DNA of 64,000 bases from Moorella glycerini (GTDB lineage: Bacteria > Bacillota > DSM-521 > Neomoorellales > Neomoorellaceae), in NCBI RefSeq assembly GCF_009735625.1, contig NZ_CP046244.1, positions 1,612,001 to 1,676,000 of the forward strand. Direction: 5' to 3'. Position numbers and translations under genes: made by a program. Below the pieces are notes generated by a model, which made no database searches, was not told where the DNA came from, and worked only from the letters and a program-made list of their open reading frames with translations. Shown piece after piece: positions 1 to 64,000 of the stretch. Numbering within the stretch: the first letter of the stretch is position 1; every line of letters starts with the position of its first letter.

Positions 1-1301
1 ATGCTGGCGAGGACCGCCTGGCCATGACGGCTTTGCTGACTATCACCCCGCGAGGTACGGTAAAGGACTACGAACTTTTTCCTTCGATTATCCGCGTCCG
101 GGAGCGGATGACCTATGACGCCGTGCGGCGCATCCTGGTAGATGGCGACCCGGAACTGGTGGAGCGCTACCGGGAACTGGTACCAGATTTCCAGCTCATG
201 GCCAGGCTGGCAGCTGTTTTAAAGCGACGGCGGGAGAAACGGGGGGCCATTGATTTTGATTTCCCGGAGGCTAGAGTGGAACTTGACGATCAGGGCCTGC
301 CGGTGGCCATTATCCCGCGCCGGCGTTCGGTAGCCGAGGGGATTATTGAAGAATTTATGATTGCCGCCAATGAAGTGGTGGCCAGGCACCTGTATGAGCT
401 GGCCGTTCCAGCCGTTTATCGGGTCCACGAGGAACCGGCTCCGGACAAGATGGAAGAGCTCAATAACTTCCTGTCCTTCTTCGGGCTACAGATCAGGCCC
501 AACCGGGAGGGGCGGGTTAACCCCCGGGCTTTCCAGGAGATCCTTACCGCCGTCCAAGGGCGGCCGGAGGAGCGGGTGATCAGCACCGTCATGCTGCGTT
601 CCATGAGGCATGCCCGTTACGCCGGCGAGTGCCTGGGACACTTTGGCCTGGCCTCCCCTTATTACTGCCACTTTACCTCTCCCATCCGCCGCTACCCGGA
701 CCTGGTTGTGCACCGCATTTTACGGGAAACCTGGTCCCCGGGAGGGTTAACACCGCAATGTATGGCGGAACTCGAGGCCTTTGTGGCCCTGGCTGCGGCC
801 CGGGCTTCGGAAAGAGAAAAAGTGGCTGAGGAAGCCGAGCGGGAAGCCCTGGATATGAAGAAGGTCCAGTACATGGAACGCCATGTGGGAGCTACCTTCA
901 CCGGAGTTATTAGCGGGGTGGTACCTTATGGCTTCTTTGTCGAGCTGGAAAATACCGTCGAAGGCCTGGTCCATGTATCCACCCTTACGGACGACTACTA
1001 CCATTACCAGGAAGACCAGCTGGCCCTGGTGGGCGAACACACCGGCAAAGCATTTCGTATCGGCCAGCCGGTGGAAGTGCTGGTGGCCAGGGTCAACGTT
1101 GAGGCCCGGCAGGTGGATTTTGAACTGGTTAAACCGGAGGCTACAGTGGACACCGGGCCCGGACCGGTGGCCGGAGTTAAAGGCCGGCAGCAGGTAAAAT
1201 CGCGAGAAAAGGACACTAGCCCGGCCGTAAGCAAAACCAGGCGTAAAATTCGCGGCCAGAGCCGGCGTAAACGGAATAAAGCTACCCGGGGCCGTTCATA
1301 A
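1..1301 (+). CDS. rnr: Ribonuclease R, C-terminal part (5' end outside window)
   Basis: A 3'-to-5' exoribonuclease of the RNB family that degrades structured RNA and, with SmpB/tmRNA, non-stop mRNA. The frame is open from base 3, so the visible ATG at 24 is internal and the catalytic aspartates lie upstream. Visible are the late RNB motif HFTSPIRRYPDL (about residue 225 of the visible part), an S1 RNA-binding domain (GVVPYGFFVELEN region) and a Lys/Arg-rich tail after about residue 385. The tail is usual for RNase R. smpB and ssrA follow within 1 kb, the common order in Firmicutes, which supports the assignment. The family is clear; the true length cannot be judged here. Confidence 0.95.
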   Translation, partial: AGEDRLAMTALLTITPRGTVKDYELFPSIIRVRERMTYDAVRRILVDGDPELVERYRELVPDFQLMARLAAVLKRRREKRGAIDFDFPEARVELDDQGLPVAIIPRRRSVAEGIIEEFMIAANEVVARHLYELAVPAVYRVHEEPAPDKMEELNNFLSFFGLQIRPNREGRVNPRAFQEILTAVQGRPEERVISTVMLRSMRHARYAGECLGHFGLASPYYCHFTSPIRRYPDLVVHRILRETWSPGGLTPQCMAELEAFVALAAARASEREKVAEEAEREALDMKKVQYMERHVGATFTGVISGVVPYGFFVELENTVEGLVHVSTLTDDYYHYQEDQLALVGEHTGKAFRIGQPVEVLVARVNVEARQVDFELVKPEATVDTGPGPVAGVKGRQQVKSREKDTSPAVSKTRRKIRGQSRRKRNKATRGRS

Positions 1302-1345
1302 TAGCCATAGATATTACCTCATTTAATTTAAAAGGAGGCAGGGGT

Positions 1346-1612
1346 ATGCCCCGGCGGGTAGCAGTGGAAAGGGATCTCAGCGCCATCGGCGATCACCTAG
1401 CGGAAAACGGCCTTGAGGTCGAGCGAGTTGATATGACCAACCTGACGCCATCCCGGTTGCAGGGCTACGGGGCCGTCGTTATCAGCGGGCAGACAACCAA
1501 CTTTATGGGCATGGAAGATATAAAAACAAAAGTACCGGTAATTGAAGCCGCAGGCAAGACGGCGGATGAAATTACGGCCATGGTGAAAGAACGCCTGCAG
1601 CTGCAAGATTAG
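1346..1612 (+). CDS. YkuS/UPF0180 family small protein
   Basis: An 88-residue protein resembling the UPF0180 (YkuS) family of Firmicutes, whose function is not established. The N-terminus PRRVAVERDL and the central SGQTTNFMGMED stretch fit that family. Start: AAAGGAGG lies ideally upstream of ATG 1346. It sits 44 bases after rnr and ahead of smpB, so it may be read through from the RNA-decay genes, but nothing in the sequence links its job to them. The family assignment is from memory of the motif; the reading frame is secure. Confidence 0.8.
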   Translation: MPRRVAVERDLSAIGDHLAENGLEVERVDMTNLTPSRLQGYGAVVISGQTTNFMGMEDIKTKVPVIEAAGKTADEITAMVKERLQLQD

Positions 1613-1692
1613 GTAGAATCTGGGCGGCCCCTTGACGTTACCCCTGTGCGGTGTGTTATAATAAATCAGGCGGGAAAGCAGGAGTGACATCG

Positions 1693-2160
1693 ATGGGCCG
1701 CCAGGTTAAAATTGTGACGGACAATCGCCGCGCCCGTCATGATTATTTTATCTTAGAGACCTATGAAGCCGGTATTGCCCTTACCGGTACGGAGGTTAAA
1801 TCCCTGCGTAACGGCAAGGCCAATATCAAAGATAGCTACGCCCGGGTCGAAAATGGTGAACTGATTCTCCATGATATGCACATTAGCCCTTATGAGCAGG
1901 GGAACCGCTTTAACCACGAACCGCGCCGGCCGCGGCGCCTGCTCATGCACCGCTACGAGATCCGGCGCCTGTACGGCAAGATCAGGGAAAAGGGTTTGAC
2001 CCTGATACCGTTAAAGGTGTATTTCAATGAACGCGGCCGGGCCAAGGTTGAGCTGGCCCTGGCCAAAGGCAAGCGACTCTACGACAAAAGGGAAGATATC
2101 GCCGCCCGCGACGCCCAGCGGGAAATCGCTAAAGCCTTCCGCGAACGGCAGAAGTTTTAA
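1693..2160 (+). CDS. smpB: SsrA-binding protein SmpB
   Basis: The obligate protein partner of tmRNA in trans-translation; it binds the tRNA-like domain and brings it to stalled ribosomes. The 155-residue product has the family signatures [15 protein letters not shown], the [10 protein letters not shown] core and the basic tail with [10 protein letters not shown]. An upstream in-frame ATG at 1651 exists, but AGGAG spaced correctly before ATG 1693 and family length (about 150-155 aa) favour 1693. It ends three bases before the tmRNA gene, so the two RNAs are probably transcribed together or from closely spaced promoters. Complete, with no oddities. Confidence 0.97.
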
Positions 2161-2163
2161 CGT

Positions 2164-2519
2164 GGGGGCGTAATGGTTTCGACGGGGGTGGCATTGGCAG
2201 TAGTAGCCAGGCGAGATCCCACCGGCTCGTTAAACGGTGGAACGGTTATAAGTGCCGAAGACAATTTAGCTCTGGCTGCTTAATTAAAAGCAGCCCATCC
2301 GCCTGGTCCCGGCCTGCGGGGACCAGTACCGGGTGTCAAAGCTAGCAGGCTACCGGCAAGGCCCCGGCCTGGGGGCCTGAAGGGAATCCCAATCAGGCTG
2401 GCCTGAGGGCATCCGGTTTCCGGGAGGCCCGATGGCGAGAAGCAAAACGGAAACTATCCTGGTAGAAGCTACTGTGGGTGCACCTTCGGACGGGGGTTCG
2501 ACTCCCCCCGCCTCCACCA
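2164..2519 (+). ncRNA. ssrA: Transfer-messenger RNA (tmRNA)
   Basis: tmRNA rescues stalled ribosomes and adds a degradation tag. The 5' arm GGGGGCG (2164-2170) pairs with CGCCTCC (2509-2515), followed by encoded ACCA (2516-2519); the 5' block GTAATGGTTTCGACGGGG and the TTCGACTCC T-arm are typical. The tag reading frame runs 2254-2280 and encodes AEDNLALAA, ending at TAA 2281. The mature tag gains one Ala from the charged tmRNA. Directly downstream of smpB. Confidence 0.97.
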
Positions 2520-2549
2520 CCAATTAAATTTTTAAATAGGTTTATTCCC

Positions 2550-2602
2550 CGGCCTGGCCTTCAGTGGTTTCCAATCCTGGAGGTTCAGGCCGATTTATTT
2601 TT
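2550..2602 (+). terminator. Probable terminator after tmRNA
   Basis: CGGCCTG at 2550-2556 pairs with CAGGCCG at 2586-2592, followed by a T-rich run ATTTATTTTT. The loop is long (29 bases), so this is a moderate call. Confidence 0.45.
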
Positions 2603-2649
2603 GTATATTAATAGATTTTCCGGGGAAAATATCCTTGAGGTGATGGTAA

Positions 2650-3144
2650 ATGGTTTTAGAAGGTCTGGCGGGACCAATTGTTTTCCTGGGCGGGTTGATT
2701 CTCATGTTCCTGGTTGTGCCCTGGGAGCGAGTTAAGGAACTGGCCCTCGTCGGGCTGGTGGGCGGATTAGCCCTGGCTTTCGTGGTAGTTTACCTGATGC
2801 AAAACTACTTTGGTTTCTGGGCCTTCCGCCGTGTCGACCTGGTTAGTATCAGCGGGATACCCCTTTTCCTGGCGGCAAGCTGGTTTCCGCTAATAATTGT
2901 CTTCAGCCATCTCCTGGCCCAGTACAGGAGCATCCTGCCGGTGGTACTTATCCTGCTGGCCTTTCCCCTGGGTGCCACCTTGCTCCATTTACTCCTGCGG
3001 GCCAATGGCATGCTGTTTTATCGCAACTGGAACCTGCCCTTAACTTTCATTCTCTCTTTAGGCATCCACCTGGTGATCATGTTTTATCTTTATGCGACGG
3101 GCCGGCTGGAGAACTTGCGTGGACTCGCCCAAACTCAAACTTAA
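2650..3144 (+). CDS. Integral membrane protein of unknown function
   Basis: A 164-residue, strongly hydrophobic protein with five likely membrane spans (about residues 7-24, 32-54, 66-88, 93-115 and 127-149) and a short polar C-terminus. The general appearance is like small uncharacterised Firmicute membrane proteins near spore or envelope genes, but I do not recognise a family with confidence. The start ATG 2650 follows a GAGGTGATGG ribosome site. It stands alone, with a terminator on each side, so context gives no function. Confidence 0.75.
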   Translation: MVLEGLAGPIVFLGGLILMFLVVPWERVKELALVGLVGGLALAFVVVYLMQNYFGFWAFRRVDLVSISGIPLFLAASWFPLIIVFSHLLAQYRSILPVVLILLAFPLGATLLHLLLRANGMLFYRNWNLPLTFILSLGIHLVIMFYLYATGRLENLRGLAQTQT

Positions 3145-3223
3145 GGAGAGCGCGGTATTTTCACCATAACCGAACCGCCAGAAAAGCAGGGTATAATTTC
3201 CATCCTCACTGGTAAATTAAAAG

Positions 3224-3257
3224 GTCAGCCCGGGTAGAAAGGCTGACTTTATTTTAT
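3224..3257 (+). terminator. Rho-independent terminator
   Basis: GTCAGCC (3224-3230) and GGCTGAC (3241-3247) form a perfect 7-bp stem with a 10-base loop, followed by TTTATTTTAT. It ends the membrane-protein transcript. Confidence 0.75.
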
Positions 3258-3259
3258 CC

Positions 3260-3479
3260 TTTTCAACTTAAGCAGCAAACCTGGGGATTACCAGGTATGG
3301 AGAAAGGATTCCATTACTGCCTTACGGTTAGTTTGATTGCATGCCCTGGCTACCCGGGATGCTGGAAAGAGGATTCTCCTGTGCTGCAGCGAATATAAAC
3401 TGAAGCAATACTTCCGCGAAGGGCAACAGGTTTCACTGGCAACCTGCTTCGCTTTTATTTCGCCTCAACCAGAGGAGAG
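3260..3479 (+). promoter_or_regulatory. Structured leader ahead of the radical SAM gene
   Basis: About 220 bases without a gene. It holds a small perfect hairpin ACCTGG/CCAGGT (about 3280-3297) and, just before the ribosome site, a terminator-like hairpin: GCGAAG..CAGGTT pairs with AACCTGCTTCGC (3416-3452), followed by TTTTATTT. A terminator only 20-odd bases before a start codon suggests attenuation of the downstream gene. No riboswitch class I know matches. Confidence 0.35.
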
Positions 3480-4370
3480 ATGCGGCAGGTGGACGTCTTA
3501 AAACACTGCAATCTCTGTCCCCGGGCCTGCGGGGTTAACCGCCTGGCCGGCGAACGCGGTTTTTGCCGGGCTGGAGCCCGGCCAAAGGTAGCCAGGGCAA
3601 TCCTGCATCACTGGGAAGAGCCCTGCCTGAGCGGCAGCCGGGGGTCCGGTACAGTTTTCTTTTCCCACTGCAACCTGCGCTGTATCTTCTGCCAGAACTA
3701 CCGCATCAGCTGGCAGGGCAGGGGCCAGGAAATGGCAGTGGAAAGCCTGGCGGCCCTTTTCCTCGCTCTCCAGGCTCAAGGGGCCCATAACATCAACCTG
3801 GTATCCCCGACGCCCTACAGCCCCTTTTTAGTTCCCGCCCTACGGGAGGCAAGGAAACAGGGGCTACAGATCCCGGTGGTCTACAACTGCAATGCCTATG
3901 AAAGTATAGCCTCCCTGCGCTCCCTGGAAGGCCTGGTGGATATTTATTTGCCGGATCTTAAATATCCAGACCCGGAACCCGCCGGGCGTTACAGCCATGC
4001 GCCTGACTATTTTAATGTGGCTACGGCAGCCATCCTGGAGATGCAGCGCCAGGTAGGCACCCTGGTCCTCGATGATGACGGCCTGGCGCGGCGGGGTCTT
4101 TTAATTCGCCACCTGGTTTTACCCGGCCAGGCCAGGGCTGCCTGCCGGGTGCTGGAATGGATAAAGGCCACTTTACCCCGGGAGACGCATATCAGCCTGA
4201 TGGCCCAGTATGTACCCGTCTGGCAGGCCGGGCGCTGCCCCGAGATTAACCGCAAGCTTACGGCTGCCGAGTATGAAACTGTCCTCGATTACTTTGAAAA
4301 CCTCGGTTTCGAAAATGGCTATTATCAGGAGCTAGAGGCAGCTACAACGGCCTATATCCCTGATTTTTAA
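3480..4370 (+). CDS. Radical SAM protein, PflA-like (COG1313 type)
   Basis: A 296-residue radical S-adenosylmethionine protein of the type annotated as putative pyruvate formate-lyase activating enzyme. The 4Fe-4S/SAM motif CxxxCxxC is formed by Cys64, Cys68 and Cys71 within SHCNLRCIFCQN. An N-terminal CNLCPRACGVNR block (about residues 10-21) and Cys29 are characteristic of this COG1313-like branch. The C-terminal half has the TIM-barrel segments YLPDLKY and LVLPGQ. The start ATG 3480 is preceded by AGAGGAGAG. Its substrate is unknown, and no glyradical enzyme gene lies nearby, so I do not call it a true PFL activase. It may be controlled by the hairpin in its leader. Confidence 0.88.
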   Translation: MRQVDVLKHCNLCPRACGVNRLAGERGFCRAGARPKVARAILHHWEEPCLSGSRGSGTVFFSHCNLRCIFCQNYRISWQGRGQEMAVESLAALFLALQAQGAHNINLVSPTPYSPFLVPALREARKQGLQIPVVYNCNAYESIASLRSLEGLVDIYLPDLKYPDPEPAGRYSHAPDYFNVATAAILEMQRQVGTLVLDDDGLARRGLLIRHLVLPGQARAACRVLEWIKATLPRETHISLMAQYVPVWQAGRCPEINRKLTAAEYETVLDYFENLGFENGYYQELEAATTAYIPDF

Positions 4371-4541
4371 GATTACAGGTTTAAATGGAGTTGCAAAATT
4401 TTAGGAGGTGCGCTATACTAAAAGAGCCTCTAAAGAACGTTGGCCTGGCCTACTACTAACTATCTCCCCTGGGATAGCCCTGGTAAGTATGGTACATGCC
4501 CCGTTGGCTTTAGGGAGACTATCTTGTGGGGAGAAAGAAAG

Positions 4542-4859
4542 ATGTTTTATCAGGACAAAACGTTAACGTGCAAAGAATGTGGCAGAGAGTTTATCTTTAC
4601 GGCCGGCCAGCAGGAATTTTTCGCTGAAAAAGGTTTTACCAACGAACCGTCCCGGTGTCCCGATTGCCGGGCCGCCCGGAAAGCGCGCCAGGGCGGGGGC
4701 CAGAGGCGCAGCGATTTCCGTTTCGGTCCCCGGCAGATGTATAAGGCCATCTGCAGCCAGTGCGGTTCCATGACGGAAGTGCCCTTTGAGCCGCGGGGCG
4801 ACCGGCCGGTATACTGCCGGGATTGCTACAGCAGCATGAGGGTCAGGAATTACCGTTAG
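4542..4859 (+). CDS. Double zinc-ribbon protein
   Basis: A 105-residue protein with four CxxC knuckles: Cys10-Cys13 and Cys39-Cys42 form one ribbon, and Cys71-Cys74 and Cys92-Cys95 a second. The spacing fits the zf-trcl/CxxC-x17-CxxC proteins common in Firmicutes. The basic linker (about residues 45-65) suggests nucleic-acid or ribosome contact, which is inference only. The open frame extends upstream to 4440, but ATG 4542 with a GGGGAGAAAGAAAG site gives the conserved N-terminus. Single gene ending in a hairpin shared with the convergent gene at 4929. Function unknown. Confidence 0.8.
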   Translation: MFYQDKTLTCKECGREFIFTAGQQEFFAEKGFTNEPSRCPDCRAARKARQGGGQRRSDFRFGPRQMYKAICSQCGSMTEVPFEPRGDRPVYCRDCYSSMRVRNYR

Positions 4860-4888
4860 CTTGGGAAGCCTCTAAGGGGCTTTATCTG

Positions 4889-4917
4889 AAACCCGGCTTA
4901 GCACGTAAGCCGGGTTT
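4889..4917. terminator. Bidirectional terminator hairpin
   Basis: AAACCCGGCTTA (4889-4900) and TAAGCCGGGTTT (4906-4917) form a perfect 12-bp stem with a 5-base loop between two convergent genes. The T-tract is weak in either direction. Confidence 0.6.
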
Positions 4918-4928
4918 CGTGCTGGTTG

Positions 4929-6011
4929 CTATCTTTCCAGGACCAGTAGCATCTTACCAGGTTCCAGGGATATATTTTTAAACTTTAAACCATAATCCGG
5001 CGGTGGTAAATTCAGGACCAGCTTGTCCCGCGGCAGGAGTTCGGTCCAGGTGGAGGGGTCAAGGGGCAGGCCGGCGAAGGCCACATTTTGCGGAATAAAC
5101 AGGAGCTGGTGGGGGCCATAAACCTGGAGGGTACCCTGGACCTCAAAGTCAGGTCCCGGGATTTTTATAACTTCACCTGGCAGGACCAGGCGGATGTCCC
5201 GCAATTGTGCTTGCGAACTCAACAGGGTTTCATTGAGGTTTTGCTGGCTGAAGGCAGCTACTACCTCGCCCCGGCCTAAATCAACCTGAATGGAATCCGG
5301 CCGTAAGCTTTGCCAGGGCAGGGCCGGCAACTGCTGCAAGAGATACTGCAAAGCCGGCAGGGCGCCGGACCAGGCCTTTTCCAGGGCCAGCAGGTCCCGG
5401 GCCCAGGTGGTATTCTGCTGGCGCAACGCATTAAGCTTTTTTTCTTGTTCTTCCTTTAGTGCCGCCAGAGTTTTCTGGGCCGCCAGGCAGGCTTCCCGGG
5501 CCTGCTCCAGTTCCTTTTCTTTGGCAGCCACCAGGTTGCTTTTTTCGCGGGCCAGCCTGGCCAGGGCCAGGTTATGACGGACGATACCGTAGAAATGACC
5601 GGCCAGGTGCTTTAGTAGCTCCCAGCGTATAAAGAAATCGGACCAGTTGGTACTAAACAAGGCGGCCGTTATAAAAGGGGAAGAGCCATAGGTGTAGAAA
5701 AAGCGTAAACTGCGGCCAAAATCTTTGCGCCCGGCAGCCAGATCAGCTTCCGTCCTGGCCTGTACGGCCCGGGCAGCCCGCAATTCTTCCTGGACAGTTT
5801 CCAGGCGCTTTGCTAGCTCCTGGCTCTCGGCAGTAGTTTTTTGTAACCTGACATCCAGGCGCAGGATATCCTGCAAGATACGGCTTTCCTGGTTCTGGCT
5901 GTCCTGGAGACGCTGCCTTAAGGCATCTTTGATATCCACGGCCCTGGAGGTCGGGATATAAACGGCCATTAAAAAAAAGAAAATCGTAAGCCAAGCGATC
6001 TGGCGGCGCAT
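4929..6011 (-). CDS. Secreted coiled-coil protein, CwlO/PcsB N-domain-like
   Basis: A 360-residue protein with a signal peptide (basic MRRQ, hydrophobic core to about residue 22, SRA cleavage-like site). Long Glu/Gln/Arg/Leu-rich coiled coils occupy about residues 28-105 and 150-210, followed by a beta-rich C-terminal part. The coiled coil and the FGRSLRFFYTYGSSPFI motif between the helices recall the N-terminal regulatory coiled-coil domain of peptidoglycan hydrolases such as CwlO/PcsB, but no NlpC/P60, CHAP or LytM catalytic domain is present. Inference: an extracellular cell-wall or sporulation-related protein. It is transcribed convergently to the zinc-ribbon gene; its promoter must lie in 6012-6105. 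Confidence 0.7.
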   Translation of the reverse strand: MRRQIAWLTIFFFLMAVYIPTSRAVDIKDALRQRLQDSQNQESRILQDILRLDVRLQKTTAESQELAKRLETVQEELRAARAVQARTEADLAAGRKDFGRSLRFFYTYGSSPFITAALFSTNWSDFFIRWELLKHLAGHFYGIVRHNLALARLAREKSNLVAAKEKELEQAREACLAAQKTLAALKEEQEKKLNALRQQNTTWARDLLALEKAWSGALPALQYLLQQLPALPWQSLRPDSIQVDLGRGEVVAAFSQQNLNETLLSSQAQLRDIRLVLPGEVIKIPGPDFEVQGTLQVYGPHQLLFIPQNVAFAGLPLDPSTWTELLPRDKLVLNLPPPDYGLKFKNISLEPGKMLLVLER

Positions 6012-6105
6012 TTTTTTCCCTCCCTGGCCATAATATTCGCCAGGGAAAGGTTAAATCCTGCTGGTGATGGAAAATAATGTAAAATAAAACTGCGGGTAAT
6101 TCGCC

Positions 6106-6150
6106 TTGACAGGTATACTTGACAGGTATATTTGACATTCACACTTGACC
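6106..6150 (+). repeat. 13-bp TTGACA tandem array, left part (interrupted)
   Basis: TTGAC recurs at 6106, 6119, 6132 and 6145, exactly 13 bp apart, with TTGACAGGTATA as the common unit. The array continues at 11123 and 11136 on the far side of the inserted element. Bases 6141-6149 (ACACTTGAC) are the left target duplication of the element at 6150-11118. Confidence 0.8.
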
Positions 6151-6202
6151 AGTGCTGACGCATCAACAAAGAAGGCTTTGCGACGCCTGAATAAATAACA
6201 GG

Positions 6203-6383
6203 TTTCGAAAAAAATTTATCGCAAATAGGACTGGACAGGCACGAGCCGATCTGAGATAATAGCCTTGGGAAAGTAGCGAGGTGAAATTTCAGATGGACGT
6301 GCCTTTTTCGATTGGCGACCGAGAGTTTACCCAGGCGGATATCAACTTAATACGTATTACAGTAAAGGAATTTTTCCATTTAA
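6203..6383 (+). repeat. 181-bp direct repeat, left copy (long target duplication)
   Basis: Matches 8462-8642 base for base except A6261 versus G8520. It contains the leader and first codons of the DUF4338 gene, cut off where the IS1634-type element begins. Being exactly adjacent to both IS ends, it is read as a target-site duplication. The truncated coding start here is not functional. Confidence 0.9.
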
Positions 6384-8461
6384 CCCAACTTTGACACTAA
6401 AACTTCTATTTCAAGGGCTTAAAGACCACCAAGACTAGTAATATCAACGATCTTTCTCTACCGAAGTCGGCAAAACGTAGTGAAAACAAATCTGCCTTAG
6501 AGTATTTTCACGCCGGGCATCTCTTGGTATAATAGTAATGACGATAACCGAGGTGATGCCCCTTTGTTCCCCCGTATTATCACTACCAGGCGCGGCGGCC
6601 ATACCTACCATTATCTGGTCCTGGTAGAATCCTACCGGGAAAAAGGCAAGGTAAAACAGCGCCAGGTTGGGCATTTAGGCAACATCGACCAGTATTCCCA
6701 GGAAGAGATACAGCGGCTTATTAATAAACTGCGGGAATTCCTTAAGGAAGATGAGCTGGGCACTGTTAAGGACCTCCAGACCTTCGGCACCAAGCATTAT
6801 GGTATCCCCTATGTGGTGAATTTTTTCTGGGAGCGACTGGACCTGGACGCCTTCTTTAAAAACTATCTCCAAAATCGTCAAGTAGAGATGGATGTGGCCT
6901 TATGCACCAAGATTATGATTTTAAACCGCCTCATCGCTCCTAAAAGCAAGCTTGGAGTATCCCAATGGTTAAGGCAAATTTACCTGCCGGAACTGGAAGA
7001 GAAACAGCCTGAGTTGCATCATTTTTACCGTACTCTTGACGTCCTGGAAGAAATGAAGGATTATCTGGAACGCCACTTGTACAACCGGCTTACGGATCTC
7101 TTGAGTTATCAGCTTAACCTGGTGTTTTACGACTTGACCAGCAGCTACTTTGAAGGTACCCATTGCCCCCTGGCCAGGTTCGGTTATTCCCGCGACCACC
7201 GGCCGGACTGCCGGCAAATTAATATTGGCCTCCTGGTGACTCCGGAAGGCATGCCTATTGCCCACCAGGTATTTGAAGGTAATATACCTGATAAAGTAAC
7301 CGTGGCTGGCGCCATCGAACAACTTAAGCAAAAGTTTGCCATCAAGAGCTGTATTTTCGTGGGCGACCGGGGTATGCTGACCAGTCATAATTTAGAAGAA
7401 CTCAAGGAGGCTAACTTCCGTTATATCCTGGGCTTTCATAAACGCGGCCGGGAAGTGAGCGATGAACTACTGGCCAGGTACCAAAACCTCGAAGAATACC
7501 AGCTAATAGACGGCGATAACCCCCTCTTTTATGTGGAAGTACCACCAGAGCAGGTACAGGCTCCCCCTAAAGAAAACTTGGTAGAGGGAGAAGAGGAAGA
7601 AAAGGAAAACTTCGAGCCTCCGGTTCGCTATATCCTTTGCCACAATCCTCTCAAAGCCCAAGAGGATTATGAATTTCGGGTCAAAGCGATAGAAGAAGCC
7701 AGGATAAAATTGCAAGAGCTGAAAGACAGGCTGGCCCGGGAAACCCCGCGGCGGGGGCGCAAGCCTACCACAAAAGGAGTCATGCTTAAAGCAGCTGCTA
7801 TCCTTAACAAGAAGGGCCTTGCTCCAATTTTTGATATTACTTATGACGGCAAGTCTTTCAACTTTGAAATTAATGAGCCGGCTCTGGCTAAAGAGGCTTT
7901 GCGGGACGGCAAATTTTTAATCCAGACTAATGCTGACCTGCCAGCTGAGGAGGTAATTGCCGCCTATAAAAACCTGCTCCAGGTAGAAACCGCCTTTCGC
8001 CATATCAAGGACTTCATTCGCTTGAGGCCTATCTACCACTACAACGAAAGTCGGGTTAAGGGACACATCTTTATATGTGTGCTGGCTTATCTCTTTGAAA
8101 AATGGCTGGAGGTGATACATCGCCGATATATTGAAGATGAGATTTTTAAGGCGAAACAAATCCCTGATCCTGAAAGTCAAGAAAGAGAGTTACGCCGCTG
8201 GAAGGTTGCCCATAAAAGCGGCCGCCGTATCCTGGAATTATTAGAAGAGATAAAGGCTGTTGACCAGCAGTTTCTTGATAAGCGGATTTATAGTATCACC
8301 CAGCCCGGACAAAGCCAGAGTGAATTGTTAAAAATTTTGGGCCTTCCACTTCCACCTAAAATTTTAACCTTCAGGTAGCCACTAAGAGCCCCAGAAAGGG
8401 GTTGTAGTGACAATTGTCCCTATGGACCCCTTGATTTTTAAGGGGCGGTGTCAAAGTTGGG
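6384..8461 (+). mobile_element. IS1634-type insertion sequence
   Basis: Inverted ends CCCAACTTTGACAC (6384-6397) and GTGTCAAAGTTGGG (8448-8461) enclose one 604-aa transposase. Length 2,078 bp. Both sides are flanked by a 181-bp direct repeat, consistent with the long, variable target duplications reported for IS1634 and IS1549. It is nested inside the 6150-11118 element. Confidence 0.88.
6564..8378 (+). CDS. IS1634-family transposase
   Basis: A 604-residue DDE transposase of the IS4-superfamily/IS1634 type. Likely catalytic residues are Asp190 (LVFYDLTSSYFEG), Asp268 (FVGDRGML) and Glu475 (QVETAFRHIKDF); the YREKGKVKQRQ N-terminus and the RPIYHYNESRVKGH segment are typical. Translation probably starts at TTG 6564, as GAGGTGA is placed 7 bases upstream and no ATG fits. 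A TATAAT box at 6531-6536 could serve the transcript. An acidic insert (about residues 330-350) separates the second Asp from the Glu. Full length and apparently intact, so the element could still be active. Confidence 0.9.
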   Translation: MFPRIITTRRGGHTYHYLVLVESYREKGKVKQRQVGHLGNIDQYSQEEIQRLINKLREFLKEDELGTVKDLQTFGTKHYGIPYVVNFFWERLDLDAFFKNYLQNRQVEMDVALCTKIMILNRLIAPKSKLGVSQWLRQIYLPELEEKQPELHHFYRTLDVLEEMKDYLERHLYNRLTDLLSYQLNLVFYDLTSSYFEGTHCPLARFGYSRDHRPDCRQINIGLLVTPEGMPIAHQVFEGNIPDKVTVAGAIEQLKQKFAIKSCIFVGDRGMLTSHNLEELKEANFRYILGFHKRGREVSDELLARYQNLEEYQLIDGDNPLFYVEVPPEQVQAPPKENLVEGEEEEKENFEPPVRYILCHNPLKAQEDYEFRVKAIEEARIKLQELKDRLARETPRRGRKPTTKGVMLKAAAILNKKGLAPIFDITYDGKSFNFEINEPALAKEALRDGKFLIQTNADLPAEEVIAAYKNLLQVETAFRHIKDFIRLRPIYHYNESRVKGHIFICVLAYLFEKWLEVIHRRYIEDEIFKAKQIPDPESQERELRRWKVAHKSGRRILELLEEIKAVDQQFLDKRIYSITQPGQSQSELLKILGLPLPPKILTFR

Positions 8462-8642
8462 TTTCGAAAAAAATTTATCGCAAATAGGACTGGACAGGCA
8501 CGAGCCGATCTGAGATAATGGCCTTGGGAAAGTAGCGAGGTGAAATTTCAGATGGACGTGCCTTTTTCGATTGGCGACCGAGAGTTTACCCAGGCGGATA
8601 TCAACTTAATACGTATTACAGTAAAGGAATTTTTCCATTTAA
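8462..8642 (+). repeat. 181-bp direct repeat, right copy
   Basis: Partner of 6203-6383 with one difference. This copy continues into the complete DUF4338 gene, so the repair of the gene by duplication left it intact downstream of the IS. Confidence 0.9.
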
Positions 8643-9463
8643 GCCGTGAAGAGATCGCGGCGACCATATGCGAGAATTTGCCTTGGAAGGCCCCGAACGG
8701 ACGATTAAAGATGGAAGCCTGCAGAAAGCTGCTGGAATTAGAACAAAAAGGGGTCATTACCTTACCACCGCTGCAAAAGAATAAGGTACGCCAAGTCGGC
8801 GGGGAGCGACTGGGAACTGTGATACAGACCCGGCTTAAGGCTAAACTTCAAGAAGTGGCGCCGGTTACCATAGATCCGGTCACCCCTTTAGAGAGGGCGG
8901 ACTGGAACGCCACCATGGCGGCTTACCATCCTTTAGGGTATCTGCGGGCCATCGGGGCGCAACAGCGGTATTGGATTAGGGTAAAGGGAGTGAGAGGCCG
9001 GGAGATAGTAGGGGCGATGTTGTTTGGAGCTGCTGCCAAGGCGGTGGCGGCGCGGGATAAGTGGATTGGCTGGACAGCTGAGGAACGCCGGCGCTATCGC
9101 CCGCGTATAGTCAACAACAACCGCTTTTTGATTCTGCCGGAGGTGCACATTCCCCATCTAGCCAGCCACTCCCTTTCCCTGGTAGCGCGGCGCATTCGGG
9201 CGGACTGGCGGGAACGCTATGGTTATGAACCGGTTTTATTAGAAACCTTTGTTGAACCCGAGTATCAGGGCACCTGTTACCGGGCGGCCAACTGGATTAA
9301 AATTGGCGAAACCGCAGGTCGAGGCCGCCAGGACGCCTTTAAGCAATATGCCGTCACGGTTAAAACAATCTGGGTATATCCCCTGGTACGGGACTGGCGC
9401 CGGCGGCTGGTGGAACCCTTCCCGGAGCCTGTTGAAGAAACCCTGGACGAGGGAGGGGAATAA
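8552..9463 (+). CDS. DUF4338 (Druantia DruA-like) protein, transposon-encoded
   Basis: About 303 residues. The C-terminal two thirds show the DUF4338 pattern: NNNRFLILPEV, HLASHSLSLVARR, LLETFVEPEYQGTCYRAANW and IGETAGRGRQD. DUF4338 defines DruA of the Druantia anti-phage system; its biochemical role is not established. Here it is not next to DruB-E. It lies two bases before a DDE transposase inside matched inverted repeats, so I infer an accessory transposition role (perhaps DNA binding or target choice). Start: ATG 8552, with GAGG 11-15 bases upstream; GTG 8540 is an alternative. The first 91 bases also occur in the left 181-bp repeat. Intact. Confidence 0.85.
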   Translation: MDVPFSIGDREFTQADINLIRITVKEFFHLSREEIAATICENLPWKAPNGRLKMEACRKLLELEQKGVITLPPLQKNKVRQVGGERLGTVIQTRLKAKLQEVAPVTIDPVTPLERADWNATMAAYHPLGYLRAIGAQQRYWIRVKGVRGREIVGAMLFGAAAKAVAARDKWIGWTAEERRRYRPRIVNNNRFLILPEVHIPHLASHSLSLVARRIRADWRERYGYEPVLLETFVEPEYQGTCYRAANWIKIGETAGRGRQDAFKQYAVTVKTIWVYPLVRDWRRRLVEPFPEPVEETLDEGGE

Positions 9464-9465
9464 GC

Positions 9466-10884
9466 ATGGCCTTACGGCATCCCGGGTCCATCCACCCGTC
9501 TACCCTGCCCACTTGTAAAAGCGCCTATGCCACCAGCCAAGAAGAGAAAGACGACCGGCAAGGGGCTTTAGCAGCGCAGCTACCAGTATGGCGGGCGTAT
9601 CTACCAGTATTGCTCGAGAAATTCGCGCGCATACCCGACCCCCGCCGTCCCCAGAGTATTAAGCATAAACTGACTGTCCTGTTGACCTTTGGGCTATTTC
9701 TCTTCGTCTTCGCCTATAACTCCAGGAGGGAAGCCAACCGGGAACTGACCCGGCCCGTCTTTTGGGAGCTATTGCGGGAGGTTTTTCCGGAGATTGACAC
9801 TATCCCTCATATGGACACCGTTAATCGTCTGCTGGCAAAGATCAATCCGGAGCAGTTAGAAGAAGTGCTGATACAAACCATCAAACGACTGCTGCGCAAC
9901 CGCCGGCTGCAGGCCTTACTGGTAGAAAAGCATTATATCATAGCCGTTGATGGGACCCAGAAGTTGGTGCGCAGTTTACCTTTTGCTGAAGAAGCCCTCC
10001 ACCGGCAACATGGGGAAGAGGTATCATATATTGCCTATACGGTAGAAGCAGTTCTGGTCGGTCCCCAGGGGGTAACCATCCCCCTGCTCACCGAGTTCTG
10101 CGAGAACCCTATAGGGGAAAAAGAGGCCTTCACCAAGCAGGATTGCGAACTAAAAGCCGGCAAAAGGCTGCTGACACGCCTGCGCAAAGCCTTTCCCAAG
10201 CTACGTATCATGGTAGTAGCCGATGGCCTGTACGCCAATGGACCCATGATGGCCCTGTGCCGCCAATTACATCTGGACTTTATGTTTATCCTACCCCAGG
10301 ACCGCCTGAAAAGTGTCTGGGAAGAGGCGGGAGGCCTTAGAAAACTGGAAAAGGACCAGAAACTCAAGTATCATTGGGGGAACAGAGAGCAAAACTTCTG
10401 GTGGGCCAACGATATCGACTATGAGTTCCAGGAGGCTTCCGGAGCCTGGCGGCGGTTCAAAATTCATGTAGCGGGATGTACAGAGACGTGGGAAGAGAAA
10501 GGCGAAAAAAAGGAAGCCCATTGGGCCTGGGTATCCTCGCGACCTTTCACCAAAAAGAATATCATCGCCCGCTGCAATCATGGGGCCCGCCACCGCTGGA
10601 ACATTGAAGAAAATATCCTGGTAGAAAAACATCAAGGTTATCAGTATGAACATGCTTTCTCTCTGAACTGGACGGCAATGAAAAACTGGCATTTGCTTAT
10701 GCACCTGGGACATCTGTTAAATATCTTGACACTACATACGGAAGCCCTGGTGGAGAAAGTTCGACAATTGGGCTTCAGGGGAACCCTTAAGTTCCTCCGG
10801 GAGACTTGGAGCAACCCCTGGATTGATCGCGACCAATTGTTGGCTCTCTGCACTAAGCCGCCCAGAATACGCTTGGCCTTTTGA
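9466..10884 (+). CDS. DDE transposase of the two-gene element
   Basis: A 472-residue transposase with an RNase H-like DDE core: Asp162 (IIAVDGTQ), Asp253 (VVADGLYANG) and Glu381/382 (RWNIEENILVEKHQGY). The N-terminal IPDPRRPQSIKHKLT stretch resembles the DPR..H.L start of ISAs1-like and related IS4-superfamily transposases, but I cannot place it in a named family. Start: ATG 9466 after GAGGGAGGGGAATAAG, two bases beyond the DUF4338 stop, so the pair is translationally coupled. No frameshift; the right inverted repeat lies 220 bases downstream. The element may be competent if the partner protein is still expressed past the nested IS. Confidence 0.85.
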   Translation: MALRHPGSIHPSTLPTCKSAYATSQEEKDDRQGALAAQLPVWRAYLPVLLEKFARIPDPRRPQSIKHKLTVLLTFGLFLFVFAYNSRREANRELTRPVFWELLREVFPEIDTIPHMDTVNRLLAKINPEQLEEVLIQTIKRLLRNRRLQALLVEKHYIIAVDGTQKLVRSLPFAEEALHRQHGEEVSYIAYTVEAVLVGPQGVTIPLLTEFCENPIGEKEAFTKQDCELKAGKRLLTRLRKAFPKLRIMVVADGLYANGPMMALCRQLHLDFMFILPQDRLKSVWEEAGGLRKLEKDQKLKYHWGNREQNFWWANDIDYEFQEASGAWRRFKIHVAGCTETWEEKGEKKEAHWAWVSSRPFTKKNIIARCNHGARHRWNIEENILVEKHQGYQYEHAFSLNWTAMKNWHLLMHLGHLLNILTLHTEALVEKVRQLGFRGTLKFLRETWSNPWIDRDQLLALCTKPPRIRLAF

Positions 10885-11104
10885 AACTTTAATCTCTGCG
10901 TCAGCGACAACTTAATTCTTTACCTTCAAGTAGCTTATAGCCGCTTACATAAAGATGGCTTGCTTTGCTGTACTCAATTTTACCCCTCTTTTTTCCTGTT
11001 CGGAGCTTTTTTATCGTTTATAGAGGGTACCTACCTCCCCTTTTTGAGTTCTCACTGTTCGTTCGCCTGATTTTGGTCCCTGAACTTTGTCTTTATATAT
11101 TTTC

Positions 11105-11127
11105 ATGCGTCAGCACTGACACTTGAC
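11105..11127 (+). repeat. Right inverted repeat and target duplication
   Basis: ATGCGTCAGCACTG (11105-11118) is the exact complement of 6150-6163; ACACTTGAC (11119-11127) repeats 6141-6149. Confidence 0.88.
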
Positions 11128-11135
11128 ATATATAC

Positions 11136-11164
11136 TTGACAGGTATAAAGGAAAAGAATATAAT
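11136..11164 (+). promoter_or_regulatory. Consensus promoter of the tRNA-Ala/tRNA-Val pair
   Basis: TTGACA (11136-11141), 17-base spacer, TATAAT (11159-11164): a perfect sigma-A type promoter 20 bases before tRNA-Ala. Its -35 box is the last unit of the 13-bp TTGACA array. Confidence 0.9.
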
Positions 11165-11184
11165 TAAACCTGCACTAAGGATAA

Positions 11185-11260
<76 letters not shown>

Positions 11261-11275
11261 AAAAAGGTTTTCTGC

Positions 11276-11350
11276 GGGCGCGTAGCTCAGTGGGAGAGCG
11301 CTTGACTCACATTCAAGAGGTCGCAGGTTCAATCCCTGCCGTGCCCACCA
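11276..11350 (+). tRNA. tRNA-Val(CAC)
   Basis: 75 bases. Acceptor GGGCGCG/CGTGCCC; anticodon stem CTTGA/TCAAG with loop CTCACAT gives anticodon CAC, which reads GTG. T-arm GCAGGTTCAATCCCTGC and encoded CCA. Co-transcribed with tRNA-Ala 15 bases upstream. Confidence 0.95.
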
Positions 11351-11359
11351 GGTATAGCA

Positions 11360-11394
11360 AGCCCTCCGGGGATTACCGGAGGGCTAAAAATTTT
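11360..11394 (+). terminator. Terminator of the tRNA pair
   Basis: AGCCCTCCGG (11360-11369) pairs perfectly with CCGGAGGGCT (11376-11385), followed by AAAAATTTT. Confidence 0.75.
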
Positions 11395-11453
11395 GCTGGT
11401 GTAGCAACCGTGTAGGCCATCCAGCTTGCCGATGGCTTGCTCTTTTAGATACA

Positions 11454-11495
11454 CGCATCGTCGCCAGGGATGTCACGGACATTATCGCCGCATAG
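11454..11495 (+). pseudogene. DUF2922 protein, C-terminal scrap
   Basis: Only the last 13 codons, RIVARDVTDIIAA and TAG, survive; the same ending occurs on the minus strand at 62730-62790 (RIVTRNVTDIIAA). Such endings precede YvrJ genes in this group, and a YvrJ start follows at 11530. The upstream part has been lost. Confidence 0.5.
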
Positions 11496-11496
11496 C

Positions 11497-11518
11497 GAGG
11501 GGCTCGCCCCTCTTTTTT
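11497..11518 (+). terminator. Terminator of the lost DUF2922 gene
   Basis: GAGGGG (11497-11502), loop CTCG, CCCCTC (11507-11512), then TTTTTT. The same hairpin occurs inverted at 62713-62728. Confidence 0.75.
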
Positions 11519-11529
11519 AAACCAAAGGG

Positions 11530-11595
11530 GTGATCGCGATTGAGGAAATGCTGAAGCTGGCGGCCAACTACGGCTTCTCGATGGTCATAATGTCT
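11530..11595 (+). pseudogene. YvrJ family protein, truncated
   Basis: Reads IAIEEMLKLAANYGF then MVIM, nearly identical to the first 20 residues of the intact YvrJ at 62575-62694 (minus), then runs into unrelated sequence with a terminator hairpin and the 143-bp dispersed repeat. The C-terminal half is missing, so the frame that continues to 11766 is a fortuitous fusion. Confidence 0.65.
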
Positions 11596-11606
11596 TTATA
11601 CAAGGA

Positions 11607-11636
11607 CCGCAGGAGTAAAAATTCCTGCGGTTTTTT
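11607..11636 (+). terminator. Strong terminator hairpin
   Basis: CCGCAGGA (11607-11614) pairs with TCCTGCGG (11623-11630), followed by six T. It sits at the left border of the dispersed repeat. Confidence 0.75.
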
Positions 11637-11769
11637 GGAGGGTATATATCTACCGGGTAACCACGTAGGAGTCGCGACTGGGACCCGCAAATTTACGCTC
11701 CTTCCAGACCTATCCACACAAGAACTGGACCCCGGTTGCAGGATATTCCAGGAAATCGTAGAATAATTA
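11627..11769 (+). repeat. 143-bp dispersed repeat, copy A
   Basis: From GCGGTTTTTTGGAGGG to GTAGAATAATTA; a close copy is at 13949-14091 with only a handful of substitutions. Looser similarity continues to about 11832 (AGCATAACAG, GGCTGGGGTC), matching the sequence after the IS1380-type element at 16017-16068. It contains CAGGATATTCCAGGAAATCG, but no gene. Its nature is unknown. Confidence 0.8.
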
Positions 11770-11951
11770 TCTAAAGAAGCATAACAGCTCCGCCTTAATG
11801 TCTTAATGTGGTGGCTGGGGTCCAGGTAGGTAGTGCAGCCGGATAATAACTCTATGCTGCAATGTTACTGTGGTATACTTAAATTACTGGAACTATGGGA
11901 AAGAGAATGAGGGACGAAACTGACAACGCTATTTTAGCAGGGGGGCTAAAT

Positions 11952-12331
11952 ATGGGTACCCAACCTGACGAACTGGCTGCTTATTACGCTAAAAAATACC
12001 CTTTTACTTTTACCGACGATTTTTCGCAAACTGACCCGTCCCTAACCGAACGTTATAAGCCTGGCAGGTTGCTACCAGAGCTGCAGCCATCTTAAAAGAG
12101 AGATATGGTGCCCAAAAAGTAGTAGCTTTCGGCTCCTTGCTTGATCGTTCCCGCTTTACACGCTGGTCCGATGTTGACCTGGCGGCGTGGGGCATCCCGG
12201 ACGACCAGTTTTACGCCGCAGTAGGGGTGGTGACAGGTTTAAGTGAAAAGTTTAAAGTAGACCTTGTTGACCCGGAAGCCTGCCGGGACTCTTTACGCAG
12301 TGCTATTGAAAGCGAAGGGGTCGAGCTATGA
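11952..12331 (+). pseudogene. MNT-type nucleotidyltransferase (antitoxin), frameshifted
   Basis: Homologous to the gene starting at 63787. The N-terminal frame (MGTQPDELAAYYAKKYP) breaks at about 12058: the intact copy reads TATAAGGAAGCCTGGC, this one TATAAGCCTGGC, a 4-base deletion. The rest continues in another frame with AFGSLLDRSRFTRWSDVDLA, the GS...DxD core of minimal nucleotidyltransferases, and ends ESEGVEL. In MNT/HEPN systems this protein modifies or neutralises the HEPN toxin. The stop overlaps the next start as ATGA, the usual coupling of the pair. As written, no functional protein is made. Upstream TATACT (11874-11879) may be a -10 box. Confidence 0.8.
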
Positions 12332-12818
12332 ATATGAAAAAGAAGTACCTTGCCCTGGCCGGCCGCATCCGGGATGAGCTCGCTGAAATCCAGCAGTCCG
12401 TCGACCGGGCCCGAACCGGATGGGAACGCATCAACTTTCAGGCGATGATTTTTACCTTGACAGCGTAGCTTTTAATCTTCACAGCTTTTATACGGGGTTG
12501 GAAAGGATTTTTGAACTAATTGCCGTCAATGTGGAGCAAAGTAAGCCGGAGGGACAAAACTGGCATCAGGAGCTCTTGCGCCAGATGGCGGTAGAGATTG
12601 AACTAATACGTCCCCCTGTCATCTCCAGGGAAACCAGGATCAGCCTGGATGAATACAGGGGCTTCCGTCACGTTGTGCGCAATATATATACCTTCCGTCT
12701 TTCTCCTGCCCGCATAAAGCCTTTACTGGATAACCTAGTGGAAATTTGGGAGTGCACAAAAAGGGAACTAGAAAGGTTTCTTCTTTTTCTTGAAGCAAGG
12801 AAGAACGAAAAACAGTGA
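12328..12818 (+). pseudogene. HepT-like HEPN toxin, frameshifted
   Basis: Begins ATG 12328 (MNMKKKYLALAGRIRDELAEI) and stops at TAG 12466, while the continuation lies in another frame from about 12420: SGDDFYLDSVAFNLHSFY, a central helix, then the catalytic-type motif RGFRHVVRNIYTF near the C-terminus. HEPN toxins use an Rx(4-6)H motif for RNA cleavage. The frame break is around 12420-12450. Both partners of this toxin-antitoxin pair are therefore disrupted here, which would allow the two lesions to coexist without toxicity. Confidence 0.75.
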
Positions 12819-12858
12819 AGGACCTCTTTGCTGCAGGCGCTACCCGGCCTGCCTGCCG

Positions 12859-13620
12859 TCAGCCGTCGGCCGGGACCCGCCACGTGTCTTCGTCCCGGAA
12901 GAGTTCCTGCATCTGCCGCGTCAAAGCCAGGGCTTCCCGGAGGTAACCTAACTCAAAGGTGGCCTGGTAGAGTTCGATGAGCCCCCAGGTGAGAAAGGCG
13001 TAATCGTCCAGGTAGGCCGGGTAGGCCGCCTGGCCTTCCTGGTAGCGGGCCTGCAGGCGCCCTTCTGCATCGCGCAAGTGGGTAAGGATAAATCGGGCCG
13101 CCCTGGCGGCTGCCGTGGCATAGGCAAGTTTATCCAGCATCACCATTAAACCCATTGCCACCAGTACCAGCGGTAAAGAGAGCTTCTTCCCGGTCGATCA
13201 AATTAGGAATACTGCACCCCTTGAAATTGCCCCCGGCGGTAATATCAAAGTAATGGCAGAAGAACTCCCCCTCCTCCGTACCCAGGACCTCCCGTACTTG
13301 GTCGGGGGTCCAGAGATAAAAACGGCCCTCCTCCCCTTCGGATTCGGCATCCTGGGCGGTATAAAACCCACCCTCCGGGTCAGTAATATCTCGCAGGACA
13401 TAGGTAAATATCTCGCGGGTCACACGGCCGTAGACAGCATTGCCCGTTGCTTGCCGGGTTTCCAGGTAGGCCAGGGCAAGCAGGGCGTTGTCGTACAACA
13501 TTTTCTCAAAGTGGGGGACCATCCAGCTGCGGTCGGTGGCGTAGCGGGCAAAGCCAAAACCGATATGGTCATAAATGCCACCGCAGTATATGGCCTGCAG
13601 GCTTTTTTCACCATGGCCAG
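12859..13620 (-). pseudogene. YyaL-type thioredoxin-domain protein, internal fragment
   Basis: Two frames on the minus strand match the glycosidase-like C-terminal part of YyaL/SPATA20 proteins: 13615-13130 (GGIYDHIGFGFARYATD, SWMVPHFEKMLYDNALL, GGFYTAQDAESEGEEGRFY) and 13161-12859 (LAYATAAARAARFI, YLDDYAFLTWGLIELYQ). Between them about 90 residues are missing and the frame changes near 13140-13160. The N-terminal thioredoxin domain and the C-terminus are absent. A dead relic that was probably carried in by rearrangement. Function in bacteria is not settled. Confidence 0.8.
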
Positions 13621-13764
13621 GGCGCCCGTCTCATCATATCTTTTCTAGTAACGCAGTAAAAATAAAAGCTAATGGGGGCTGGGGAATTTTGGGGCTTCGC
13701 TGAAACCGCCGTATAGGGGGTCGAAACTGGCCCGGAGTTGTTGCCTCGAGCAAGAGGGGAAACA

Positions 13765-14088
13765 ATGAACAGGGCCGTTTTTGTTGATGCCTCGGCTTGG
13801 ATTGCAAGTGTAAGGGTTAGCCAGATAATGGAGGAAGCCGGGCTGAAAATATTCTTTGATTACCAGGATAAGAACTGGGGAGTGGTGGACTGTATTTCTT
13901 TAGCTACTATGCGCTTACTAAACTGCCGGCGGGCTTTTGTTTTTGATGGCGGTTTTTTGGAGGGTATATATCTACCGGGTAACCACATAGGAGTCGTGAC
14001 TGAGACCCGTAAATTTACGCCCCTCCCAGACCTATCCACACAAGAACTGGACCCCGGTTGCAGGATATTCCAGGAAATCGTAGAATAA
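13765..14088 (+). pseudogene. PIN-domain toxin, internally deleted
   Basis: Starts ATG 13765 after AGAGGGGAAACA. It reads NRAVFVDASAWIA, the first PIN strand with its Asp, then jumps to the C-terminal PIN region FFDYQDKNWGVVDCISLATM and FVFDGGF, which has the third Asp. About 50-60 middle residues, including the second acidic position, are missing. From 13949 the frame runs into the 143-bp dispersed repeat. PIN toxins are Mg2+-dependent RNases; this one should be inactive. No antitoxin gene is visible. Confidence 0.7.
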
Positions 14089-14091
14089 TTA
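13949..14091 (+). repeat. 143-bp dispersed repeat, copy B
   Basis: Near-identical to 11627-11769. It fuses to the PIN remnant on the left and is interrupted on the right by the IS1380-type element. Confidence 0.8.
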
Positions 14092-14208
14092 CCTGAATCC
14101 GTGACAACCCAATAACAAAATATCTGGATATGGCTCAAAACCTCGCGAAAAATAAGGTATAATAGGCTGGATGGCAAACGAATCCATGTTCACCTGCGAG
14201 GTGCGGCC

Positions 14209-15555
14209 ATGAAATTCATCATTGAACAGTCTGATGAACACCTTACCCCCGTTGCCGGACTGGCTCTGGTGGGGGAAATCATTGATCATACTGCTCTGAA
14301 ACTCAGGCTAAATAAGACCCGGATACCTGGTGTTTCTTCTCCGGATATTTCTCACGGGGATGTTATCACCTCTTACGTGGGCCTGCTTTGCCAGGGTCGC
14401 AGTGATTTTGACCATATTGAGCTTTTTCGGGATGACCCCTTCTTCGCTGCGGCGCTGGGTATTCAGGATGTGCCTTCAAGCCCTACCCTGCGCCAGCGCC
14501 TGGATATGATAGCTCATAGTGTACCCTACCAGGAGATTATCCTCGAGGAAACGGCCAGGTTCCTTAAGAAACTTAAGGCACCGGTAACTCCTGTTACCCT
14601 GGGTTCCAGGGAACTAAAGCGCCAATATGTCCCTTTGGATATTGATGTTACTCCCTTTGATAATTCAAATTCCAAGAAAGAGGGTGTTTCCAGGACCTAT
14701 AAGGGCTACGACGGTTATGCGCCTATCTTCGCCTACCTCGGTAGGGAAGGCTACTGCGTCCATACCGAACTGCGGGCCGGGAAACAGCATTGCCAAAAAG
14801 GGACGCCGGAGTTCCTGCGACAAGCTCTAACCTTTGCTCGCGCTATCACTTCGCTGCCACTTTTAGTACGGATGGATGGCGGTAATGACAGCCAGGATAA
14901 TCTCCAGGTCTGTTTGGACCCGGAAATCAAAGCCGATTTTATCATTAAGCGTAACCTGCGCAAGGAAACGCCGGAGGCCTGGCTGGCCATTGCCAAGGAA
15001 AATGGTACCGCCACCCTAGAACGGGAGGGAAAAACCGTCTATCGGGGGCACCAGATGGTGAAAATCGAGGGTGCTGACACCCCTGTCCGTCTGGTGTATA
15101 AGGTCACCGAGCGGACGATATTACGAAACGGCCAGCTTCTCCTGGTCCCGGAAATTGAGGTCGAAACCTACTGGACCACTTTACCCGACCCGGTGGAGGA
15201 TATCATTACCCTCTACCACGACCACGGCACCAGTGAGCAATTCCACAGTGAAATCAAAAACGATTTAGACCTGGAACGGCTGCCCAGCGGCAAGTTTGCC
15301 ACCAATGACCTGGTGCTACACCTGGGTGTTTTCGCCTACAACATTCTAAGGCTTCTGGGGCAGTTTAGCCTCCCGCTAAAGGAGGTACCGCTGCGCAATA
15401 AGAAAGCTCAACGCCGGCGGCTGCGTACCGTTATACAAAACCTGATTACCATAGCGTCCCGGCTGGTTCACCACGCCCGGCAGGTCAAATTACGATTTGG
15501 GCAGCACAGCCCGTGGTATCCAGCTTTCCGGTACCTATATAAAGCGTTGGCTTAA
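14209..15555 (+). CDS. IS1380-family transposase
   Basis: 448 residues. Motifs of IS1380 transposases: PLDIDVTPFDNSNSKKEG with Asp144/Asp146, TYKGYDGYAPIFAYLG, LVRMDGGNDS (second Asp) and EQFHSEIKNDLDLERLPS (Glu), with the usual basic C-terminus ending FRYLYKALA. The start ATG 14209 follows GAGGTG. A TATAAT box at 14158-14163 inside the left end is a likely promoter element. The frame is complete, so the enzyme is probably functional. Confidence 0.92.
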   Translation: MKFIIEQSDEHLTPVAGLALVGEIIDHTALKLRLNKTRIPGVSSPDISHGDVITSYVGLLCQGRSDFDHIELFRDDPFFAAALGIQDVPSSPTLRQRLDMIAHSVPYQEIILEETARFLKKLKAPVTPVTLGSRELKRQYVPLDIDVTPFDNSNSKKEGVSRTYKGYDGYAPIFAYLGREGYCVHTELRAGKQHCQKGTPEFLRQALTFARAITSLPLLVRMDGGNDSQDNLQVCLDPEIKADFIIKRNLRKETPEAWLAIAKENGTATLEREGKTVYRGHQMVKIEGADTPVRLVYKVTERTILRNGQLLLVPEIEVETYWTTLPDPVEDIITLYHDHGTSEQFHSEIKNDLDLERLPSGKFATNDLVLHLGVFAYNILRLLGQFSLPLKEVPLRNKKAQRRRLRTVIQNLITIASRLVHHARQVKLRFGQHSPWYPAFRYLYKALA

Positions 15556-15556
15556 T

Positions 15557-15786
15557 ACAGAACTTCTAGCTCCAGTTAGCTGTATAAGCAGGCTCCAAGC
15601 CTCTTAGGACGAGAGGTCTACTTTGTTATTCCCTTATCCAGGGGACCCAAGGTAAGAGTAAATAGCCTTCGTCCACATAATCAACTTTAGACCCAATTCA
15701 ATGTATCAGCAGATGTTAAATATAACTGTTAATACCATTTACTGTTAGTGCGAGTTCTACCCAGTTGTTATTATCACGGATTCAGG
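15557..15786 (+). repeat. 230-bp tandem repeat, copy 1 (IS right end)
   Basis: Starts ACAGAACTTCTAGCTCC and ends ACGGATTCAGG. Followed immediately by what reads as an identical second copy. Non-coding, contains an AGCCTCTTAGGACGAGAGG-like small hairpin region. Confidence 0.9.
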
Positions 15787-16016
15787 ACAGAACTTCTAGC
15801 TCCAGTTAGCTGTATAAGCAGGCTCCAAGCCTCTTAGGACGAGAGGTCTACTTTGTTATTCCCTTATCCAGGGGACCCAAGGTAAGAGTAAATAGCCTTC
15901 GTCCACATAATCAACTTTAGACCCAATTCAATGTATCAGCAGATGTTAAATATAACTGTTAATACCATTTACTGTTAGTGCGAGTTCTACCCAGTTGTTA
16001 TTATCACGGATTCAGG
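15787..16016 (+). repeat. 230-bp tandem repeat, copy 2
   Basis: I see no difference from 15557-15786. It ends in the terminal sequence next to the target duplication. Confidence 0.9.
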
Positions 16017-16129
16017 TAATTATCTAAGCATAACAGATCAGCTTAATGTGTTGGCTGGGGTCAGGTGACAGGGCTTAATAAAGGCTTACGATAGAGAACG
16101 CTGTTTAGAGAGAAGCAAAAGAAGAAAGG

Positions 16130-16699
16130 TTGAAGAAAAACCTGAACAGGCTGCGCGAGAAGTAAGGACTGGTTGTGGTTCACCGTGCTGCTCCTTTTTT
16201 AGCAACCATTCTAGCCGGGTGCAGCGGCAGCCCCGGCGCTTCCTCTGCGCTGCAGCAGAGTACGGCGAGTAGTGCGAAAATAGCCGACACCCAAAATGCC
16301 ACCAATAACCAGCAGGGTTCAGAGCAACAGCCAAAAACTGATAACCCGGCCGCCGGCCCGCTCAAGGTCCTCCCGGCCGTGGTCACTAATGTGGCCGACG
16401 GCGACACCCTGCAGGTCAAAATAGGCGGCCGGGAAGAAAAAGTGAGGTTGATCGGCGTCAATACTCCCGAGATCGCCCACCCGGACCTGAGAATTAAAGA
16501 GCAGCCTTACGGCAAAGAAGCGGCGGCCTACACCCAGAAGCGGCTGGCCGGCAGGCAGGTCTACCTGGAGCTGGACACCGACCTATTCACGAAACTCCAA
16601 AGGGAGGCCCGGGAGGCGGGCAAGGGCCTCTGGAGTGCGGCCGTGACCGCACCAGCCCCGGCCTTGCGAGGTGGTGTCAAAGCGAAGCAAGAATTATAG
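16130..16699 (+). pseudogene. Staphylococcal-nuclease-like lipoprotein, broken
   Basis: The open frame from GTG 16175 reads a lipoprotein-like ATILAGCSGS, a low-complexity Ser/Gln linker and an SNc domain (VVTNVADGDTLQVKIGG, VRLIGVNTPEIAHP). The Arg and Glu equivalent to Arg35/Glu43 of the enzyme are present. The chain then jumps from LELDTDLF to KLQREAREAGKGLW: about 40 residues, including the segment with the Arg87-equivalent, are missing. Upstream, a better start (TTG 16130, KKNLNRLREK) is out of frame, and a one-base-short T run at about 16195-16200 also breaks the signal peptide. Inactive nuclease relic. Confidence 0.75.
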
Positions 16700-16745
16700 A
16701 TGCTAACCATAAATGATAGGTTAGAGGAAAGAAGGTTTATAAAAA

Positions 16746-17879
16746 ATGCCTAATCCATTAAGGGAATTGGCTCCCATTTTAGAGGTTTTGGCTGAAAATA
16801 TTGATGTTCTCCCGGCGGCTGGAAAGGCAGTTGAAGATTACCTACATCCGGACCCCGAAGAGTTAGAAGACGTTTTAATAAACAATGAAGTAGGTGAAGT
16901 GACAGCTTTTGCTGAAGTACCTGAGCCCAAGTTGACCAATCTTTACCGCCCTACTCCCCCTATATTTCGCCATCAAAAACCCTTCTATCGTTATTTCATT
17001 GACGGTAGCATACGTACTTACTTTTTAGCAACCGGTATTGAAGGTACCCGTTCTTTCCCTATTGAGCTAGCTCAAGTAGGGGCAGCAGTAGTTGAGCGTA
17101 ATTATGACGGAAATGTAAAGGTGCTTGCTAGCAACCATAAAGTATTACTCTTAATTCCTAAAGGTGCCCAAGGTGTTTCAGATGCTGTATGGCAACAGCT
17201 CGAAAAAATTAAAACAGCAGATGGACTAATAGAAATTCATAACGTTGATAAAAAGCATGCGCTTAATAAAAGCGAGGAAGGGGAAGGGGACCTACGTAAT
17301 AAGGCGGGTGCAAAGGCCAGGCATCGCATGCATGAGTTAGAGATAGAGCTCATTAAAGCCACCGAAGGTTTGAGGAATGAAAGTAACTGGCTGATCCTCG
17401 ATGGGGCGGTTAAACTGGATGATTTTGTTAATAGTCCTTATCTTATTGGGGTGGCCAAGTCTTTTCGTAAAGACCCTCAGTTTTATTTTGGTCGCAAGCA
17501 TGGCCGCAATCAAGAACGCCACGATGTTACCGCAATTTTAGCGGGTCTTCCTCATGCCCATCGCACTGTGGCCTTTAGTGCTTACGGCGGCAAGGTGGCT
17601 TTTTGGTATGTTCGTTTACGAGAGCAACGGGAACTAGATTACCCTCTTATGGGAGTGGTCAAGGTTGAGTTGCCGCGTCCTCACAAGACCCCGGTGGATG
17701 CGGAACTTGCAGATCTAATATCCGGAGCTTTAGTAGCCGAGCGCAATGTTGCCCCTTACGGTCGCGATCGCCGCTGGCACTGCCACCTTTATCCCATCTT
17801 TATAGCTGAACAGGTAATTAAAAGTCGTTTTTTTTCTCAAGATGTGCTTCTGGGAGCCATTCGTTGGCCCCGGCGTTAG
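16746..17879 (+). CDS. NurA-domain nuclease-like protein
   Basis: 377 residues. The first acidic motif FIDGSIRT (Asp86), a second LILDGAVK (Asp219) followed by the LIGVAKSF strand, and the C-terminal YPIFIAEQVIKSRFFSQD resemble NurA, the Mn2+-dependent nuclease that works with the HerA translocase in archaeal end resection and in several bacterial defence systems. The start ATG 16746 has GAAGG upstream. A HerA-like ATPase begins 38 bases after the stop, which strengthens the call considerably. It is the first gene of a four-gene operon. Family by motif reading, not by a search; the sequence is divergent. Confidence 0.75.
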   Translation: MPNPLRELAPILEVLAENIDVLPAAGKAVEDYLHPDPEELEDVLINNEVGEVTAFAEVPEPKLTNLYRPTPPIFRHQKPFYRYFIDGSIRTYFLATGIEGTRSFPIELAQVGAAVVERNYDGNVKVLASNHKVLLLIPKGAQGVSDAVWQQLEKIKTADGLIEIHNVDKKHALNKSEEGEGDLRNKAGAKARHRMHELEIELIKATEGLRNESNWLILDGAVKLDDFVNSPYLIGVAKSFRKDPQFYFGRKHGRNQERHDVTAILAGLPHAHRTVAFSAYGGKVAFWYVRLREQRELDYPLMGVVKVELPRPHKTPVDAELADLISGALVAERNVAPYGRDRRWHCHLYPIFIAEQVIKSRFFSQDVLLGAIRWPRR

Positions 17880-17917
17880 GATATTTCCAAAAATACTTAA
17901 GCAAGGGGGCGACGTAA

Positions 17918-19591
17918 ATGTCTAATGATAATGATAGCCTAAATACGGCTCTATTTCCTTTAGGACGCTCTTCAGCTACCGAAAGGGAGGCCAATACTTC
18001 CGATAAATTTAGCTTTTGGCTGGCTCCAGGAGTGATTGTAAACCCCTTTGATATTGTTCAGGTAGAGCAGGTTAGTCCTGAAGCCGGGGAACCCAGTAAA
18101 ACTTATGGTTTAGTAACTCTACTGGAACACAGAACCGATGCGCCCAATCACCTGGCCAATTTTATCTCCAATAATTTTGGAGAGCTTTCCGAAGAACCCA
18201 ATACTTTGCGTCAGGGAGCCACTATAGCCAGGGTAAACGTCTTAAGCAACAATAAAGATATATATATGCCGGTGGCAAATGAGAAGCTGGTGTATTTTGC
18301 CGATCCAGGTGGTATAGAAGAAGCTTTGGGGATTACCGAGATGCCGGTGGCTGACCGGGTGCCTGCCGGCTTGATCAAAATGAGCAATGGCGCTTCTACA
18401 GTCGCCTACCTTGACAGGCGTTACATCCTGGGGCCGGAATCGGCTCATATTAACATTTCCGGTATAAGCGGACTGGCTACCAAGACCTCCTATGCCATGT
18501 TTATTATCCAGGCGCTTCTTCAGAAAGCCCCAGATCCAGAAAAGATTGCCGTAATAATCCTGAACGTAAAACAGGCCGATCTTTTGCAGATCGATAAGCC
18601 CGGCCCGCCTTTGCCGGTAGAAGAAATGGAGAAATGGGAAGCCCTGGGGTTGGAGCCTCGACCCTTTAAAAATGTTGTATATCTTCTGCCTCGTAGCGCC
18701 GAACACCCTGGTAGGCCCAACAGTTTTTATGAGCCTGATACTTATCATATCTATGCTTATGATATTGACTCTACCGCTGATAAACTAGACTTGCTTTTTA
18801 CAGATGTTTCCGATCCTACTGGTACAATGGAGGCTATTATTGGGGATATCATGCAAGGAATTGTAAATAACGAAGGGGAGTTCAGAAATGTCCACAGTTG
18901 GACCCAACTACTGAACGGTCCACCTTTGTTCCGCGACGGACAGACCCAAAGATGGGGCGACCACCATAAATCCTCTGTAGGTAAGTTCCGGCGGAATCTA
19001 CGACGGCTAGTATATACGCGGCAGTCAGGAATTTTTGTAGATGCCAGGGCCAAAAACGAGAAGGTCCTTGCCGAGGAAATCCGCAAAATTAAGGGCGGGT
19101 ATACCTATGTAGTAGATATTGCCAAGCTCTATGATAATGAACAGACCCTGGTTTTCGGGGATCTCCTGCGTACCGTCTATGAGCTAAAAGCTGAAGAGCC
19201 TGAAGACCGCACGGACCCCATTCCTGAAAAGATTATCTTTTTTGTAGACGAGTTGAATAAATATGCACCTGGTGGTTCAAGAGTTTCTCCCATCACCGAG
19301 CAGGTTCTGGATATTGCCGAGCGCGGCCGCTCCTTAGGGCTAATCCTCATTTCCGCCCAGCAGTTTATGAGTGCAGTACACAACCGCGTTACCGGCAACG
19401 CGGCTACCAAAGTTTTGGGACGTACTGGTGCGGCTGAAGTGGCCCAGCCGGATTACCGGTTCCTCGACGATGAATTAAAAATGAGCATGACCCGTCTGGG
19501 CAAGGGAGAACTATTGATCAACCATGCTGTCTATCGCCAGCCGGTGAAAATTATCTTCCCCAAGCCGGCTTATCGACAAGAACAGAAATAG
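17918..19591 (+). CDS. HerA-like ATPase with degenerate P-loop
   Basis: 557 residues. The N-terminal HAS-barrel-like region (about 35-150; GLVTLLEHRTDAPN, ARVNVLSNN, MPVANEKLVYFA) is followed by the ATPase core. The P-loop position reads NISGISGLATKTSYA: Lys189 and Thr190 are kept, but the Gly before Lys is Thr. Walker B is IIFFVDELNKYAP (Asp444, Glu445), and an arginine/sensor region ERGRSLGLILISAQQ follows. HerA forms hexameric DNA translocases that feed DNA to NurA. It lies between the NurA-like gene and the methyltransferase, with a ribosome site AAGGGGG before ATG 17918. Probable motor of a defence complex. Confidence 0.8.
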   Translation: MSNDNDSLNTALFPLGRSSATEREANTSDKFSFWLAPGVIVNPFDIVQVEQVSPEAGEPSKTYGLVTLLEHRTDAPNHLANFISNNFGELSEEPNTLRQGATIARVNVLSNNKDIYMPVANEKLVYFADPGGIEEALGITEMPVADRVPAGLIKMSNGASTVAYLDRRYILGPESAHINISGISGLATKTSYAMFIIQALLQKAPDPEKIAVIILNVKQADLLQIDKPGPPLPVEEMEKWEALGLEPRPFKNVVYLLPRSAEHPGRPNSFYEPDTYHIYAYDIDSTADKLDLLFTDVSDPTGTMEAIIGDIMQGIVNNEGEFRNVHSWTQLLNGPPLFRDGQTQRWGDHHKSSVGKFRRNLRRLVYTRQSGIFVDARAKNEKVLAEEIRKIKGGYTYVVDIAKLYDNEQTLVFGDLLRTVYELKAEEPEDRTDPIPEKIIFFVDELNKYAPGGSRVSPITEQVLDIAERGRSLGLILISAQQFMSAVHNRVTGNAATKVLGRTGAAEVAQPDYRFLDDELKMSMTRLGKGELLINHAVYRQPVKIIFPKPAYRQEQK

Positions 19592-19615
19592 ATAAAGAGG
19601 AGAGGGAGAAGATTT

Positions 19616-22600
19616 ATGTCCTTAGATATTTTAGAAACCGAGCGTATCATTAAAGAAGAAGCCCCCAGGGTAGCCGCCCTGATCAGGCAGGCCGGAATAG
19701 GGGGTAACGAAGAGCAGTTCCGGCAAAGGGTGGCCCCGGCCATTGAGGAATTTGGGCGGCGCCTGGGTCTTAATTTTCACACCGAACATGAACGTACATT
19801 ACTAAATGGCAGGGCCGATACGGTTTACAATCGATTGGTGGTGGAATATGAAAGGCCCCGCTCCCTTAATAAGAGCAATAAGACCCGGTCCAACCGTCAT
19901 GCCCTGGACCAGGTGAAGCAGTATATTGACGCGTTACACCGTCTCGAGCGACATCGGCGAGAGCGTTTGGCGGGGGTGGTACTGGACGGTACATACTATA
20001 TCTTTGCCCGTTACAAAGAGGACCGCTGGTTGGAGGACGACCCCTTACCGGTGAGCCCGGCCTCCACCGAGCGCTTCTTACGCTATCTCACTTCTTTAAG
20101 TACCGAAAAAGCGGTAACTCCTGATAAGCTGATAGATGATTTTGGCGAGAATACCGTTATTTCTCGGAAAGTGGTCAGTACTTTCTATAAGGCCGTAATC
20201 CAGAGTTATTCTTCGCGGGTAAAAGTGCTCTTTGACCAGTGGTCCCGGCAGTTCAGAGAGATCTGCGGTTATGCCGAGAATTCCTCCAAGCTGGAGATAG
20301 GAGCAGTAGCCCGCCGTTTTGGGGTCCAGAGCACTCGGGTCGAAACCCTACCCTTTTTCTTTGCCCTGCATACCTACTACGCCACTTTTATCAAGATCCT
20401 GGCCATGCAGGTGGTGACTTACTATGCTTTTCCCCGCCTTGGCACGGGGCTGGCCCAGGTAGCAAGTTTCCCTCCAGATGAACTCCTCAAGTATCTGCGC
20501 AAAAACCTGCAGGAAGGTGGCATATTCCGCGAGTTCGGCTTAAAGAATTTCCTGGAGGGGGATTTTTTCAACTGGTATTTAGATACCTGGGATGAGGCCA
20601 TAGCTTCTGCCTTGAGCAGCCTTATCGCGACCCTCGCCGATTATTCTCTCGTAACCCTGGATGTTGACCCTGAGGAAACCCGTGACCTTTTAAAAAAGCT
20701 CTACCAGCAGCTGGTGCCAGCCAGCCTGCGGCACAACCTGGGTGAGTATTACACCCCTGATTGGCTGGCCGAGAGGCTTCTAAACCAACTGGAAGCCGGG
20801 AAATTCCAGGGGGATTTAAATAAAAAGATCCTTGATCCGGCCTGTGGCTCGGGTACCTTCCTGGTTCTGGCCATCCGTAAGATGCGGGAGTACGCCCTGG
20901 AAAAAATGATCCCTGAAAGTCAGGTGCTGGAAAAGATCTTGGAAGGTGTGGTGGGCTTTGACCTTAACCCTCTGGCGGTGATTTCTGCCCGTACAAATTA
21001 TTTATTAGCCATAGGTGATCTACTGGCTCACCGGCGAGGAGAAGTAGACATCCCTGTTTACCTGGCCGACTCGATCTTAACTCCCAGTGAGGAACAGAAC
21101 CCGCTAAAATCCATGCAGCAAAATGCCGTCTCCTTTAAGGCGGCCGAGCCGGTGGGCACCTTTACCCTCCCCAAATCGCTGGTGGATGCCAGCTATGTTG
21201 ACCGGCTGACTGGCCTTCTGGAAGAGGGTGTAAGGGATAAACTATCTCTAGCGCAATTCCACCGGCGTCTATTAGCCAGTTTTCCCCTCCTGGGGGGTCA
21301 GGACGAGAGGGATATAGCCCTGGTGGAGAACCTCTACCAAAAGCTATTAGATTTAGAGGCAGGCGGCCTTAACGGCATCTGGGCAAGTATTATCAAGAAT
21401 GCCTTCCAGCCTCTTTTCCGGCAAAATTACTTTGACTATGTGGTAGGTAATCCTCCCTGGGTAAATTGGGAAAGCCTGCCGGAAGACTACCGGGCGGACA
21501 CCAAATTTCTCTGGGAGTATTATGGCCTCTTTCCCCACGGCGGCATGGATACCATCCTGGGCAAGGGCAAGAAGGATATCTCTATGTTGCTTACTTATGT
21601 GGCAATGGATCGCTACCTCAAGCCACAGGGGAAACTCGGTTTTGTGATTACTCAATCGGTATTTAAAACCTCGGGAGCCGGCCAGGGGTTCAGGCGGTTT
21701 AAGCTACCTGGAGAGGTTCCCGTACGGGTTATGTTTGTAGATGACCTTTCCGAACTACAGCCCTTTGAGGGCGCCAGCAATCGCACCAGCATTGTTATCC
21801 TGCAAAAGGGTATGCCTAACCGCTACCCGGTAGGCTATAATTACTGGCGTAAATCAGGTAGGGGTAATAGAATCTCTCCCGATCTGGACCTGGACGAAGT
21901 ACTCAGACGTGTACGGGTTATGCAGTTTGCTGCCGGGCCGGTGGCGGCCGATGATCCTACCTCAGCTTGGCTTACCGGCAGAGAAAAGGCAATAAAGGCG
22001 GTCAAAAAAATTATAGGGCTTTCGGAATACAAAGCTCATGAAGGGGTTAATTCTGGCGGGGCCAACGGCGTCTACTGGGTGGAGATTGTGGGTCGGCGGC
22101 CGGACGGCCTGGTGGTAGTGAGCAATATTACCGAGGGGACGAAGAGGGAAGTGGAGGAAGTCACGGCTGCCATCGAGCCGGACCTTCTATACCCCCTCCT
22201 GCGCGGCCGGGACGTACGTAAATGGCAGGCCAGGCCTTCGGCTTGGATAATTATGGCTCAGGACCCGGTAAGACGCCGCGGGATCCCTGAAGATGAGATG
22301 GTCGAACGTTACCCCAGGACTTACAGTTACCTAAAGCGGTTTGAGGAGGTTTTGCGAGAAAGAGCGGCTTTTAAACGTTACTTTATTCGCAAGGACCGTA
22401 ACGGGAATGTTATAGAGACAGGGCCTTTTTATTCCATGTTTGATGTAGGCGATTATACATTTAACCCGTACAAAGTGGTGTGGCCTAATATTGCTTCAAA
22501 AATAGAAGCAGCTGTTATTGATAAGCTGCTGGATGGGAAAGTATTACTGCCACAGCATATTGTGACGCTTATCGCTTGTGGTGAACCCGCGGAAGCTCAT

Positions 22601-22909
22601 TACCTTTGTGCTTTGATGAACTCCAGTACGGTCAACTTCGCCTTGCAATCATACTCAATGAAAGGTGGCAAAAGCTTTGGCGACCCACATATTTTAGAGA
22701 ACGTAGCAATTCCCATTTTTGACCCAACGAATAAGCTACACTTTACCCTTGCCTCCCTTTCACAAAAGGCCCATACTATGGTAGTAAATGGCGACAATAA
22801 GGCTCTGGCAGAGATAGAAGAAGAAATAGACCTGCTGGCAGCCCGACTTTGGGGATTGACTGAAGCCGAATTAAAAGATATTAAGGATTCCCTGGCAGAA
22901 CTCGCTTAA
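19616..22909 (+). CDS. Nuclease-like/N6-adenine DNA methyltransferase (type IIG-like)
   Basis: 1,097 residues. The N-terminus (about 35-160) resembles a restriction-endonuclease fold, with GRADTVYNRLVVEYERP (Asp68, Glu77, Glu79). The expected final Lys of PD-(D/E)xK is not seen, so cleavage activity is uncertain. The central gamma-class N6-adenine methylase has SAM motif I DPACGSGTF (Asp407), GVVGFDLNPLAV, and catalytic motif IV NPPW (Asn612). The C-terminal region (about 760-1000; GREKAIKAVKK, LLRGRDVRKW) looks like target recognition and the usual Eco57I-type tail. The start ATG 19616 has GAGGAGAGGGAGA upstream, 24 bases after the ATPase. Predicted to mark host DNA for the HerA-NurA system. 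Confidence 0.88.
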   Translation: MSLDILETERIIKEEAPRVAALIRQAGIGGNEEQFRQRVAPAIEEFGRRLGLNFHTEHERTLLNGRADTVYNRLVVEYERPRSLNKSNKTRSNRHALDQVKQYIDALHRLERHRRERLAGVVLDGTYYIFARYKEDRWLEDDPLPVSPASTERFLRYLTSLSTEKAVTPDKLIDDFGENTVISRKVVSTFYKAVIQSYSSRVKVLFDQWSRQFREICGYAENSSKLEIGAVARRFGVQSTRVETLPFFFALHTYYATFIKILAMQVVTYYAFPRLGTGLAQVASFPPDELLKYLRKNLQEGGIFREFGLKNFLEGDFFNWYLDTWDEAIASALSSLIATLADYSLVTLDVDPEETRDLLKKLYQQLVPASLRHNLGEYYTPDWLAERLLNQLEAGKFQGDLNKKILDPACGSGTFLVLAIRKMREYALEKMIPESQVLEKILEGVVGFDLNPLAVISARTNYLLAIGDLLAHRRGEVDIPVYLADSILTPSEEQNPLKSMQQNAVSFKAAEPVGTFTLPKSLVDASYVDRLTGLLEEGVRDKLSLAQFHRRLLASFPLLGGQDERDIALVENLYQKLLDLEAGGLNGIWASIIKNAFQPLFRQNYFDYVVGNPPWVNWESLPEDYRADTKFLWEYYGLFPHGGMDTILGKGKKDISMLLTYVAMDRYLKPQGKLGFVITQSVFKTSGAGQGFRRFKLPGEVPVRVMFVDDLSELQPFEGASNRTSIVILQKGMPNRYPVGYNYWRKSGRGNRISPDLDLDEVLRRVRVMQFAAGPVAADDPTSAWLTGREKAIKAVKKIIGLSEYKAHEGVNSGGANGVYWVEIVGRRPDGLVVVSNITEGTKREVEEVTAAIEPDLLYPLLRGRDVRKWQARPSAWIIMAQDPVRRRGIPEDEMVERYPRTYSYLKRFEEVLRERAAFKRYFIRKDRNGNVIETGPFYSMFDVGDYTFNPYKVVWPNIASKIEAAVIDKLLDGKVLLPQHIVTLIACGEPAEAHYLCALMNSSTVNFALQSYSMKGGKSFGDPHILENVAIPIFDPTNKLHFTLASLSQKAHTMVVNGDNKALAEIEEEIDLLAARLWGLTEAELKDIKDSLAELA

Positions 22910-22935
22910 GCTTTGGTTAACCCAATTACTATGCT

Positions 22936-23838
22936 TTGTATGCAGGGAGAGGATTAGAAACGATCACCGCAAGAAAGCGATTCAGGCTCTACATTGACGA
23001 GTCCGGGGATCACTCGTATGGGAGAAAAGAGCAACAAAATTTAACTATTACAATGAAAAATAAAGAGTTAGCGTTTTCTATTGATTATTACCCGGAACTA
23101 AAAGAAATTCAAAAAAGATATTTAGGGTTGCTTGGTTGTATTGTAGAATATGAGGCATACCGTACCTCTTTTTACCCGTCCCTGGAGGCCTTAAAGCAAA
23201 AGCATTTTCCGCATAGTCCAGATGACCCTATAATTCTTCACCGTAAGGAGTTAGTCAATAAAGAAGGGCCATTTTGGCGGCTGCGGCAACCGGAAAAGGA
23301 AGAACAGTTTAATAACGACTTACTCACCTTCCTTCAAGAGCAGCGTTATGTGTTAATTGTGGTTGTAATTGACAAAAAGTCCCATATAGAGCGTTATGGC
23401 AATGCCGCCTATCATCCCTACCATTATTGCATGGCGGCAATGCTTGAGCGCTACTGTGGTTTCTTAAATTTTTATAATGCCCAGGGAGATGTTTTGGCGG
23501 AAAGCCGGGGAAAAACAGAGGATCAGGAACTAAGGAAAGCTTATCAATATCTTTATAACTCCGGGACACAGTTTAGGGATGCAACCTTTTTCCAAAAGAC
23601 TTTAACGAGTAAAGAAATCAAACTCAAACCAAAAACTGCTAATATTGCCGGGTTGCAGGTTGCTGATATTTTGGCCTACCCTTTAAAGCAGCAAATATTG
23701 TTGGAAAATGGCAGAATTGAGCCAGAGGTTTTCAGGGGCAAATTTGGAGAGCAAATAGTAGCTACAGTGGAAAATAAGCTTAATCGCCACCATTATTCCG
23801 GAAAGATCGAGGGATATGGTAAAGTGTTTTTAAAATAA
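22936..23838 (+). CDS. DUF3800 protein
   Basis: 300 residues. The RNase H-like DUF3800 signatures are present: LYIDESGDH (Asp21, Glu22, Asp25) at the N-terminus and LQVADILAYPLKQ near the C-terminus. DUF3800 proteins are frequent in defence islands; a nuclease role is presumed from the fold and acidic residues, not proven. It begins 27 bases after the methyltransferase, so it belongs to the same operon. The start is doubtful: TTG 22936 is the only standard codon in frame near the GGGAGAGG site, and that site lies inside the frame; a non-standard start near 22957-22966 is possible. Confidence 0.82.
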   Translation: MYAGRGLETITARKRFRLYIDESGDHSYGRKEQQNLTITMKNKELAFSIDYYPELKEIQKRYLGLLGCIVEYEAYRTSFYPSLEALKQKHFPHSPDDPIILHRKELVNKEGPFWRLRQPEKEEQFNNDLLTFLQEQRYVLIVVVIDKKSHIERYGNAAYHPYHYCMAAMLERYCGFLNFYNAQGDVLAESRGKTEDQELRKAYQYLYNSGTQFRDATFFQKTLTSKEIKLKPKTANIAGLQVADILAYPLKQQILLENGRIEPEVFRGKFGEQIVATVENKLNRHHYSGKIEGYGKVFLK

Positions 23839-24003
23839 AAATGAAAAGCCGGGCCATTTGGCCGCAGCTCTCCACGCTGGCCCCCTTCCCGGGCCATCCA
23901 CCTCCAGACTTATCTGGATTACTATAATCATAACATATCAGGTGTATGCTTGCAAGAAGAAGTTTAATTTTGGATAAATTTACTTGTGAAATGGTGACGC
24001 AAA

Positions 24004-25524
24004 ATGGGCATCGTTGTAATCAATAGAAATTTTTCCTTAAACTCCCTTCACGGATTTCCCCATGAAAAAACAGCCCTGTTGATCAACCCTCCCGTTTATG
24101 ATACCCAATACTGGTCGGAGTGGTCACAACCAGCAGGTCTTTTGCGTATTGGGGCTTGGCTAAAAAAATGCGGTTATAAGCGGGTTGAGCTTTTTGATTT
24201 CTTGGAAACGGATGCCGAACGAAAAGTTCCCCGACATCGTATTAACCCCGAGGAGAAGTACGATTTACCAGGTAAGGAACCCAATTCGCCTATTAAGCCA
24301 ATAGTAATTAGCAAAGATGGGGAAGAGCTACGTTTATATAAATATCATTTTGGCAAAACCTGGCGGGAATTTGAAATCTGGATGGATGGCCAGGGATTTA
24401 CTGCTCAAAACCCCCCTGATGAGATCTGGATTTCGGCCATTATGACTTATTGGTGGGAGGCTGTACGGGATCTTATAGCCAGACTCAAATACCGTTTTGA
24501 CCGCAAGACTACCGTAATTTTAGGGGGAGTTTACCCTACCCTTGTTCCTGAGCACGCAGCTACCATGACTCAGGCAGATATTATTGTAGTAGGTGAGGTA
24601 GCCGAGGCCAGTGATATGTGGACGGATCTTTCGCTCTATCCCAAACCTCCTAATTATGCAATTATTACTCCTAACCGGGGGTGTATTTACAACTGTAGTT
24701 ATTGCGCCCAGCGCACCCTTAACGGTGGGCACCGCCAGGTACGCCAGCGCCCGCCGGAAGACGTAGTGAAGGAGATGTATTTTAAGTACGAGAGTTACGG
24801 TATCCGGGAGTTCGCCTTTTATGCCGATGCTTTGCTGCACGATTATGAAAACGGGTTTCAACGCATTTTAGAAATCCTAATTGAAAGAAAAGCGCCTTTT
24901 CGCCTTCATGCTCCTGAGGGATTAGATGTAAGAGCTTTAAGCCAATCTCAGCGTCTTTTGGAGCTCATGAAAGCAGCCCATATGGAAAAGATCTATCTTC
25001 CTTTAGAAAGTATCGCCCAAACCCAACTTACCAGACTGGGCCGGAGACATGTTACTCTGGAGCATTTCGTAAAGGCGGCCAAGATGGCTGAGAGGGCGGG
25101 GTTTAGGTTAAGGAACTTAGAGGTTAATGCCTTTGTACTCTACGGTCTTCCGGAAGAAAAAATTGAAGAGGTAGTTCAGACCATTATCTTCGTTTCTGAA
25201 GTTGTGGGTTCGATTATACCCATGCTTTTCGCCCCAGTTCCAGGGACAAAAATTTATAATACCTACCTCTCCTATATTACCGAGCGGGGCTGGGATAAGA
25301 ACTTACATATGCTTAATGGCAAGCTCTACCCTTTTTTAGAACTCAACGAAGGTACGTTATCTGATTATATAGACCTCCAACGTTTGATGTTTACCCTTAA
25401 TACCCATTACCGTAGCAAATCTTTTCAGCTTTTCGGGCCAACAAAGGTAAGTAAAACCTTTCGGGAACTCCTGAATAGCGATGTTGGTGAGTTAATAAAG
25501 GAGTATAAGGAAGTTGATGTTTGA
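24004..25524 (+). CDS. B12-binding-domain radical SAM protein
   Basis: 506 residues. The N-terminal Rossmann-like cobalamin-binding-type domain (about 25-215; LLINPPVYDTQYWSEW, GLLRIGAWLKKCGY, VILGGVYPTLVPEHA) lacks the DxHxxG base-off motif, as is common in this class. The radical SAM core has Cys227-x3-Cys231-x2-Cys234 (NRGCIYNCSYCAQ) and the later segment FVLYGLPEEKIEEV. The class includes methyltransferases and other radical enzymes; the substrate here is unknown. It begins 165 bases after the DUF3800 gene in the same direction with no clear terminator between, so it may be an extra component of the defence cassette or simply a neighbour. GGTGACGCAAA precedes ATG 24004. Confidence 0.85.
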   Translation: MGIVVINRNFSLNSLHGFPHEKTALLINPPVYDTQYWSEWSQPAGLLRIGAWLKKCGYKRVELFDFLETDAERKVPRHRINPEEKYDLPGKEPNSPIKPIVISKDGEELRLYKYHFGKTWREFEIWMDGQGFTAQNPPDEIWISAIMTYWWEAVRDLIARLKYRFDRKTTVILGGVYPTLVPEHAATMTQADIIVVGEVAEASDMWTDLSLYPKPPNYAIITPNRGCIYNCSYCAQRTLNGGHRQVRQRPPEDVVKEMYFKYESYGIREFAFYADALLHDYENGFQRILEILIERKAPFRLHAPEGLDVRALSQSQRLLELMKAAHMEKIYLPLESIAQTQLTRLGRRHVTLEHFVKAAKMAERAGFRLRNLEVNAFVLYGLPEEKIEEVVQTIIFVSEVVGSIIPMLFAPVPGTKIYNTYLSYITERGWDKNLHMLNGKLYPFLELNEGTLSDYIDLQRLMFTLNTHYRSKSFQLFGPTKVSKTFRELLNSDVGELIKEYKEVDV

Positions 25525-25917
25525 CAGATGAACCTACTGCCAATCGGTCTAATCAGGTTAGTCATCGATTCTTAACTTACCTTGGGTACAAATGGAGTGT
25601 CTTTCTAGGACTAGCCCTAAGCTCCGGCGATAGCCTCACGCTGCCTAAATGGTAATAAGATAATGCCTGGGAGTCTCTCTCCCCCTGGGCGCCTGCCGAC
25701 GCCCGGCCCGCTCCTCCTGAAACCCGCTTTCCTCCCGGCCCTTCCATTGTACCGCCGGCCCTGCGGCCTCGGGCAAGGGTTCGCGCCGGCCTCCCTCCGT
25801 ACCGTCCCAACCCTCCGGCCGGCGCCGGCTTCGCCGCCCTTGACCTCGGCCGGGCCGGCGGTCTGCCCACGGCGGCCGGGCAGGTCCCGGCGATTACGCT
25901 TACGGGAGGCTGGTACG
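25525..25917. other. Gene-poor, extremely GC-rich stretch
   Basis: No gene I can support. 25675-25905 is strikingly rich in C and G and is open in several frames on both strands, which is expected from GC richness alone. Proline/arginine-rich readings on either strand match nothing I know. Probably rearranged debris. Confidence 0.5.
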
Positions 25918-26043
25918 ATGCTGAAGGAGATCATCGCGCAGGTTGAGGAAGCCCGGGTCGGGCGTGCGGTGGCGGGCCTTATGTCGGCGGGCTACCGCTT
26001 TCAGGTAGTGCAGCCGGTGGATAATAATAATTTCATGCTATAA
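25918..26043 (+). CDS. Small hypothetical protein (41 aa)
   Basis: ATG 25918 with GGGAGG nine bases upstream encodes LKEIIAQVEEARVGRAVAGLM and a short tail. The helical, coding-like N-terminus could be the start of a gene cut off at about 25995, because from there the DNA matches the region upstream of the MNT genes (GTGCAGCCGG.GGATAATAA) at 11833 and 63670. Not recognised; may be a relic. Confidence 0.35.
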   Translation: MLKEIIAQVEEARVGRAVAGLMSAGYRFQVVQPVDNNNFML

Positions 26044-26072
26044 TGGCTATTGAAAGCGAAGGGGTCGAGGTC
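26000..26072 (+). pseudogene. Scrap of an MNT nucleotidyltransferase locus
   Basis: The promoter-like part (GGATAATAATAATTT) is joined directly to GCTATTGAAAGCGAAGGGG, identical to the last codons of the MNT gene at 12302-12325. The whole body of the gene is deleted. It is a third trace of this locus in the window. Confidence 0.6.
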
Positions 26073-26118
26073 TCCAACTGCATTCCTTGCCCCGTGACGG
26101 TGCGGCAGCTAGAGGATG

Positions 26119-26215
26119 TTTAATCTCACTTTATGAGACAATCGTCCATAAAACGGAGAGGAAGCGGCGAGGATGTGGAGAGGGCCTGGAGAGGCAGATT
26201 AAGTTATATTAAACC
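26119..26215 (+). repeat. Intergenic repeat, copy 1
   Basis: TTTAATCTCACTTTATGAGA through AACGGAGAGGAAGCGG to GATTAAGTTATATTAAA. It is clearly related, though diverged, to 42840-42942. No gene. The remainder of the non-coding stretch to 26398 holds a tiny frame ATG 26304-TAG 26318 with a perfect AAAGGAGGAGAT ribosome site. Confidence 0.55.
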
Positions 26216-26372
26216 CGAACCATCTTCTTAGGTATTTCTTAAGGTGTTCTCATATATTTTAATAAGAGACGGTTATAGTATAAGCTGAAAGGAGGAGATC
26301 GAGATGGAAAATGTGTAGTTACATAAGCCTTGCCTTACCTACTTTATGAAATTAAAAGTGAGGAGATGGAAT

Positions 26373-26444
26373 ATGAGAAAATTCAAAAAGTACCTCAATC
26401 AAGCATTAATCAGGGCAGCAGGGCGCTGTATGGCCCTCTTATGA
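26373..26444 (+). pseudogene. Start of a truncated gene (23 codons)
   Basis: ATG 26373 has a good GTGAGGAGATGG site and encodes MRKFKKYLNQALIRAAGRCM, then stops where the sequence joins the 3' end of the opposing receiver gene. It looks like a gene start cut off by the rearrangement that also altered the receiver's C-terminus. Confidence 0.3.
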
Positions 26445-26809
26445 CTACCTAGGAACCTGGGAGAGCAGTTGCGCACCGCGGCCGGGGTGACGGGCTTGGC
26501 GAGGTAGTGGTCGCACCCGCTGGCCAGCACCCTTTCCCGGTCCCCGGTCATGGCATAGGCGGTAATGCCCACAATAACTGTCTGGGGACGCGCCTGCTTC
26601 ATGCGGCCGGCCAGGATGAACCCATCCACCACCGGCAACTGCATGTCCAGAAACACCAGGTCCGGCCCCTCTTTTTGAAATATCTCCCACCCCTGGCGGC
26701 CATCGGTGGCGGTTAAGAGTTCCATTTGGAGATCCAATTGTTCCAGGATGGCAAGAAGCAGCTCCAGGTTCAAATCGTTATCCTCAATAATTAACACCCG
26801 CATGGCCAT
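26399..26809 (-). CDS. Single-domain response regulator (C-terminus altered)
   Basis: 136 residues. Receiver domain: acidic pair Glu9/Asp10 (LIIEDN), phosphorylation site Asp55 (LVFLDMQLP), switch Thr in GITAYAMTG and Lys105 (LAKPVTP). No output domain, so it probably passes phosphate or signals by protein contact, as the last member of the phosphorelay encoded just upstream. After about residue 110 the sequence (NCSPRFLGSHKRAIQ) departs from the receiver pattern, and the gene ends in foreign DNA, so the last helix is likely replaced. The start ATG 26809 overlaps the end of the HD-GYP gene. Confidence 0.82.
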   Translation of the reverse strand: MAMRVLIIEDNDLNLELLLAILEQLDLQMELLTATDGRQGWEIFQKEGPDLVFLDMQLPVVDGFILAGRMKQARPQTVIVGITAYAMTGDRERVLASGCDHYLAKPVTPAAVRNCSPRFLGSHKRAIQRPAALINA

Positions 26810-27816
26810 ACCCTTCCTCCATTTCTACCACCCGTTCCAGCAGGCGAAAGGCCTCCAGGTCCCACCAGCCCTTGGCGACTTCTGCTTCAATGATACCCAA
26901 GGCGCTTTCCCGGGGCATGGCCTTGCGGTAGGGCCGGTCGCTGGTGAGGGCATCGTAAACGTCGGCGCAGCTTAACAGGCGGGTCAGGAAGGAAATCTCC
27001 TGTCCCCGCTTGCCTGCCGGGTAGCCCGAGCCGTCCAGGTGCTCGTGGTGGTCCCGTACCAGAGGTACTATCGGAGCGGTGCGTTGCATTTGGCCGAGGA
27101 TGACGGCCCCGGTCTCGGGGTGGCGCCTGATTACGGCCATTTCTTTAGGTTCTAGGGGCCCGGGCTTGTTGAGGCAACCGGAATCTACGACAATTTTACC
27201 GATGTCGTGCAGCAGCCCCGCCCGGTACAGGGTTTCCATCTTTTCTTCCTCCAAATTGACCTCCCGGCCCATGGCGGCCACGAGCTGGGCCACCCGCAGG
27301 GAATGGCCCTTGGTGTAGACGTCTTTGGCTTCCACGATGGCTACCATGGATTTCAAGATGTTGTCTACTTCTTCCAGGCGATCATGGTACTCGTTCAGGC
27401 GGAGCAGGCCGCGCAGGCGCAGGCATAATTCCACTGGTTGGAAAGGCTTGGTGACATAATCGTCAGCCCCGGCTGCAAAACCCGCGTTCTTACTCTCCAG
27501 ATCTTCCATCGCGGTGAGCAGGACGACGGGGATGGAACGCAGACGGGGAAAGGATTTTACCCGCCGCAAAAGCTCGACCCCGGTCATTTCGGGCAGCATA
27601 ATGCAGCATAATATCGAAGATAAAAATATCGGGAAGCTCCCCATCCCCAGCAATTTCCTGGAGAAAATCGGTTGCATAAAGGAAAATCTTGACCCTGGCC
27701 CCCATATCGGTCAAAAGTGCTTCCAGGAGCTCGCCGCTCAATAGGTCGGCCTCCACGGCGTAGATTACCGGCTGGCGCCCTTTTATACTCAGCTTAAACG
27801 CACCGTTTAGTGTCAA
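26784..27816 (-). pseudogene. Receiver-HD-GYP regulator, frameshifted by a 10-bp duplication
   Basis: An intact gene would give a receiver fused to an HD-GYP cyclic-di-GMP phosphodiesterase. The start is TTG 27816 after AAGGAGAAG. The first half of the receiver (PVIYAVEADLLSGELLEALL to FIFDIML) breaks at 27593-27612, where GCAGCATAAT (plus strand) is present twice in tandem. Removing one copy restores FDIMLPEMTGVELL in frame with the rest: TAMEDLESKNAG, TKPFQPVEL, and HD-GYP motifs GLLHDIGKI and HHEHLDGSGYP. The downstream frame has its own possible starts, so a receiver-less HD-GYP protein might still be made. Confidence 0.85.
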
Positions 27817-30643
27817 ATACTTCTCCTTCCTTCCCGGCAAGGGGCCCCTTATCAATAACTTTCTGGAGTTGCTCCAGAAATTCACCCTTAAACAGGTCAA
27901 CCTTGCTGTACACAGCCGAGGTGCAGCGGGCCAGGTACTGCCGCTCCTCAGGGGTGAGGGACTTAACGGTAAGGACGATCACCGGGATGGAGCGAATGGC
28001 CGGGTTTTGCTCCTTTTGGTGCAGAAACTCAAAACCGCTGGCCTCCGGCATCAGCAGGTCCAGGATGATCACGTCGGGTTGCCACTGGACAGCCCGCGCC
28101 AGGCCGGTGGCCGCACTATATGCCCCGGCTATGTTCAGCCCCCGGGCCTGCAGGTAACCTGTCATGATTTCTACGGCGCTCGGCTCATCATCAACAATCA
28201 ATACCCGGGGTGCCCCTTCGCCCGCCCGCGGGGCACTCCCCTGGCGGCTCAAAACCTGGGCCACAGTAAAATACAGTTTTTCCTGGTCTACTGGTTTTAC
28301 TAGATATGCTGCCGCGCCCAGGGCCATACCCTTTTCCTTCTCCGGCAGCACGGAAATAATGATCACCGGGATGGAGCGCCAATCCTCATGCTGCTGGAGG
28401 GCCACCAAGATATCCCAGCCGCTTTCCCCGGGGAGCAGGATATCCAAGGTAATGAGGGAGGGACGCTCGCGCTCCAGGCAGGCAAAAGTCTCCTGGGCAT
28501 CCCGGGCCACCTGGGGAGCATAGCCCATTTCCTCCAGGTAACTGCAGAAAAGTGCAGCCAACCCAGCATCGTCTTCAATGATCAAAGCCATCCCTTTAGA
28601 GGCCGGCGGCCGCCATGACTCGATAGGGGTAACTGCACCTGCCGCCGTGGCCGCTGCCTCGGCCCCTGCCCCGCCCAGCCGGCCGATAACCACTGTATCC
28701 CCCACTTGCCGTATCGGCAGGGTAAAGGTAAAGCAGGCCCCGCCACCCGGCCGGTTGGCTGCCTGGATCGTTCCGCCGCCCAGCTCGATAAACTGCCTGA
28801 CAATGGAAAGCCCCAGCCCGGTGCCCGGATAGCGGCGGGCCGGCCCGGTATCTATCTGGTAAAAGGGTTGGAAAATGGCTTCCAGCTTATCAGGAGGCAG
28901 GCCGATGCCTTCATCCCAGACGCTCACCTGCAGCCGGTCTCCCTCGCTGGCCGCCCGCAGGCCGATCTTCCGGCCCGCAGGGGTAAACTTGATGGCGTTG
29001 GCCAGCAGGTTATACACCACCTGCTTTAGCTTGCGCTCGTCGCCGTAAGCACTTGTCGGCAGGGTGGGGCTCAGGTCGAGCTCTATTTGCAGGCCGGCTT
29101 CCTCTACCCGCTCCCGCAAGAGGCTGGCGGCATTCTGCAAAAGTTCCGCGGGGTTGAAAGGCCCTTCCTCCCAGGTGGCTTTCCCGGCCTCCACCTTAGA
29201 AAGGTCCAGGATGTCATTGATGAGGCTCAAAAGGTGCTGGCCCGCAGTAACAATGTTGCTGGCATACCTGGCTTGCCTCTCATTTAGCCTGGCGCTCTCC
29301 TCCCGCAGGAGCTCCCCAAAGCCGATGACTGCGTTGAGAGGGGTGCGCAGCTCATGGGACATGGTGGCCAGGAACTCGCTTTTAGCCTGGTTAGCCCTTT
29401 CCACCGCGGCCATCTGCGTCTTGAGAGCTGTAAGGTCGTGGAACACCTGGACGATTTCCCCGGTTTCCCTGCCCGGCACCTCCACCGGGGCTGCACTAAT
29501 TTGCAAAGGGACCACGCGGCCGTCCCGGCTGGTGATGTAGACCTCCAGGCCTTCAACATGCTCGCCCTGGAAAGCCCGGCAGAGGGCGCACACGGACGTA
29601 CCACAGAGCGGTTCGCCGTTGGGCAGGGTATGGCGCAGGATCTCCCGGCATTTCCGCCCCAGGGTCTCCCGGGCCGGGTATCCCGTGATCTTCTCCGTAC
29701 CCTGGCTCCAGGTCGTAATCGTATGCTCCCGGTCCAGGGTGCAGATGCCGTCGGGAGAGCAATAAAGCACTGCCTGGATGTGGCCCAACTGGGTGGCCGC
29801 CACTTCCGCCTGCTTTTTAGCTTCCGCGGTCCTGGCCTGCAGGTCATGGAAAATGGTATCGTACGGCGCCTCCAGGCCGGCCGACACAACGCCCCGATAC
29901 ACCAGGTAGTAGGAGAGTACCTTGAAGAGGTGCCCCACCATGTTCATAACCCCGTAGACATCAGTATACAGGGTGAAGCTCAACTCGGAAAGGACCGTGA
30001 CGGCCATGGCGAGCATCAGGGTCCGGTACTCAGGGCGGCTGTTTTCTTTATGTAGCCGGGAAAGCCCCTTGATGCTGCCTACCAGGAGCACGGAAATAAG
30101 GTACTCGCTGGCCACCTTGAAGGTGGTGAGGCCCTGACCTTCGACGAAGCAGGCAGGGAAAAACCGCAGCCCGAGAATAAGGACCAACAGCAGGCCGGTA
30201 ACCGCGGCGTAGGTCCCGAAAACCAGGGGGCGGGAGAAAGAGCGGCGGGCCAGAAAGAGCGCCAAAAAAAGGGATATCGCTTCCACATACCGGCCGGCAA
30301 TCCATAACTGGGTGGGCGGGTCGGGGCCATAGCCCGGGAACACCCCCATGCCCTGGTAGGCCAACAGGTGGAAAAAGTCAAGGATGGCCACAAAGAGATA
30401 GGCGGTGCCCAGGAAGAACAAAAAATTATGGTGGGAATAGCGGTAGGTCAGGGTGGACAAGACATAGATTAAAACGGCAACAATGATGGCAAATCCTTCC
30501 ACAAGAGAATGAAACAAAAGATAATTATACCTGGCCGTTAGGTAAAGGGCAAGGATCACCGCTGCGCCCAAGACAATATTCCTGAACTGCTGCCGACCAT
30601 GCCTGGAGATAGCCTGGAAGACATGCGCTAACTGGGAGATCAT
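27794..30643 (-). CDS. Membrane hybrid histidine kinase (MASE3-PAS-HisKA-HATPase-REC-REC)
   Basis: 949 residues. An N-terminal seven-to-eight-span sensor region (to about 250) with LLFHSLVEGFAIIVAVLIY resembles MASE3. A PAS domain (about 285-410; TTWSQGTEKITGYPARE, CGTSVCALC) follows, then HisKA with phospho-acceptor His430 (MSHELRTPLN), HATPase_c (NLLANAIKFTPAGRK, GLGLSI), and two receivers with Asp734 (LDILLPGESG) and Asp862 (LDLLMPEASG). A complete hybrid kinase likely to feed a phosphorelay to the adjacent HD-GYP and receiver proteins; the next gene overlaps its 3' end. The stimulus is unknown; a Cys pair in the PAS domain might sense redox state, which is speculation. Confidence 0.9.
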   Translation of the reverse strand: MISQLAHVFQAISRHGRQQFRNIVLGAAVILALYLTARYNYLLFHSLVEGFAIIVAVLIYVLSTLTYRYSHHNFLFFLGTAYLFVAILDFFHLLAYQGMGVFPGYGPDPPTQLWIAGRYVEAISLFLALFLARRSFSRPLVFGTYAAVTGLLLVLILGLRFFPACFVEGQGLTTFKVASEYLISVLLVGSIKGLSRLHKENSRPEYRTLMLAMAVTVLSELSFTLYTDVYGVMNMVGHLFKVLSYYLVYRGVVSAGLEAPYDTIFHDLQARTAEAKKQAEVAATQLGHIQAVLYCSPDGICTLDREHTITTWSQGTEKITGYPARETLGRKCREILRHTLPNGEPLCGTSVCALCRAFQGEHVEGLEVYITSRDGRVVPLQISAAPVEVPGRETGEIVQVFHDLTALKTQMAAVERANQAKSEFLATMSHELRTPLNAVIGFGELLREESARLNERQARYASNIVTAGQHLLSLINDILDLSKVEAGKATWEEGPFNPAELLQNAASLLRERVEEAGLQIELDLSPTLPTSAYGDERKLKQVVYNLLANAIKFTPAGRKIGLRAASEGDRLQVSVWDEGIGLPPDKLEAIFQPFYQIDTGPARRYPGTGLGLSIVRQFIELGGGTIQAANRPGGGACFTFTLPIRQVGDTVVIGRLGGAGAEAAATAAGAVTPIESWRPPASKGMALIIEDDAGLAALFCSYLEEMGYAPQVARDAQETFACLERERPSLITLDILLPGESGWDILVALQQHEDWRSIPVIIISVLPEKEKGMALGAAAYLVKPVDQEKLYFTVAQVLSRQGSAPRAGEGAPRVLIVDDEPSAVEIMTGYLQARGLNIAGAYSAATGLARAVQWQPDVIILDLLMPEASGFEFLHQKEQNPAIRSIPVIVLTVKSLTPEERQYLARCTSAVYSKVDLFKGEFLEQLQKVIDKGPLAGKEGEVFDTKRCV

Positions 30644-31153
30644 GCACCCCTACTCCCTATTTCTGACAACCAGCGACAGGTGCTCTTAGTATATTTTGGT
30701 GGTAATCAGCGCCGTTGTCAAGGATAAAATCACTTTGTGTACGGTTCAGAGTGTACAGCCCGACCCTTGTCGATCGGGTTGCCTTGAATACGGCAGAAGC
30801 TGGCCGAGGTATTACTGAGATTGTGCCGGATTGGAACTCTTCAATATTGGAACTCTTCAATGAGCGAAAAGCTTTGATAAACCTGGATTTGATTAAATTT
30901 TTCTGCCGCGCGTTTTTCCTGCCATGGTTATGTACCAGCGGGAACTTTCCATTATATTGCCTGTATGTCACAGGAGAAAATTAATATAACTATCCGTATA
31001 ATGAAGTATTATGCTTGTACCAGGAAAATAATTGGACTTATATCTTTTTTTATGGCCAAATTTATTGTTGCAAGGAGCAAAAAAGAGAGTTAAACTTTTC
31101 GTAAAATATGTTGTATATACGTGTCTAGTCATCTTGGTAATTGGGGTGACAGC
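30644..31153. promoter_or_regulatory. Divergent intergenic region with tandem repeat and possible GntR site
   Basis: About 510 bases without a gene, between divergent kinase and GntR operons; AT-rich. It holds a perfect 16-bp tandem duplication ATTGGAACTCTTCAAT at 30830-30845 and 30846-30861. TGTATATACGTGTCTAG just before the GntR gene (about 31112-31129) is a candidate autoregulatory operator, unproven. No riboswitch recognised. Confidence 0.35.
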
Positions 31154-31900
31154 GTGGTCAACCTCGAAGGGCCGGTGCCGGCCTACCATCAAATTAAACA
31201 TGACTTGCAACAAAAGATACTTAACAATGAGCTCAAACCCGATGACCGGGTGCCTTCCGAAGAAACCCTGGCAAGAAATTACGGGGTTAGTCGTATGACT
31301 GCCCGTCATGCTATTAGTGAATTGGTGAACCAGGGTTATCTTTACCGGGTGCACGGGAAGGGTACCTTTGTTTCCCGCCCCAAAATCGAACGCAGTTATG
31401 CGCCACTTACGGGTTTCATTGATGATATGCGGGAACGTGGCATTCGCCCCTCTAGTAAACTCCTTGGATTAAGGCAGGTGATACCCGACCCGGAGTTGCG
31501 GAGCAAATTACATCTTTCACCCGGCATAAAAGTTTATCAAATCACGCGCCTGCGTTATGCTAATGCAGAGCCCATTGTCATCCAGGTTGCCTGCCTGCCC
31601 CAACCCCTCTGCCCGGGATTGGAAACAGAAGACCTGGAAAATAATTCTTTATATGCCGTACTGGAAAAACGATATGATATTCACCTGGATAGGGCCCAGC
31701 AGCGCCTGGAAGCCACCAGGTCAACACCCGAGCAAGCCCGCCTCCTGCAAATTCGTCCAGGAGACCCCTTGCTTTATGTCTACCGTCTGAGTTTTTTGGC
31801 CGATGGTACACCTGTTGAATTTGTGGAATCCTGGTACCGCAGTGACCGTTACGCTTTTGAAGTTACTCTCTATAAGGATTGGGGCGTTGCCCCCAAGTGA
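31154..31900 (+). CDS. GntR/HutC-family transcriptional regulator (UTRA)
   Basis: 248 residues from GTG 31154 (GGGGTGACAGC upstream); a longer frame from 31121 lacks a better site. The N-terminal winged helix has the GntR signature YHQIKHDLQQKI, PSEETLARNYGVSRMTARHAI, GYLYRVHGKGTFV. The C-terminal UTRA ligand domain (about 85-240) ends in SWYRSDRYAFEV. UTRA domains bind small sugars, amino sugars or related effectors. It is the first gene of the long transport/catabolism operon that follows, so it is probably its local regulator, most often a repressor. Confidence 0.9.
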   Translation: MVNLEGPVPAYHQIKHDLQQKILNNELKPDDRVPSEETLARNYGVSRMTARHAISELVNQGYLYRVHGKGTFVSRPKIERSYAPLTGFIDDMRERGIRPSSKLLGLRQVIPDPELRSKLHLSPGIKVYQITRLRYANAEPIVIQVACLPQPLCPGLETEDLENNSLYAVLEKRYDIHLDRAQQRLEATRSTPEQARLLQIRPGDPLLYVYRLSFLADGTPVEFVESWYRSDRYAFEVTLYKDWGVAPK

Positions 31901-31923
31901 AATTCAAGGAGGAGGAGAAGGGG

Positions 31924-32523
31924 TTGGACGTTATCGGTCTTGTAGGCAGCCCGCGGAAAAAAGGAAATACTGATCTGCTGGTAGATCAAGTGTTAGCCGG
32001 AGTGGCAACCGCGGGCTTGCGCGTCCAGAAATTTTATTTAAACGACCTGCGCATCCACCCCTGTCAATACTGCAACTACTGCCGTAAACATTATTCCTGC
32101 CGCCAGGAAGACGATATGGCCCTTCTCTATACTGCCATCGAGCAGTGCCGGGGAATAGTCGTCGGTACACCCACCTTTTACGGTGATATTACGGCCCAGA
32201 CAAAAATTTTCATTGATCGTTGTTACCGCTATGTGGAAGTCGTAAGACACCCGGATGGTCGAAACAGTTTCCCTAGCCGTTTACCGGATCGACGCCTGGG
32301 GATGATGGTGGGCGTTACCGGAAGCTTCGGGCCGGAAACCTTTAACAAACAGGTAGAAGTCATCGGCCTGCTGTTTAACGATCTCAATGTCGGATTTGCC
32401 GATAAGGTATTATATGCAGGAACAGATTATCGTCCTGTAAAAGAGAATCAGGCAATTCTAACTCTAGCTTATGCGAAAGGAGTGGAGTTTGGGAAAAGGA
32501 TTTTAAATGGGATTTTTGCTTGA
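31924..32523 (+). CDS. NADPH-dependent FMN reductase-like protein 1
   Basis: About 199 residues of the flavodoxin-fold iron-sulfur flavoprotein/FMN reductase type: GLVGSPRKKGNTDLLVD phosphate-binding loop, CQYCNYCRKHYSC cysteine cluster (about residues 44-57), GTPTFYGDITAQTKIFIDR. The CxxCxxC...C cluster suggests a 4Fe-4S centre next to FMN, typical of anaerobes. TTG 31924 is taken as the start because AAGGAGGAGGAG lies just upstream; the upstream extension to 31879 overlaps the regulator's end. Its role in the operon is presumably electron transfer or reduction of the imported substrate, which is inference. Confidence 0.82.
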   Translation: MDVIGLVGSPRKKGNTDLLVDQVLAGVATAGLRVQKFYLNDLRIHPCQYCNYCRKHYSCRQEDDMALLYTAIEQCRGIVVGTPTFYGDITAQTKIFIDRCYRYVEVVRHPDGRNSFPSRLPDRRLGMMVGVTGSFGPETFNKQVEVIGLLFNDLNVGFADKVLYAGTDYRPVKENQAILTLAYAKGVEFGKRILNGIFA

Positions 32524-32548
32524 ATTACTAAAGGTGGGAATAAAATAT

Positions 32549-33166
32549 ATGGTAAAAATACTCGGTCTTAGCGCCAGCCCGCGGCTAGCTGCAACCGCCT
32601 TCTGCGTCAGGGAGGCTCTGGCTGCGGCGGCCACCCTCCCTGAAATAGAAACTGAGTTCATCTCCCTGCGCGGTAAAGAAATAAAACCCTGTCTCCACTG
32701 TGATCACTGTCGGAAAACCGGCCAGTGTATCCACAGAGATGATGCCGCAGCCATTATTGATGTTTTTTTCCGGGCCGATGGCTATATCATCGGTGCCCCC
32801 GTATACGATATGAATATACCTGCCCAGTTGGCAGCGCTCTTTAATCGTTTTCGCATGCGTTTTAAAGAGTTATGTGAAACCGTACCCCGCAGGCTTGAAG
32901 ATAGGGTGGCCGGTGCCATTGCAGTGGGAGGGAGTCGTAACGGCGGGCAGGAAATAGTTTTAGGAGCCATTCTTAATTTCTGCCTCTCAGAAGGAATGGT
33001 TGTTGTGGGGGGCGGGAAATTCCAGAATCACGGCGCTGCCGTTTGGTCCCAGGACCGGTTAGCTACCGGGGCCCGTGAAGATGAATTGGGTTTGGATGCT
33101 GTCCGCGCCATCGGACGGCGTGTAGCTTGTATAACTTCTTTACTGGCTATCTCCAGGGGTCTATGA
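32549..33166 (+). CDS. NADPH-dependent FMN reductase-like protein 2
   Basis: 205 residues, a paralogue of the preceding protein: GLSASPRLAATAF loop, CLHCDHCRKTGQC cysteine cluster, DGYIIGAPVYDMNIPAQLAALFNR. It begins ATG 32549, 25 bases after the first reductase, with AAGGTGGG upstream. Two adjacent flavoproteins in a sugar or nucleoside operon may form a heterodimer or act in sequence. C-terminal motif GGGKFQNHGAAVW is conserved in this subgroup. Function of the pair is not known. Confidence 0.82.
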   Translation: MVKILGLSASPRLAATAFCVREALAAAATLPEIETEFISLRGKEIKPCLHCDHCRKTGQCIHRDDAAAIIDVFFRADGYIIGAPVYDMNIPAQLAALFNRFRMRFKELCETVPRRLEDRVAGAIAVGGSRNGGQEIVLGAILNFCLSEGMVVVGGGKFQNHGAAVWSQDRLATGAREDELGLDAVRAIGRRVACITSLLAISRGL

Positions 33167-33306
33167 ACTACCCCTGAGATATAAAAATGGCCTGGCAAAA
33201 TTAGTTAAAGAGGTGAGGTGGGGAATTAATTTAAGTTAGGTTAATCTGGGCAACAGGAACCCATGGCTGGAACTGCGATTACGAAAAAGAAGGAGGTAAG
33301 CTTAAT

Positions 33307-34344
33307 ATGGTAAAGTTTATCAAAAACCTGTTGTTGCTTATCCTAATCGCCATCCTGGCCACCGGGCTGACGGCCTGCGGCGGCAGCAAGGCAAGCGACA
33401 ATAAAAGTGCCGGGGGAGGCCAGACCCGGCAAAGCGAAGGTAACCAGCAGGTACAAAAGACTTTTAAAGTCGCCATGCTCTTACCCGGTTCCGCCAGTGA
33501 TGGCGGCTGGAGCACGAGTGCCTACGAAGGTTTGATGAAGATCCAGAAAGATCTGGGAGCCGAGGTCGCCTTTACGGAAAACGTCAAGAAAAACGACCAG
33601 GTCCAGATCATGCGCGAGTATGCCCGGAAAGGATTTGACGTTGTTATCGGTCATGGTTTCGAATTCTCCGACGCCTTAAAGCAGGTCGCCCAGGAATATC
33701 CTAACGTCAAGTTTGCTGGCGTAGGGACCAACGTAACCGGCCCCAACCTGGCATCGTTGCAGTTTAAATACGGGGAACTCGGTTACCTGGTAGGCATTGT
33801 GGCCGCCAAAGCTACTAAAAGCAATAAAATCGGTATTGTTACCGCTACCAAAGACCCCACCGGTCAGATTGAATTTGACAACCTGGAAGAAGAGGCTAAA
33901 AAGCTCAATCCCAATGTTTCCGTAACTATCGCTTATACCGGTAGCTGGGAAGATATTAATAAGGCCAAAGAAGCGGCCCTGGCGCAAATTGCCAGCGGGG
34001 TTGATGTTATTGTAACCAACTGTGACGCCGGCAATCTTGGCGTGGTACAGGCTGCCAAAGAGAAGAACATCATGGTTATAGGCTGGACCGGCGATTATTA
34101 CGACCAGGCACCCGATAATGTGTTGACCAGTGCCGTTCAAAAAGTATCTTTACTGATCTTTACAGCAGTCAAAGAGTTTAAAGAAGGCCAGTTCAAAGGT
34201 CAAGTTTATCAGTTAGGGTTAAAGGATAAAGTTCAATATATAGGTAAATACGGCAACAAAGTCCCGAAGGAAGTCCAGGATGAAGTTGCTAAAGCAGCCC
34301 AGGATGTTATTGACGGCAAGATTCAGCTTAAAGGGAAACTATAG
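33307..34344 (+). CDS. BMP-family substrate-binding lipoprotein of an ABC importer
   Basis: 345 residues. Signal peptide with lipobox LTAC (Cys24), a Ser/Gly/Gln linker, then a Bmp/Med/PnrA domain starting FKVAMLLPGSASDGGWSTSAYEG; GKAT-like loops and VIVTNCDAGNLGV follow. BMP proteins bind purine nucleosides in several species and related compounds in others. AAGGAGG before ATG 33307; ATPase and two permeases follow, making a complete importer. The nearby aldolase, dehydrogenase and kinase relic point to a sugar-like ligand or nucleoside-derived sugar. Confidence 0.92.
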   Translation: MVKFIKNLLLLILIAILATGLTACGGSKASDNKSAGGGQTRQSEGNQQVQKTFKVAMLLPGSASDGGWSTSAYEGLMKIQKDLGAEVAFTENVKKNDQVQIMREYARKGFDVVIGHGFEFSDALKQVAQEYPNVKFAGVGTNVTGPNLASLQFKYGELGYLVGIVAAKATKSNKIGIVTATKDPTGQIEFDNLEEEAKKLNPNVSVTIAYTGSWEDINKAKEAALAQIASGVDVIVTNCDAGNLGVVQAAKEKNIMVIGWTGDYYDQAPDNVLTSAVQKVSLLIFTAVKEFKEGQFKGQVYQLGLKDKVQYIGKYGNKVPKEVQDEVAKAAQDVIDGKIQLKGKL

Positions 34345-34412
34345 AACAGATTTGGAAGGCGGGCGGGAGCATTCCCGCCCGCAATAACCTACCTGTCCGG
34401 AGGGGCTTTGCC

Positions 34413-35927
34413 ATGGCTGCTCTGCTGGAACTTAAGGGTATTTGTAAATATTTTCCCGGTGTCAGGGCTAACGATCAAGTTAATTTAGAAATTTTACCTG
34501 GCGAGATACACGCCTTGCTGGGCGAAAACGGTGCGGGAAAGACCACCCTGATGAACTGCGTCTATGGCCTGTATACCCCTGATGCCGGCCAGATTTTTTG
34601 GCAGGGGCGGGAAATAAAGATTCGCTCCATTCGCGACGCCATCAATATTGGCATCGGGATGGTTCACCAGCATTTCATGCTCGTGCATAATCTTACGGTA
34701 CTGGAGAATATCATGCTGGGGTTGCTTTCCAGCAGGGAACCATTTTTAGATAAAAAACGGGTGGCTACGGAAGTCACGGAATTGATGCAGGCCTACGGTC
34801 TTCAAGTTGAACTGGACGCCCAGATATGGCAACTTCCGGTAGGCGTTCAGCAACGGGTGGAGATCCTGAAGGCCCTGTACCGTAAAGCCCGGCTTCTTAT
34901 CCTGGATGAGCCCACAGCCGTGTTGACACCCAGCGAAGTTAAGGAACTCTTCCGAGTCCTGCGCCAGTTAACAGACCGGGGGCAGGCAGTTATTCTTATT
35001 ACCCATAAATTGGATGAAGTTATGGCCGTCGCCCACCGGGTCACCGTGATGCGCGATGGAAAGGTTGTTCAAACCCTGCCAACCTCAGGCACTGATAAAC
35101 AAACCCTGGCCCGTTTAATGGTGGGCAGGGACATTACCTTGGAAATGACCAGGACTCCGGCCCGAACAGGAGAGGTCATCCTGGAAGTTGAAGACTTGCA
35201 TGCTTTAAATAACCGCGGCCTGCCGGCCCTCCGGGGAGTTTCTTTCCGCATCCACCGGGGTGAAATCCTGGGTATTGCCGGCGTTGCCGGCAACGGTCAA
35301 ACCGAGCTGGCCGAAGTCCTCACCGGTTTACGTCCGGCCACCGCTGGCCGGGTCCGTCTCAAGGGGCGGGATGTTACCAATTATCCTCCGCGGGCTTTAT
35401 ATAACCTGAACCTGGCCCACATCCCCGAGGATCGCCAGCGACTCGGGTTGATTCTTGACTTCTCCCTGGAGGAAAACACCATGCTGGGAGTATATTATCG
35501 CCGGCCCTACGCCAGGGGGATCAAGGTTCAGCATGATATTATTAAAAATCACGCTGCCAGATTAATTAAGGAATATGATGTTCGTGCCCCCGGCATTTCT
35601 ACCCGGGCCAGGTTCCTATCAGGAGGAAATCAGCAGAAATTGATTCTGGCCCGGGAACTGGACCGCCAGCCCGACCTGCTCATCGCCGTCCAACCCACCC
35701 GTGGCCTGGATATAGGGGCCACCGAATTTGTCCAGCAACAAATTTTAGCCCATCGGGAGCGCGGCGCCGCCATCCTTTATATTTCTACCGAGTTGGAGGA
35801 AATTATGAAACTCAGCGACATCATTGCCGTCTTTTATGAAGGCCAGATAGTCGGTCTACTGGAGGGCGATCAGGTTGATCTCGAAACAATTGGTTTAATG
35901 ATGGCTGGTTCCCGGCGCCCGGCCTGA
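34413..35927 (+). CDS. ABC importer ATPase (two nucleotide-binding domains)
   Basis: 504 residues with two ABC modules, as in sugar/nucleoside importers (YufO/RbsA class). Module 1: Walker A GENGAGKTT (37-45), signature PVGVQQRVEI, Walker B LLILDEPTAVLTP. Module 2: degenerate Walker A GVAGNGQTE and signature LSGGNQQKLILAREL. The Asp-Glu of the second Walker B is replaced in LLIAVQPTRGLD, which is usual for this family, where one site is non-catalytic. GGAGG precedes ATG 34413. Cytoplasmic motor for the two permeases that follow. Confidence 0.95.
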   Translation: MAALLELKGICKYFPGVRANDQVNLEILPGEIHALLGENGAGKTTLMNCVYGLYTPDAGQIFWQGREIKIRSIRDAINIGIGMVHQHFMLVHNLTVLENIMLGLLSSREPFLDKKRVATEVTELMQAYGLQVELDAQIWQLPVGVQQRVEILKALYRKARLLILDEPTAVLTPSEVKELFRVLRQLTDRGQAVILITHKLDEVMAVAHRVTVMRDGKVVQTLPTSGTDKQTLARLMVGRDITLEMTRTPARTGEVILEVEDLHALNNRGLPALRGVSFRIHRGEILGIAGVAGNGQTELAEVLTGLRPATAGRVRLKGRDVTNYPPRALYNLNLAHIPEDRQRLGLILDFSLEENTMLGVYYRRPYARGIKVQHDIIKNHAARLIKEYDVRAPGISTRARFLSGGNQQKLILARELDRQPDLLIAVQPTRGLDIGATEFVQQQILAHRERGAAILYISTELEEIMKLSDIIAVFYEGQIVGLLEGDQVDLETIGLMMAGSRRPA

Positions 35928-35942
35928 TAAGAAGGGGATAAA

Positions 35943-37043
35943 ATGAACACAAGACTTTCAGCCTGGCTCAAAATTTTCAACCGTGAAGGATGGGGGGCCA
36001 TTCTAACTCCTATCCTGGGTATCATCTTCGGCTTTGCCGTTGCCGCCCTGGTCATATTCCAGCAGGGCAAAGATCCCCTGGCCGCCTATAAAGAACTATT
36101 CCTGGGATCTTTCGGTGATCTGGATAGCTTTACCTTTACCCTGCTGCGCTTCATTCCCCTGGCCTTTACCGGCCTGGCAGTAACCCTGGCTTATCGCGGT
36201 GGCGTCTTTAATATTGGTGCTGAAGGCCAGCTTTACGTTGCCGCCCTGGCCTCCACCTGGGTGGGGGTAAGTATGCCGGGTTTGCCGGTATTTATCCACC
36301 TGCCCCTGGCTTTATTCGCCGGCATGGTGGCGGGCGCCTTATTCGCTTTTATTCCCGGATACCTGAAAGCAACCCGTAATTTTAACGAAATCTTGATTAC
36401 AATTTTAATGAATTATATCGGCATTAACCTGGTAGGCCTGGCAGTAAATAACTTCCTGATGGAACCCAATCAAACGGCCCCGCAGAGCTCTTTAATAGCC
36501 AGGAGCGCCTGGCTGCCGTTCATCCTGCCCGGCACCTTTCTGCATGCCGGTTTAATCCTGGTCTTTATATTTGCTTTACTGATTTATTATATCCTCTGGC
36601 ATACTACCTGGGGCTACGAAATCAGGAGCGTTGGTACAAACCGGGAGGCAGCTCGTTATGGCGGGGTAGAGGTAAAGCAGGTTATCATCCTGGTCATGAC
36701 AGCCAGCGGGGCCCTGGCTTCCTTTGCCGGTAGTTCGGAAATCTTAGGCGTCCAGCACCGTTTGCTGGAGAATTTTATGGTGGGTTATGGCTATGACGCT
36801 ATTGCTGTGGCCCTCCTCGGGGGTCTGCATCCCTTTGGCACCCTCCTGGCGGCCCTCTTTTTCGGAGCTTTACGTAATGGGGCCAATTCCATGCAAATAT
36901 CCGCAGGTGTTCCGGTAGCCATTGTTTATATAATCCAGGCCCTGGCGGTGTTGAGTATTATTGGTGCCACAGCAGCCCGTAAGGTATATTTTCAGGTGTG
37001 GTTTGGGGGGAAAATAAATGGCAGCCATTCTGGCCGCAGTTAG
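35943..37043 (+). CDS. ABC importer permease 1
   Basis: 366 residues, about nine to ten membrane spans, BPD_transp_2 family (YufP-like). The typical sequence YRGGVFNIGAEGQLYVAAL and LNYIG-type elements (FNEILITILMNYIGINLVG) are present. Directly after the ATPase (15 bases) with AGAAGGGG before ATG 35943, and overlapping the second permease by 26 bases. With that permease it forms the transmembrane channel for the BMP-delivered substrate. Confidence 0.93.
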   Translation: MNTRLSAWLKIFNREGWGAILTPILGIIFGFAVAALVIFQQGKDPLAAYKELFLGSFGDLDSFTFTLLRFIPLAFTGLAVTLAYRGGVFNIGAEGQLYVAALASTWVGVSMPGLPVFIHLPLALFAGMVAGALFAFIPGYLKATRNFNEILITILMNYIGINLVGLAVNNFLMEPNQTAPQSSLIARSAWLPFILPGTFLHAGLILVFIFALLIYYILWHTTWGYEIRSVGTNREAARYGGVEVKQVIILVMTASGALASFAGSSEILGVQHRLLENFMVGYGYDAIAVALLGGLHPFGTLLAALFFGALRNGANSMQISAGVPVAIVYIIQALAVLSIIGATAARKVYFQVWFGGKINGSHSGRS

Positions 37044-37959
37044 TTCTCTTGATTTTCTCATAGCCAGCCTGCGAATGACAACACCCCTTTTGCTGGCAGC
37101 CATGGGCGATATCTATGCCGAGCGTACGGGAGTTTTAAATATCGGCCTGGAAAGTATGATGCTTTTTGGAGCCTTTGGTTCCTTCATTTTAGCCTATTAC
37201 TCCGGCAATCCCTATACCGGCCTGCTGGCCGCGATTGTCCTGGGGCTGATCATGGGGATCCTCCATGCCTTTTTCACTGTGACCCTGCGCTGCGATCAGG
37301 TAATTACCGCCGTGGGGGAAAATATCCTGGCTCTGGGAATCACCAGCACCCTGTACAGGACTATCATTGGGGTGGTTACCCAACAGCCTGAGTCCCCCGG
37401 CTTGCCCCAGATCCCTATTCCTTTCCTGCATAAGATCCCAATACTGGGTTCCTTGCTCTTTGATAATAATATACTTACCTACGCCGCCCTCCTGATGGTA
37501 CCCGTAACCTATATTATCTTATTTCATACTACCTGGGGACTAAAGATTCGGGCTGTAGGGGAGCATCCGCGAGCGGCTGATACCCTGGGAATTAATGTTT
37601 ACCTTGTTCGTTACCTTTGTATTATAATCAGCGGCATTTTGGCTTCTCTAGGGGGAGCCAGCCTGACGGTAGGCGGGCTGCGCTACTTTTTGGATAATAT
37701 GACTGCCGGCCGTGGCTTCATCGCCTTCGCTGCCGTAATTTTCGGCCGTTACAACCCTATAGGCGCCTTTTTTGCCACCCTCCTTTTCGGGGTTACCGAT
37801 GCCTTCCAGTTGCGGATGCAGGCCATAGGCATCCCCGTACCGCACCACATATTTCTCATGTTACCTTATGTCGTAACCCTGGCGGCCCTGGTTTTCCTGG
37901 CGGGACCGGCCTTTGTTCCCCGTTCCCAGGGAATACCATACATCCGGGACGAACGCTAA
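37018..37959 (+). CDS. ABC importer permease 2
   Basis: 313 residues, BPD_transp_2 family (YufQ-like), with ERTGVLNIGLESMMLFGAFG and a conserved AAVIFGRYNPIGAF loop near the C-terminus. ATG 37018 lies inside the end of permease 1 with GGGGGG as ribosome site, so translation is coupled. Second transmembrane subunit of the BMP-type importer. Confidence 0.93.
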   Translation: MAAILAAVSSLDFLIASLRMTTPLLLAAMGDIYAERTGVLNIGLESMMLFGAFGSFILAYYSGNPYTGLLAAIVLGLIMGILHAFFTVTLRCDQVITAVGENILALGITSTLYRTIIGVVTQQPESPGLPQIPIPFLHKIPILGSLLFDNNILTYAALLMVPVTYIILFHTTWGLKIRAVGEHPRAADTLGINVYLVRYLCIIISGILASLGGASLTVGGLRYFLDNMTAGRGFIAFAAVIFGRYNPIGAFFATLLFGVTDAFQLRMQAIGIPVPHHIFLMLPYVVTLAALVFLAGPAFVPRSQGIPYIRDER

Positions 37960-37979
37960 AATTTTGCCGAGGAGGAAAA

Positions 37980-38762
37980 ATGATGGACAAAACCCGTCGC
38001 TTGCAACACATATTTAAACCTGATGGTCGGACATTTATCGTAGCCATGGATCACGGCACCAACGCCGGCGCGCCGCCGGGATTGGAGCATCCCGCTGAAA
38101 CGATCGCCAGAATTACTGCCGGCGGTGCTGACGCCGTCATCGTCAATTACGGCGTCGCCCGGCAGTTTGCCCGGGAACTGGCTGGCTTAAGCCTCATCCT
38201 GCGCCTGGACCTGGCCCCGACTATCCTGGGACAGGGGCACACCAGCCAGCTGATTTATGGGGTAGAAGAGGCCCTCCGCCTGGGGGCCGATGCTGTCATT
38301 GTCAATGCCGGTCCCGGAAAAGGGGTAGAGGAAACCACCCTGCCGCAGTTAGCCACCATAGCCCGCCAGTGCGATATATGGGGCCTGCCCCTGATCGGGG
38401 AGATCTCCCCCGGAGGTTTCGATAGCGACCCCGGCATACGTACCCTGGCCAACATCCAGTTGGGCGCCCGGATTGCCAGCGAACTGGGAGTGGATATCAT
38501 TAAGACCATCTACCAGCCAGGCTTCCAGGCTGTGACAGGAACCTGTTTTGTACCAGTGGTAGTCCTGGGAGGAGCTAAAACCGATGATGAGCAATCTTTC
38601 CTGGTTGCGATAAAGGATGCCCTGGAGGCAGGGGCCGCCGGCGTAGCCATTGGCCGTAATGTCTGGGGGCATCCCCGGCCGGAAAAAATGGCTGCAGCCC
38701 TGGCCGCCCTGATTCACGAAAATGCCAGTGTGGCAGACGCCCTGGCGATTATTCACTGCTAA
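37980..38762 (+). CDS. Class I aldolase of the DhnA/LsrF type
   Basis: 260 residues, DeoC/LacD-like TIM barrel: FIVAMDHGTNAG near the N-terminus, the Schiff-base lysine in DIIKTIYQPGF, and GGAKTDDEQSFL as phosphate-binding loop. The class includes archaeal-type fructose-bisphosphate aldolase, LsrF thiolase and ADH synthase. GAGGAGG before ATG 37980, 21 bases after the permease. In an operon with an importer and FGGY kinase relic it probably cleaves a phosphorylated sugar; the resemblance of the kinase-aldolase pairing to AI-2 (Lsr) processing is noted but not proof. Confidence 0.88.
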   Translation: MMDKTRRLQHIFKPDGRTFIVAMDHGTNAGAPPGLEHPAETIARITAGGADAVIVNYGVARQFARELAGLSLILRLDLAPTILGQGHTSQLIYGVEEALRLGADAVIVNAGPGKGVEETTLPQLATIARQCDIWGLPLIGEISPGGFDSDPGIRTLANIQLGARIASELGVDIIKTIYQPGFQAVTGTCFVPVVVLGGAKTDDEQSFLVAIKDALEAGAAGVAIGRNVWGHPRPEKMAAALAALIHENASVADALAIIHC

Positions 38763-38777
38763 TGGGAGAGGATAAAA

Positions 38778-39809
38778 ATGTTAAGGGCAGTAATGGTAGG
38801 CCCCGGGGCCATTGAACTACAAGAAGTACCCTTAAGGGAGCCAGGTCCCCATGAAGTGCTGGTCAAAGTCAAGGCCTGCGGCATCTGTACCTGGGAACAG
38901 CGTTTTTATCAAGGTGTTGAAGGCGCATACCCTTTCCTGGGCGGCCATGAAATCGCTGGCGAAGTGGTAGCCACAGGTGACCAGGTAGCAGAAAAGCTAC
39001 CGCCCGGTCAAAAGGTGGCCGTGGCCAGCCTGACCCGCTGCGGTGAGTGTTATTTCTGCCGCCGGGGGCTGGACCACCTGTGCGCCAATGCCGGGGAAAA
39101 ATCAATCCCCGGCGAATACTGGGGACCGGCGGGGTTCGCCGAGTATATTATTGTTCGGGGTTATGAAGTTTATCCCCTGGACAACGGAGTTGATTTCGTC
39201 CACGCTACCCTGGCAGAGCCCCTGGCCTGCGTTACCAGGAGCATCAACCGCGCTAACCTGCGTTTCGGTGATACGGCCGTCGTCCTAGGCGCCGGGGTAA
39301 TGGGTCTTTTACATTTAAAACTGGCCTGCCTCAAAGGAGCCAGGGTGATCGTCAGCGAACCCGATGCCGCCCGGAGGCAAAAGGCTCTCCAACTGGGTGC
39401 TATTGCTGCCATTGATCCTTTACGGGAAGATCTTGCCGGCAAGGTGAAAAAACTCACCGCCGGCCGGGGTGCCGAAGCAGTCTTCTTTACCGCCGGCGGT
39501 ACGCCGGCCCTGGCCGAAGGGATCCGGTTGCTGGTAAAAGGCGGCACCCTGGTGGTTTACGGCTCCATTCACCCGGCTACACCCCTGAACCTCAATCCCA
39601 ATGACCTGCATTACCATGAATACACCCTGACCGGTTCCATCCGCCATGATAAGGAAAGTTTCCGGCAAGCAGCCGCCCTTTTATCCCGGGGACTCGTGGA
39701 GGTAGGAGATTTAATCAGCAGCTGCTTTCCTTTTAAGGAAATAGACGCCGCCTTTCAAGAGGCAATCCGGCCGGAAACCTTCCGGGTGGTGCTAACCTTT
39801 ACGGACTAA
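38778..39809 (+). CDS. Zinc-dependent medium-chain dehydrogenase
   Basis: 343 residues of the MDR family. Catalytic zinc ligands are in CGICTWE and GGHEIAGE; a structural zinc site is TRCGECYFCRRGLDHLC. The Rossmann motif is VVLGAGVMGLLHLK. This pattern is shared by sorbitol, threonine and related polyol dehydrogenases; the substrate cannot be read from the sequence. It starts 16 bases after the aldolase with GGGAGAGG upstream. It presumably oxidises or reduces a sugar intermediate of the same pathway. Confidence 0.92.
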   Translation: MLRAVMVGPGAIELQEVPLREPGPHEVLVKVKACGICTWEQRFYQGVEGAYPFLGGHEIAGEVVATGDQVAEKLPPGQKVAVASLTRCGECYFCRRGLDHLCANAGEKSIPGEYWGPAGFAEYIIVRGYEVYPLDNGVDFVHATLAEPLACVTRSINRANLRFGDTAVVLGAGVMGLLHLKLACLKGARVIVSEPDAARRQKALQLGAIAAIDPLREDLAGKVKKLTAGRGAEAVFFTAGGTPALAEGIRLLVKGGTLVVYGSIHPATPLNLNPNDLHYHEYTLTGSIRHDKESFRQAAALLSRGLVEVGDLISSCFPFKEIDAAFQEAIRPETFRVVLTFTD

Positions 39810-39830
39810 ACATTAAGGCAGGCGATTACC

Positions 39831-40309
39831 TTGCCCTATCTGCTGGGAATTGATATCGGTACCCTGGGGCTTTAAGCCCGGCCATCCTATATTGCGGCTA
39901 TCCTTATCCAGAACGCAGAGGGCCGGCACTAGCTTACGAGTTCAAGTCCGGGTATCTACCCGTAAAAAATAAAGTAACGCGCCTGATAATAGCAGGGGGC
40001 GGCGCCGGCAATGCCATCTGGCGACAGATTATCAGCGACGTCCTGGAGCGGGAAATCGCTTTTAACCACTATAACAATACTGCTTTAGGCACGGCGTACC
40101 TGGCTGGTTACGCCGTGGGGCTTTATTCCGATTTTAAAGACCTCCGGGAAAAGTGGAATCCAGTCCGGGGGTGGCATACACCGCGGCCCCGGGAAGTTAC
40201 CTTCTACCAGCAGGCTTTTAGTTTTTACAGGGAATTAAATCAGAGTTTAGATCGTCTTTATACAAATCATGATATTAACCATGCTGCCCAAAGCCTTCTT
40301 AAGTTATAA
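39831..40309 (+). pseudogene. FGGY-family sugar kinase, large internal deletion
   Basis: A start (TTG 39831) reads LPYLLGIDIGTLGL, the phosphate-1 motif of FGGY kinases, then stops at TAA 39873. A later frame (to TAA 40307) gives LIIAGGGAGNAIWRQIISDVLERE and ALGTAYLAGYAVGLY, the adenosine motif and C-terminus of the same family. About two thirds of the roughly 500-residue enzyme are gone. As the last gene of the transport/aldolase operon, its loss suggests the pathway is incomplete or another kinase substitutes. Confidence 0.85.
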
Positions 40310-40379
40310 ATCTTCGCCAGGCGGCAGGATTTCCTTAACTTATATCGAATTCAGACGGTATATATTAAGGTGGGATTAT

Positions 40380-40643
40380 ATGAAGGTCCACGTAAACTTT
40401 TATGGTTTTCTTCAAGCTGCCGCCGGCACAATGAAGGTAATCCTTGACCTGGAAGCTCCAGCAAACCTGGTAGCCTTATGGCAGCAGTTAGCCGTAAGAT
40501 ATCCCCAGTTGGACGGGAAAGATCCGGCGGCAATCCTGGCCGTATCCCTCAACGGGCGGCGCCTGGGTCCGGAGCAGTGGGACGATATTTACCTGCGTGA
40601 CGGCGATCAGGTAGATATCTTTAGTATCATGAGCGGGGGGTAA
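40380..40643 (+). CDS. MoaD/ThiS-like sulfur-carrier protein
   Basis: 87 residues, beta-grasp ubiquitin-like fold: MKVHVNFYGFLQAAAG start, GDQVDIFSIMSGG end. The C-terminal Gly-Gly is the thiocarboxylation site of MoaD-type proteins. ATG 40380 is chosen (AAGGTGGGATT upstream) over the longer frame from 40269. It lies 127 bases before an aldehyde ferredoxin oxidoreductase; such MoaD-like genes often accompany AOR and serve the tungstopterin cofactor. Whether it is dedicated to AOR is inference. Confidence 0.85.
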   Translation: MKVHVNFYGFLQAAAGTMKVILDLEAPANLVALWQQLAVRYPQLDGKDPAAILAVSLNGRRLGPEQWDDIYLRDGDQVDIFSIMSGG

Positions 40644-40769
40644 ATGCCCTTCCTGGCAGGGACTTTTCTTGGCAATCACCGCCAAGATATGGACCTCTTT
40701 TACCGCGGGCTTATCCCGCGGCATCTCCCTTTTGAAGGGTAATGGTAGCTTGGGAAAGGGGTGCTCCTC

Positions 40770-42677
40770 ATGGCCAGAACGGCCTGGATAGACTTAACAA
40801 CCGGCAAAATCGAAATTCAACCAACACCGCAAGACGATTTATTAAAATTTCTGGGCAGCCGCGGCTTAGCAGCTAAAGTGCTCTACGATCACGTCGGCCC
40901 GGAGATCCGGCCTTTTGACCCGGAAAACCTGCTCATCTTTTCCACCGGGCCCCTGACCGGTACGTCCTGGCCCTCGGCGGCCCGTTATACGGTAACAGCC
41001 AAATCGCCAGCCACCGGTGCCTATGGTTACGCCAACAGTTCCGGCTTCTTCGGTCCCGAGCTGCGTAAAGCCGGTTACGACATGATCGTCTGCCGCGGCC
41101 GGGCCGGCAGCCCGGTGATCCTGCATATCGAGGACGACCACATTGAAATACTTCCCGCCGGCGACCTCTGGGGCCAGACAACCGGGACTACGGAAAAGAT
41201 TCTCCGCGAGCGCTACCCCGGCAGCCGGGTAGCCTCCATCGGCCCGGCCGGCGAGAACCTGGTACGCATCGCCGGGATTATTAATGACTACGCCCGGGCC
41301 GCCGCCCGTACCGGCATGGGGGCCGTCATGGGGTCCAAGAACCTGAAGGCCATCGTAGTTAAAGGCAACCACCGGGTAGAAACCCCGCCGGGGTTCAAGG
41401 AGGTGGTTCGCCGGGTAACGGCGGCCGTCCGCAACCACCCCGAGAGCCAAATGTACAGCAAGTGGGGTACCGTCTGCCTGATTGATGCGAAGAACATGAG
41501 CGGTGACATGCCCAGCAAGAACCACCGCTGGGGCCAGTTCCCCCTGGCAAAAGAGATTAACGCCGCGGCCGTGGCCCGTTATACGGTGAAAACCCAGGGG
41601 TGCTACGCCTGTCCCATCCGCTGCGCCCGCATCACCGAGATCCCGGACGGCCCCTTCAAGACGCCGGTAAATGAAGGGCCAGAGTACGAGAGTACCAACG
41701 CCCTCGGTTCCAACCTCTGGAACGGCAATATTGAGCTGGTCATTCACGCCAACAAGCTCTGTAATGAAATGGGCCTGGACACCATATCCACCGGCCTGGT
41801 CATCGCCTTTGCCATGGAAGCCCATGAAAGGGGCCTGCTGCATGACCGGCAATACAACCTGGAATGGGGCGACCCGGAAACCATTATCGGTCTTATTAAA
41901 GATATTGCCTACCGCCGGGGCACCGGTGACCTCCTGGCCGATGGAGTTAAGGTAGCCAGCTCCCGCCTGGGCCGTGGTAGTGATTTCTTTGCCATGCACG
42001 TCAAAGGGGTGGAATTGCCGCGCCAGGAGGGCCGGGTTCTGAAGGCCTTCGGCCTGGGCCACGCCACCAGCAACCGCGGCGCCGACCATCTCTACGCCCT
42101 GCCGACCATCGACGTAGCCGGGATGACCGACGTGGCCGCCAAAGTGTTGCCGGAGTGCGGCCCGGAACTCATGGAAGTAACCTCGGAAAAATTCAAAGCC
42201 CAAATGGTACGCTTTACCGAAGCCTGTAACGCCCTGGCCGACGCCGCCGGCATCTGCAAGTTCGCCTTTACGGAAACCTATGCCATCCTGCCGGCCGACC
42301 TGGCGGGAGGCCTGCGCGCCCTGGGGCTGCCCATTAGCGACGCCGAAATCATGCGGATCGGGCAGCGCATTGTCAACCTGGAAAGGATGTATAACGTCCG
42401 CCACGGTTTCAGCCGTAAAGACGACTACCTGCCGCCGCGCTCCTTGCAGGAACCCCTGGATGTCTATGCCAACCCGGAAGAGATTGAAAGGGTGCCGGCG
42501 GATAAAGCCAGCCTCTCCCGCTGTGGCCTGACTATTGACCTGGACACCATGCTGGATGAATACTACGCCCTGGGCGGCTGGACCCGGGAGGGTATCCCCA
42601 CCGCCACCAGGTTAAAGGAGCTGGGCCTGGAAGAACTGGTCAGGGACTTGCCCGGGTACGGTTCAGAAACCTTTTAG
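40770..42677 (+). CDS. aor: Tungsten aldehyde ferredoxin oxidoreductase
   Basis: 635 residues. It reversibly oxidises aldehydes to acids with ferredoxin, in the cytoplasm. The N-terminal AOR domain binds two tungstopterins (GTSWPSAARYTVTAKSP, GAYGYANSSGFFGPELRKAGYD). The 4Fe-4S cluster ligands are Cys278-x2-Cys281-x3-Cys285 and the distal Cys496 in DAAGICKF. Length and motifs are full. ATG 40770 has AAAGGGGTG upstream; a longer frame begins nine bases earlier. In acetogens AOR can reduce acetate to acetaldehyde. Paired with a MoaD-like gene. Non-AOR paralogues (e.g. benzoyl-CoA reductase BamB) exist, so the substrate is not fixed. Confidence 0.92.
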   Translation: MARTAWIDLTTGKIEIQPTPQDDLLKFLGSRGLAAKVLYDHVGPEIRPFDPENLLIFSTGPLTGTSWPSAARYTVTAKSPATGAYGYANSSGFFGPELRKAGYDMIVCRGRAGSPVILHIEDDHIEILPAGDLWGQTTGTTEKILRERYPGSRVASIGPAGENLVRIAGIINDYARAAARTGMGAVMGSKNLKAIVVKGNHRVETPPGFKEVVRRVTAAVRNHPESQMYSKWGTVCLIDAKNMSGDMPSKNHRWGQFPLAKEINAAAVARYTVKTQGCYACPIRCARITEIPDGPFKTPVNEGPEYESTNALGSNLWNGNIELVIHANKLCNEMGLDTISTGLVIAFAMEAHERGLLHDRQYNLEWGDPETIIGLIKDIAYRRGTGDLLADGVKVASSRLGRGSDFFAMHVKGVELPRQEGRVLKAFGLGHATSNRGADHLYALPTIDVAGMTDVAAKVLPECGPELMEVTSEKFKAQMVRFTEACNALADAAGICKFAFTETYAILPADLAGGLRALGLPISDAEIMRIGQRIVNLERMYNVRHGFSRKDDYLPPRSLQEPLDVYANPEEIERVPADKASLSRCGLTIDLDTMLDEYYALGGWTREGIPTATRLKELGLEELVRDLPGYGSETF

Positions 42678-43027
42678 AGATTAACTCTCCCTACCCGCCA
42701 GGCACAACTGCCTTGACTACTCATAGGGGCGGTAGTACACTCCGGAGTGCGCCGTCCCCCTCCGGACACCTAACCGGAACCTCCAGGTAATAGCCAGGAC
42801 GGTGCGTGACTTTAGCCGGCGCCGGCGATGATTTCCGTGTTAAATCCTACTTTATGATACTATAGTTCAGAAAGCGGAGAGAAAGCGGAGGGAAAGCGGA
42901 GAGGGTCCGGGGCCGGCTGTTTAATTATACTTAATTCTGAGGGGTAAGCCCACCATAAATTGACTTTCGCCGGGTGATGGTTTACTATATTAGGCAGATT
43001 ACCAGGAAACGGGGAGGATTAAATAAT
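42678..43027. other. Non-coding region with repeats
   Basis: No gene. The first 160 bases carry small palindromes (ACACTCCGGAGTGC near 42736) and no recognised riboswitch; 42840-42942 is a dispersed intergenic repeat with a perfect-period 11-bp triplet inside it. Confidence 0.5.
42840..42942 (+). repeat. Intergenic repeat, copy 2, with 11-bp triplet
   Basis: TTAAATCCTACTTTATGATA to ATTATACTTAATTCTGAGG, related to 26119-26215. Inside it, AAAGCGGAGAG is repeated three times in tandem (42871-42881, 42882-42892 with one change, 42893-42903). Confidence 0.6.
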
Positions 43028-43477
43028 ATGAAGGCCAGGCTCCAGCAGGACATGAAAGAAGCCTTGAAAAGCCATGATAAAATCCGGTTGCAGACTATCC
43101 GCATGGTTCTAGCCGCTATCAAAAACGCCGAAATTGAAAAAATGCATCCCCTGGCGGACGAAGAAATGGCTGCCGTTATCCAGCGGGAAATAAAAATGAG
43201 AAAGGAAGCTCTGGAACAATTCGCCCGTGGGGGACGGGAAGACCTGGTGCGGCAAACAGAGGCCGAGATCAAGGTCCTGGAAGACTACCTGCCACAGCAG
43301 CTGAGCGATAGCGAACTTAGAAAGGTCATCCGGCAAACCATCAGCGAAGTAGGGGCGCAATCAAGCAAGGAAATTGGGAAAGTAATGGCCGCCTTGATGC
43401 CGAAAATCCGCGGCCGGGCCGACGGCAAGAAGGCCAGCGAAATGGTAAGGGAATTACTGGGGGCTGGTATTAGTTGA
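43028..43477 (+). CDS. YqeY/GatB-tail family protein
   Basis: 149 residues, all-helical YqeY family: LQQDMKEALKSHDKIRLQTIRMVLAAIKN start and GKVMAALMPKIRGRADGKKASEMV end. The family resembles the tail domain of GatB and is thought to interact with tRNA or translation components, but its role is not established. ATG 43028 has GGGGAGGA upstream. Monocistronic, convergent with the thioesterase gene. Confidence 0.92.
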   Translation: MKARLQQDMKEALKSHDKIRLQTIRMVLAAIKNAEIEKMHPLADEEMAAVIQREIKMRKEALEQFARGGREDLVRQTEAEIKVLEDYLPQQLSDSELRKVIRQTISEVGAQSSKEIGKVMAALMPKIRGRADGKKASEMVRELLGAGIS

Positions 43478-43523
43478 AGCGGGACCAGAGGACGATCCGG
43501 GCCGCTGCCAGCCCCCGGTCATT

Positions 43524-43946
43524 TTAACTGTACTGTTCCGGGCACCGTTTTTTAGCCTGGCGGTAAACGGTACCCTGCGCCAGAGCAATGTTCTGGCCGT
43601 TACTGGTAGTAACCGTCAACCGGTAGACGCCGGTATGCCGGGTGAGGTGCTCTTCCTCGGCAGTAGCCACCAGCCTGGTTCCTACGGGGGCCGGGCTGAG
43701 GTAATTGATGGTTACCGTCAGGGCTACGGCCGGGTCACCACGGGAATTGCTGGCTAACCCTAAAGCCGTATCGGCCAGGGTAAAAATGGCACCCCCGTGG
43801 CCGATGCCGTGGAAGTTGACCATGTTTTCTGTGAGGGTCATGGCCACCCGGGCATAGCCGGGGGCCAGTTCCAGGAGTTCAATCCCCAGGGAGCGGGGAA
43901 AGGTATCAGCATCATATCTTGCCCTGACTTCCTCCAGGGAATCCAC
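43524..43946 (-). CDS. PaaI-like hotdog thioesterase
   Basis: 140 residues, hotdog fold. The NFHGIGHGGAIFTLADTAL segment carries the HGG...D/E motif of PaaI/YbgC-type acyl-CoA thioesterases, followed by TVTINYLSPAPVGTRL. It probably hydrolyses an aryl- or acyl-CoA; the substrate is unknown. The small gene at 44014 and glycerate kinase lie upstream on the same strand, but 67-base gaps leave the operon uncertain. Confidence 0.9.
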   Translation of the reverse strand: MDSLEEVRARYDADTFPRSLGIELLELAPGYARVAMTLTENMVNFHGIGHGGAIFTLADTALGLASNSRGDPAVALTVTINYLSPAPVGTRLVATAEEEHLTRHTGVYRLTVTTSNGQNIALAQGTVYRQAKKRCPEQYS

Positions 43947-44013
43947 AACAACTCCTCCCCCGTAAATGGAAGTTATGGAGAAGGCAGGTTCCTTGTGGAT
44001 AAGGCTGCCCTTT

Positions 44014-44256
44014 TCAACTCGTTTCCTGGCGGCAGGCTATAACATGATACGTCCTGCCATCGCTATCACCGCGGCTCTGGTAGTCGAGGCCGTGGTCCGC
44101 TAAAAGCTTTAATACCAGGTCGGCCTGGTGGGCATCGGCGGCCTCTATGGTAATAGTCAGGTGGTCCCCCGGATTCAGGCGCGGCAGGACGTCCCGCACC
44201 CGGGCCAGGTCGTTGCTGGTAATGGCGGTACCCATCCTTAAGGCAATATCAGGCAT
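44014..44256 (-). CDS. Small hypothetical alpha/beta protein
   Basis: 80 residues: MPDIALRMGTAITSNDLARV, then NPGDHLTITIEAADAHQADLVLKLLADHG and YHVIACR. The pattern (beta-alpha-beta with DAHQADLV helix) suggests a compact ferredoxin-like or TusA-like fold, but I do not recognise the family. ATG 44256 with GGAGG seven bases upstream is preferred to TTG 44259. Between thioesterase and glycerate kinase on the same strand. Confidence 0.6.
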   Translation of the reverse strand: MPDIALRMGTAITSNDLARVRDVLPRLNPGDHLTITIEAADAHQADLVLKLLADHGLDYQSRGDSDGRTYHVIACRQETS

Positions 44257-44317
44257 CAAAGGGCCTCCTTCCTGACTTTTTCCTTAGTTTTGCCGGGGAG
44301 GGGGCCTTTTAATGCTC

Positions 44318-45460
44318 TTATTTATTCATCACAGTCAACAGCCGCACCAGGCGTTCGGCGGCGTCGGCCAGGAGGGAGGCGGCGTTTTCCAGGCAGTAGG
44401 CTAAAGGTACCGGCCGGGGGACGATGCTCATAAAACCTTTAATGCCGTGGTCATAGACGGTGCTGGCGCCTTCGCCAATGGAGCCTACCAGGGCGACCAC
44501 CGGGATGCCGTATTTCCCGGCTACGCGGGCGACGCCGGCGGGAACTTTACCGTAGGCCGTCTGGCGGTTGATTTCCCCTTCGCCGGTAATGACCAGGTCG
44601 GCGCCTCTGGCCAGGAAGCCGTCCAGATCTACGGCCTCCATCACCAGCTCGATGCCGCGCCGCAAGTTAGCGTCCAGGAAGGCTACCAGGCCGGCCCCCA
44701 GGCCGCCGGCAGCACCGGCGCCGGGCAGCTCCCGGACGTCTTTCCCCAGGTCCCGTTCAATGATATCCGCCAGCCTGGCCAGGGCGGCATCCAGGCGGGG
44801 GACCATCTCCGGCGGGGCGCCCTTCTGGGGACCGTAGACGGCCGAGGCTCCCCGGGGACCGCATAAGGGGTTATCCACGTCGCAGGCCACCAGGATTTCC
44901 GCATCCTTTACCCGCGGGTCCAGGCCCTGGATATCGATGTGGTCCAGTTCCTCCAGCCCGGCGGCACCCGGCTTGATATCCTGCCCCCCAGCATCCAGGA
45001 GCTTTACCCCCAGGGCCTGGGCCATGCCGGCACCGCCGTCGTTGGTAGCACTGCCGCCGATGCCTACAATCAACCGCCGGCAGCCGGCGTCCAGGGCCTG
45101 GCGGATGAGTTCACCGGTACCGTAGGTGGTGGTAAACAGGGGGTTGCGCTTTTCCCGGGGTACCAGGGGCAGGCCCGAGGCCTGGGCCATTTCCACCACG
45201 GCAGTGGTACCATCCCCCAGGATACCCCAGGCGGCCCGGACCGGTTGCCCCAGGGGACCGGTGACGGTGGTGGTGATTGCCCGCCCGCCGGTGGCGGCTA
45301 CCAGGGTGGTCGTTAAACCTTCACCGCCGTCGGCCATGGGTACGGTGACGGTTTCTACTTCCGGGAAAACCCGCTTGATACCTTCAGCTATAGCCGCCGC
45401 AACTGCGGGAGCATCCAGGCTTTCTTTAAAGGAATCCGGGGCAATGACAATGCGCTTCAT
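44318..45460 (-). CDS. Glycerate kinase (GK-I/GarK type)
   Basis: 380 residues. ATP-dependent phosphorylation of D-glycerate, giving 2- or 3-phosphoglycerate. Signature N-terminus IVIAPDSFKESLDAPAVAAAI, MADGGEGL, GIGGSATNDGGAGMAQALG, and GEGEINRQTAYGKVPAGVA. Full family length. The start ATG 45460 has GGAGGT upstream. Transcribed divergently from the M-box operon, the two promoters sharing about 110 bases. Confidence 0.95.
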   Translation of the reverse strand: MKRIVIAPDSFKESLDAPAVAAAIAEGIKRVFPEVETVTVPMADGGEGLTTTLVAATGGRAITTTVTGPLGQPVRAAWGILGDGTTAVVEMAQASGLPLVPREKRNPLFTTTYGTGELIRQALDAGCRRLIVGIGGSATNDGGAGMAQALGVKLLDAGGQDIKPGAAGLEELDHIDIQGLDPRVKDAEILVACDVDNPLCGPRGASAVYGPQKGAPPEMVPRLDAALARLADIIERDLGKDVRELPGAGAAGGLGAGLVAFLDANLRRGIELVMEAVDLDGFLARGADLVITGEGEINRQTAYGKVPAGVARVAGKYGIPVVALVGSIGEGASTVYDHGIKGFMSIVPRPVPLAYCLENAASLLADAAERLVRLLTVMNK

Positions 45461-45535
45461 TTTTTTACCTCCAGTCGCAAGAACCTCCCTGTAAATATTC
45501 GCCGGGAAAATAAAAATACCTACCTTACTTCAACC

Positions 45536-45564
45536 TTGACACTTAAAAAAGCCCAATTTATAAT
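45536..45564 (+). promoter_or_regulatory. Consensus promoter of the M-box operon
   Basis: TTGACA (45536-45541), 17-base spacer, TATAAT (45559-45564), directly before the riboswitch. Confidence 0.92.
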
Positions 45565-45571
45565 GAAATTA

Positions 45572-45735
45572 AACCTTCGTTAGGTGAGGCTTCTGCATAG
45601 ACAGACGCCACTGCCCGGAAACGTCGAAAGACGCCAATGGGTCAACAGGTATTACCGGCTTAAGGTTCTACCTAATGTGGCTGAGAGTTATCTCTAGCTA
45701 TGCACGTGCCAAAGCTCAACGAGTGGGGGTATATA
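45572..45735 (+). promoter_or_regulatory. M-box (ykoK) Mg2+ riboswitch
   Basis: The leader carries the hallmark blocks of the ykoK/M-box class: CTTCGTTAGGTGAGGC, an internal CACTGCCCGGAAACGTC, AAAGACGCCAATGGGTCAAC, and the closing GCCAAAGCTCAACGAG near 45708-45724. M-boxes bind Mg2+ and usually stop expression of Mg2+ transporters when the ion is plentiful. It is followed by a terminator and the ABC permease gene. Confidence 0.93.
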
Positions 45736-45755
45736 GGGCTATTTATGAACTCTAT

Positions 45756-45784
45756 GTCTTCCCACTTGGGAAGACTATTTTATT
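45756..45784 (+). terminator. Riboswitch-controlled terminator
   Basis: GTCTTCCC (45756-45763), loop ACTT, GGGAAGAC (45768-45775), then TATTTTATT, ending before the permease ribosome site: the expected expression platform of the M-box. Confidence 0.85.
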
Positions 45785-45802
45785 GGTTGGGAGGTGAACC
45801 CC

Positions 45803-47524
45803 GTGGCGCGGGCAACGAACCTGGCCCTGACCATGATTATGGCCGCCCTTTTAATCGCCTTTGCCTACTTTGCCTACCAGGGCCACCGGGCTGTTACCCT
45901 GGCAGGAGGGACAACAGTTGTTACCAGCATCGGTATCCTGCCCTATTACGCCTTCCGGTCTTTTGTGCGGATGCTGGGCGCCTATATCCTGTCCTTTATC
46001 TTTACCCTTACTTATGGTTATAAAGCCGGGACAGACGAACGAGCCGGGCGCTGGCTCATTCCCATCCTGGATATCCTGCAGTCGGTGCCCATCCTGGGGT
46101 TCTTCCCTGCTGCCGTTTACTTTTTTGTCTCCCTTTTCCAGGGCCGCCTCCTGGGAGTGGAACTGGCTTCCATCTTTCTTATCTTCACCAGCCAGGCCTG
46201 GAATATGACCTTCGGTTTTTATGAGTCCCTGACGACTATACCCAGGGATCTCAGGGAAGCGGCTGATGCCTACCGGGTGAGGGGTTGGCGCCGTTTCCAG
46301 AAACTCTACTTACCCGCCGGTATACCCAAGCTGGTATATAATAGCATCATGTCCTGGGCCGGTGGCTGGTACTTCCTTATTGCCGCAGAAATTATTGCCA
46401 TCGGGCCGGTAGAGTATTCCCTGCCGGGCCTGGGGAGCTACCTCATCAAGACCACGGAGAAGGGTGAGCTGGGGCTTACGGTGGCCGGCCTTTTAACCCT
46501 GATCATGTTAATTACTTTAATGAATATCTTTATCTGGCGCCCCCTTTCTACCTGGGCGGAAAATTTTAAATATGAATTTGGCAGCGGCGGGGGTAACCAT
46601 ATCCCGGGCGGTTGGGGTTACCACCTCTGGTGGCAGGCGCCGGGCTTCCGGGAAATAAGGTTGCTGGTCGTGAAGGGCGGCGCGTCCCTGACCCTTGCTT
46701 TAGAAAGTTATGCCGCGAAACTTGAAAGGAATTTAGCAGGATGGGATTTCTGGCAGCGTTTGGTGGGGATCACCCGGCGCCTTATTTCCTGGGGCCTGGC
46801 CTTGTTGCTGGCTTACGCCCTGATGCGCGGCCTGGTGGCCCTGGGCACCCTTTTCCTGATGCCCTGGCAACCGGAAGTCTTCAGCATCCCCAGGGCCATC
46901 CTGTTTTCTTTCCTGCGCTTGCTGGCAGCATACCTCCTGTCCCTCGCCTGGACGGTACCGGTGGCCATCTGGATCGGGCACAATGAACGGGTCTATGAAA
47001 TCCTGACACCTGTGTTTGAAATACTGGCTTCAGTGCCGGCAACAGCTTTATTCCCTATTATTGTTTTTATCCTGGTAGGCCTGACGGGGGGTATGAACCT
47101 GGCGGCCGTACTCCTGGTGCTGACGGGGATGCAATGGTACCTCCTTTTTAACCTCATCGCCGGGGTGAAAAGCATCCCCAGGGATTTAAAGGAGGCGGCG
47201 GCAGCCTTTGGCCTGAAAGGTTTCGGGTACCTGCGCCGGGTAGTCCTGCCGGCCATGGTGCCGTCCTTGATTACCGGTAGTATTACTGCCTGGGGTGGCG
47301 GTTGGAATGCCCTGATTGTTGCCGAATATGTGGTCTATGCCGGCCAGACCTATACGGCCTTTGGTATTGGCTCCTTGCTGGATACGGCTACTTATAGCAG
47401 CGGCAGCTTCCAGTTAATCTGGTCCAGTCTAATAGCCATGATGGTGACTATCGTTCTCATGAACCGTTTCTTCTGGCGGCGGCTCTATGAAATGGCTGCC
47501 CGGCGGTTTAAAATAGAAGCCTGA
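45803..47524 (+). CDS. Duplicated-permease ABC transporter subunit (COG4986 type)
   Basis: About 573 residues with two homologous BPD_transp_1 permease halves. Each half has an EAA-type loop: LREAADAYRVRGWRRFQKLYLPAGIPKL and LKEAAAAFGLKGFGYLRRVVLP. About twelve membrane spans; ends in a basic MAARRFKIEA. GTG 45803, spaced well from GGGAGG, is preferred to GTG 45794, which overlaps that site. The family is annotated as an anion (nitrate/sulfonate-like) transporter, but the substrate is not established. Control by an M-box implies a link to Mg2+ supply. No binding-protein gene is adjacent. Confidence 0.88.
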   Translation: MARATNLALTMIMAALLIAFAYFAYQGHRAVTLAGGTTVVTSIGILPYYAFRSFVRMLGAYILSFIFTLTYGYKAGTDERAGRWLIPILDILQSVPILGFFPAAVYFFVSLFQGRLLGVELASIFLIFTSQAWNMTFGFYESLTTIPRDLREAADAYRVRGWRRFQKLYLPAGIPKLVYNSIMSWAGGWYFLIAAEIIAIGPVEYSLPGLGSYLIKTTEKGELGLTVAGLLTLIMLITLMNIFIWRPLSTWAENFKYEFGSGGGNHIPGGWGYHLWWQAPGFREIRLLVVKGGASLTLALESYAAKLERNLAGWDFWQRLVGITRRLISWGLALLLAYALMRGLVALGTLFLMPWQPEVFSIPRAILFSFLRLLAAYLLSLAWTVPVAIWIGHNERVYEILTPVFEILASVPATALFPIIVFILVGLTGGMNLAAVLLVLTGMQWYLLFNLIAGVKSIPRDLKEAAAAFGLKGFGYLRRVVLPAMVPSLITGSITAWGGGWNALIVAEYVVYAGQTYTAFGIGSLLDTATYSSGSFQLIWSSLIAMMVTIVLMNRFFWRRLYEMAARRFKIEA

Positions 47525-47529
47525 AGGGG

Positions 47530-48291
47530 GTGGTGTCCCTGGCTTTACTGCTTGAAGTCAGTCATGTTTTTAAAACCTATACCGATGCCAACCGGTCCCT
47601 GACGGTCCTTAATGATATTTCCTTTACCATTAATAAAGGAGAATTTGTCTGCCTGGTAGGCCCGTCGGGTTCTGGTAAGAGTACCCTGCTGAGGATGGTT
47701 GTCGGCCTGGACCGGCCGTCCCGGGGGCAGATTTTTTACCGCGGCCAGGAAGTTAACGGCGTCATGGACAAAATGGCCATGGTCTTCCAGTCCTTCGCCC
47801 TGTTGCCCTGGTTGACGGTTATGGGCAACGTGGCCCTGGGCCTGGAAGCTAAAGGTATACCCAGGCCGGAAAGGGAGGCCATTGCCAGTAAATATATTGA
47901 TAAGGTGGGCCTGGATGGTTTTGAAGAGGCTTACCCGCGGGAGCTTTCCGGCGGTATGAAACAACGGGTGGGCATTGCCCGGGCCCTGACCATGGAACCG
48001 GAACTCCTCTGCATGGATGAACCCTTTTCTGCCCTGGACGCCTTTACGGCCCAGAACCTGCGGGAGGAACTACTGGACCTGTGGCTGGATGTAACGTTGC
48101 CCGTCAAGTCGGTCTTCATGGTGACCCACGGCATTGAGGAAGCCGTTTTTATGGCCGACCGGGTAATTGTGTTATCAAAAAGGCCGGCCCGGATACTGGC
48201 CGATGTCAGGGTAGACCTGCCCCGCCCGCGCAATATGAAGGATGAAGCCTTCGCCCGGGTTACGGATAAGATATACTCGCTTTTGTTCTAA
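47530..48291 (+). CDS. ABC transporter ATPase (NitT/TauT type)
   Basis: 253 residues: Walker A GPSGSGKSTLL, Q-loop VFQSFALLPW, signature LSGGMKQRVGIARAL, Walker B LLCMDEPFSALDAFT, His switch MVTHGIEEAV. The start (GTG 47530 or 47533) directly follows the permease stop with GAAGGGGG as ribosome site. Relatives of this transporter often have an AAA-associated domain fused or encoded next door; here that protein lies separately at 58343. With the double permease it makes an M-box-regulated importer or exporter. Confidence 0.92.
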   Translation: MVSLALLLEVSHVFKTYTDANRSLTVLNDISFTINKGEFVCLVGPSGSGKSTLLRMVVGLDRPSRGQIFYRGQEVNGVMDKMAMVFQSFALLPWLTVMGNVALGLEAKGIPRPEREAIASKYIDKVGLDGFEEAYPRELSGGMKQRVGIARALTMEPELLCMDEPFSALDAFTAQNLREELLDLWLDVTLPVKSVFMVTHGIEEAVFMADRVIVLSKRPARILADVRVDLPRPRNMKDEAFARVTDKIYSLLF

Positions 48292-48402
48292 GAAGGAACA
48301 AGAGGACGGGTTTGATACCCGCCCCCTTTAGCTCTTATGCGGACAAAAAGCCCTCCCTGTCCGCCTTGAAAACCCGGAAATTCCTCTCCTGGCAAGGGAG
48401 GT

Positions 48403-49755
48403 TTACCTCTGCTCCAGGGGAACATACTTTCTTTTACCTATCACATTCTTGTAGGCCGGTCTAATAATCCTGCCCCCGCTTACCAGCTCTTCCAGCAGGT
48501 GGGCACACCAGCCGGAGATTCTGGCTATGGCAAAAATTGGTGTATAAAGTTCCACGGGAATATTTAACATCTTGTACACAAAACCCGAATAGAAGTCCAC
48601 ATTGGGAGCGATAATCTTTTCATTTCCTTTTTTTGAGGCAAATAATTCGGGTCCAACTTTTTCTATGGTCAGGTAGAGGCCGAATTCATCTTCCATGTTT
48701 TTCTCTTTAGCCAGTTCAGCAGCTTTGGCTTTTAATAATACGGCCCGTGGATCGGACAGGGTGTAAACGGCATGGCCAAGGCCATATATTAATCCTTTTT
48801 TGTCAAAGGCTTCCTTGTTGAGAATTTTAGTCAGGTAATATTTAACTTCTTCTTCATCGGCCCAGTCTTTTACATTGTTCTTTATATCATCCATCATTTC
48901 CATAACTTTAATATTGGCGCCGCCATGCTTGGGACCCTTTAACGAACCCACCGCTGCCGCAATAACCGAATATATATCAGTTCCCGTGGAAGAAACCACA
49001 TGGACGGTAAAAGTTGAGTTGTTCCCCCCGCCGTGCTCGGCATGGAGTACCAGTGAAAGGTCCAGCAATTCAGCTTCCAGGCGGGTATAATGGTTATCAG
49101 GTCTAATCATGTACAGGAAATTTTCTGCTATACTCAGGTCCTTCTGCGGCAGATGAATATATAGACTTTGGTTTTCATAAAAATGGGCTTTAGCCTGGTA
49201 ACCATAAGCTACCATGATGGGGAAGCGGGCAATCAGCTCAATACTCTGCCTGACGACGTTTTTGATACTTAAATCATCCGGGTTTTTATCGTAGGAATAA
49301 GATGCTAAAACGCTCCTCGCTAATTTATTCATAATATCATTACTGGGAGCTTTTAAAATCATGTCTTCAACAAATCCCTCAGGAAGGAAGCGATTTTCTG
49401 CAAGGAGATTGCTAAAGTTATCCAGTTCCTGGCGGTTAGGCAGTTCCCCAAAGAGAAGGAGATAAGAAACTTCCTCAAAACCAAAGCGTCCTTCCGCCTG
49501 GAAATTCTTAACAATATCCCAGATATCAATTCCCCGGTAGAGCAACCGCCCTTCATCGGGAATCCTTTCGCCTTCATCTAGAATGTAACCGTGAACTTCC
49601 CCGATCTCCGTAAGCCCTACCAGCACGCCGGTGCCATCGCTGTTGCGCAAGCCCCGTTTTACATTGTATTTTTCATATAAAGTGGGCTCGATGTAATTAT
49701 TTTTTTCAGCCAGTGCAGCAAGTCGTTCCAGGTAGCTCTTGTCTTCTATCTGCAC
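48403..49755 (-). CDS. Citrate synthase (citrate/2-methylcitrate type)
   Basis: 450 residues; condenses oxaloacetate with acetyl-CoA (or propionyl-CoA). Active-site blocks: LVLHAEHGGGNNSTF (His238/His241), GLGHAVYT (His328), NVDFYSGF (Asp387), and HGGAN between them. A long N-terminal extension (to about residue 45) is typical of the clostridial/Moorella-type enzymes. The ATG 49755 leader contains AAGGATAA/TTATCCTT, a small hairpin around 49777-49798. Monocistronic. Confidence 0.95.
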   Translation of the reverse strand: MQIEDKSYLERLAALAEKNNYIEPTLYEKYNVKRGLRNSDGTGVLVGLTEIGEVHGYILDEGERIPDEGRLLYRGIDIWDIVKNFQAEGRFGFEEVSYLLLFGELPNRQELDNFSNLLAENRFLPEGFVEDMILKAPSNDIMNKLARSVLASYSYDKNPDDLSIKNVVRQSIELIARFPIMVAYGYQAKAHFYENQSLYIHLPQKDLSIAENFLYMIRPDNHYTRLEAELLDLSLVLHAEHGGGNNSTFTVHVVSSTGTDIYSVIAAAVGSLKGPKHGGANIKVMEMMDDIKNNVKDWADEEEVKYYLTKILNKEAFDKKGLIYGLGHAVYTLSDPRAVLLKAKAAELAKEKNMEDEFGLYLTIEKVGPELFASKKGNEKIIAPNVDFYSGFVYKMLNIPVELYTPIFAIARISGWCAHLLEELVSGGRIIRPAYKNVIGKRKYVPLEQR

Positions 49756-50116
49756 ATTAATACATCCTTTCTACAAGGATAAAGTTACTTATCCTTTATA
49801 TATTCTTCACCAAAACTTGTTTTCCTTTTTTGCAGGGGAAAAATTCAGGTTCAAGTTACCCCCGGACGGCCGTAAGCCTGTTTTGTTGATGCCCCTGGCG
49901 CAACGCGGGGAAAAATACCATAAGTTGTCCCCGGGAAGCAGTTATTTTATAGCTAAACCCCGGCAATAAAAGTTTGTATGAGGTGCTGAATCCTGTTCTA
50001 AGATAACGTATAAGTTTTTGACAGTCCAAAAATCCAGTAGAATCAAGGCTGGACGGGATTTGACAGAATAAAGAAGCCCAAAAGAGCAGGTTTTGCGAAA
50101 ACGCCCCTACCTTAAG
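49756..50116. other. Non-coding region upstream of citrate synthase
   Basis: About 360 bases without a gene. It contains the citrate synthase leader hairpin and, at 49987-50004, TGAATCCTGTTCTAAGAT followed by GTATAA, a sequence that recurs at 58262-58279 ahead of another gene. A GTCCA..CCAG/CTGGAC inverted repeat lies near 50022-50055. Confidence 0.45.
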
Positions 50117-50308
50117 GTGGAATGGTGCTAGCGGGCCATACGTAAACCAGAGTATCGTGAAGTGCAGCCAGATGGGCGAATACGTCACTGGATATATGTC
50201 CCGGAGCTGGGAAAATACTTGCGAGTGGTAACCCTGGAAGATGGCTAAACGGTTCACAATGCCTTTCCTGATCGCAATTTTAAAATTGCAACCACCAAAG
50301 AGGGGTGA
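50117..50308 (+). pseudogene. DUF4258-like toxin relic with stop codons
   Basis: Reads VEW C stop RAIRKPEYREVQPDGRIRHW, then YVPELGKYLRVVTLEDG stop TVHNAFPDRNF. The order (WxxI..PEY, DGR.R, KYLRVV, TVHNAFPDR) fits DUF4258-type RelE-superfamily proteins. In-frame TAG at 50129 and TAA at 50246 break it. A DUF2283-like start follows, the usual partner. Confidence 0.6.
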
Positions 50309-50312
50309 AAAT

Positions 50313-50360
50313 ATGAAATTCCATTACTACGCGGATACTGACACCCTGTATTTTGTTTAG
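50313..50360 (+). pseudogene. DUF2283 antitoxin relic (15 codons)
   Basis: ATG 50313 after GAGGGGTGAAA encodes MKFHYYADTDTLYFV and then TAG. This is the conserved start of DUF2283 proteins, partners of DUF4258; the rest is lost. Confidence 0.6.
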
Positions 50361-50524
50361 AGCCGGTATTCCACGGTTTTTTGCCGGGCCAGGACGTCGT
50401 AAAGCCTGGGAAGACGAGGGCAAAATTGCCGGCAAGGGGCCGCACGGCTCCGGCAGGTTATTATAACAAGGCCCGCCCCGGTGGATAAGGCGGGCCTTTT
50501 CCCGGACCTGCGCCCGGCAAAAAA

Positions 50525-51534
50525 TCACTGCTCCAATTGTTTCTTCATCACGGCGATCTCGTCCGGGGAAAGCCCCGTAGCCTTAATTATGGTTTCAATG
50601 TCAACGTTGAGCAAAAGCAGGTTCCGGGCCACTTCCCGTTTGCCTTTCAGTTCGCCTTCCAGTTTTCCTTCCAGTTTCCCTTTCTGTTCGCCTTCTTTTA
50701 GGCCTTTTAGCAAAGCCTGCTGCTGCATCTCTTCCAGGGTTAATTCCAGGTTGTAAATCATCCGTTCCACCTCCCAGGGATTGCTTGCGTCCAGGATGCC
50801 GTCGATTTTTGCGCTAAAATCTCCAGGTATTCTGGGCTTGACGACGTTCTTCAGCCAGGTCGTAAAATGGCGGAACTCATCAGGCGTGAGCCGCCTTAAA
50901 ATACCTGATAGTTTCTGCAACCTTCCAACCAGGTCTTCCGGGTGCATCCTCTGGTCCAAAAGAAAGATGCCGGCTATCAGATTGGCCACCCTGATTAGCT
51001 CTTCTTCGTTGTAACGGTTGACGTCAAATAGCAGGTAGCGGTAGTCCAGAAAATGCCCGCTGAAGTCTTGGTAACCGTCTAGCATTTCTTTGAAGGAGAG
51101 CGCCGCCGTCCAGGAGCCGGCCCCGTTGTAGAGCACCGCCGGGATGATGGGCGGCAGGCGGAAATGCTTGCTCTCCCGCTCGTGCTGCGGGGTGTTGTTG
51201 TAGATTTCCCGCCAGATTTCAACCATATAGAGCAGCAGCCGGAAAGGGATCAGGTAGTCTACCGTTGACTGCAGCTCCAGCAGGACGTAAAAGATGACGT
51301 TTCTATCTTTGGTCTTGAGCCGGTAGACGATATCGGCTTCTTTCTCGCTGAAATCCTGGAGGACGTAGGACTTGTTCACCAGATGAGGTCGTCGGCGTCA
51401 ATGGCCTCCACCCAGTCTTCCCGGACGAAGGTCTTCAGCAGTTCCAGGAATACCCTTTTGTCGGCCAGGAGCTGCCTGTAACCCTTGTCGTGGGGGTGGT
51501 GGGGAGGCCGGGGTTGCCCTTCGTTTTCTGGCAA
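50525..51534 (-). pseudogene. Rpn/YhgA-type PD-(D/E)xK nuclease, frameshifted
   Basis: The start TTG 51534 reads PENEGQPRPPHHPHDKGYRQ, LLADKRVFLELLKTFV and EDWVEAIDADDLIW, the N-terminus of recombination-promoting nucleases (Rpn, former transposase_31), but ends at TGA near 51376. The rest continues in another frame from VNKSYVLQDFSEKEADIVYR through VIFYVLLELQSTVDYLIPFRLL (the nuclease core) to a Lys/Glu/Gly-rich tail. A single-base change around 51376-51380 separates the halves. GTG/ATG restarts could give a protein lacking the HDKGY start. Confidence 0.82.
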
Positions 51535-51995
51535 GGGATCACCTTCTTCTGGATTTTATTATAGCATATTTCTGGAAAATGGGGATACTTTTCTGAAAGC
51601 CTGCGCTTCCCGCTTCCTGAATTTACAAAGAATGTTACGATTCACCGGCCGCAGCGGCAGCGATAAATGGTTTTAATACTTTCCAGGACCAGCTTATTAC
51701 CCGGAATACCGGGCAAGGAAAAGCCTGCTTCTCCTGGCAGTTAAACGTAAAAAGCATAAGCTTTTTGCGAAGATCGGATAACCTTGGAGGAAACTGGTAG
51801 TTTGTGTCGAATTTTTAACTTGATTAGCGGAAACGGAACCCTAGCAATATGATAGCTGTGAGACGAGGAAGCTGGGGCAAATATTTCGATCCGGCCTTTA
51901 TCCCTGGTGATAAAAAGGGAGAAAACCCCTTGATAAATTCAGAATAGATTCCGGGACCGGACCAGAAAACGGTCTCGAAGGGAGGGCCGAAAATC
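51535..51995. other. Non-coding region
   Basis: About 460 bases without a gene. No tRNA, riboswitch or terminator that I can support; 51815-51900 has GC-rich paired segments (GGAAACGGAACC, GACGAGGAAGC) of unknown meaning. It provides GGGAGGG, the ribosome site for the regulator at 51996. Confidence 0.4.
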
Positions 51996-52656
51996 TTGTT
52001 AGCCTTGCCGGAAAAAAGCATCCTGCTAGTGGAAGACTCGAACCTAACCAGGTTTTCCTCCAGGAGAACACTGGAGGAGAAGGGCTACCTGGTGGACGAA
52101 GCCGCGAGCGGCCAGGAGGCGCTGGTTAAGGCCAGGGGAAAAGGAGAACCGTACGACCTGGTGATCCTCGACATCCACCTCCCGGGAATGGACGGCCTGG
52201 GAGTGCTGGAGAACCTCAAGCGCCTGCCGGAATACCGGTACGTCCCGGTGATGGTGGTAACGGTCGAGAGCAACGTCGCCGTGGTTAGGCGGGCTATAGA
52301 GCTGGGGGCGGTCGAATACCTCTGCAAGCCCTACTCGTTAGAGGAGCTGGTGCGCCGCGTAGAGAAACTGATAGGTCCTGGCGCCCGGGGAGAAGCTGCC
52401 CCCACAGGACTGCTCCATAAAGTACTTAGAAATGAAATCAACCGGGCGAGCAGGGGCGGGCTAAATGTAGCCCTGGTTCTGGCCAGGTCGGAAAGGTTGG
52501 GCAAGGGAAAGATAGGGGAATGCGCCAGGCAGGCGCGGCGGCGCTTGCGCGAAATAGACACCGTCATCGAGCTTAGCAAGAGTACGCTGGCGATAGTCCT
52601 CCCACATACGGGGAAAGAAGGCGCACAGGTGGTAACGACGAAACTGGAGGGCTTCC
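51996..52656 (+). pseudogene. Receiver-GGDEF-like regulator, 5' part (split by transposon)
   Basis: TTG 51996 after GGGAGGG encodes a receiver: LLVEDSNLTRFSSRRTLEEKG, DLVILDIHLPGMDG (phospho-Asp), VVTVESN and CKPYSLEEL. A degenerate GGDEF-like region follows (ARSERLGKGKIGECARQ, LREIDTVIELSKSTLAIVLPHT), without a GGDEF motif, so it is unlikely to be a cyclase. The frame is cut at 52656 by the element at 52657-55984; rejoining at the 6-bp target duplication restores EGFLPGTWSYGIAVYP. Gene inactivated or truncated. Confidence 0.85.
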
Positions 52657-52814
52657 TGTCATTTAGCACATTAAATTAACCACCGTTTTTCAAATTAAAG
52701 TAACTCACGCCGCCGGCACAAACTGCAAGATTATCAAATTACAGCACCCCAAATTCTCAGGAATTGCACATTAGCACAATAAAATCCCCAAAGAAAAAAG
52801 CCGCTCAACGCGGC

Positions 52815-53126
52815 CTAAAAAGAAGGGGCCTTGAACCGTTCCGCCAATTTTTTATCAAGGGCAGCCAGGCGTTTTCTCTGGAAATCAAATCCTTGTTCCA
52901 GTTGCAACTGGCAAATAAAGCTGTAATAATGGGGTTCCTCGCGGGCGGTATAGAAAGACTCCAGGTATTTTAGCAATTCAGCGTAAAGGTCGCGGGCGAA
53001 ATCCAATACCGGGCGTTCCAATTCCTCACCGTAGGACCCAAAAGTATTCGCCCAGAGGACGAAAGCCAGGATCTCCAGGAGACTTTCCACGTCTCTGGGG
53101 GAATCAAGCTTAAGCATAGCCACCAC
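52815..53126 (-). CDS. Small accessory protein of the transposon
   Basis: 103 residues, helical and charged: LDSPRDVESLLEILAFVLWANTFGSYGEEL to KRLAALDKKLAERF. The start is two bases after the ATPase stop, so it is co-translated. I do not recognise the family. By position it could be a regulator or target-selection helper, comparable to the last gene of TniABQ-like operons, but there is no sequence support for that. Confidence 0.65.
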   Translation of the reverse strand: MVAMLKLDSPRDVESLLEILAFVLWANTFGSYGEELERPVLDFARDLYAELLKYLESFYTAREEPHYYSFICQLQLEQGFDFQRKRLAALDKKLAERFKAPSF

Positions 53127-53128
53127 CC

Positions 53129-53929
53129 TTAAAGGCCAATTTCGGTAGCTGCCTGGCGTACCACATCAGCACTAATCAGCTGGGCTTTAAGCTGGGCGCC
53201 CCAGAGGAGGGAAGTCAGGGCCAGGTTGTTCACCAGGCGCGGCCAGCCGCGGGAGCGAGAAGCGATGGCCTCGACGGCAGGCGGCTCAAATAAAGGCCTG
53301 GTAGCCCCCACCAGGGATAAATGGTGCTCCAGGTAGGCGCCCACCTCCTCACGGTTTAAAGGTTCCACCTGGAAGCGAACCACCAGGCGTTGGGCCAGAG
53401 ACTGGGTCTGGTTCAACTCCAAGCGGCTCAACAAAAAAGGCAAGCCGGCCAGGACCAGGATAAAAGGATTAAAGGCGTCCATGGCGAAATTAAAGAGCAG
53501 GGCCAGGTCCAGCAGGAATTTGGGGTTAGCCAGGTGCATCTCATCCAGGATGAAGACGGGCGTAATCTTTTTATCCCGGAAGAACACCTGGACCGCCTGC
53601 TGGATCTGGTGAAAAAGGTCAATCTTGCGGAAAGACGGTTCTTCCCCCAGGCCCCGGGCCAAACCGCGGTAAAAATCCATGACCGTCCCTGTGGCCAGGG
53701 GCAAATAAATAACCTTAAAGAGGGCCGGGTTTAAATTAGCACAAAAGACCCGCAAGGCAAAGGTCTTACCGGCTCCCGGTTCTCCCACCAGGACCCCCAT
53801 GCCCCGGACGCGGGATAAATACTCCAGCCGGGCCCTCGTTTCTTTTAAACTGCAGGAAAGGAAGGCATCCTGGGGTTTTAGCTCCTTGCCAAAAGGAGCC
53901 CCTTTTAAGCCATAAAAAGCCTGGTACAT
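53129..53929 (-). CDS. AAA+ ATPase (ExeA/TniB-like transposition protein)
   Basis: 266 residues from ATG 53929 (YQAFYGLKGAPFGKEL, the typical ExeA/AAA_22 start). Walker A GEPGAGKT (49-56), Walker B PVFILDEMHLAN, sensor LVLAGLPFLLSRLE and arginine region RGWPRLVNNLAL. In Tn7/Tn5053-like elements such ATPases bind target DNA and activate the transposase. It begins one base after the transposase stop. The longer open frame to 54046 is rejected since it overlaps the transposase and lacks family similarity. Confidence 0.88.
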   Translation of the reverse strand: MYQAFYGLKGAPFGKELKPQDAFLSCSLKETRARLEYLSRVRGMGVLVGEPGAGKTFALRVFCANLNPALFKVIYLPLATGTVMDFYRGLARGLGEEPSFRKIDLFHQIQQAVQVFFRDKKITPVFILDEMHLANPKFLLDLALLFNFAMDAFNPFILVLAGLPFLLSRLELNQTQSLAQRLVVRFQVEPLNREEVGAYLEHHLSLVGATRPLFEPPAVEAIASRSRGWPRLVNNLALTSLLWGAQLKAQLISADVVRQAATEIGL

Positions 53930-53930
53930 T

Positions 53931-55187
53931 CTAGTTTTGGCCCCCTCCCTGTAAGCTGGCAAAAGAAAGTTTGCTCTCCCGCTTTGCCCGGGCGTTAACA
54001 CTGAGCGCCACCGGCTGTGCCACCGCCACCTCTTTACCGGCCACAAAAATCAAGACCCGCTCCAGTTTTTCCGGGTCAAAGCGCACCTCCACCCGGTTGC
54101 CGATAAATTGAGGCGGCACCTCAAAAAGGCGCTTGTTAATGGAGATAGTAGCATCATGATGTACCCGCCGTTCCTCCCGCTTGAAAAAAAGCGGCTCCAG
54201 AACAGCCGGGTCGCTCACCATCTTAACCTGGCTGAACTGGGACATAAACTTATCCAGGGGGCTCATACCCAAAGCACTGTGGACCTGGCGGTGATAATCT
54301 TCCTCCAGCCACTGCCAGAAAGAGCGGTTCAAGTTATCCAGAGATTTAAGGTGTTCATCTTTAACCAGGGGCAAGAAACGCTGCCTGACGGTCAAGAAGA
54401 ACCTTTCGATCTTACCCTTGCTCTGCGGGTCATAGGGTTTAGTATTGATCAAGGCTATCCCCAGGGCCGCGCAGGCCAGCTGCAGCTGCTCCGAACGATA
54501 GATTTTACCATTATCCACGTAGACCATCTGCGGAATGCCCCGGCGTAAGATAGCCTCCTTGAAGACCACCTTCAAAGACTCAAACTTCTCGGAAGTAAAA
54601 AACTGGGCAAAAGTCACCAGGCGGGAACAATCATCGATAAAAGCAAAGAGGAAAGTAGCCACCTTTTTGTTGCCAACGCGAAGGTAAGGCCCGGCCGCCA
54701 CATCCCCCTGCCAGAGGGTATTCACCGTATCATAGGCAAAGCGTTTCCGTTCCGGCTCCCGCCGCATCTCCCGGCCTAAAAGCCCCCTGGATTTCAGGAA
54801 ACGGTAAATGGTAGCGTAAGAAACGGCGTCCGGTAAAATAACACCTTTAGCCACCAGTTGTTCATAAAAGACAGAAGCCGGACAGGAACGCTCCTCCTGG
54901 CGCAGGGCCAGGAGTTGCTCCTGTAACTCCGGGGATAAGGCCCGCGGCCTTCCCCGGTCAGAACGCCTTTTCGGTTTTAACCCCTCAAACCCCTCGCGGC
55001 GGTAATCCCTGAGCCAGCTGGCAATGGTCTGGGGGCTATAGTCGCAGAGGCCATAATACGGTACTTCATGGGGTCTGGCCGTAATACTCTCCAGGTAGGC
55101 CTTCCTGCTGGCTACCTGACCCTGCAACAACGGCGCAATCAAGCTAAAGCGAAAAAGAGCGATATTTTCCCGGTCCTTCTCGTCCAT
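53931..55187 (-). CDS. DDE transposase (rve/Mu-type, TniA-like)
   Basis: 418 residues. N-terminal helix-turn-helix region (YSPQTIASWLRDYRREG, LKPKRRSDRGRPRAL), then the integrase core with DDE residues in LWQGDVAAGPYL (Asp), MVYVDNGKIYRS (Asp) and KGKIERFFLTVRQRF (Glu), and a Mu-like C-terminal beta-barrel region (HHDATISINKRLFEVPPQFIG). ATG 55187 has GGGAGGGG upstream; the longer frame to 55229 is less likely. Works with the AAA ATPase encoded next. Intact. Confidence 0.9.
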   Translation of the reverse strand: MDEKDRENIALFRFSLIAPLLQGQVASRKAYLESITARPHEVPYYGLCDYSPQTIASWLRDYRREGFEGLKPKRRSDRGRPRALSPELQEQLLALRQEERSCPASVFYEQLVAKGVILPDAVSYATIYRFLKSRGLLGREMRREPERKRFAYDTVNTLWQGDVAAGPYLRVGNKKVATFLFAFIDDCSRLVTFAQFFTSEKFESLKVVFKEAILRRGIPQMVYVDNGKIYRSEQLQLACAALGIALINTKPYDPQSKGKIERFFLTVRQRFLPLVKDEHLKSLDNLNRSFWQWLEEDYHRQVHSALGMSPLDKFMSQFSQVKMVSDPAVLEPLFFKREERRVHHDATISINKRLFEVPPQFIGNRVEVRFDPEKLERVLIFVAGKEVAVAQPVALSVNARAKRESKLSFASLQGGGQN

Positions 55188-55329
55188 CACAACCCCTCCC
55201 CAGGATTTAAGGTTAACCGGTCCGGTCATTTACCAGTTTAACCTTAACCTGTCCCCCAGGACAGGCAAAAGGTGTGTGGTGGCTAATGTAGCAGGGAGGC
55301 TTTACGGAACCGGGGAAAGCATGGTAAAA

Positions 55330-55860
55330 TTAATTAGCCATAAAATTGCGCCGGAAATGATTATGGAACCTTTGGGAAAAGGTTTCGGCGTTGGGGAACG
55401 CGGCAATCATTTCCAGCAATTTTATGGCCCTTTGTTTAAATTCCGGCGGGATTATTTCCTGGTAACCCTGCTCCCGGAAGAAGGCCTGGATGCAATTCAT
55501 GTTCTTCGCCCAACGGCGGCGGTAGAACTGGAGCAGCTGGTAGTAAATAAGGAGGCGGGCCTTGGAGAAGAAATATATGAGACAGTCCAGAATGAACTTA
55601 AGGGAATACTGGTAATACGGCAGGAGAAAGGAAGGCAAAAGAGAGAAGGTGTGCCGGCAGGAGCGGCACCAAAAGCGGCAGATGGGCAGCTGTAGCCACT
55701 TTTCCGAGTCACTACCGGCATTACGCCAGTAAAAACCATGCCGCTTTAGAGCCTGCCGGGCCATACAGATAGGGCAAGACTCTATGACGGGAAACTCATT
55801 TTTCTTACCCCGGGCAGCATAATCCTCCAGGGAAATACCGAAATTGTATACCAGTTGCAT
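55330..55860 (-). CDS. Zinc-finger protein (DUF6431-like) of the transposon
   Basis: 176 residues. Two zinc knuckles, CPICMARQALKRHGFYWR and CRFWCRSCRHTFSLLP, then helices rich in Phe/Tyr. Proteins of this look (DUF6431 type) accompany DDE/AAA transposition genes in Firmicutes. Possible roles are end or target binding, similar in position to TniQ/TnsD, which also carry zinc fingers; no direct evidence. 142 bases upstream of the transposase start, first gene of the element's operon. Confidence 0.72.
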   Translation of the reverse strand: MQLVYNFGISLEDYAARGKKNEFPVIESCPICMARQALKRHGFYWRNAGSDSEKWLQLPICRFWCRSCRHTFSLLPSFLLPYYQYSLKFILDCLIYFFSKARLLIYYQLLQFYRRRWAKNMNCIQAFFREQGYQEIIPPEFKQRAIKLLEMIAAFPNAETFSQRFHNHFRRNFMAN

Positions 55861-55984
55861 AAACAGCCCCCCAGAATAATTTGCTAAAATTATATCACTT
55901 TGGGGGAACTGTTACATGTTATCTCGATATTTTAAATTGATAAAGTTAGGACTAGTTTTAAGGATGATAGTGTGCTAAATGACA

Positions 55985-56142
55985 GCTTCCTGCCCGGGAC
56001 GTGGAGCTACGGGATTGCGGTATACCCCGACAACGGGAAGGACGGGGAAGGGCTTTTCGCTTACGCCGAAGCTTCTTTAAAAGAAAGCTGGAAGAATAAA
56101 GGCCGCGAAGAATTGGCCCAGCAGCATGATATTGATACTTAG
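55985..56142 (+). pseudogene. Receiver-GGDEF-like regulator, 3' part
   Basis: Continuation of the gene interrupted at 52656: after the duplicated GCTTCC it reads LPGTWSYGIAVYPDNGKDGEGL, FAYAEASLKESWKNKGREEL and TAG, the end of a GGDEF-like domain. Cut off from its start by 3.3 kb. Confidence 0.85.
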
Positions 56143-56470
56143 TTTTTAACGAAAACTGTCAACCGCCAGCAAGGCAGCGACCAGTAGAAAGAGAACAGCC
56201 GCAGTTCTGCCGATAAAAACCGCCCAAAAACCTGTTTATTATTCTACGAGAAGGGTCGAGATGGACGGCAAAAAAATGCATTAGAGAGTTGTATTTTAAA
56301 GCGGGACACTCTGTTGGGGCCACAAGCCGTAAGGTTGCAAGTGGCTCTTCCTGTTAATAAATCTGCCCCTTTACATAAAATACAGGACATGCAGGGTTAA
56401 TCCCCTGGAGACGCATAATCGAGACTACCGGCTGCGGGCAGCAGACGGCTTTTTACCTGGAGGTAGGCTG
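56143..56470. other. Non-coding region
   Basis: About 330 bases without a gene. It contains GCCAC..GTGGC around 56320-56346 and a GC-rich ACCGGCTGCGGGCAGCAGACGGCTTTTT hairpin-like end near 56431-56457, possibly an attenuator before the regulator at 56471. No known riboswitch recognised. Confidence 0.35.
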
Positions 56471-58083
56471 ATGGACAGGGTTCCGGAGAAGAAAATACTC
56501 ATAGTAGAGGACAGCAGGCTTCAGGCCCAGATAGCGGCGGATATCCTCAGCAGGCACGGATATATGACTGAAATTGCCCTCACCGCAAAAGAAACTCTGC
56601 AAAAGGCATCCGGTCCGGGGTGTCCCGACCTCATTTTGATGGATATTGACCTGGGAGAAGGGATGGACGGAACGGCGCTCGCCAGACGCATTCAGCAGGT
56701 TAAAGACGTCCCCGTGGTATTTCTCACCGCCATCTCCACCCAGGAGGCTCTAGAGCAAGTCCGGTCGGTCACGCGCTACGGGTATGTTCTGAAGGGCGCC
56801 CCGGAACACGTGCTGTTGTCCACCGTAGAGATGGCCCTGAAGCTCCATGAAGCCCTCTCCCTGGCGCAAATGTACCGCAGGATAGTCGAAGACTCCTTGA
56901 CGGAGGTCTATATCTTTCATCCCGATACGTTGAAGTTCCTGGCGGTCAACCGGGGGGCCAGCGAGAACCTTGGCTACGCCGAAGAAGAACTTTTGGACAT
57001 GAACATCCTGCAGCTAATGCCGGAGTTTGACCGGGAGAGCTTCAGAGCCCTTCTGGCTCCTTTACAGCAGGGCCAAAAAAAGAAAAGATCATATTTGACG
57101 CCAAGCACCGCCGGAAAGACGGCTCCCTCTACCCGGTGGAGACACACCTGCAGCTCTTCGGCCATGGGAAAGGCAGCATAGGCGTGGCCTTCATATTGGA
57201 TTTGACAGAACGTAAGAAAATGGAAGAGAAACTGAGGCAGCAGGGAGAGTTTCTGCGGTCGCTCCTGGCCACCCTGCCCGTCGGGATCTTTATCATCGAC
57301 CCCGCATCCCACCGCATCGAGAAGGTAAACCTGGAAGCGGCCGCCATGATTGGAGCCGCACCCGAAGAGATCGAAGGCAGATCCTGCCGGGAATTTTTCA
57401 TACAATCCGCAGAAAGCTGTCCCATTACTGCCTCGAATGAAGAGGTTGACCGCTCCGAAAGGCTTTTACGCCGGAAGGACGGGCTGGAGATCCTCGTGCT
57501 CAAGACGGTCAAGCGCGTGCGGACGGACAGTGGGGAGAAACTGGTGGAAACCTTTATAGACATCTCCGAACGCAAATACCTGGAGGAAGAGCTTTACCGC
57601 CTCTCCATCACCGACCCCCTGACCGGCGCTTACAACCGCCGCTATTTTTTAGAAATGCTGGCAAGAGAAATTGAGCGTACGCGGCGGACGGGACTTCCCT
57701 TTGCCCTAATCATGTTTGACTTGGACCACTTCAAGAGTATAAACGACCGTTTCGGACACGCCGCTGGCGATCGAGTTCTTAAGAGCTTGGTGGCCGCATT
57801 TAAGGAGAGGCTGCGCAAGACAGATTGCCTTGCCCGCTGGGGCGGGGAAGAATTCGTGATCCTTTTGCCCGACACGACCGCGGAAGGGGCCGCCGGTCTG
57901 GCAGAAGAACTCCGCCGCCGGCTGAGCCAGATGGAGATTCCGGGTGTGGGGCAAGTGACGGCCAGCTTCGGGGTGACCGGATATTATACTGGAGACACCG
58001 TAGACACCATCACCCAGAGAGTAGACAGTATGCTGTACAGGGCCAAGGAAAATGGGCGGAACTGTGTATGCGCCTACCAGTAA
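56471..58083 (+). pseudogene. Receiver-PAS-PAS-GGDEF diguanylate cyclase, frameshifted at A7
   Basis: ATG 56471 after CTGGAGGT. Receiver (IVEDSRLQAQIAADIL, LILMDIDLGEGMDG), first PAS (YRRIVEDSLTEVYIF), then a frame break at 57076-57082, a run of seven A; one more A would join LQQGQ to the frame with AKHRRKDGSLYPVETHLQLF. Downstream: second PAS (RSLLATLPVGIFIIDPAS) and a complete GGDEF domain with RWGGEEFVILL and an RKTD inhibitory site five residues before it. Either a mutation, a sequencing error, or a slippage-regulated gene; a partial product from ATG 57136 would keep the cyclase. Confidence 0.85.
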
Positions 58084-58151
58084 AGTAGTCCGGCAGCACG
58101 GACGGCCACAGATGGCACGAAGGTGAAGAAAGCAAAATCATTATTGGCCCC

Positions 58152-58200
58152 TGGGAGGAGCATAAAAGCTCTCCCCGGGGGCTCCTGCTTTTGGCAGTCG
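58152..58200 (+). terminator. Possible terminator after the GGDEF gene
   Basis: GGGAGGAGC and GCTCTCCCC around ATAAAA, or AGGAGC with GCTCCT, followed by GCTTTT. Alternative pairings are possible. Confidence 0.4.
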
Positions 58201-58342
58201 GCAGGGGAAAAGAATCTTAGCAGCCCGAAAACCCTGATAACAAAAGATTTTTTAGGGATAATGAATTCTGTTCTAAGATCTGGTATAATATGATAAAATA
58301 GTGGTACCTGAAGATGGTATCCAATAGGGGGTCATAGCCACG

Positions 58343-58825
58343 GTGGACGCTGGGCCTTTACCCCAGGTAGGTATAGGGATGGTCATTGGCCTGCTCGAAA
58401 TGCTGGAGGATGTCCGGGGGAGGGAAGATATCTTTAAACTGGCCGGCAGTCTTTCGATGGAACTGGATGATATCGGACCGGTCATAGAGGCAGCTAAGGT
58501 GTTGGGCTTTATTGAAACTACCAATGGCGATATTACCCTGACCGGTCTGGGCACCCGGCTGCTCAATGCTGACATCAACGAGCGGAAAGATATAATTGCC
58601 AGCCGATTACAGCAGTTACCGGTTTTTAAAGAGGTCTTGCAGCTAATTAATTCGAGGCGTAGCCGGCAGGTGCGGCGGGATCAGGTTATCAGCAGCTTTG
58701 CCCGCCGGATGTCTGATGAAGATGCCGAACTCCTGTTTAAAACCGTCGTCGACTGGGGCCGCTTTGCCGGGATTATCGGCTATGATACCAAAGGAGAAGT
58801 TTTATACCTGGATAAGGGAGAATAA
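58343..58825 (+). CDS. AAA-associated domain protein (ABC transporter accessory)
   Basis: 160 residues resembling the AAA_assoc_C domain (COG4754) usually fused to, or encoded beside, NitT/TauT-like ATPases with double permeases: GMVIGLLEMLEDVRGREDIFKLA, LDDIGPVIEAAKVLGFIE, ITLTGLGTRLLNAD, FARRMSDEDAELLFKTVVDWGRFAG. Winged-helix-like. The GTG 58343 start has a weak GGGGG site. A TATAAT box is at 58284-58289, preceded by TGAATTCTGTTCTAAGAT, also found at 49987. Its transporter is probably the M-box operon 10 kb upstream. Confidence 0.82.
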   Translation: MDAGPLPQVGIGMVIGLLEMLEDVRGREDIFKLAGSLSMELDDIGPVIEAAKVLGFIETTNGDITLTGLGTRLLNADINERKDIIASRLQQLPVFKEVLQLINSRRSRQVRRDQVISSFARRMSDEDAELLFKTVVDWGRFAGIIGYDTKGEVLYLDKGE

Positions 58826-58843
58826 AGATTATCTAACTGGCCC

Positions 58844-58872
58844 TTGACAAACAGGTCAGGGGCCAGTATAAT
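58844..58872 (+). promoter_or_regulatory. Consensus promoter of tRNA-Ala(GGC)
   Basis: TTGACA (58844-58849), 17-base spacer, TATAAT (58867-58872), 12 bases before the tRNA. Confidence 0.92.
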
Positions 58873-58884
58873 TAACACTGCTAT

Positions 58885-58960
<76 letters not shown>

Positions 58961-58993
58961 GAAAAGCAAAACATTGCAAGGGTTTTCGGAACC

Positions 58994-59041
58994 GTGAACA
59001 GCTTCTTGTAGGTAGAAACAGGAAGCTGTTCACATTTTGTT
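58994..59041 (+). terminator. Terminator after tRNA-Ala
   Basis: GTGAACAGCTTC (58994-59005) pairs perfectly with GAAGCTGTTCAC (59022-59033), then ATTTTGTT. Confidence 0.7.
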
Positions 59042-59057
59042 CACCTGCAACCTCCAG

Positions 59058-59088
59058 GGCCGGCAGTCATGAATTGCTGGCCTTTTTT
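59058..59088 (+). terminator. Second terminator
   Basis: GGCCGGCA (59058-59065) pairs with TGCTGGCC (59075-59082) with one G-T pair, followed by TTTTTT. Confidence 0.75.
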
Positions 59089-59096
59089 GTGTCCCC

Positions 59097-59261
59097 GCCG
59101 CCGAAAAGGAAGGGATCGTCAACCGGATCCTGCACGACAGCTTTGAGCAGACCCTGCGGGTGGTGCTGGACGAAGTGGCGGTGACCAACGAAAATCTGCT
59201 GGAGCTGCACCAGTTCCGGCCCAACGAAGCGGTGATGGTGACCATTACGCCCGATAAATGA
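59097..59261 (+). pseudogene. 3' fragment of an unknown gene
   Basis: Open without a start codon: AEKEGIVNRILHDSFEQTLR, VVLDEVAVTNENLLELHQF and VMVTITPDK, stop TGA 59259. Coding-like composition; the start was probably lost, as two terminators lie just upstream. Family not recognised. Overlaps the next small gene by ATGA. Confidence 0.45.
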
Positions 59262-59386
59262 ACGTGATGGAGCTTCTGGGACCGGGGACAAAAACGGCAG
59301 CGGGCGACATTAAGGGTGAAGAAGAACTCTTTATCACGGACGATAGCGGCGTTGCTAACAGCGGGGGCCAGGTGGTAAAGGAGTAG
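59258..59386 (+). CDS. Small hypothetical protein (42 aa)
   Basis: ATG 59258 overlaps the stop of the preceding fragment (ATGA), as in coupled operons. It encodes MNVMELLGPGTKTAAGDIKG and EEELFITDDSGVANSGGQVVKE, followed by a terminator. Not recognised. Confidence 0.4.
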   Translation: MNVMELLGPGTKTAAGDIKGEEELFITDDSGVANSGGQVVKE

Positions 59387-59401
59387 AAGTTCAAAGTTTA
59401 G

Positions 59402-59428
59402 GGGCAAAGAACTGCCCTTTTTATTTTT
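59402..59428 (+). terminator. Terminator
   Basis: GGGCA (59402-59406), loop, TGCCC (59413-59417), then TTTTTATTTTT. Confidence 0.7.
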
Positions 59429-59545
59429 AGAAAAAGGATTCAATGACCACCATATAGAATTTATTAGCAGCAGAACCAAAAACAACATACATACCTGATT
59501 AGCTTTTTTAACTAATCCCGAAAAGAAGAGATTTTTTAAGAGAAT

Positions 59546-60484
59546 ATGATAGAGCCTATTCATCGCTACCGCGGAAGCTTTCTCGGCCTGGCGGTGGGGG
59601 ACGCCCTGGGGACCACCCTGGAGTTCCGGTCGCCCGGGTCCTTTGAGCCCATCACAGGCATGGCCGGCGGCGGGCCCTTCAACCTGAAACCGGGTCAGTG
59701 GACCGACGACACCTCGATGGCCCTGTGCCTGGCGGAGAGCCTGGTGGAGCGCAGGGGCTTTGACTTCATTGATCAAATGGAAAGATATCTGCGTTGGTAT
59801 CGAGAAGGCTACCTGAGCAGCACCGGCCGCTGCTTCGACATCGGTAACACAGTCCGATCGGCCTTAGAGCGCTTTGAGCGTACCCGGGAACCTTACTGCG
59901 GCTCGACAGATCCCTTTACCGCCGGCAACGGCTCCCTCATGCGGCTGGCGCCGGTGCCGCTGTTCTACGCCCGGAAGCCGCGGGAAGCGGTCGAGAAGGC
60001 GGGGGAAAGCTCCCGCACCACCCACGGCGCTAAAGAGGCCGTGGACGCCTGCCGCTACATGGCAGCTCTAATCGTGGGAGCTGTAAACGGCGCATCGAAA
60101 GAGGAACTCCTGTCCGACCATTATGAGCCGGTGCCGGGGCTGTGGCGAGAGGCCCCCCTGGCGCCGGGGGTCGCCGCCGTGGCCTCAGGCTCCTTCAAAA
60201 GGCGCAACCCGCCCGAAATCCGGGGTACGGGCTACGTGGTCGACACCCTGGAAGCCGCCCTGTGGGCCTTCTACCACAGTTCTTCCTTCCGGGAAGGGGC
60301 GCTCCTGGCCGTAAACCTGGGCAACGACGCCGACACTACCGGCGCCGTCTACGGCCAGCTCGCCGGCGCCTATTACAGCGAGGACGGCATACCGGAAGAG
60401 TGGCGGGAGAAGATAGCCATGCGGGAACGGATCGTGTCCCTGGCGGAAGGGTTGCTGGCCCTTGCCTGGGGATACCAGCCTTAA
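59546..60484 (+). CDS. ADP-ribosylglycohydrolase
   Basis: 312 residues, DraG/ARH family: [21 protein letters not shown] start, the Mg2+-binding [11 protein letters not shown] (Thr53-Asp54-Asp55), [14 protein letters not shown], and the second metal motif [20 protein letters not shown]. The fold removes ADP-ribose from proteins or nucleic acids. No nitrogenase or ADP-ribosyltransferase gene is nearby, so DraG itself is unlikely; a role in defence or stress ADP-ribose turnover is inference. Ribosome site weak (AAGAGA). Complete. Confidence 0.92.
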
Positions 60485-60726
60485 AAAGGGTTGAAGGAAA
60501 TAATAAGGAACCCTACCCTGAACCTGTCCCGGATGTTTAATTATTATCCAGGTTCGTTGTCCGGGCGGCCCTCTCCCTGGCGGCCGATGTTCTAATGATC
60601 TTACCCGTCTTTATTCTGGCAGCCCGCTGATGACTACACAGAATAGCTCGTTTATTCAGCAGGGTAATAGGTATGGGAGAGACACCTGGGTATGAGGAAA
60701 AAGTCTTTTTAATGGAGTGGTTACAT

Positions 60727-62454
60727 ATGGCCTTTCAAACCGCAATTACCGTGATGGAGGCGGTAAAGAGAATAATTGACCGCAGCTACCTTCTGCCGGC
60801 TATTCAGAGGGAATTTGTTTGGAGTGAAGAGCAGATCGAGCGCCTTTTTGATTCCATCATGCGGGGTTACCCCATTGGCTCCTTTCTCTTCTGGAAGGTT
60901 TCGCGCGAGAACCTCAAAAACTACCAGTTTTACGAGTTCATTAAAGACTACCACCAGCTGAAGTCCCATAACCAAAAGGCCACCCTTATGGGTGATGAAA
61001 ACATCACCGCTATCCTGGATGGGCAGCAGCGGTTAACCGCTTTGTACATTGGCCTCAAAGGCAGCTATGCCTCCAAAGTCCCTTATATGCATTGGGATAA
61101 CCCCCAGGCATTTCCCCGGAAAAAACTGTACCTGAACCTGTTGGATGAACTCGGCGCGGAAGAGGAAATGCTCTACCGGTTCAAGTTCCTCACCCAAGAA
61201 AAAGCGCAGGAAAGAAGTAAACACAGCTACTGGTTCCCCGTGGGCAAGATCTTAGAATTTAATCCAGACAATCCCTTTGAACTGCACAAATATCTTCTGG
61301 AGAACAACCTGACGGCCGAATATGCGGGAAGGTGTTTGTTCCGGCTCAATGAGGTGATTACCAAAAACGCCATTATCAGCTACTACCTGGAGGAAGGCCA
61401 GGAGCTCGACCGGGTGCTGAACATCTTTATCCGTGTCAATAGCGGCGGCACCCAGCTCAGCTATTCCGACCTTTTACTGTCAATTGCTACGGCCCAGTGG
61501 GAGAACCGCGATGCCCGGGAGGAGATCACCAACCTGGTGGATGAGATTAACCGCCTGGGCAGCGGCTTCACTTTTGATAAAGACTTTGTGCTCAAGACCT
61601 GTTTGGTCTTGTGTGACAAGGATATCAAGTTCAAAGTAGATAACTTTAACGCCCGGAACATGCGCGATATCGAGAACCAGTGGGATAAGATCAGGGAAAC
61701 CATCTTAACCACGGTGGAGCTGGTGGCCGGCTTTGGTTTCAATTACCAGACCCTCACCTCCCACAATGCCATCATCCCCATTTGCTATTATCTTTTTCAA
61801 GGGGGCAACGCCCGCGATGTTTTAGTTTCGCCCAGGTATGCCGGCGAACGGGAAACTATGCGCAAGTGGCTGCATCTAGTGCTTTTGAAGCAGACCTTCG
61901 GCGGCCAATCCGATGAGGTACTGCGGATCATTCGGGAAGTTATCAAGAACCATCACGTTAGTTTCCCGGCAGACGAGATAAAGGCGCGGCTCAAGGGAAC
62001 TATAAAAGCCCTGGAGTTGACCGACGAGGAAATCGACAATCTTCTGGAGAACCAATATGGTAAAAAATATACTTTTTCGGTGCTGGCCCTATTGTATCCC
62101 AGCCTGAATTACCGCTACAGCTTCCATCAGGACCACATTCATCCCCGCAGTCTCTGTTCCAACCGCGATAAACTGAGAAGGGCCGGGATACCCGATAACG
62201 AAATAGATTTCATCCTGCAGAACTACAACAAAATACCCAACCTGCAGCTTTTAGAAGGGGCTGAGAACATTAGTAAAAAAGACCGGCCCTTTGCGGAATG
62301 GCTGGAGAAGACTTACCCGGATGCAGTCGCCCGGGAACAGTTTAAAGAGAGGCACTTCCTGACCGGTCTAGACCTTTCCTTGAATAACTTTAGAAGTTTT
62401 TACGAAAACCGTAAAAAGGCCCTCAAGAATGCCTTGAAGCAGATGGTGTTATGA
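60727..62454 (+). CDS. DUF262/DUF1524-type (GmrSD-like) nuclease protein
   Basis: 575 residues from ATG 60727 (AATGGAGTGG upstream); a longer frame from 60673 has no site. The N-terminal ParB/DUF262 domain has YLLPAIQREFVWSEEQIERL, FDSIMRGYPIGSFLFW and ILDGQQRLTALY (Asp98, the NTP-binding/hydrolysing motif). Near the C-terminus YSFHQDHIHPRSL (His467, Asp469, His470, His472) with later NKIPNLQLLEG is an HNH/DUF1524 nuclease motif. GmrSD cuts modified phage DNA; many single-chain relatives are defence genes. Substrate not known. Intact. Confidence 0.87.
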   Translation: MAFQTAITVMEAVKRIIDRSYLLPAIQREFVWSEEQIERLFDSIMRGYPIGSFLFWKVSRENLKNYQFYEFIKDYHQLKSHNQKATLMGDENITAILDGQQRLTALYIGLKGSYASKVPYMHWDNPQAFPRKKLYLNLLDELGAEEEMLYRFKFLTQEKAQERSKHSYWFPVGKILEFNPDNPFELHKYLLENNLTAEYAGRCLFRLNEVITKNAIISYYLEEGQELDRVLNIFIRVNSGGTQLSYSDLLLSIATAQWENRDAREEITNLVDEINRLGSGFTFDKDFVLKTCLVLCDKDIKFKVDNFNARNMRDIENQWDKIRETILTTVELVAGFGFNYQTLTSHNAIIPICYYLFQGGNARDVLVSPRYAGERETMRKWLHLVLLKQTFGGQSDEVLRIIREVIKNHHVSFPADEIKARLKGTIKALELTDEEIDNLLENQYGKKYTFSVLALLYPSLNYRYSFHQDHIHPRSLCSNRDKLRRAGIPDNEIDFILQNYNKIPNLQLLEGAENISKKDRPFAEWLEKTYPDAVAREQFKERHFLTGLDLSLNNFRSFYENRKKALKNALKQMVL

Positions 62455-62539
62455 TGATTGAAATCCTTCCCTTGTTCCTGCGGAAATCTAATTCCAAAGC
62501 CTCATGACATCCCCCCACTTTATGGTTACGCTGGAACCA

Positions 62540-62577
62540 AAGACCGGCTGAGGTTGATTAACCTGGCCGGTCTTTTA
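62540..62577. terminator. Bidirectional terminator
   Basis: AAGACCGGC (62540-62548) and GCCGGTCTT (62566-62574), followed by TTAC; it lies between convergent DUF262 and YvrJ genes. Confidence 0.65.
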
Positions 62578-62694
62578 CATTTTCAGGCGGTGCCGTTCTA
62601 TCACCGGCTCCAGCCGTACCAGGACGTAGATGACGATGACCATCGGGAAGCCGTAGTTGGCCGCCAGCTTCAGCATTTTCTCAATCGCGATCAC
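62575..62694 (-). CDS. YvrJ family small membrane protein
   Basis: 39 residues or fewer: IAIEKMLKLAANYGFPMVIV then IYVLVRLEPVIERHRLKM. YvrJ proteins (Pfam YvrJ) are single-span peptides of unknown function found next to DUF1659/DUF2922 genes in spore-forming Firmicutes. GAGGGGGG overlaps GTG 62694, so translation may start at ATT 62685 or ATG 62676. A truncated copy is at 11530. Confidence 0.7.
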   Translation of the reverse strand: MIAIEKMLKLAANYGFPMVIVIYVLVRLEPVIERHRLKM

Positions 62695-62704
62695 CCCCCT
62701 CGGT

Positions 62705-62728
62705 TTAAAAAAGAGGGGCGAGCCCCTC
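62705..62728 (-). terminator. Terminator of the DUF2922 relic
   Basis: On the minus strand GAGGGG, CTCG loop and CCCCTC (62713-62728), followed by TTTTTT. Confidence 0.75.
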
Positions 62729-62729
62729 T

Positions 62730-62790
62730 CTACGCGGCGATAATGTCCGTGACATTCCTGGTAACGATGCGGGCCCCGGCGATGGCCGTC
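62730..62790 (-). pseudogene. DUF2922 C-terminal remnant
   Basis: Minus-strand codons APTAIAGARIVTRNVTDIIAA and TAG 62732. Upstream the frame runs into the truncated amidase gene of the opposite strand, so most of the gene is missing. Matches the scrap at 11454-11495. Confidence 0.55.
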
Positions 62791-62791
62791 G

Positions 62792-63466
62792 GTGCGGCGC
62801 TACCATCTCTCCCTGGGCTGGCGGGATGTGGGCTACAACTACATAATCGAGGGGGACGGCCGGGTGGTTGCGGGCCGGAGCCTGGACGTACCCGGCGCCC
62901 ACTGCCGGGACGCCGGGATGAACTTCAAGTCCGCCGGGGTGGCCGTCATCGGCAATCTCATGGACCACCCGCCCACCCTGGAGCAGCGGCGGGCCCTCAT
63001 CAGGCTGGTGCGGGACCTCTGCCGGCGCTACAACGTCCCGCCGGAGCGGGTTTTGGGCCACCGGGAGGTACCGGGCGCGGCCACAGTCTGCCCGGTGCGG
63101 TTTATGGACATGGGGCGGGTGAGGCGGGAAGTTGTAGTACCGGGTGAAACCAGTATTTCCGCTTCCGGTCAGGTAATCGCACACGAGGAAACGGTGGACT
63201 GGGGTGGCCCCGCTAATGTCACGGTCGGTGAAGCAGTCGCGCCCGGGGAAGCGATAGCCGGGGGTGTTACCGTTGATGTTGCGACTGAAGATGGGTTCGG
63301 AAGTGGGGAAGCATCCCAAGGCGGGCCCGCTGATGTCACGGGTGCCGGCGTCGGTGCCTGGACCAGGGAAGCGGCCCACGGCAGACCCGCTGACGACACG
63401 GCAGGCGCAGGGGACGAAAATAGTGATGCAGGTCCCGGCGAAGCAGGAGAAAACGCCGGGATGTAG
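62792..63466 (+). pseudogene. N-acetylmuramoyl-L-alanine amidase (PGRP), N-terminus lost
   Basis: GTG 62792 opens directly at RRYHLSLGWRDVGYNYIIEG, the third strand of an Amidase_2/PGRP domain; GDGRVVAGR, GAHCRDAGMNFKSAGVAVIG, VLGHREVPGAATVCP follow. The first zinc-ligand His (the HHT motif) would lie upstream and is absent. After about residue 110 comes a 115-residue Gly/Ala/Glu/Asp-rich tail with loose repeats (GGPANVTVGEAV, GGPADVTGAG). Probably a dead phage-type lysin cut at the same junction as the DUF2922 relic. Confidence 0.72.
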
Positions 63467-63786
63467 CGCGGAGAGCAGGCAGGGAAGGAGACGGCGGCCC
63501 CGGCCGCTCCCGTAATTGTAGTAGGGCATGACGCCGTTTTTGGGCTGCGGGCGCTTACGGCCTTCCGGCTGTCAGCCGTCGGCCGGTTCCCACCACGTGC
63601 CCTGGGGCGAGGCTGAGACCACAACCCTCCAGGCACGTGGTGGGTATGGTTGCAGGTTTAAGCGACGAACGCGGTGGATAATAATTCCAGGATATAATGA
63701 AACTGTGGTATACTTAAATCAGTGGAATTGCTGGAAAGAGAATGAGGGACGAAACTGACAGCGCTATTTTAGCAGGGGGGCTAAAT
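63467..63786. other. Region upstream of the second MNT gene
   Basis: No gene. It holds a long inverted repeat (63589-63644) and, from about 63665, the same upstream sequence as the first MNT copy: GGTGGATAATAA, CTGTGGTATACTTAAAT (TATACT as possible -10). Confidence 0.5.
63589..63644. repeat. Perfect 16-bp inverted repeat
   Basis: CCCACCACGTGCCTGG (63589-63604) and CCAGGCACGTGGTGGG (63629-63644), 24-base loop, no T-tract. A partial relative GTCAGCCGTCGGCCGG/CCACGTG stands just before it and also at about 12858-12884. Confidence 0.8.
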
Positions 63787-64000
63787 ATGGGTACCCAACC
63801 TGACGATCTGGCTGCTTATTACGCCAGGAAATATCCTTTAACTTATACCGATGATTCTTCGCAAACCGACCCATTCCTAACCGAGCGTTATAAGGAAGCC
63901 TGGCAAGTTGCTGCCAGAGCTGCTACTATCTTAAAAGAGAGATATGGTGCCCGAAAAGTGGTAGCCTTCGGCTCCCTTGTTGACCGTTCCTGCTTTACGC
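63787..64000 (+). CDS. MNT-type nucleotidyltransferase, 5' part (runs off window)
   Basis: Begins ATG 63787 behind AGCAGGGGGGCTAAAT (an upstream in-frame ATG at 63742 is less well placed). Reads MGTQPDDLAAYYARKYPL, YKEAWQVAARAATILKERYG, ARKVVAFGSLVDRSCFT. The GS motif of minimal nucleotidyltransferases is present; the DxD follows outside the window. It is the intact counterpart of the frameshifted gene at 11952. A HEPN toxin gene is expected just beyond the right edge. Predicted antitoxin that modifies its HEPN partner. Confidence 0.85.
   Translation, partial: MGTQPDDLAAYYARKYPLTYTDDSSQTDPFLTERYKEAWQVAARAATILKERYGARKVVAFGSLVDRSCFT

Follow-up and report, generated by a model that had tools for sequence, protein, structure and literature searches.

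Moorella glycerini carries an operon in which genes for a NurA-like nuclease, a HerA-family ATPase and a type IIG restriction enzyme are followed by a DUF3800 gene and a gene for a B12-binding-type radical SAM enzyme, and this arrangement recurs in three phyla, though not always with the DUF3800 gene. What is new is the radical SAM gene; the core of type IIG enzyme, NurA and HerA is already known. We consider that the operon may well be a horizontally acquired restriction-and-translocation module that is sister to the tdtA operon of Thermus. The five genes occupy positions 16746-25524 of the window, by which we mean the whole 64,000-nucleotide stretch of DNA that was analysed:

16746..17879, + strand: NurA-like nuclease, 377 aa (13-row profile match, invariant acidic residues)
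17918..19591, + strand: HerA-family DNA-pumping ATPase, 557 aa (profile match, Walker motifs)
19616..22909, + strand: type IIG restriction endonuclease-adenine methyltransferase, 1,097 aa (PADLOC PDLC03630, motifs)
22936..23838, + strand: DUF3800 protein, 300 aa, TTG start uncertain (PF12686, E 2e-10)
24004..25524, + strand: B12-binding-type radical SAM enzyme, 506 aa (PF04055, E 2e-18)

All five open reading frames are intact and run in the same direction, with successive gaps of 38, 24, 26 and 165 nt, a spacing from which we infer that they form one operon and are co-transcribed. The G+C content is 47% in the operon and 53-55% in its surroundings, and no Rfam elements were found within it. 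The gene families and common direction proposed in the first-pass annotation agree with the intact reading frames and with the profile and HMM matches, although NurA was weak in single-sequence Pfam (E 0.2) and was reached by profile. The annotation had also said that it knew of no named system with this combination. This stands in that neither PADLOC nor NCBIfam returned a complete named system for the operon proteins and no single PADLOC system accounts for all of them; it does not stand for the core, which is that of the tdtA operon in the Thermus element ICEth1.

The 13-row NurA profile matched Deinococcus radiodurans NurA in the PDB (7f6d_H, E 4e-5), and residues D86, E199 and D219 are invariant in 13 relatives that span three operon layouts. 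HerA matched D. radiodurans HerA (7f6d_B) at 1.6e-39 as a single sequence and at 1.6e-67 as a profile, and both window proteins thus match this one solved complex. Walker A and B motifs are present in HerA, as are the acidic residues in NurA; the P-loop has the unusual variant form GISG-ATKTSY that is common to window HerA and Deinococcus HerA, and Walker B (FVDELNKYAP) and the RGRSLG...SAQQF region are conserved. In contrast to HerA-NurA of Deinococcus and archaea, the window operon has no adjacent Mre11 or Rad50 gene, and its HerA lies in a clade of its own outside the repair clade.

As a comparison, HerA-NurA from Thermococcus digests DNA from its ends, circular dsDNA is not cut by NurA, and an antiviral role is favoured by the authors of that study (PMC12977600). 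HerA-nuclease pairs are known defences (PMC11291478). DUF4297-HerA (PMC11291478) and Sir2-HerA (cited in PMC12977600) likewise join a HerA hexamer to an effector nuclease, but these are two-gene systems with a nuclease other than that of the window operon and with neither a DNA methylase nor a radical SAM enzyme. MADS, BREX, Dnd and BRC HerA-capture have a methylase and/or a HerA translocase in common with the operon, but the texts on them (PMC10853773, PMC12839542) name neither NurA nor radical SAM as a partner. The best PADLOC match of window HerA was mad8 (E 8e-8). From the mad1-mad8 set, only weak mad8 and mad2 matches were obtained, from HerA and the methyltransferase, and no match was obtained to the rest of the MADS and BREX proteins.

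The 1,097-aa protein is a full-length type IIG restriction endonuclease-methyltransferase (PADLOC PDLC03630, 1268 bits). It has the nuclease motif D68-x8-E77-x-E79, methyltransferase motif I (DPACGSGTF) at 407 and motif IV (NPPW) at 612, with a weak TaqI_C match at residues 911-1020. TspDTI has D66/E75/E77 and NPPW626, a pattern common to Tth111II and TsoI (PMC3384240). Compared by published motifs, the window enzyme resembles the TspDTI/Tth111II type IIG (IIC) subfamily in the same D-x8-E-x-E, in comparable distances between nuclease, motif I and NPPW and in a size of approximately 1,100 aa.

HerA searches covered three phyla, the window's own class, one GTDB contig scan and one IMG/VR scan; weaker HerA matches in the Hakubella phylum (E about 1e-85) lie outside the layout survey. 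Three layouts were found. The first, T1, has the order NurA-HerA-IIG-[accessory]-radical SAM and spans three phyla. Besides the window it includes six relatives: Desulfovirgula (L031), a further Clostridia genome (L032), two Chloroflexota loci (L034 and L069), Hakubella (L036) and L033. In L034 the IIG gene is split into two frames, and L033 ends inside IIG at a contig end. The nuclease D-EXE and methyltransferase motifs are conserved across all T1 members aligned. The neighbourhood check came out in favour of the first-pass annotation: other genomes share the gene arrangement, so it is not a product of chance. An SNase fragment at 16175-16699 was considered as a further operon member and rejected, since it is absent upstream of other T1 operons.

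The second layout, T2, is that of Thermus (IIG-NurA-HerA-PF01555 methylase) and was found at seven loci; L070 is without the methylase and L067 is cut. L053, which comes from the window's own genus and is one of the seven, has the order IIG-NurA-TdtA-PF01555. The third, T3, has the order NurA-HerA-GHKL ATPase-B12 radical SAM and was found at eight loci (L042, L043, L044, L063-L066 and L071), four of them in IMG/VR contigs. The T3 operon yielded no DNA methylase. T2 and T3 operons are both present in IMG/VR contigs, and three of the T3 ones are near integrases. The distribution is patchy, with the operon carried by two of the 11 genomes covered from the window's genus, in two different layouts. 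T3 proteins of L042 and L044 matched no PADLOC system and gave only weak HerA matches, and a PDC-S06 candidate lies downstream of the T3 operon at L066.

The first-pass annotation had offered the radical SAM gene as a possible partner. It belongs to the operon more firmly than DUF3800 does: it is the last gene in each of the six T1 operons whose 3' end can be read, that of the window among them. DUF3800 is intact in L032, is reduced to a 67-aa remnant in L031 and was not found in L034, L036 or L069. We conclude that the operon is distinguished above all by its radical SAM gene, and we count DUF3800 as an optional accessory. A DUF3800 gene also stands behind the T3 operon L063, and the family may therefore have been recruited repeatedly. 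The window DUF3800 protein had no sequence match in the PDB.

The operon of T. thermophilus HB27 ICEth1 (TTC1877-1880) encodes Tth111II (1106 aa), a NurA-like protein (377 aa), TdtA (568 aa) and a PF01555 methylase (410 aa), which are co-transcribed (PMC5365140). DNA donation requires TdtA and falls by 3-5 orders when NurA or Tth111II is knocked out (PMC5365140); the PF01555 methylase is reported to have minor effects only (PMC7767461). The window has the same contiguous core of type IIG, NurA-like and HerA/FtsK-family genes, with products of similar size, a likeness that for T1 and T2 is one of published gene order, sizes and motifs rather than of sequence identity. The Thermus order is not that of the window: in T1 the IIG gene comes after HerA instead of first, there is no PF01555 methylase, and a radical SAM gene is present instead, which may be accompanied by DUF3800 or other accessories. 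The HB27 plasmid pTT27 gave no match, and no Thermus HerA match was obtained in the plasmid collection. Where the 3' end of a T1 locus can be read (six loci), the PF01555 methylase is absent, and every T2 locus is without the radical SAM gene; as judged from gene content, the radical SAM gene fills the place of the T2 methylase.

The radical SAM domain of the window enzyme has its CxxxCxxC motif at C227/C231/C234, and these cysteines are invariant in relatives. The B12-binding Pfam match (27.0 bits) is below the cut-off of 32.1, and the protein falls below every NCBIfam cut-off. The best matches of an AlphaFold model of the T1 enzyme were MgmA (Z 15.9, 239 residues, 3.5 Å) and TsrM (Z 15.8), with MiaB close behind; the model has a mean pLDDT of 59 and its N-terminal half is of low confidence. 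The T3 model matched TsrM with Z 11.7. MgmA and TsrM are cobalamin-dependent radical SAM methylases, and the fold matches come with 16-18% identity to the window enzyme. We therefore regard the enzyme as putatively cobalamin-dependent, a reading tempered by the low-confidence N-terminal model. The T1 and T3 profiles are related with E 1.4e-10 over 103 columns, a region that includes motifs common to B12-type radical SAM enzymes, in which they are widespread; the match may therefore reflect these motifs rather than a shared origin as operon partners.

Members of this radical SAM family (E<=1e-50) were found in six of 649 genomes (299 Bacillota and 350 Chloroflexota), almost exclusively in the neighbourhood of this module. 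HerA of the present type occurs in five of these six genomes; in G441 it lies on a different short contig. This co-occurrence has a Fisher p of 3e-8, counted on genomes, among which related ones are not independent. In the sixth genome, G327, NurA is directly followed by radical SAM without HerA or IIG (L103:1419-4124). The NurA in question is shortened and without the invariant W, and the pair is either a remnant or a minimal pair. No radical SAM relatives were confirmed in IMG/VR. In the literature searched there was no description of a radical SAM partner in restriction or transfer systems, and HerA, NurA and radical SAM appeared together only in work on DHH proteins in Deinococcus.

A HerA tree of 30 rows, a small sample with two outgroup rows on long branches, placed T2 and T3 each on one side of a branch (support 93/97 and 100/99). 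T1 was not resolved as one clade, but its monophyly was not rejected (p-AU 0.48). HerA of the repair type, accompanied by Mre11-Rad50, fell outside T1-T3 (support 100/98). Across phyla, layout in this tree goes with HerA kinship, an argument for modules that would travel as units.

In the T1 relative G285 the operon is near an integrase at the 3' end of tRNA-Pro. An exact 48-bp copy of this tRNA end is present on another contig, where no tRNA was called, and is oriented as an attachment site would be. This apparent mobile-element setting resembles that of ICEth1. Among the neighbouring genes tested in the window there was no integrase or transfer gene, only transposases and remnants, and no second copy of the nearby tRNA-Val end was found in the window. 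An identical 24-bp piece at 12302 and 26046 occurs nowhere else in its own genome. We rejected this repeat as a pair of attachment sites because copy 1 ends an MNT-type antitoxin gene and copy 2 can be read as a fragment of the same kind.

Other features of the surroundings were also recorded. MNT/HepT-type toxin-antitoxin genes and fragments flank the operon (11627-12818 and 25920-26069). Two identical tandem 230-bp copies (15557-16016) directly follow an IS transposase, and 23-nt inverted repeats at 14085 and 16001 may be IS ends. A DruA-family (PF14236) protein between transposases (8540-9463) had no PADLOC match at 1e-5 and is probably transposon-borne. A sequence of approximately 100 bp at 26119-26217 is an undescribed dispersed repeat without an Rfam match, with many copies of 74-87% identity across genomes of the genus. 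The DUF262-type neighbour of the first-pass annotation is real: it is a candidate defence gene with a PADLOC HEC-05 match of 788 bits at 60673-62454, 35 kb from the operon.

From the gene content, the intact catalytic motifs, their conservation and the phylogeny, we infer the following biochemical steps and a restriction output. The type IIG enzyme would methylate its site in host DNA and cut or nick unmethylated DNA. HerA, as a hexameric dsDNA pump, would load with NurA on the ends made by IIG and degrade the DNA, so that incoming DNA would be restricted. The B12 radical SAM enzyme would be an obligatory partner that modifies a component or DNA, in place of the second methylase of T2, and DUF3800 would be an add-on nuclease-like module. 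HerA-NurA acts from ends and NurA spares circular dsDNA, and a partner that makes ends therefore fits. The proposal of the first-pass annotation, that the methylase marks self and HerA-NurA degrades unmarked DNA, is plausible because the IIG motifs are intact and HerA-NurA needs ends, which IIG would make. Taken alone, the cut-then-pump core is probably correct. For the complete scheme with restriction as its outcome we see a case of roughly equal weight on either side: HerA-NurA enzymology, cargo-like settings near integrases and the absence of transfer genes beside the window operon speak for it, and patchy distribution, low G+C and occurrence in IMG/VR support the restriction-and-translocation reading. 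Against it, the sole genetic evidence from a related operon points to DNA donation and not to restriction (PMC5365140), no PADLOC system spans all five proteins, and IIG could restrict alone.

It is possible, though we favour it less, that the operon serves DNA export. As an operon of an integrative element, it would act through IIG nicks or cuts at many points of the host chromosome, with NurA trimming the ends and HerA pumping DNA to recipients. This would accord with Thermus, where donation is abolished by loss of TdtA and the same core genes have similar sizes (TTC1877 1106 aa, TTC1878 377, TTC1879 568), and with G285, whose integrase at tRNA-Pro and 48-bp copy recall the 47-bp repeats of ICEth1 at a tRNA; low G+C is likewise a property of ICEth1. 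However, the window operon has neither an integrase nor a transfer gene beside it, there is no second tRNA-Val end copy, the T1 HerA clade differs from that of T2, and T1 is without the methylase. A third explanation, that a plain IIG restriction system adjoins HerA-NurA genes for repair and a metabolic radical SAM gene unrelated to it, without forming a joint system, is very unlikely: HerA-NurA is best known from repair and the same search recovered canonical HerA-Mre11-Rad50 loci, but the T1-T3 HerA clades are apart from repair HerA, the gene set is kept together in three phyla, and five of the six radical SAM carrier genomes also have this HerA.

The B12 radical SAM enzyme might be a second DNA modifier that makes a C-linked methyl or other radical-made DNA mark and does the job of the PF01555 methylase. 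We regard this as speculative and unlikely. If it were true, the T3 GHKL layout would use radical chemistry as its only self-mark, and a radical SAM enzyme that modifies DNA would represent a new chemistry of epigenetic marking. The operon described here connects the DNA-donation operon, so far little studied, with a broader family that has three layouts and spans at least three phyla, and it makes testable the standing question of whether operons of HerA-NurA and type IIG enzymes are restriction systems, DNA exporters, or both.
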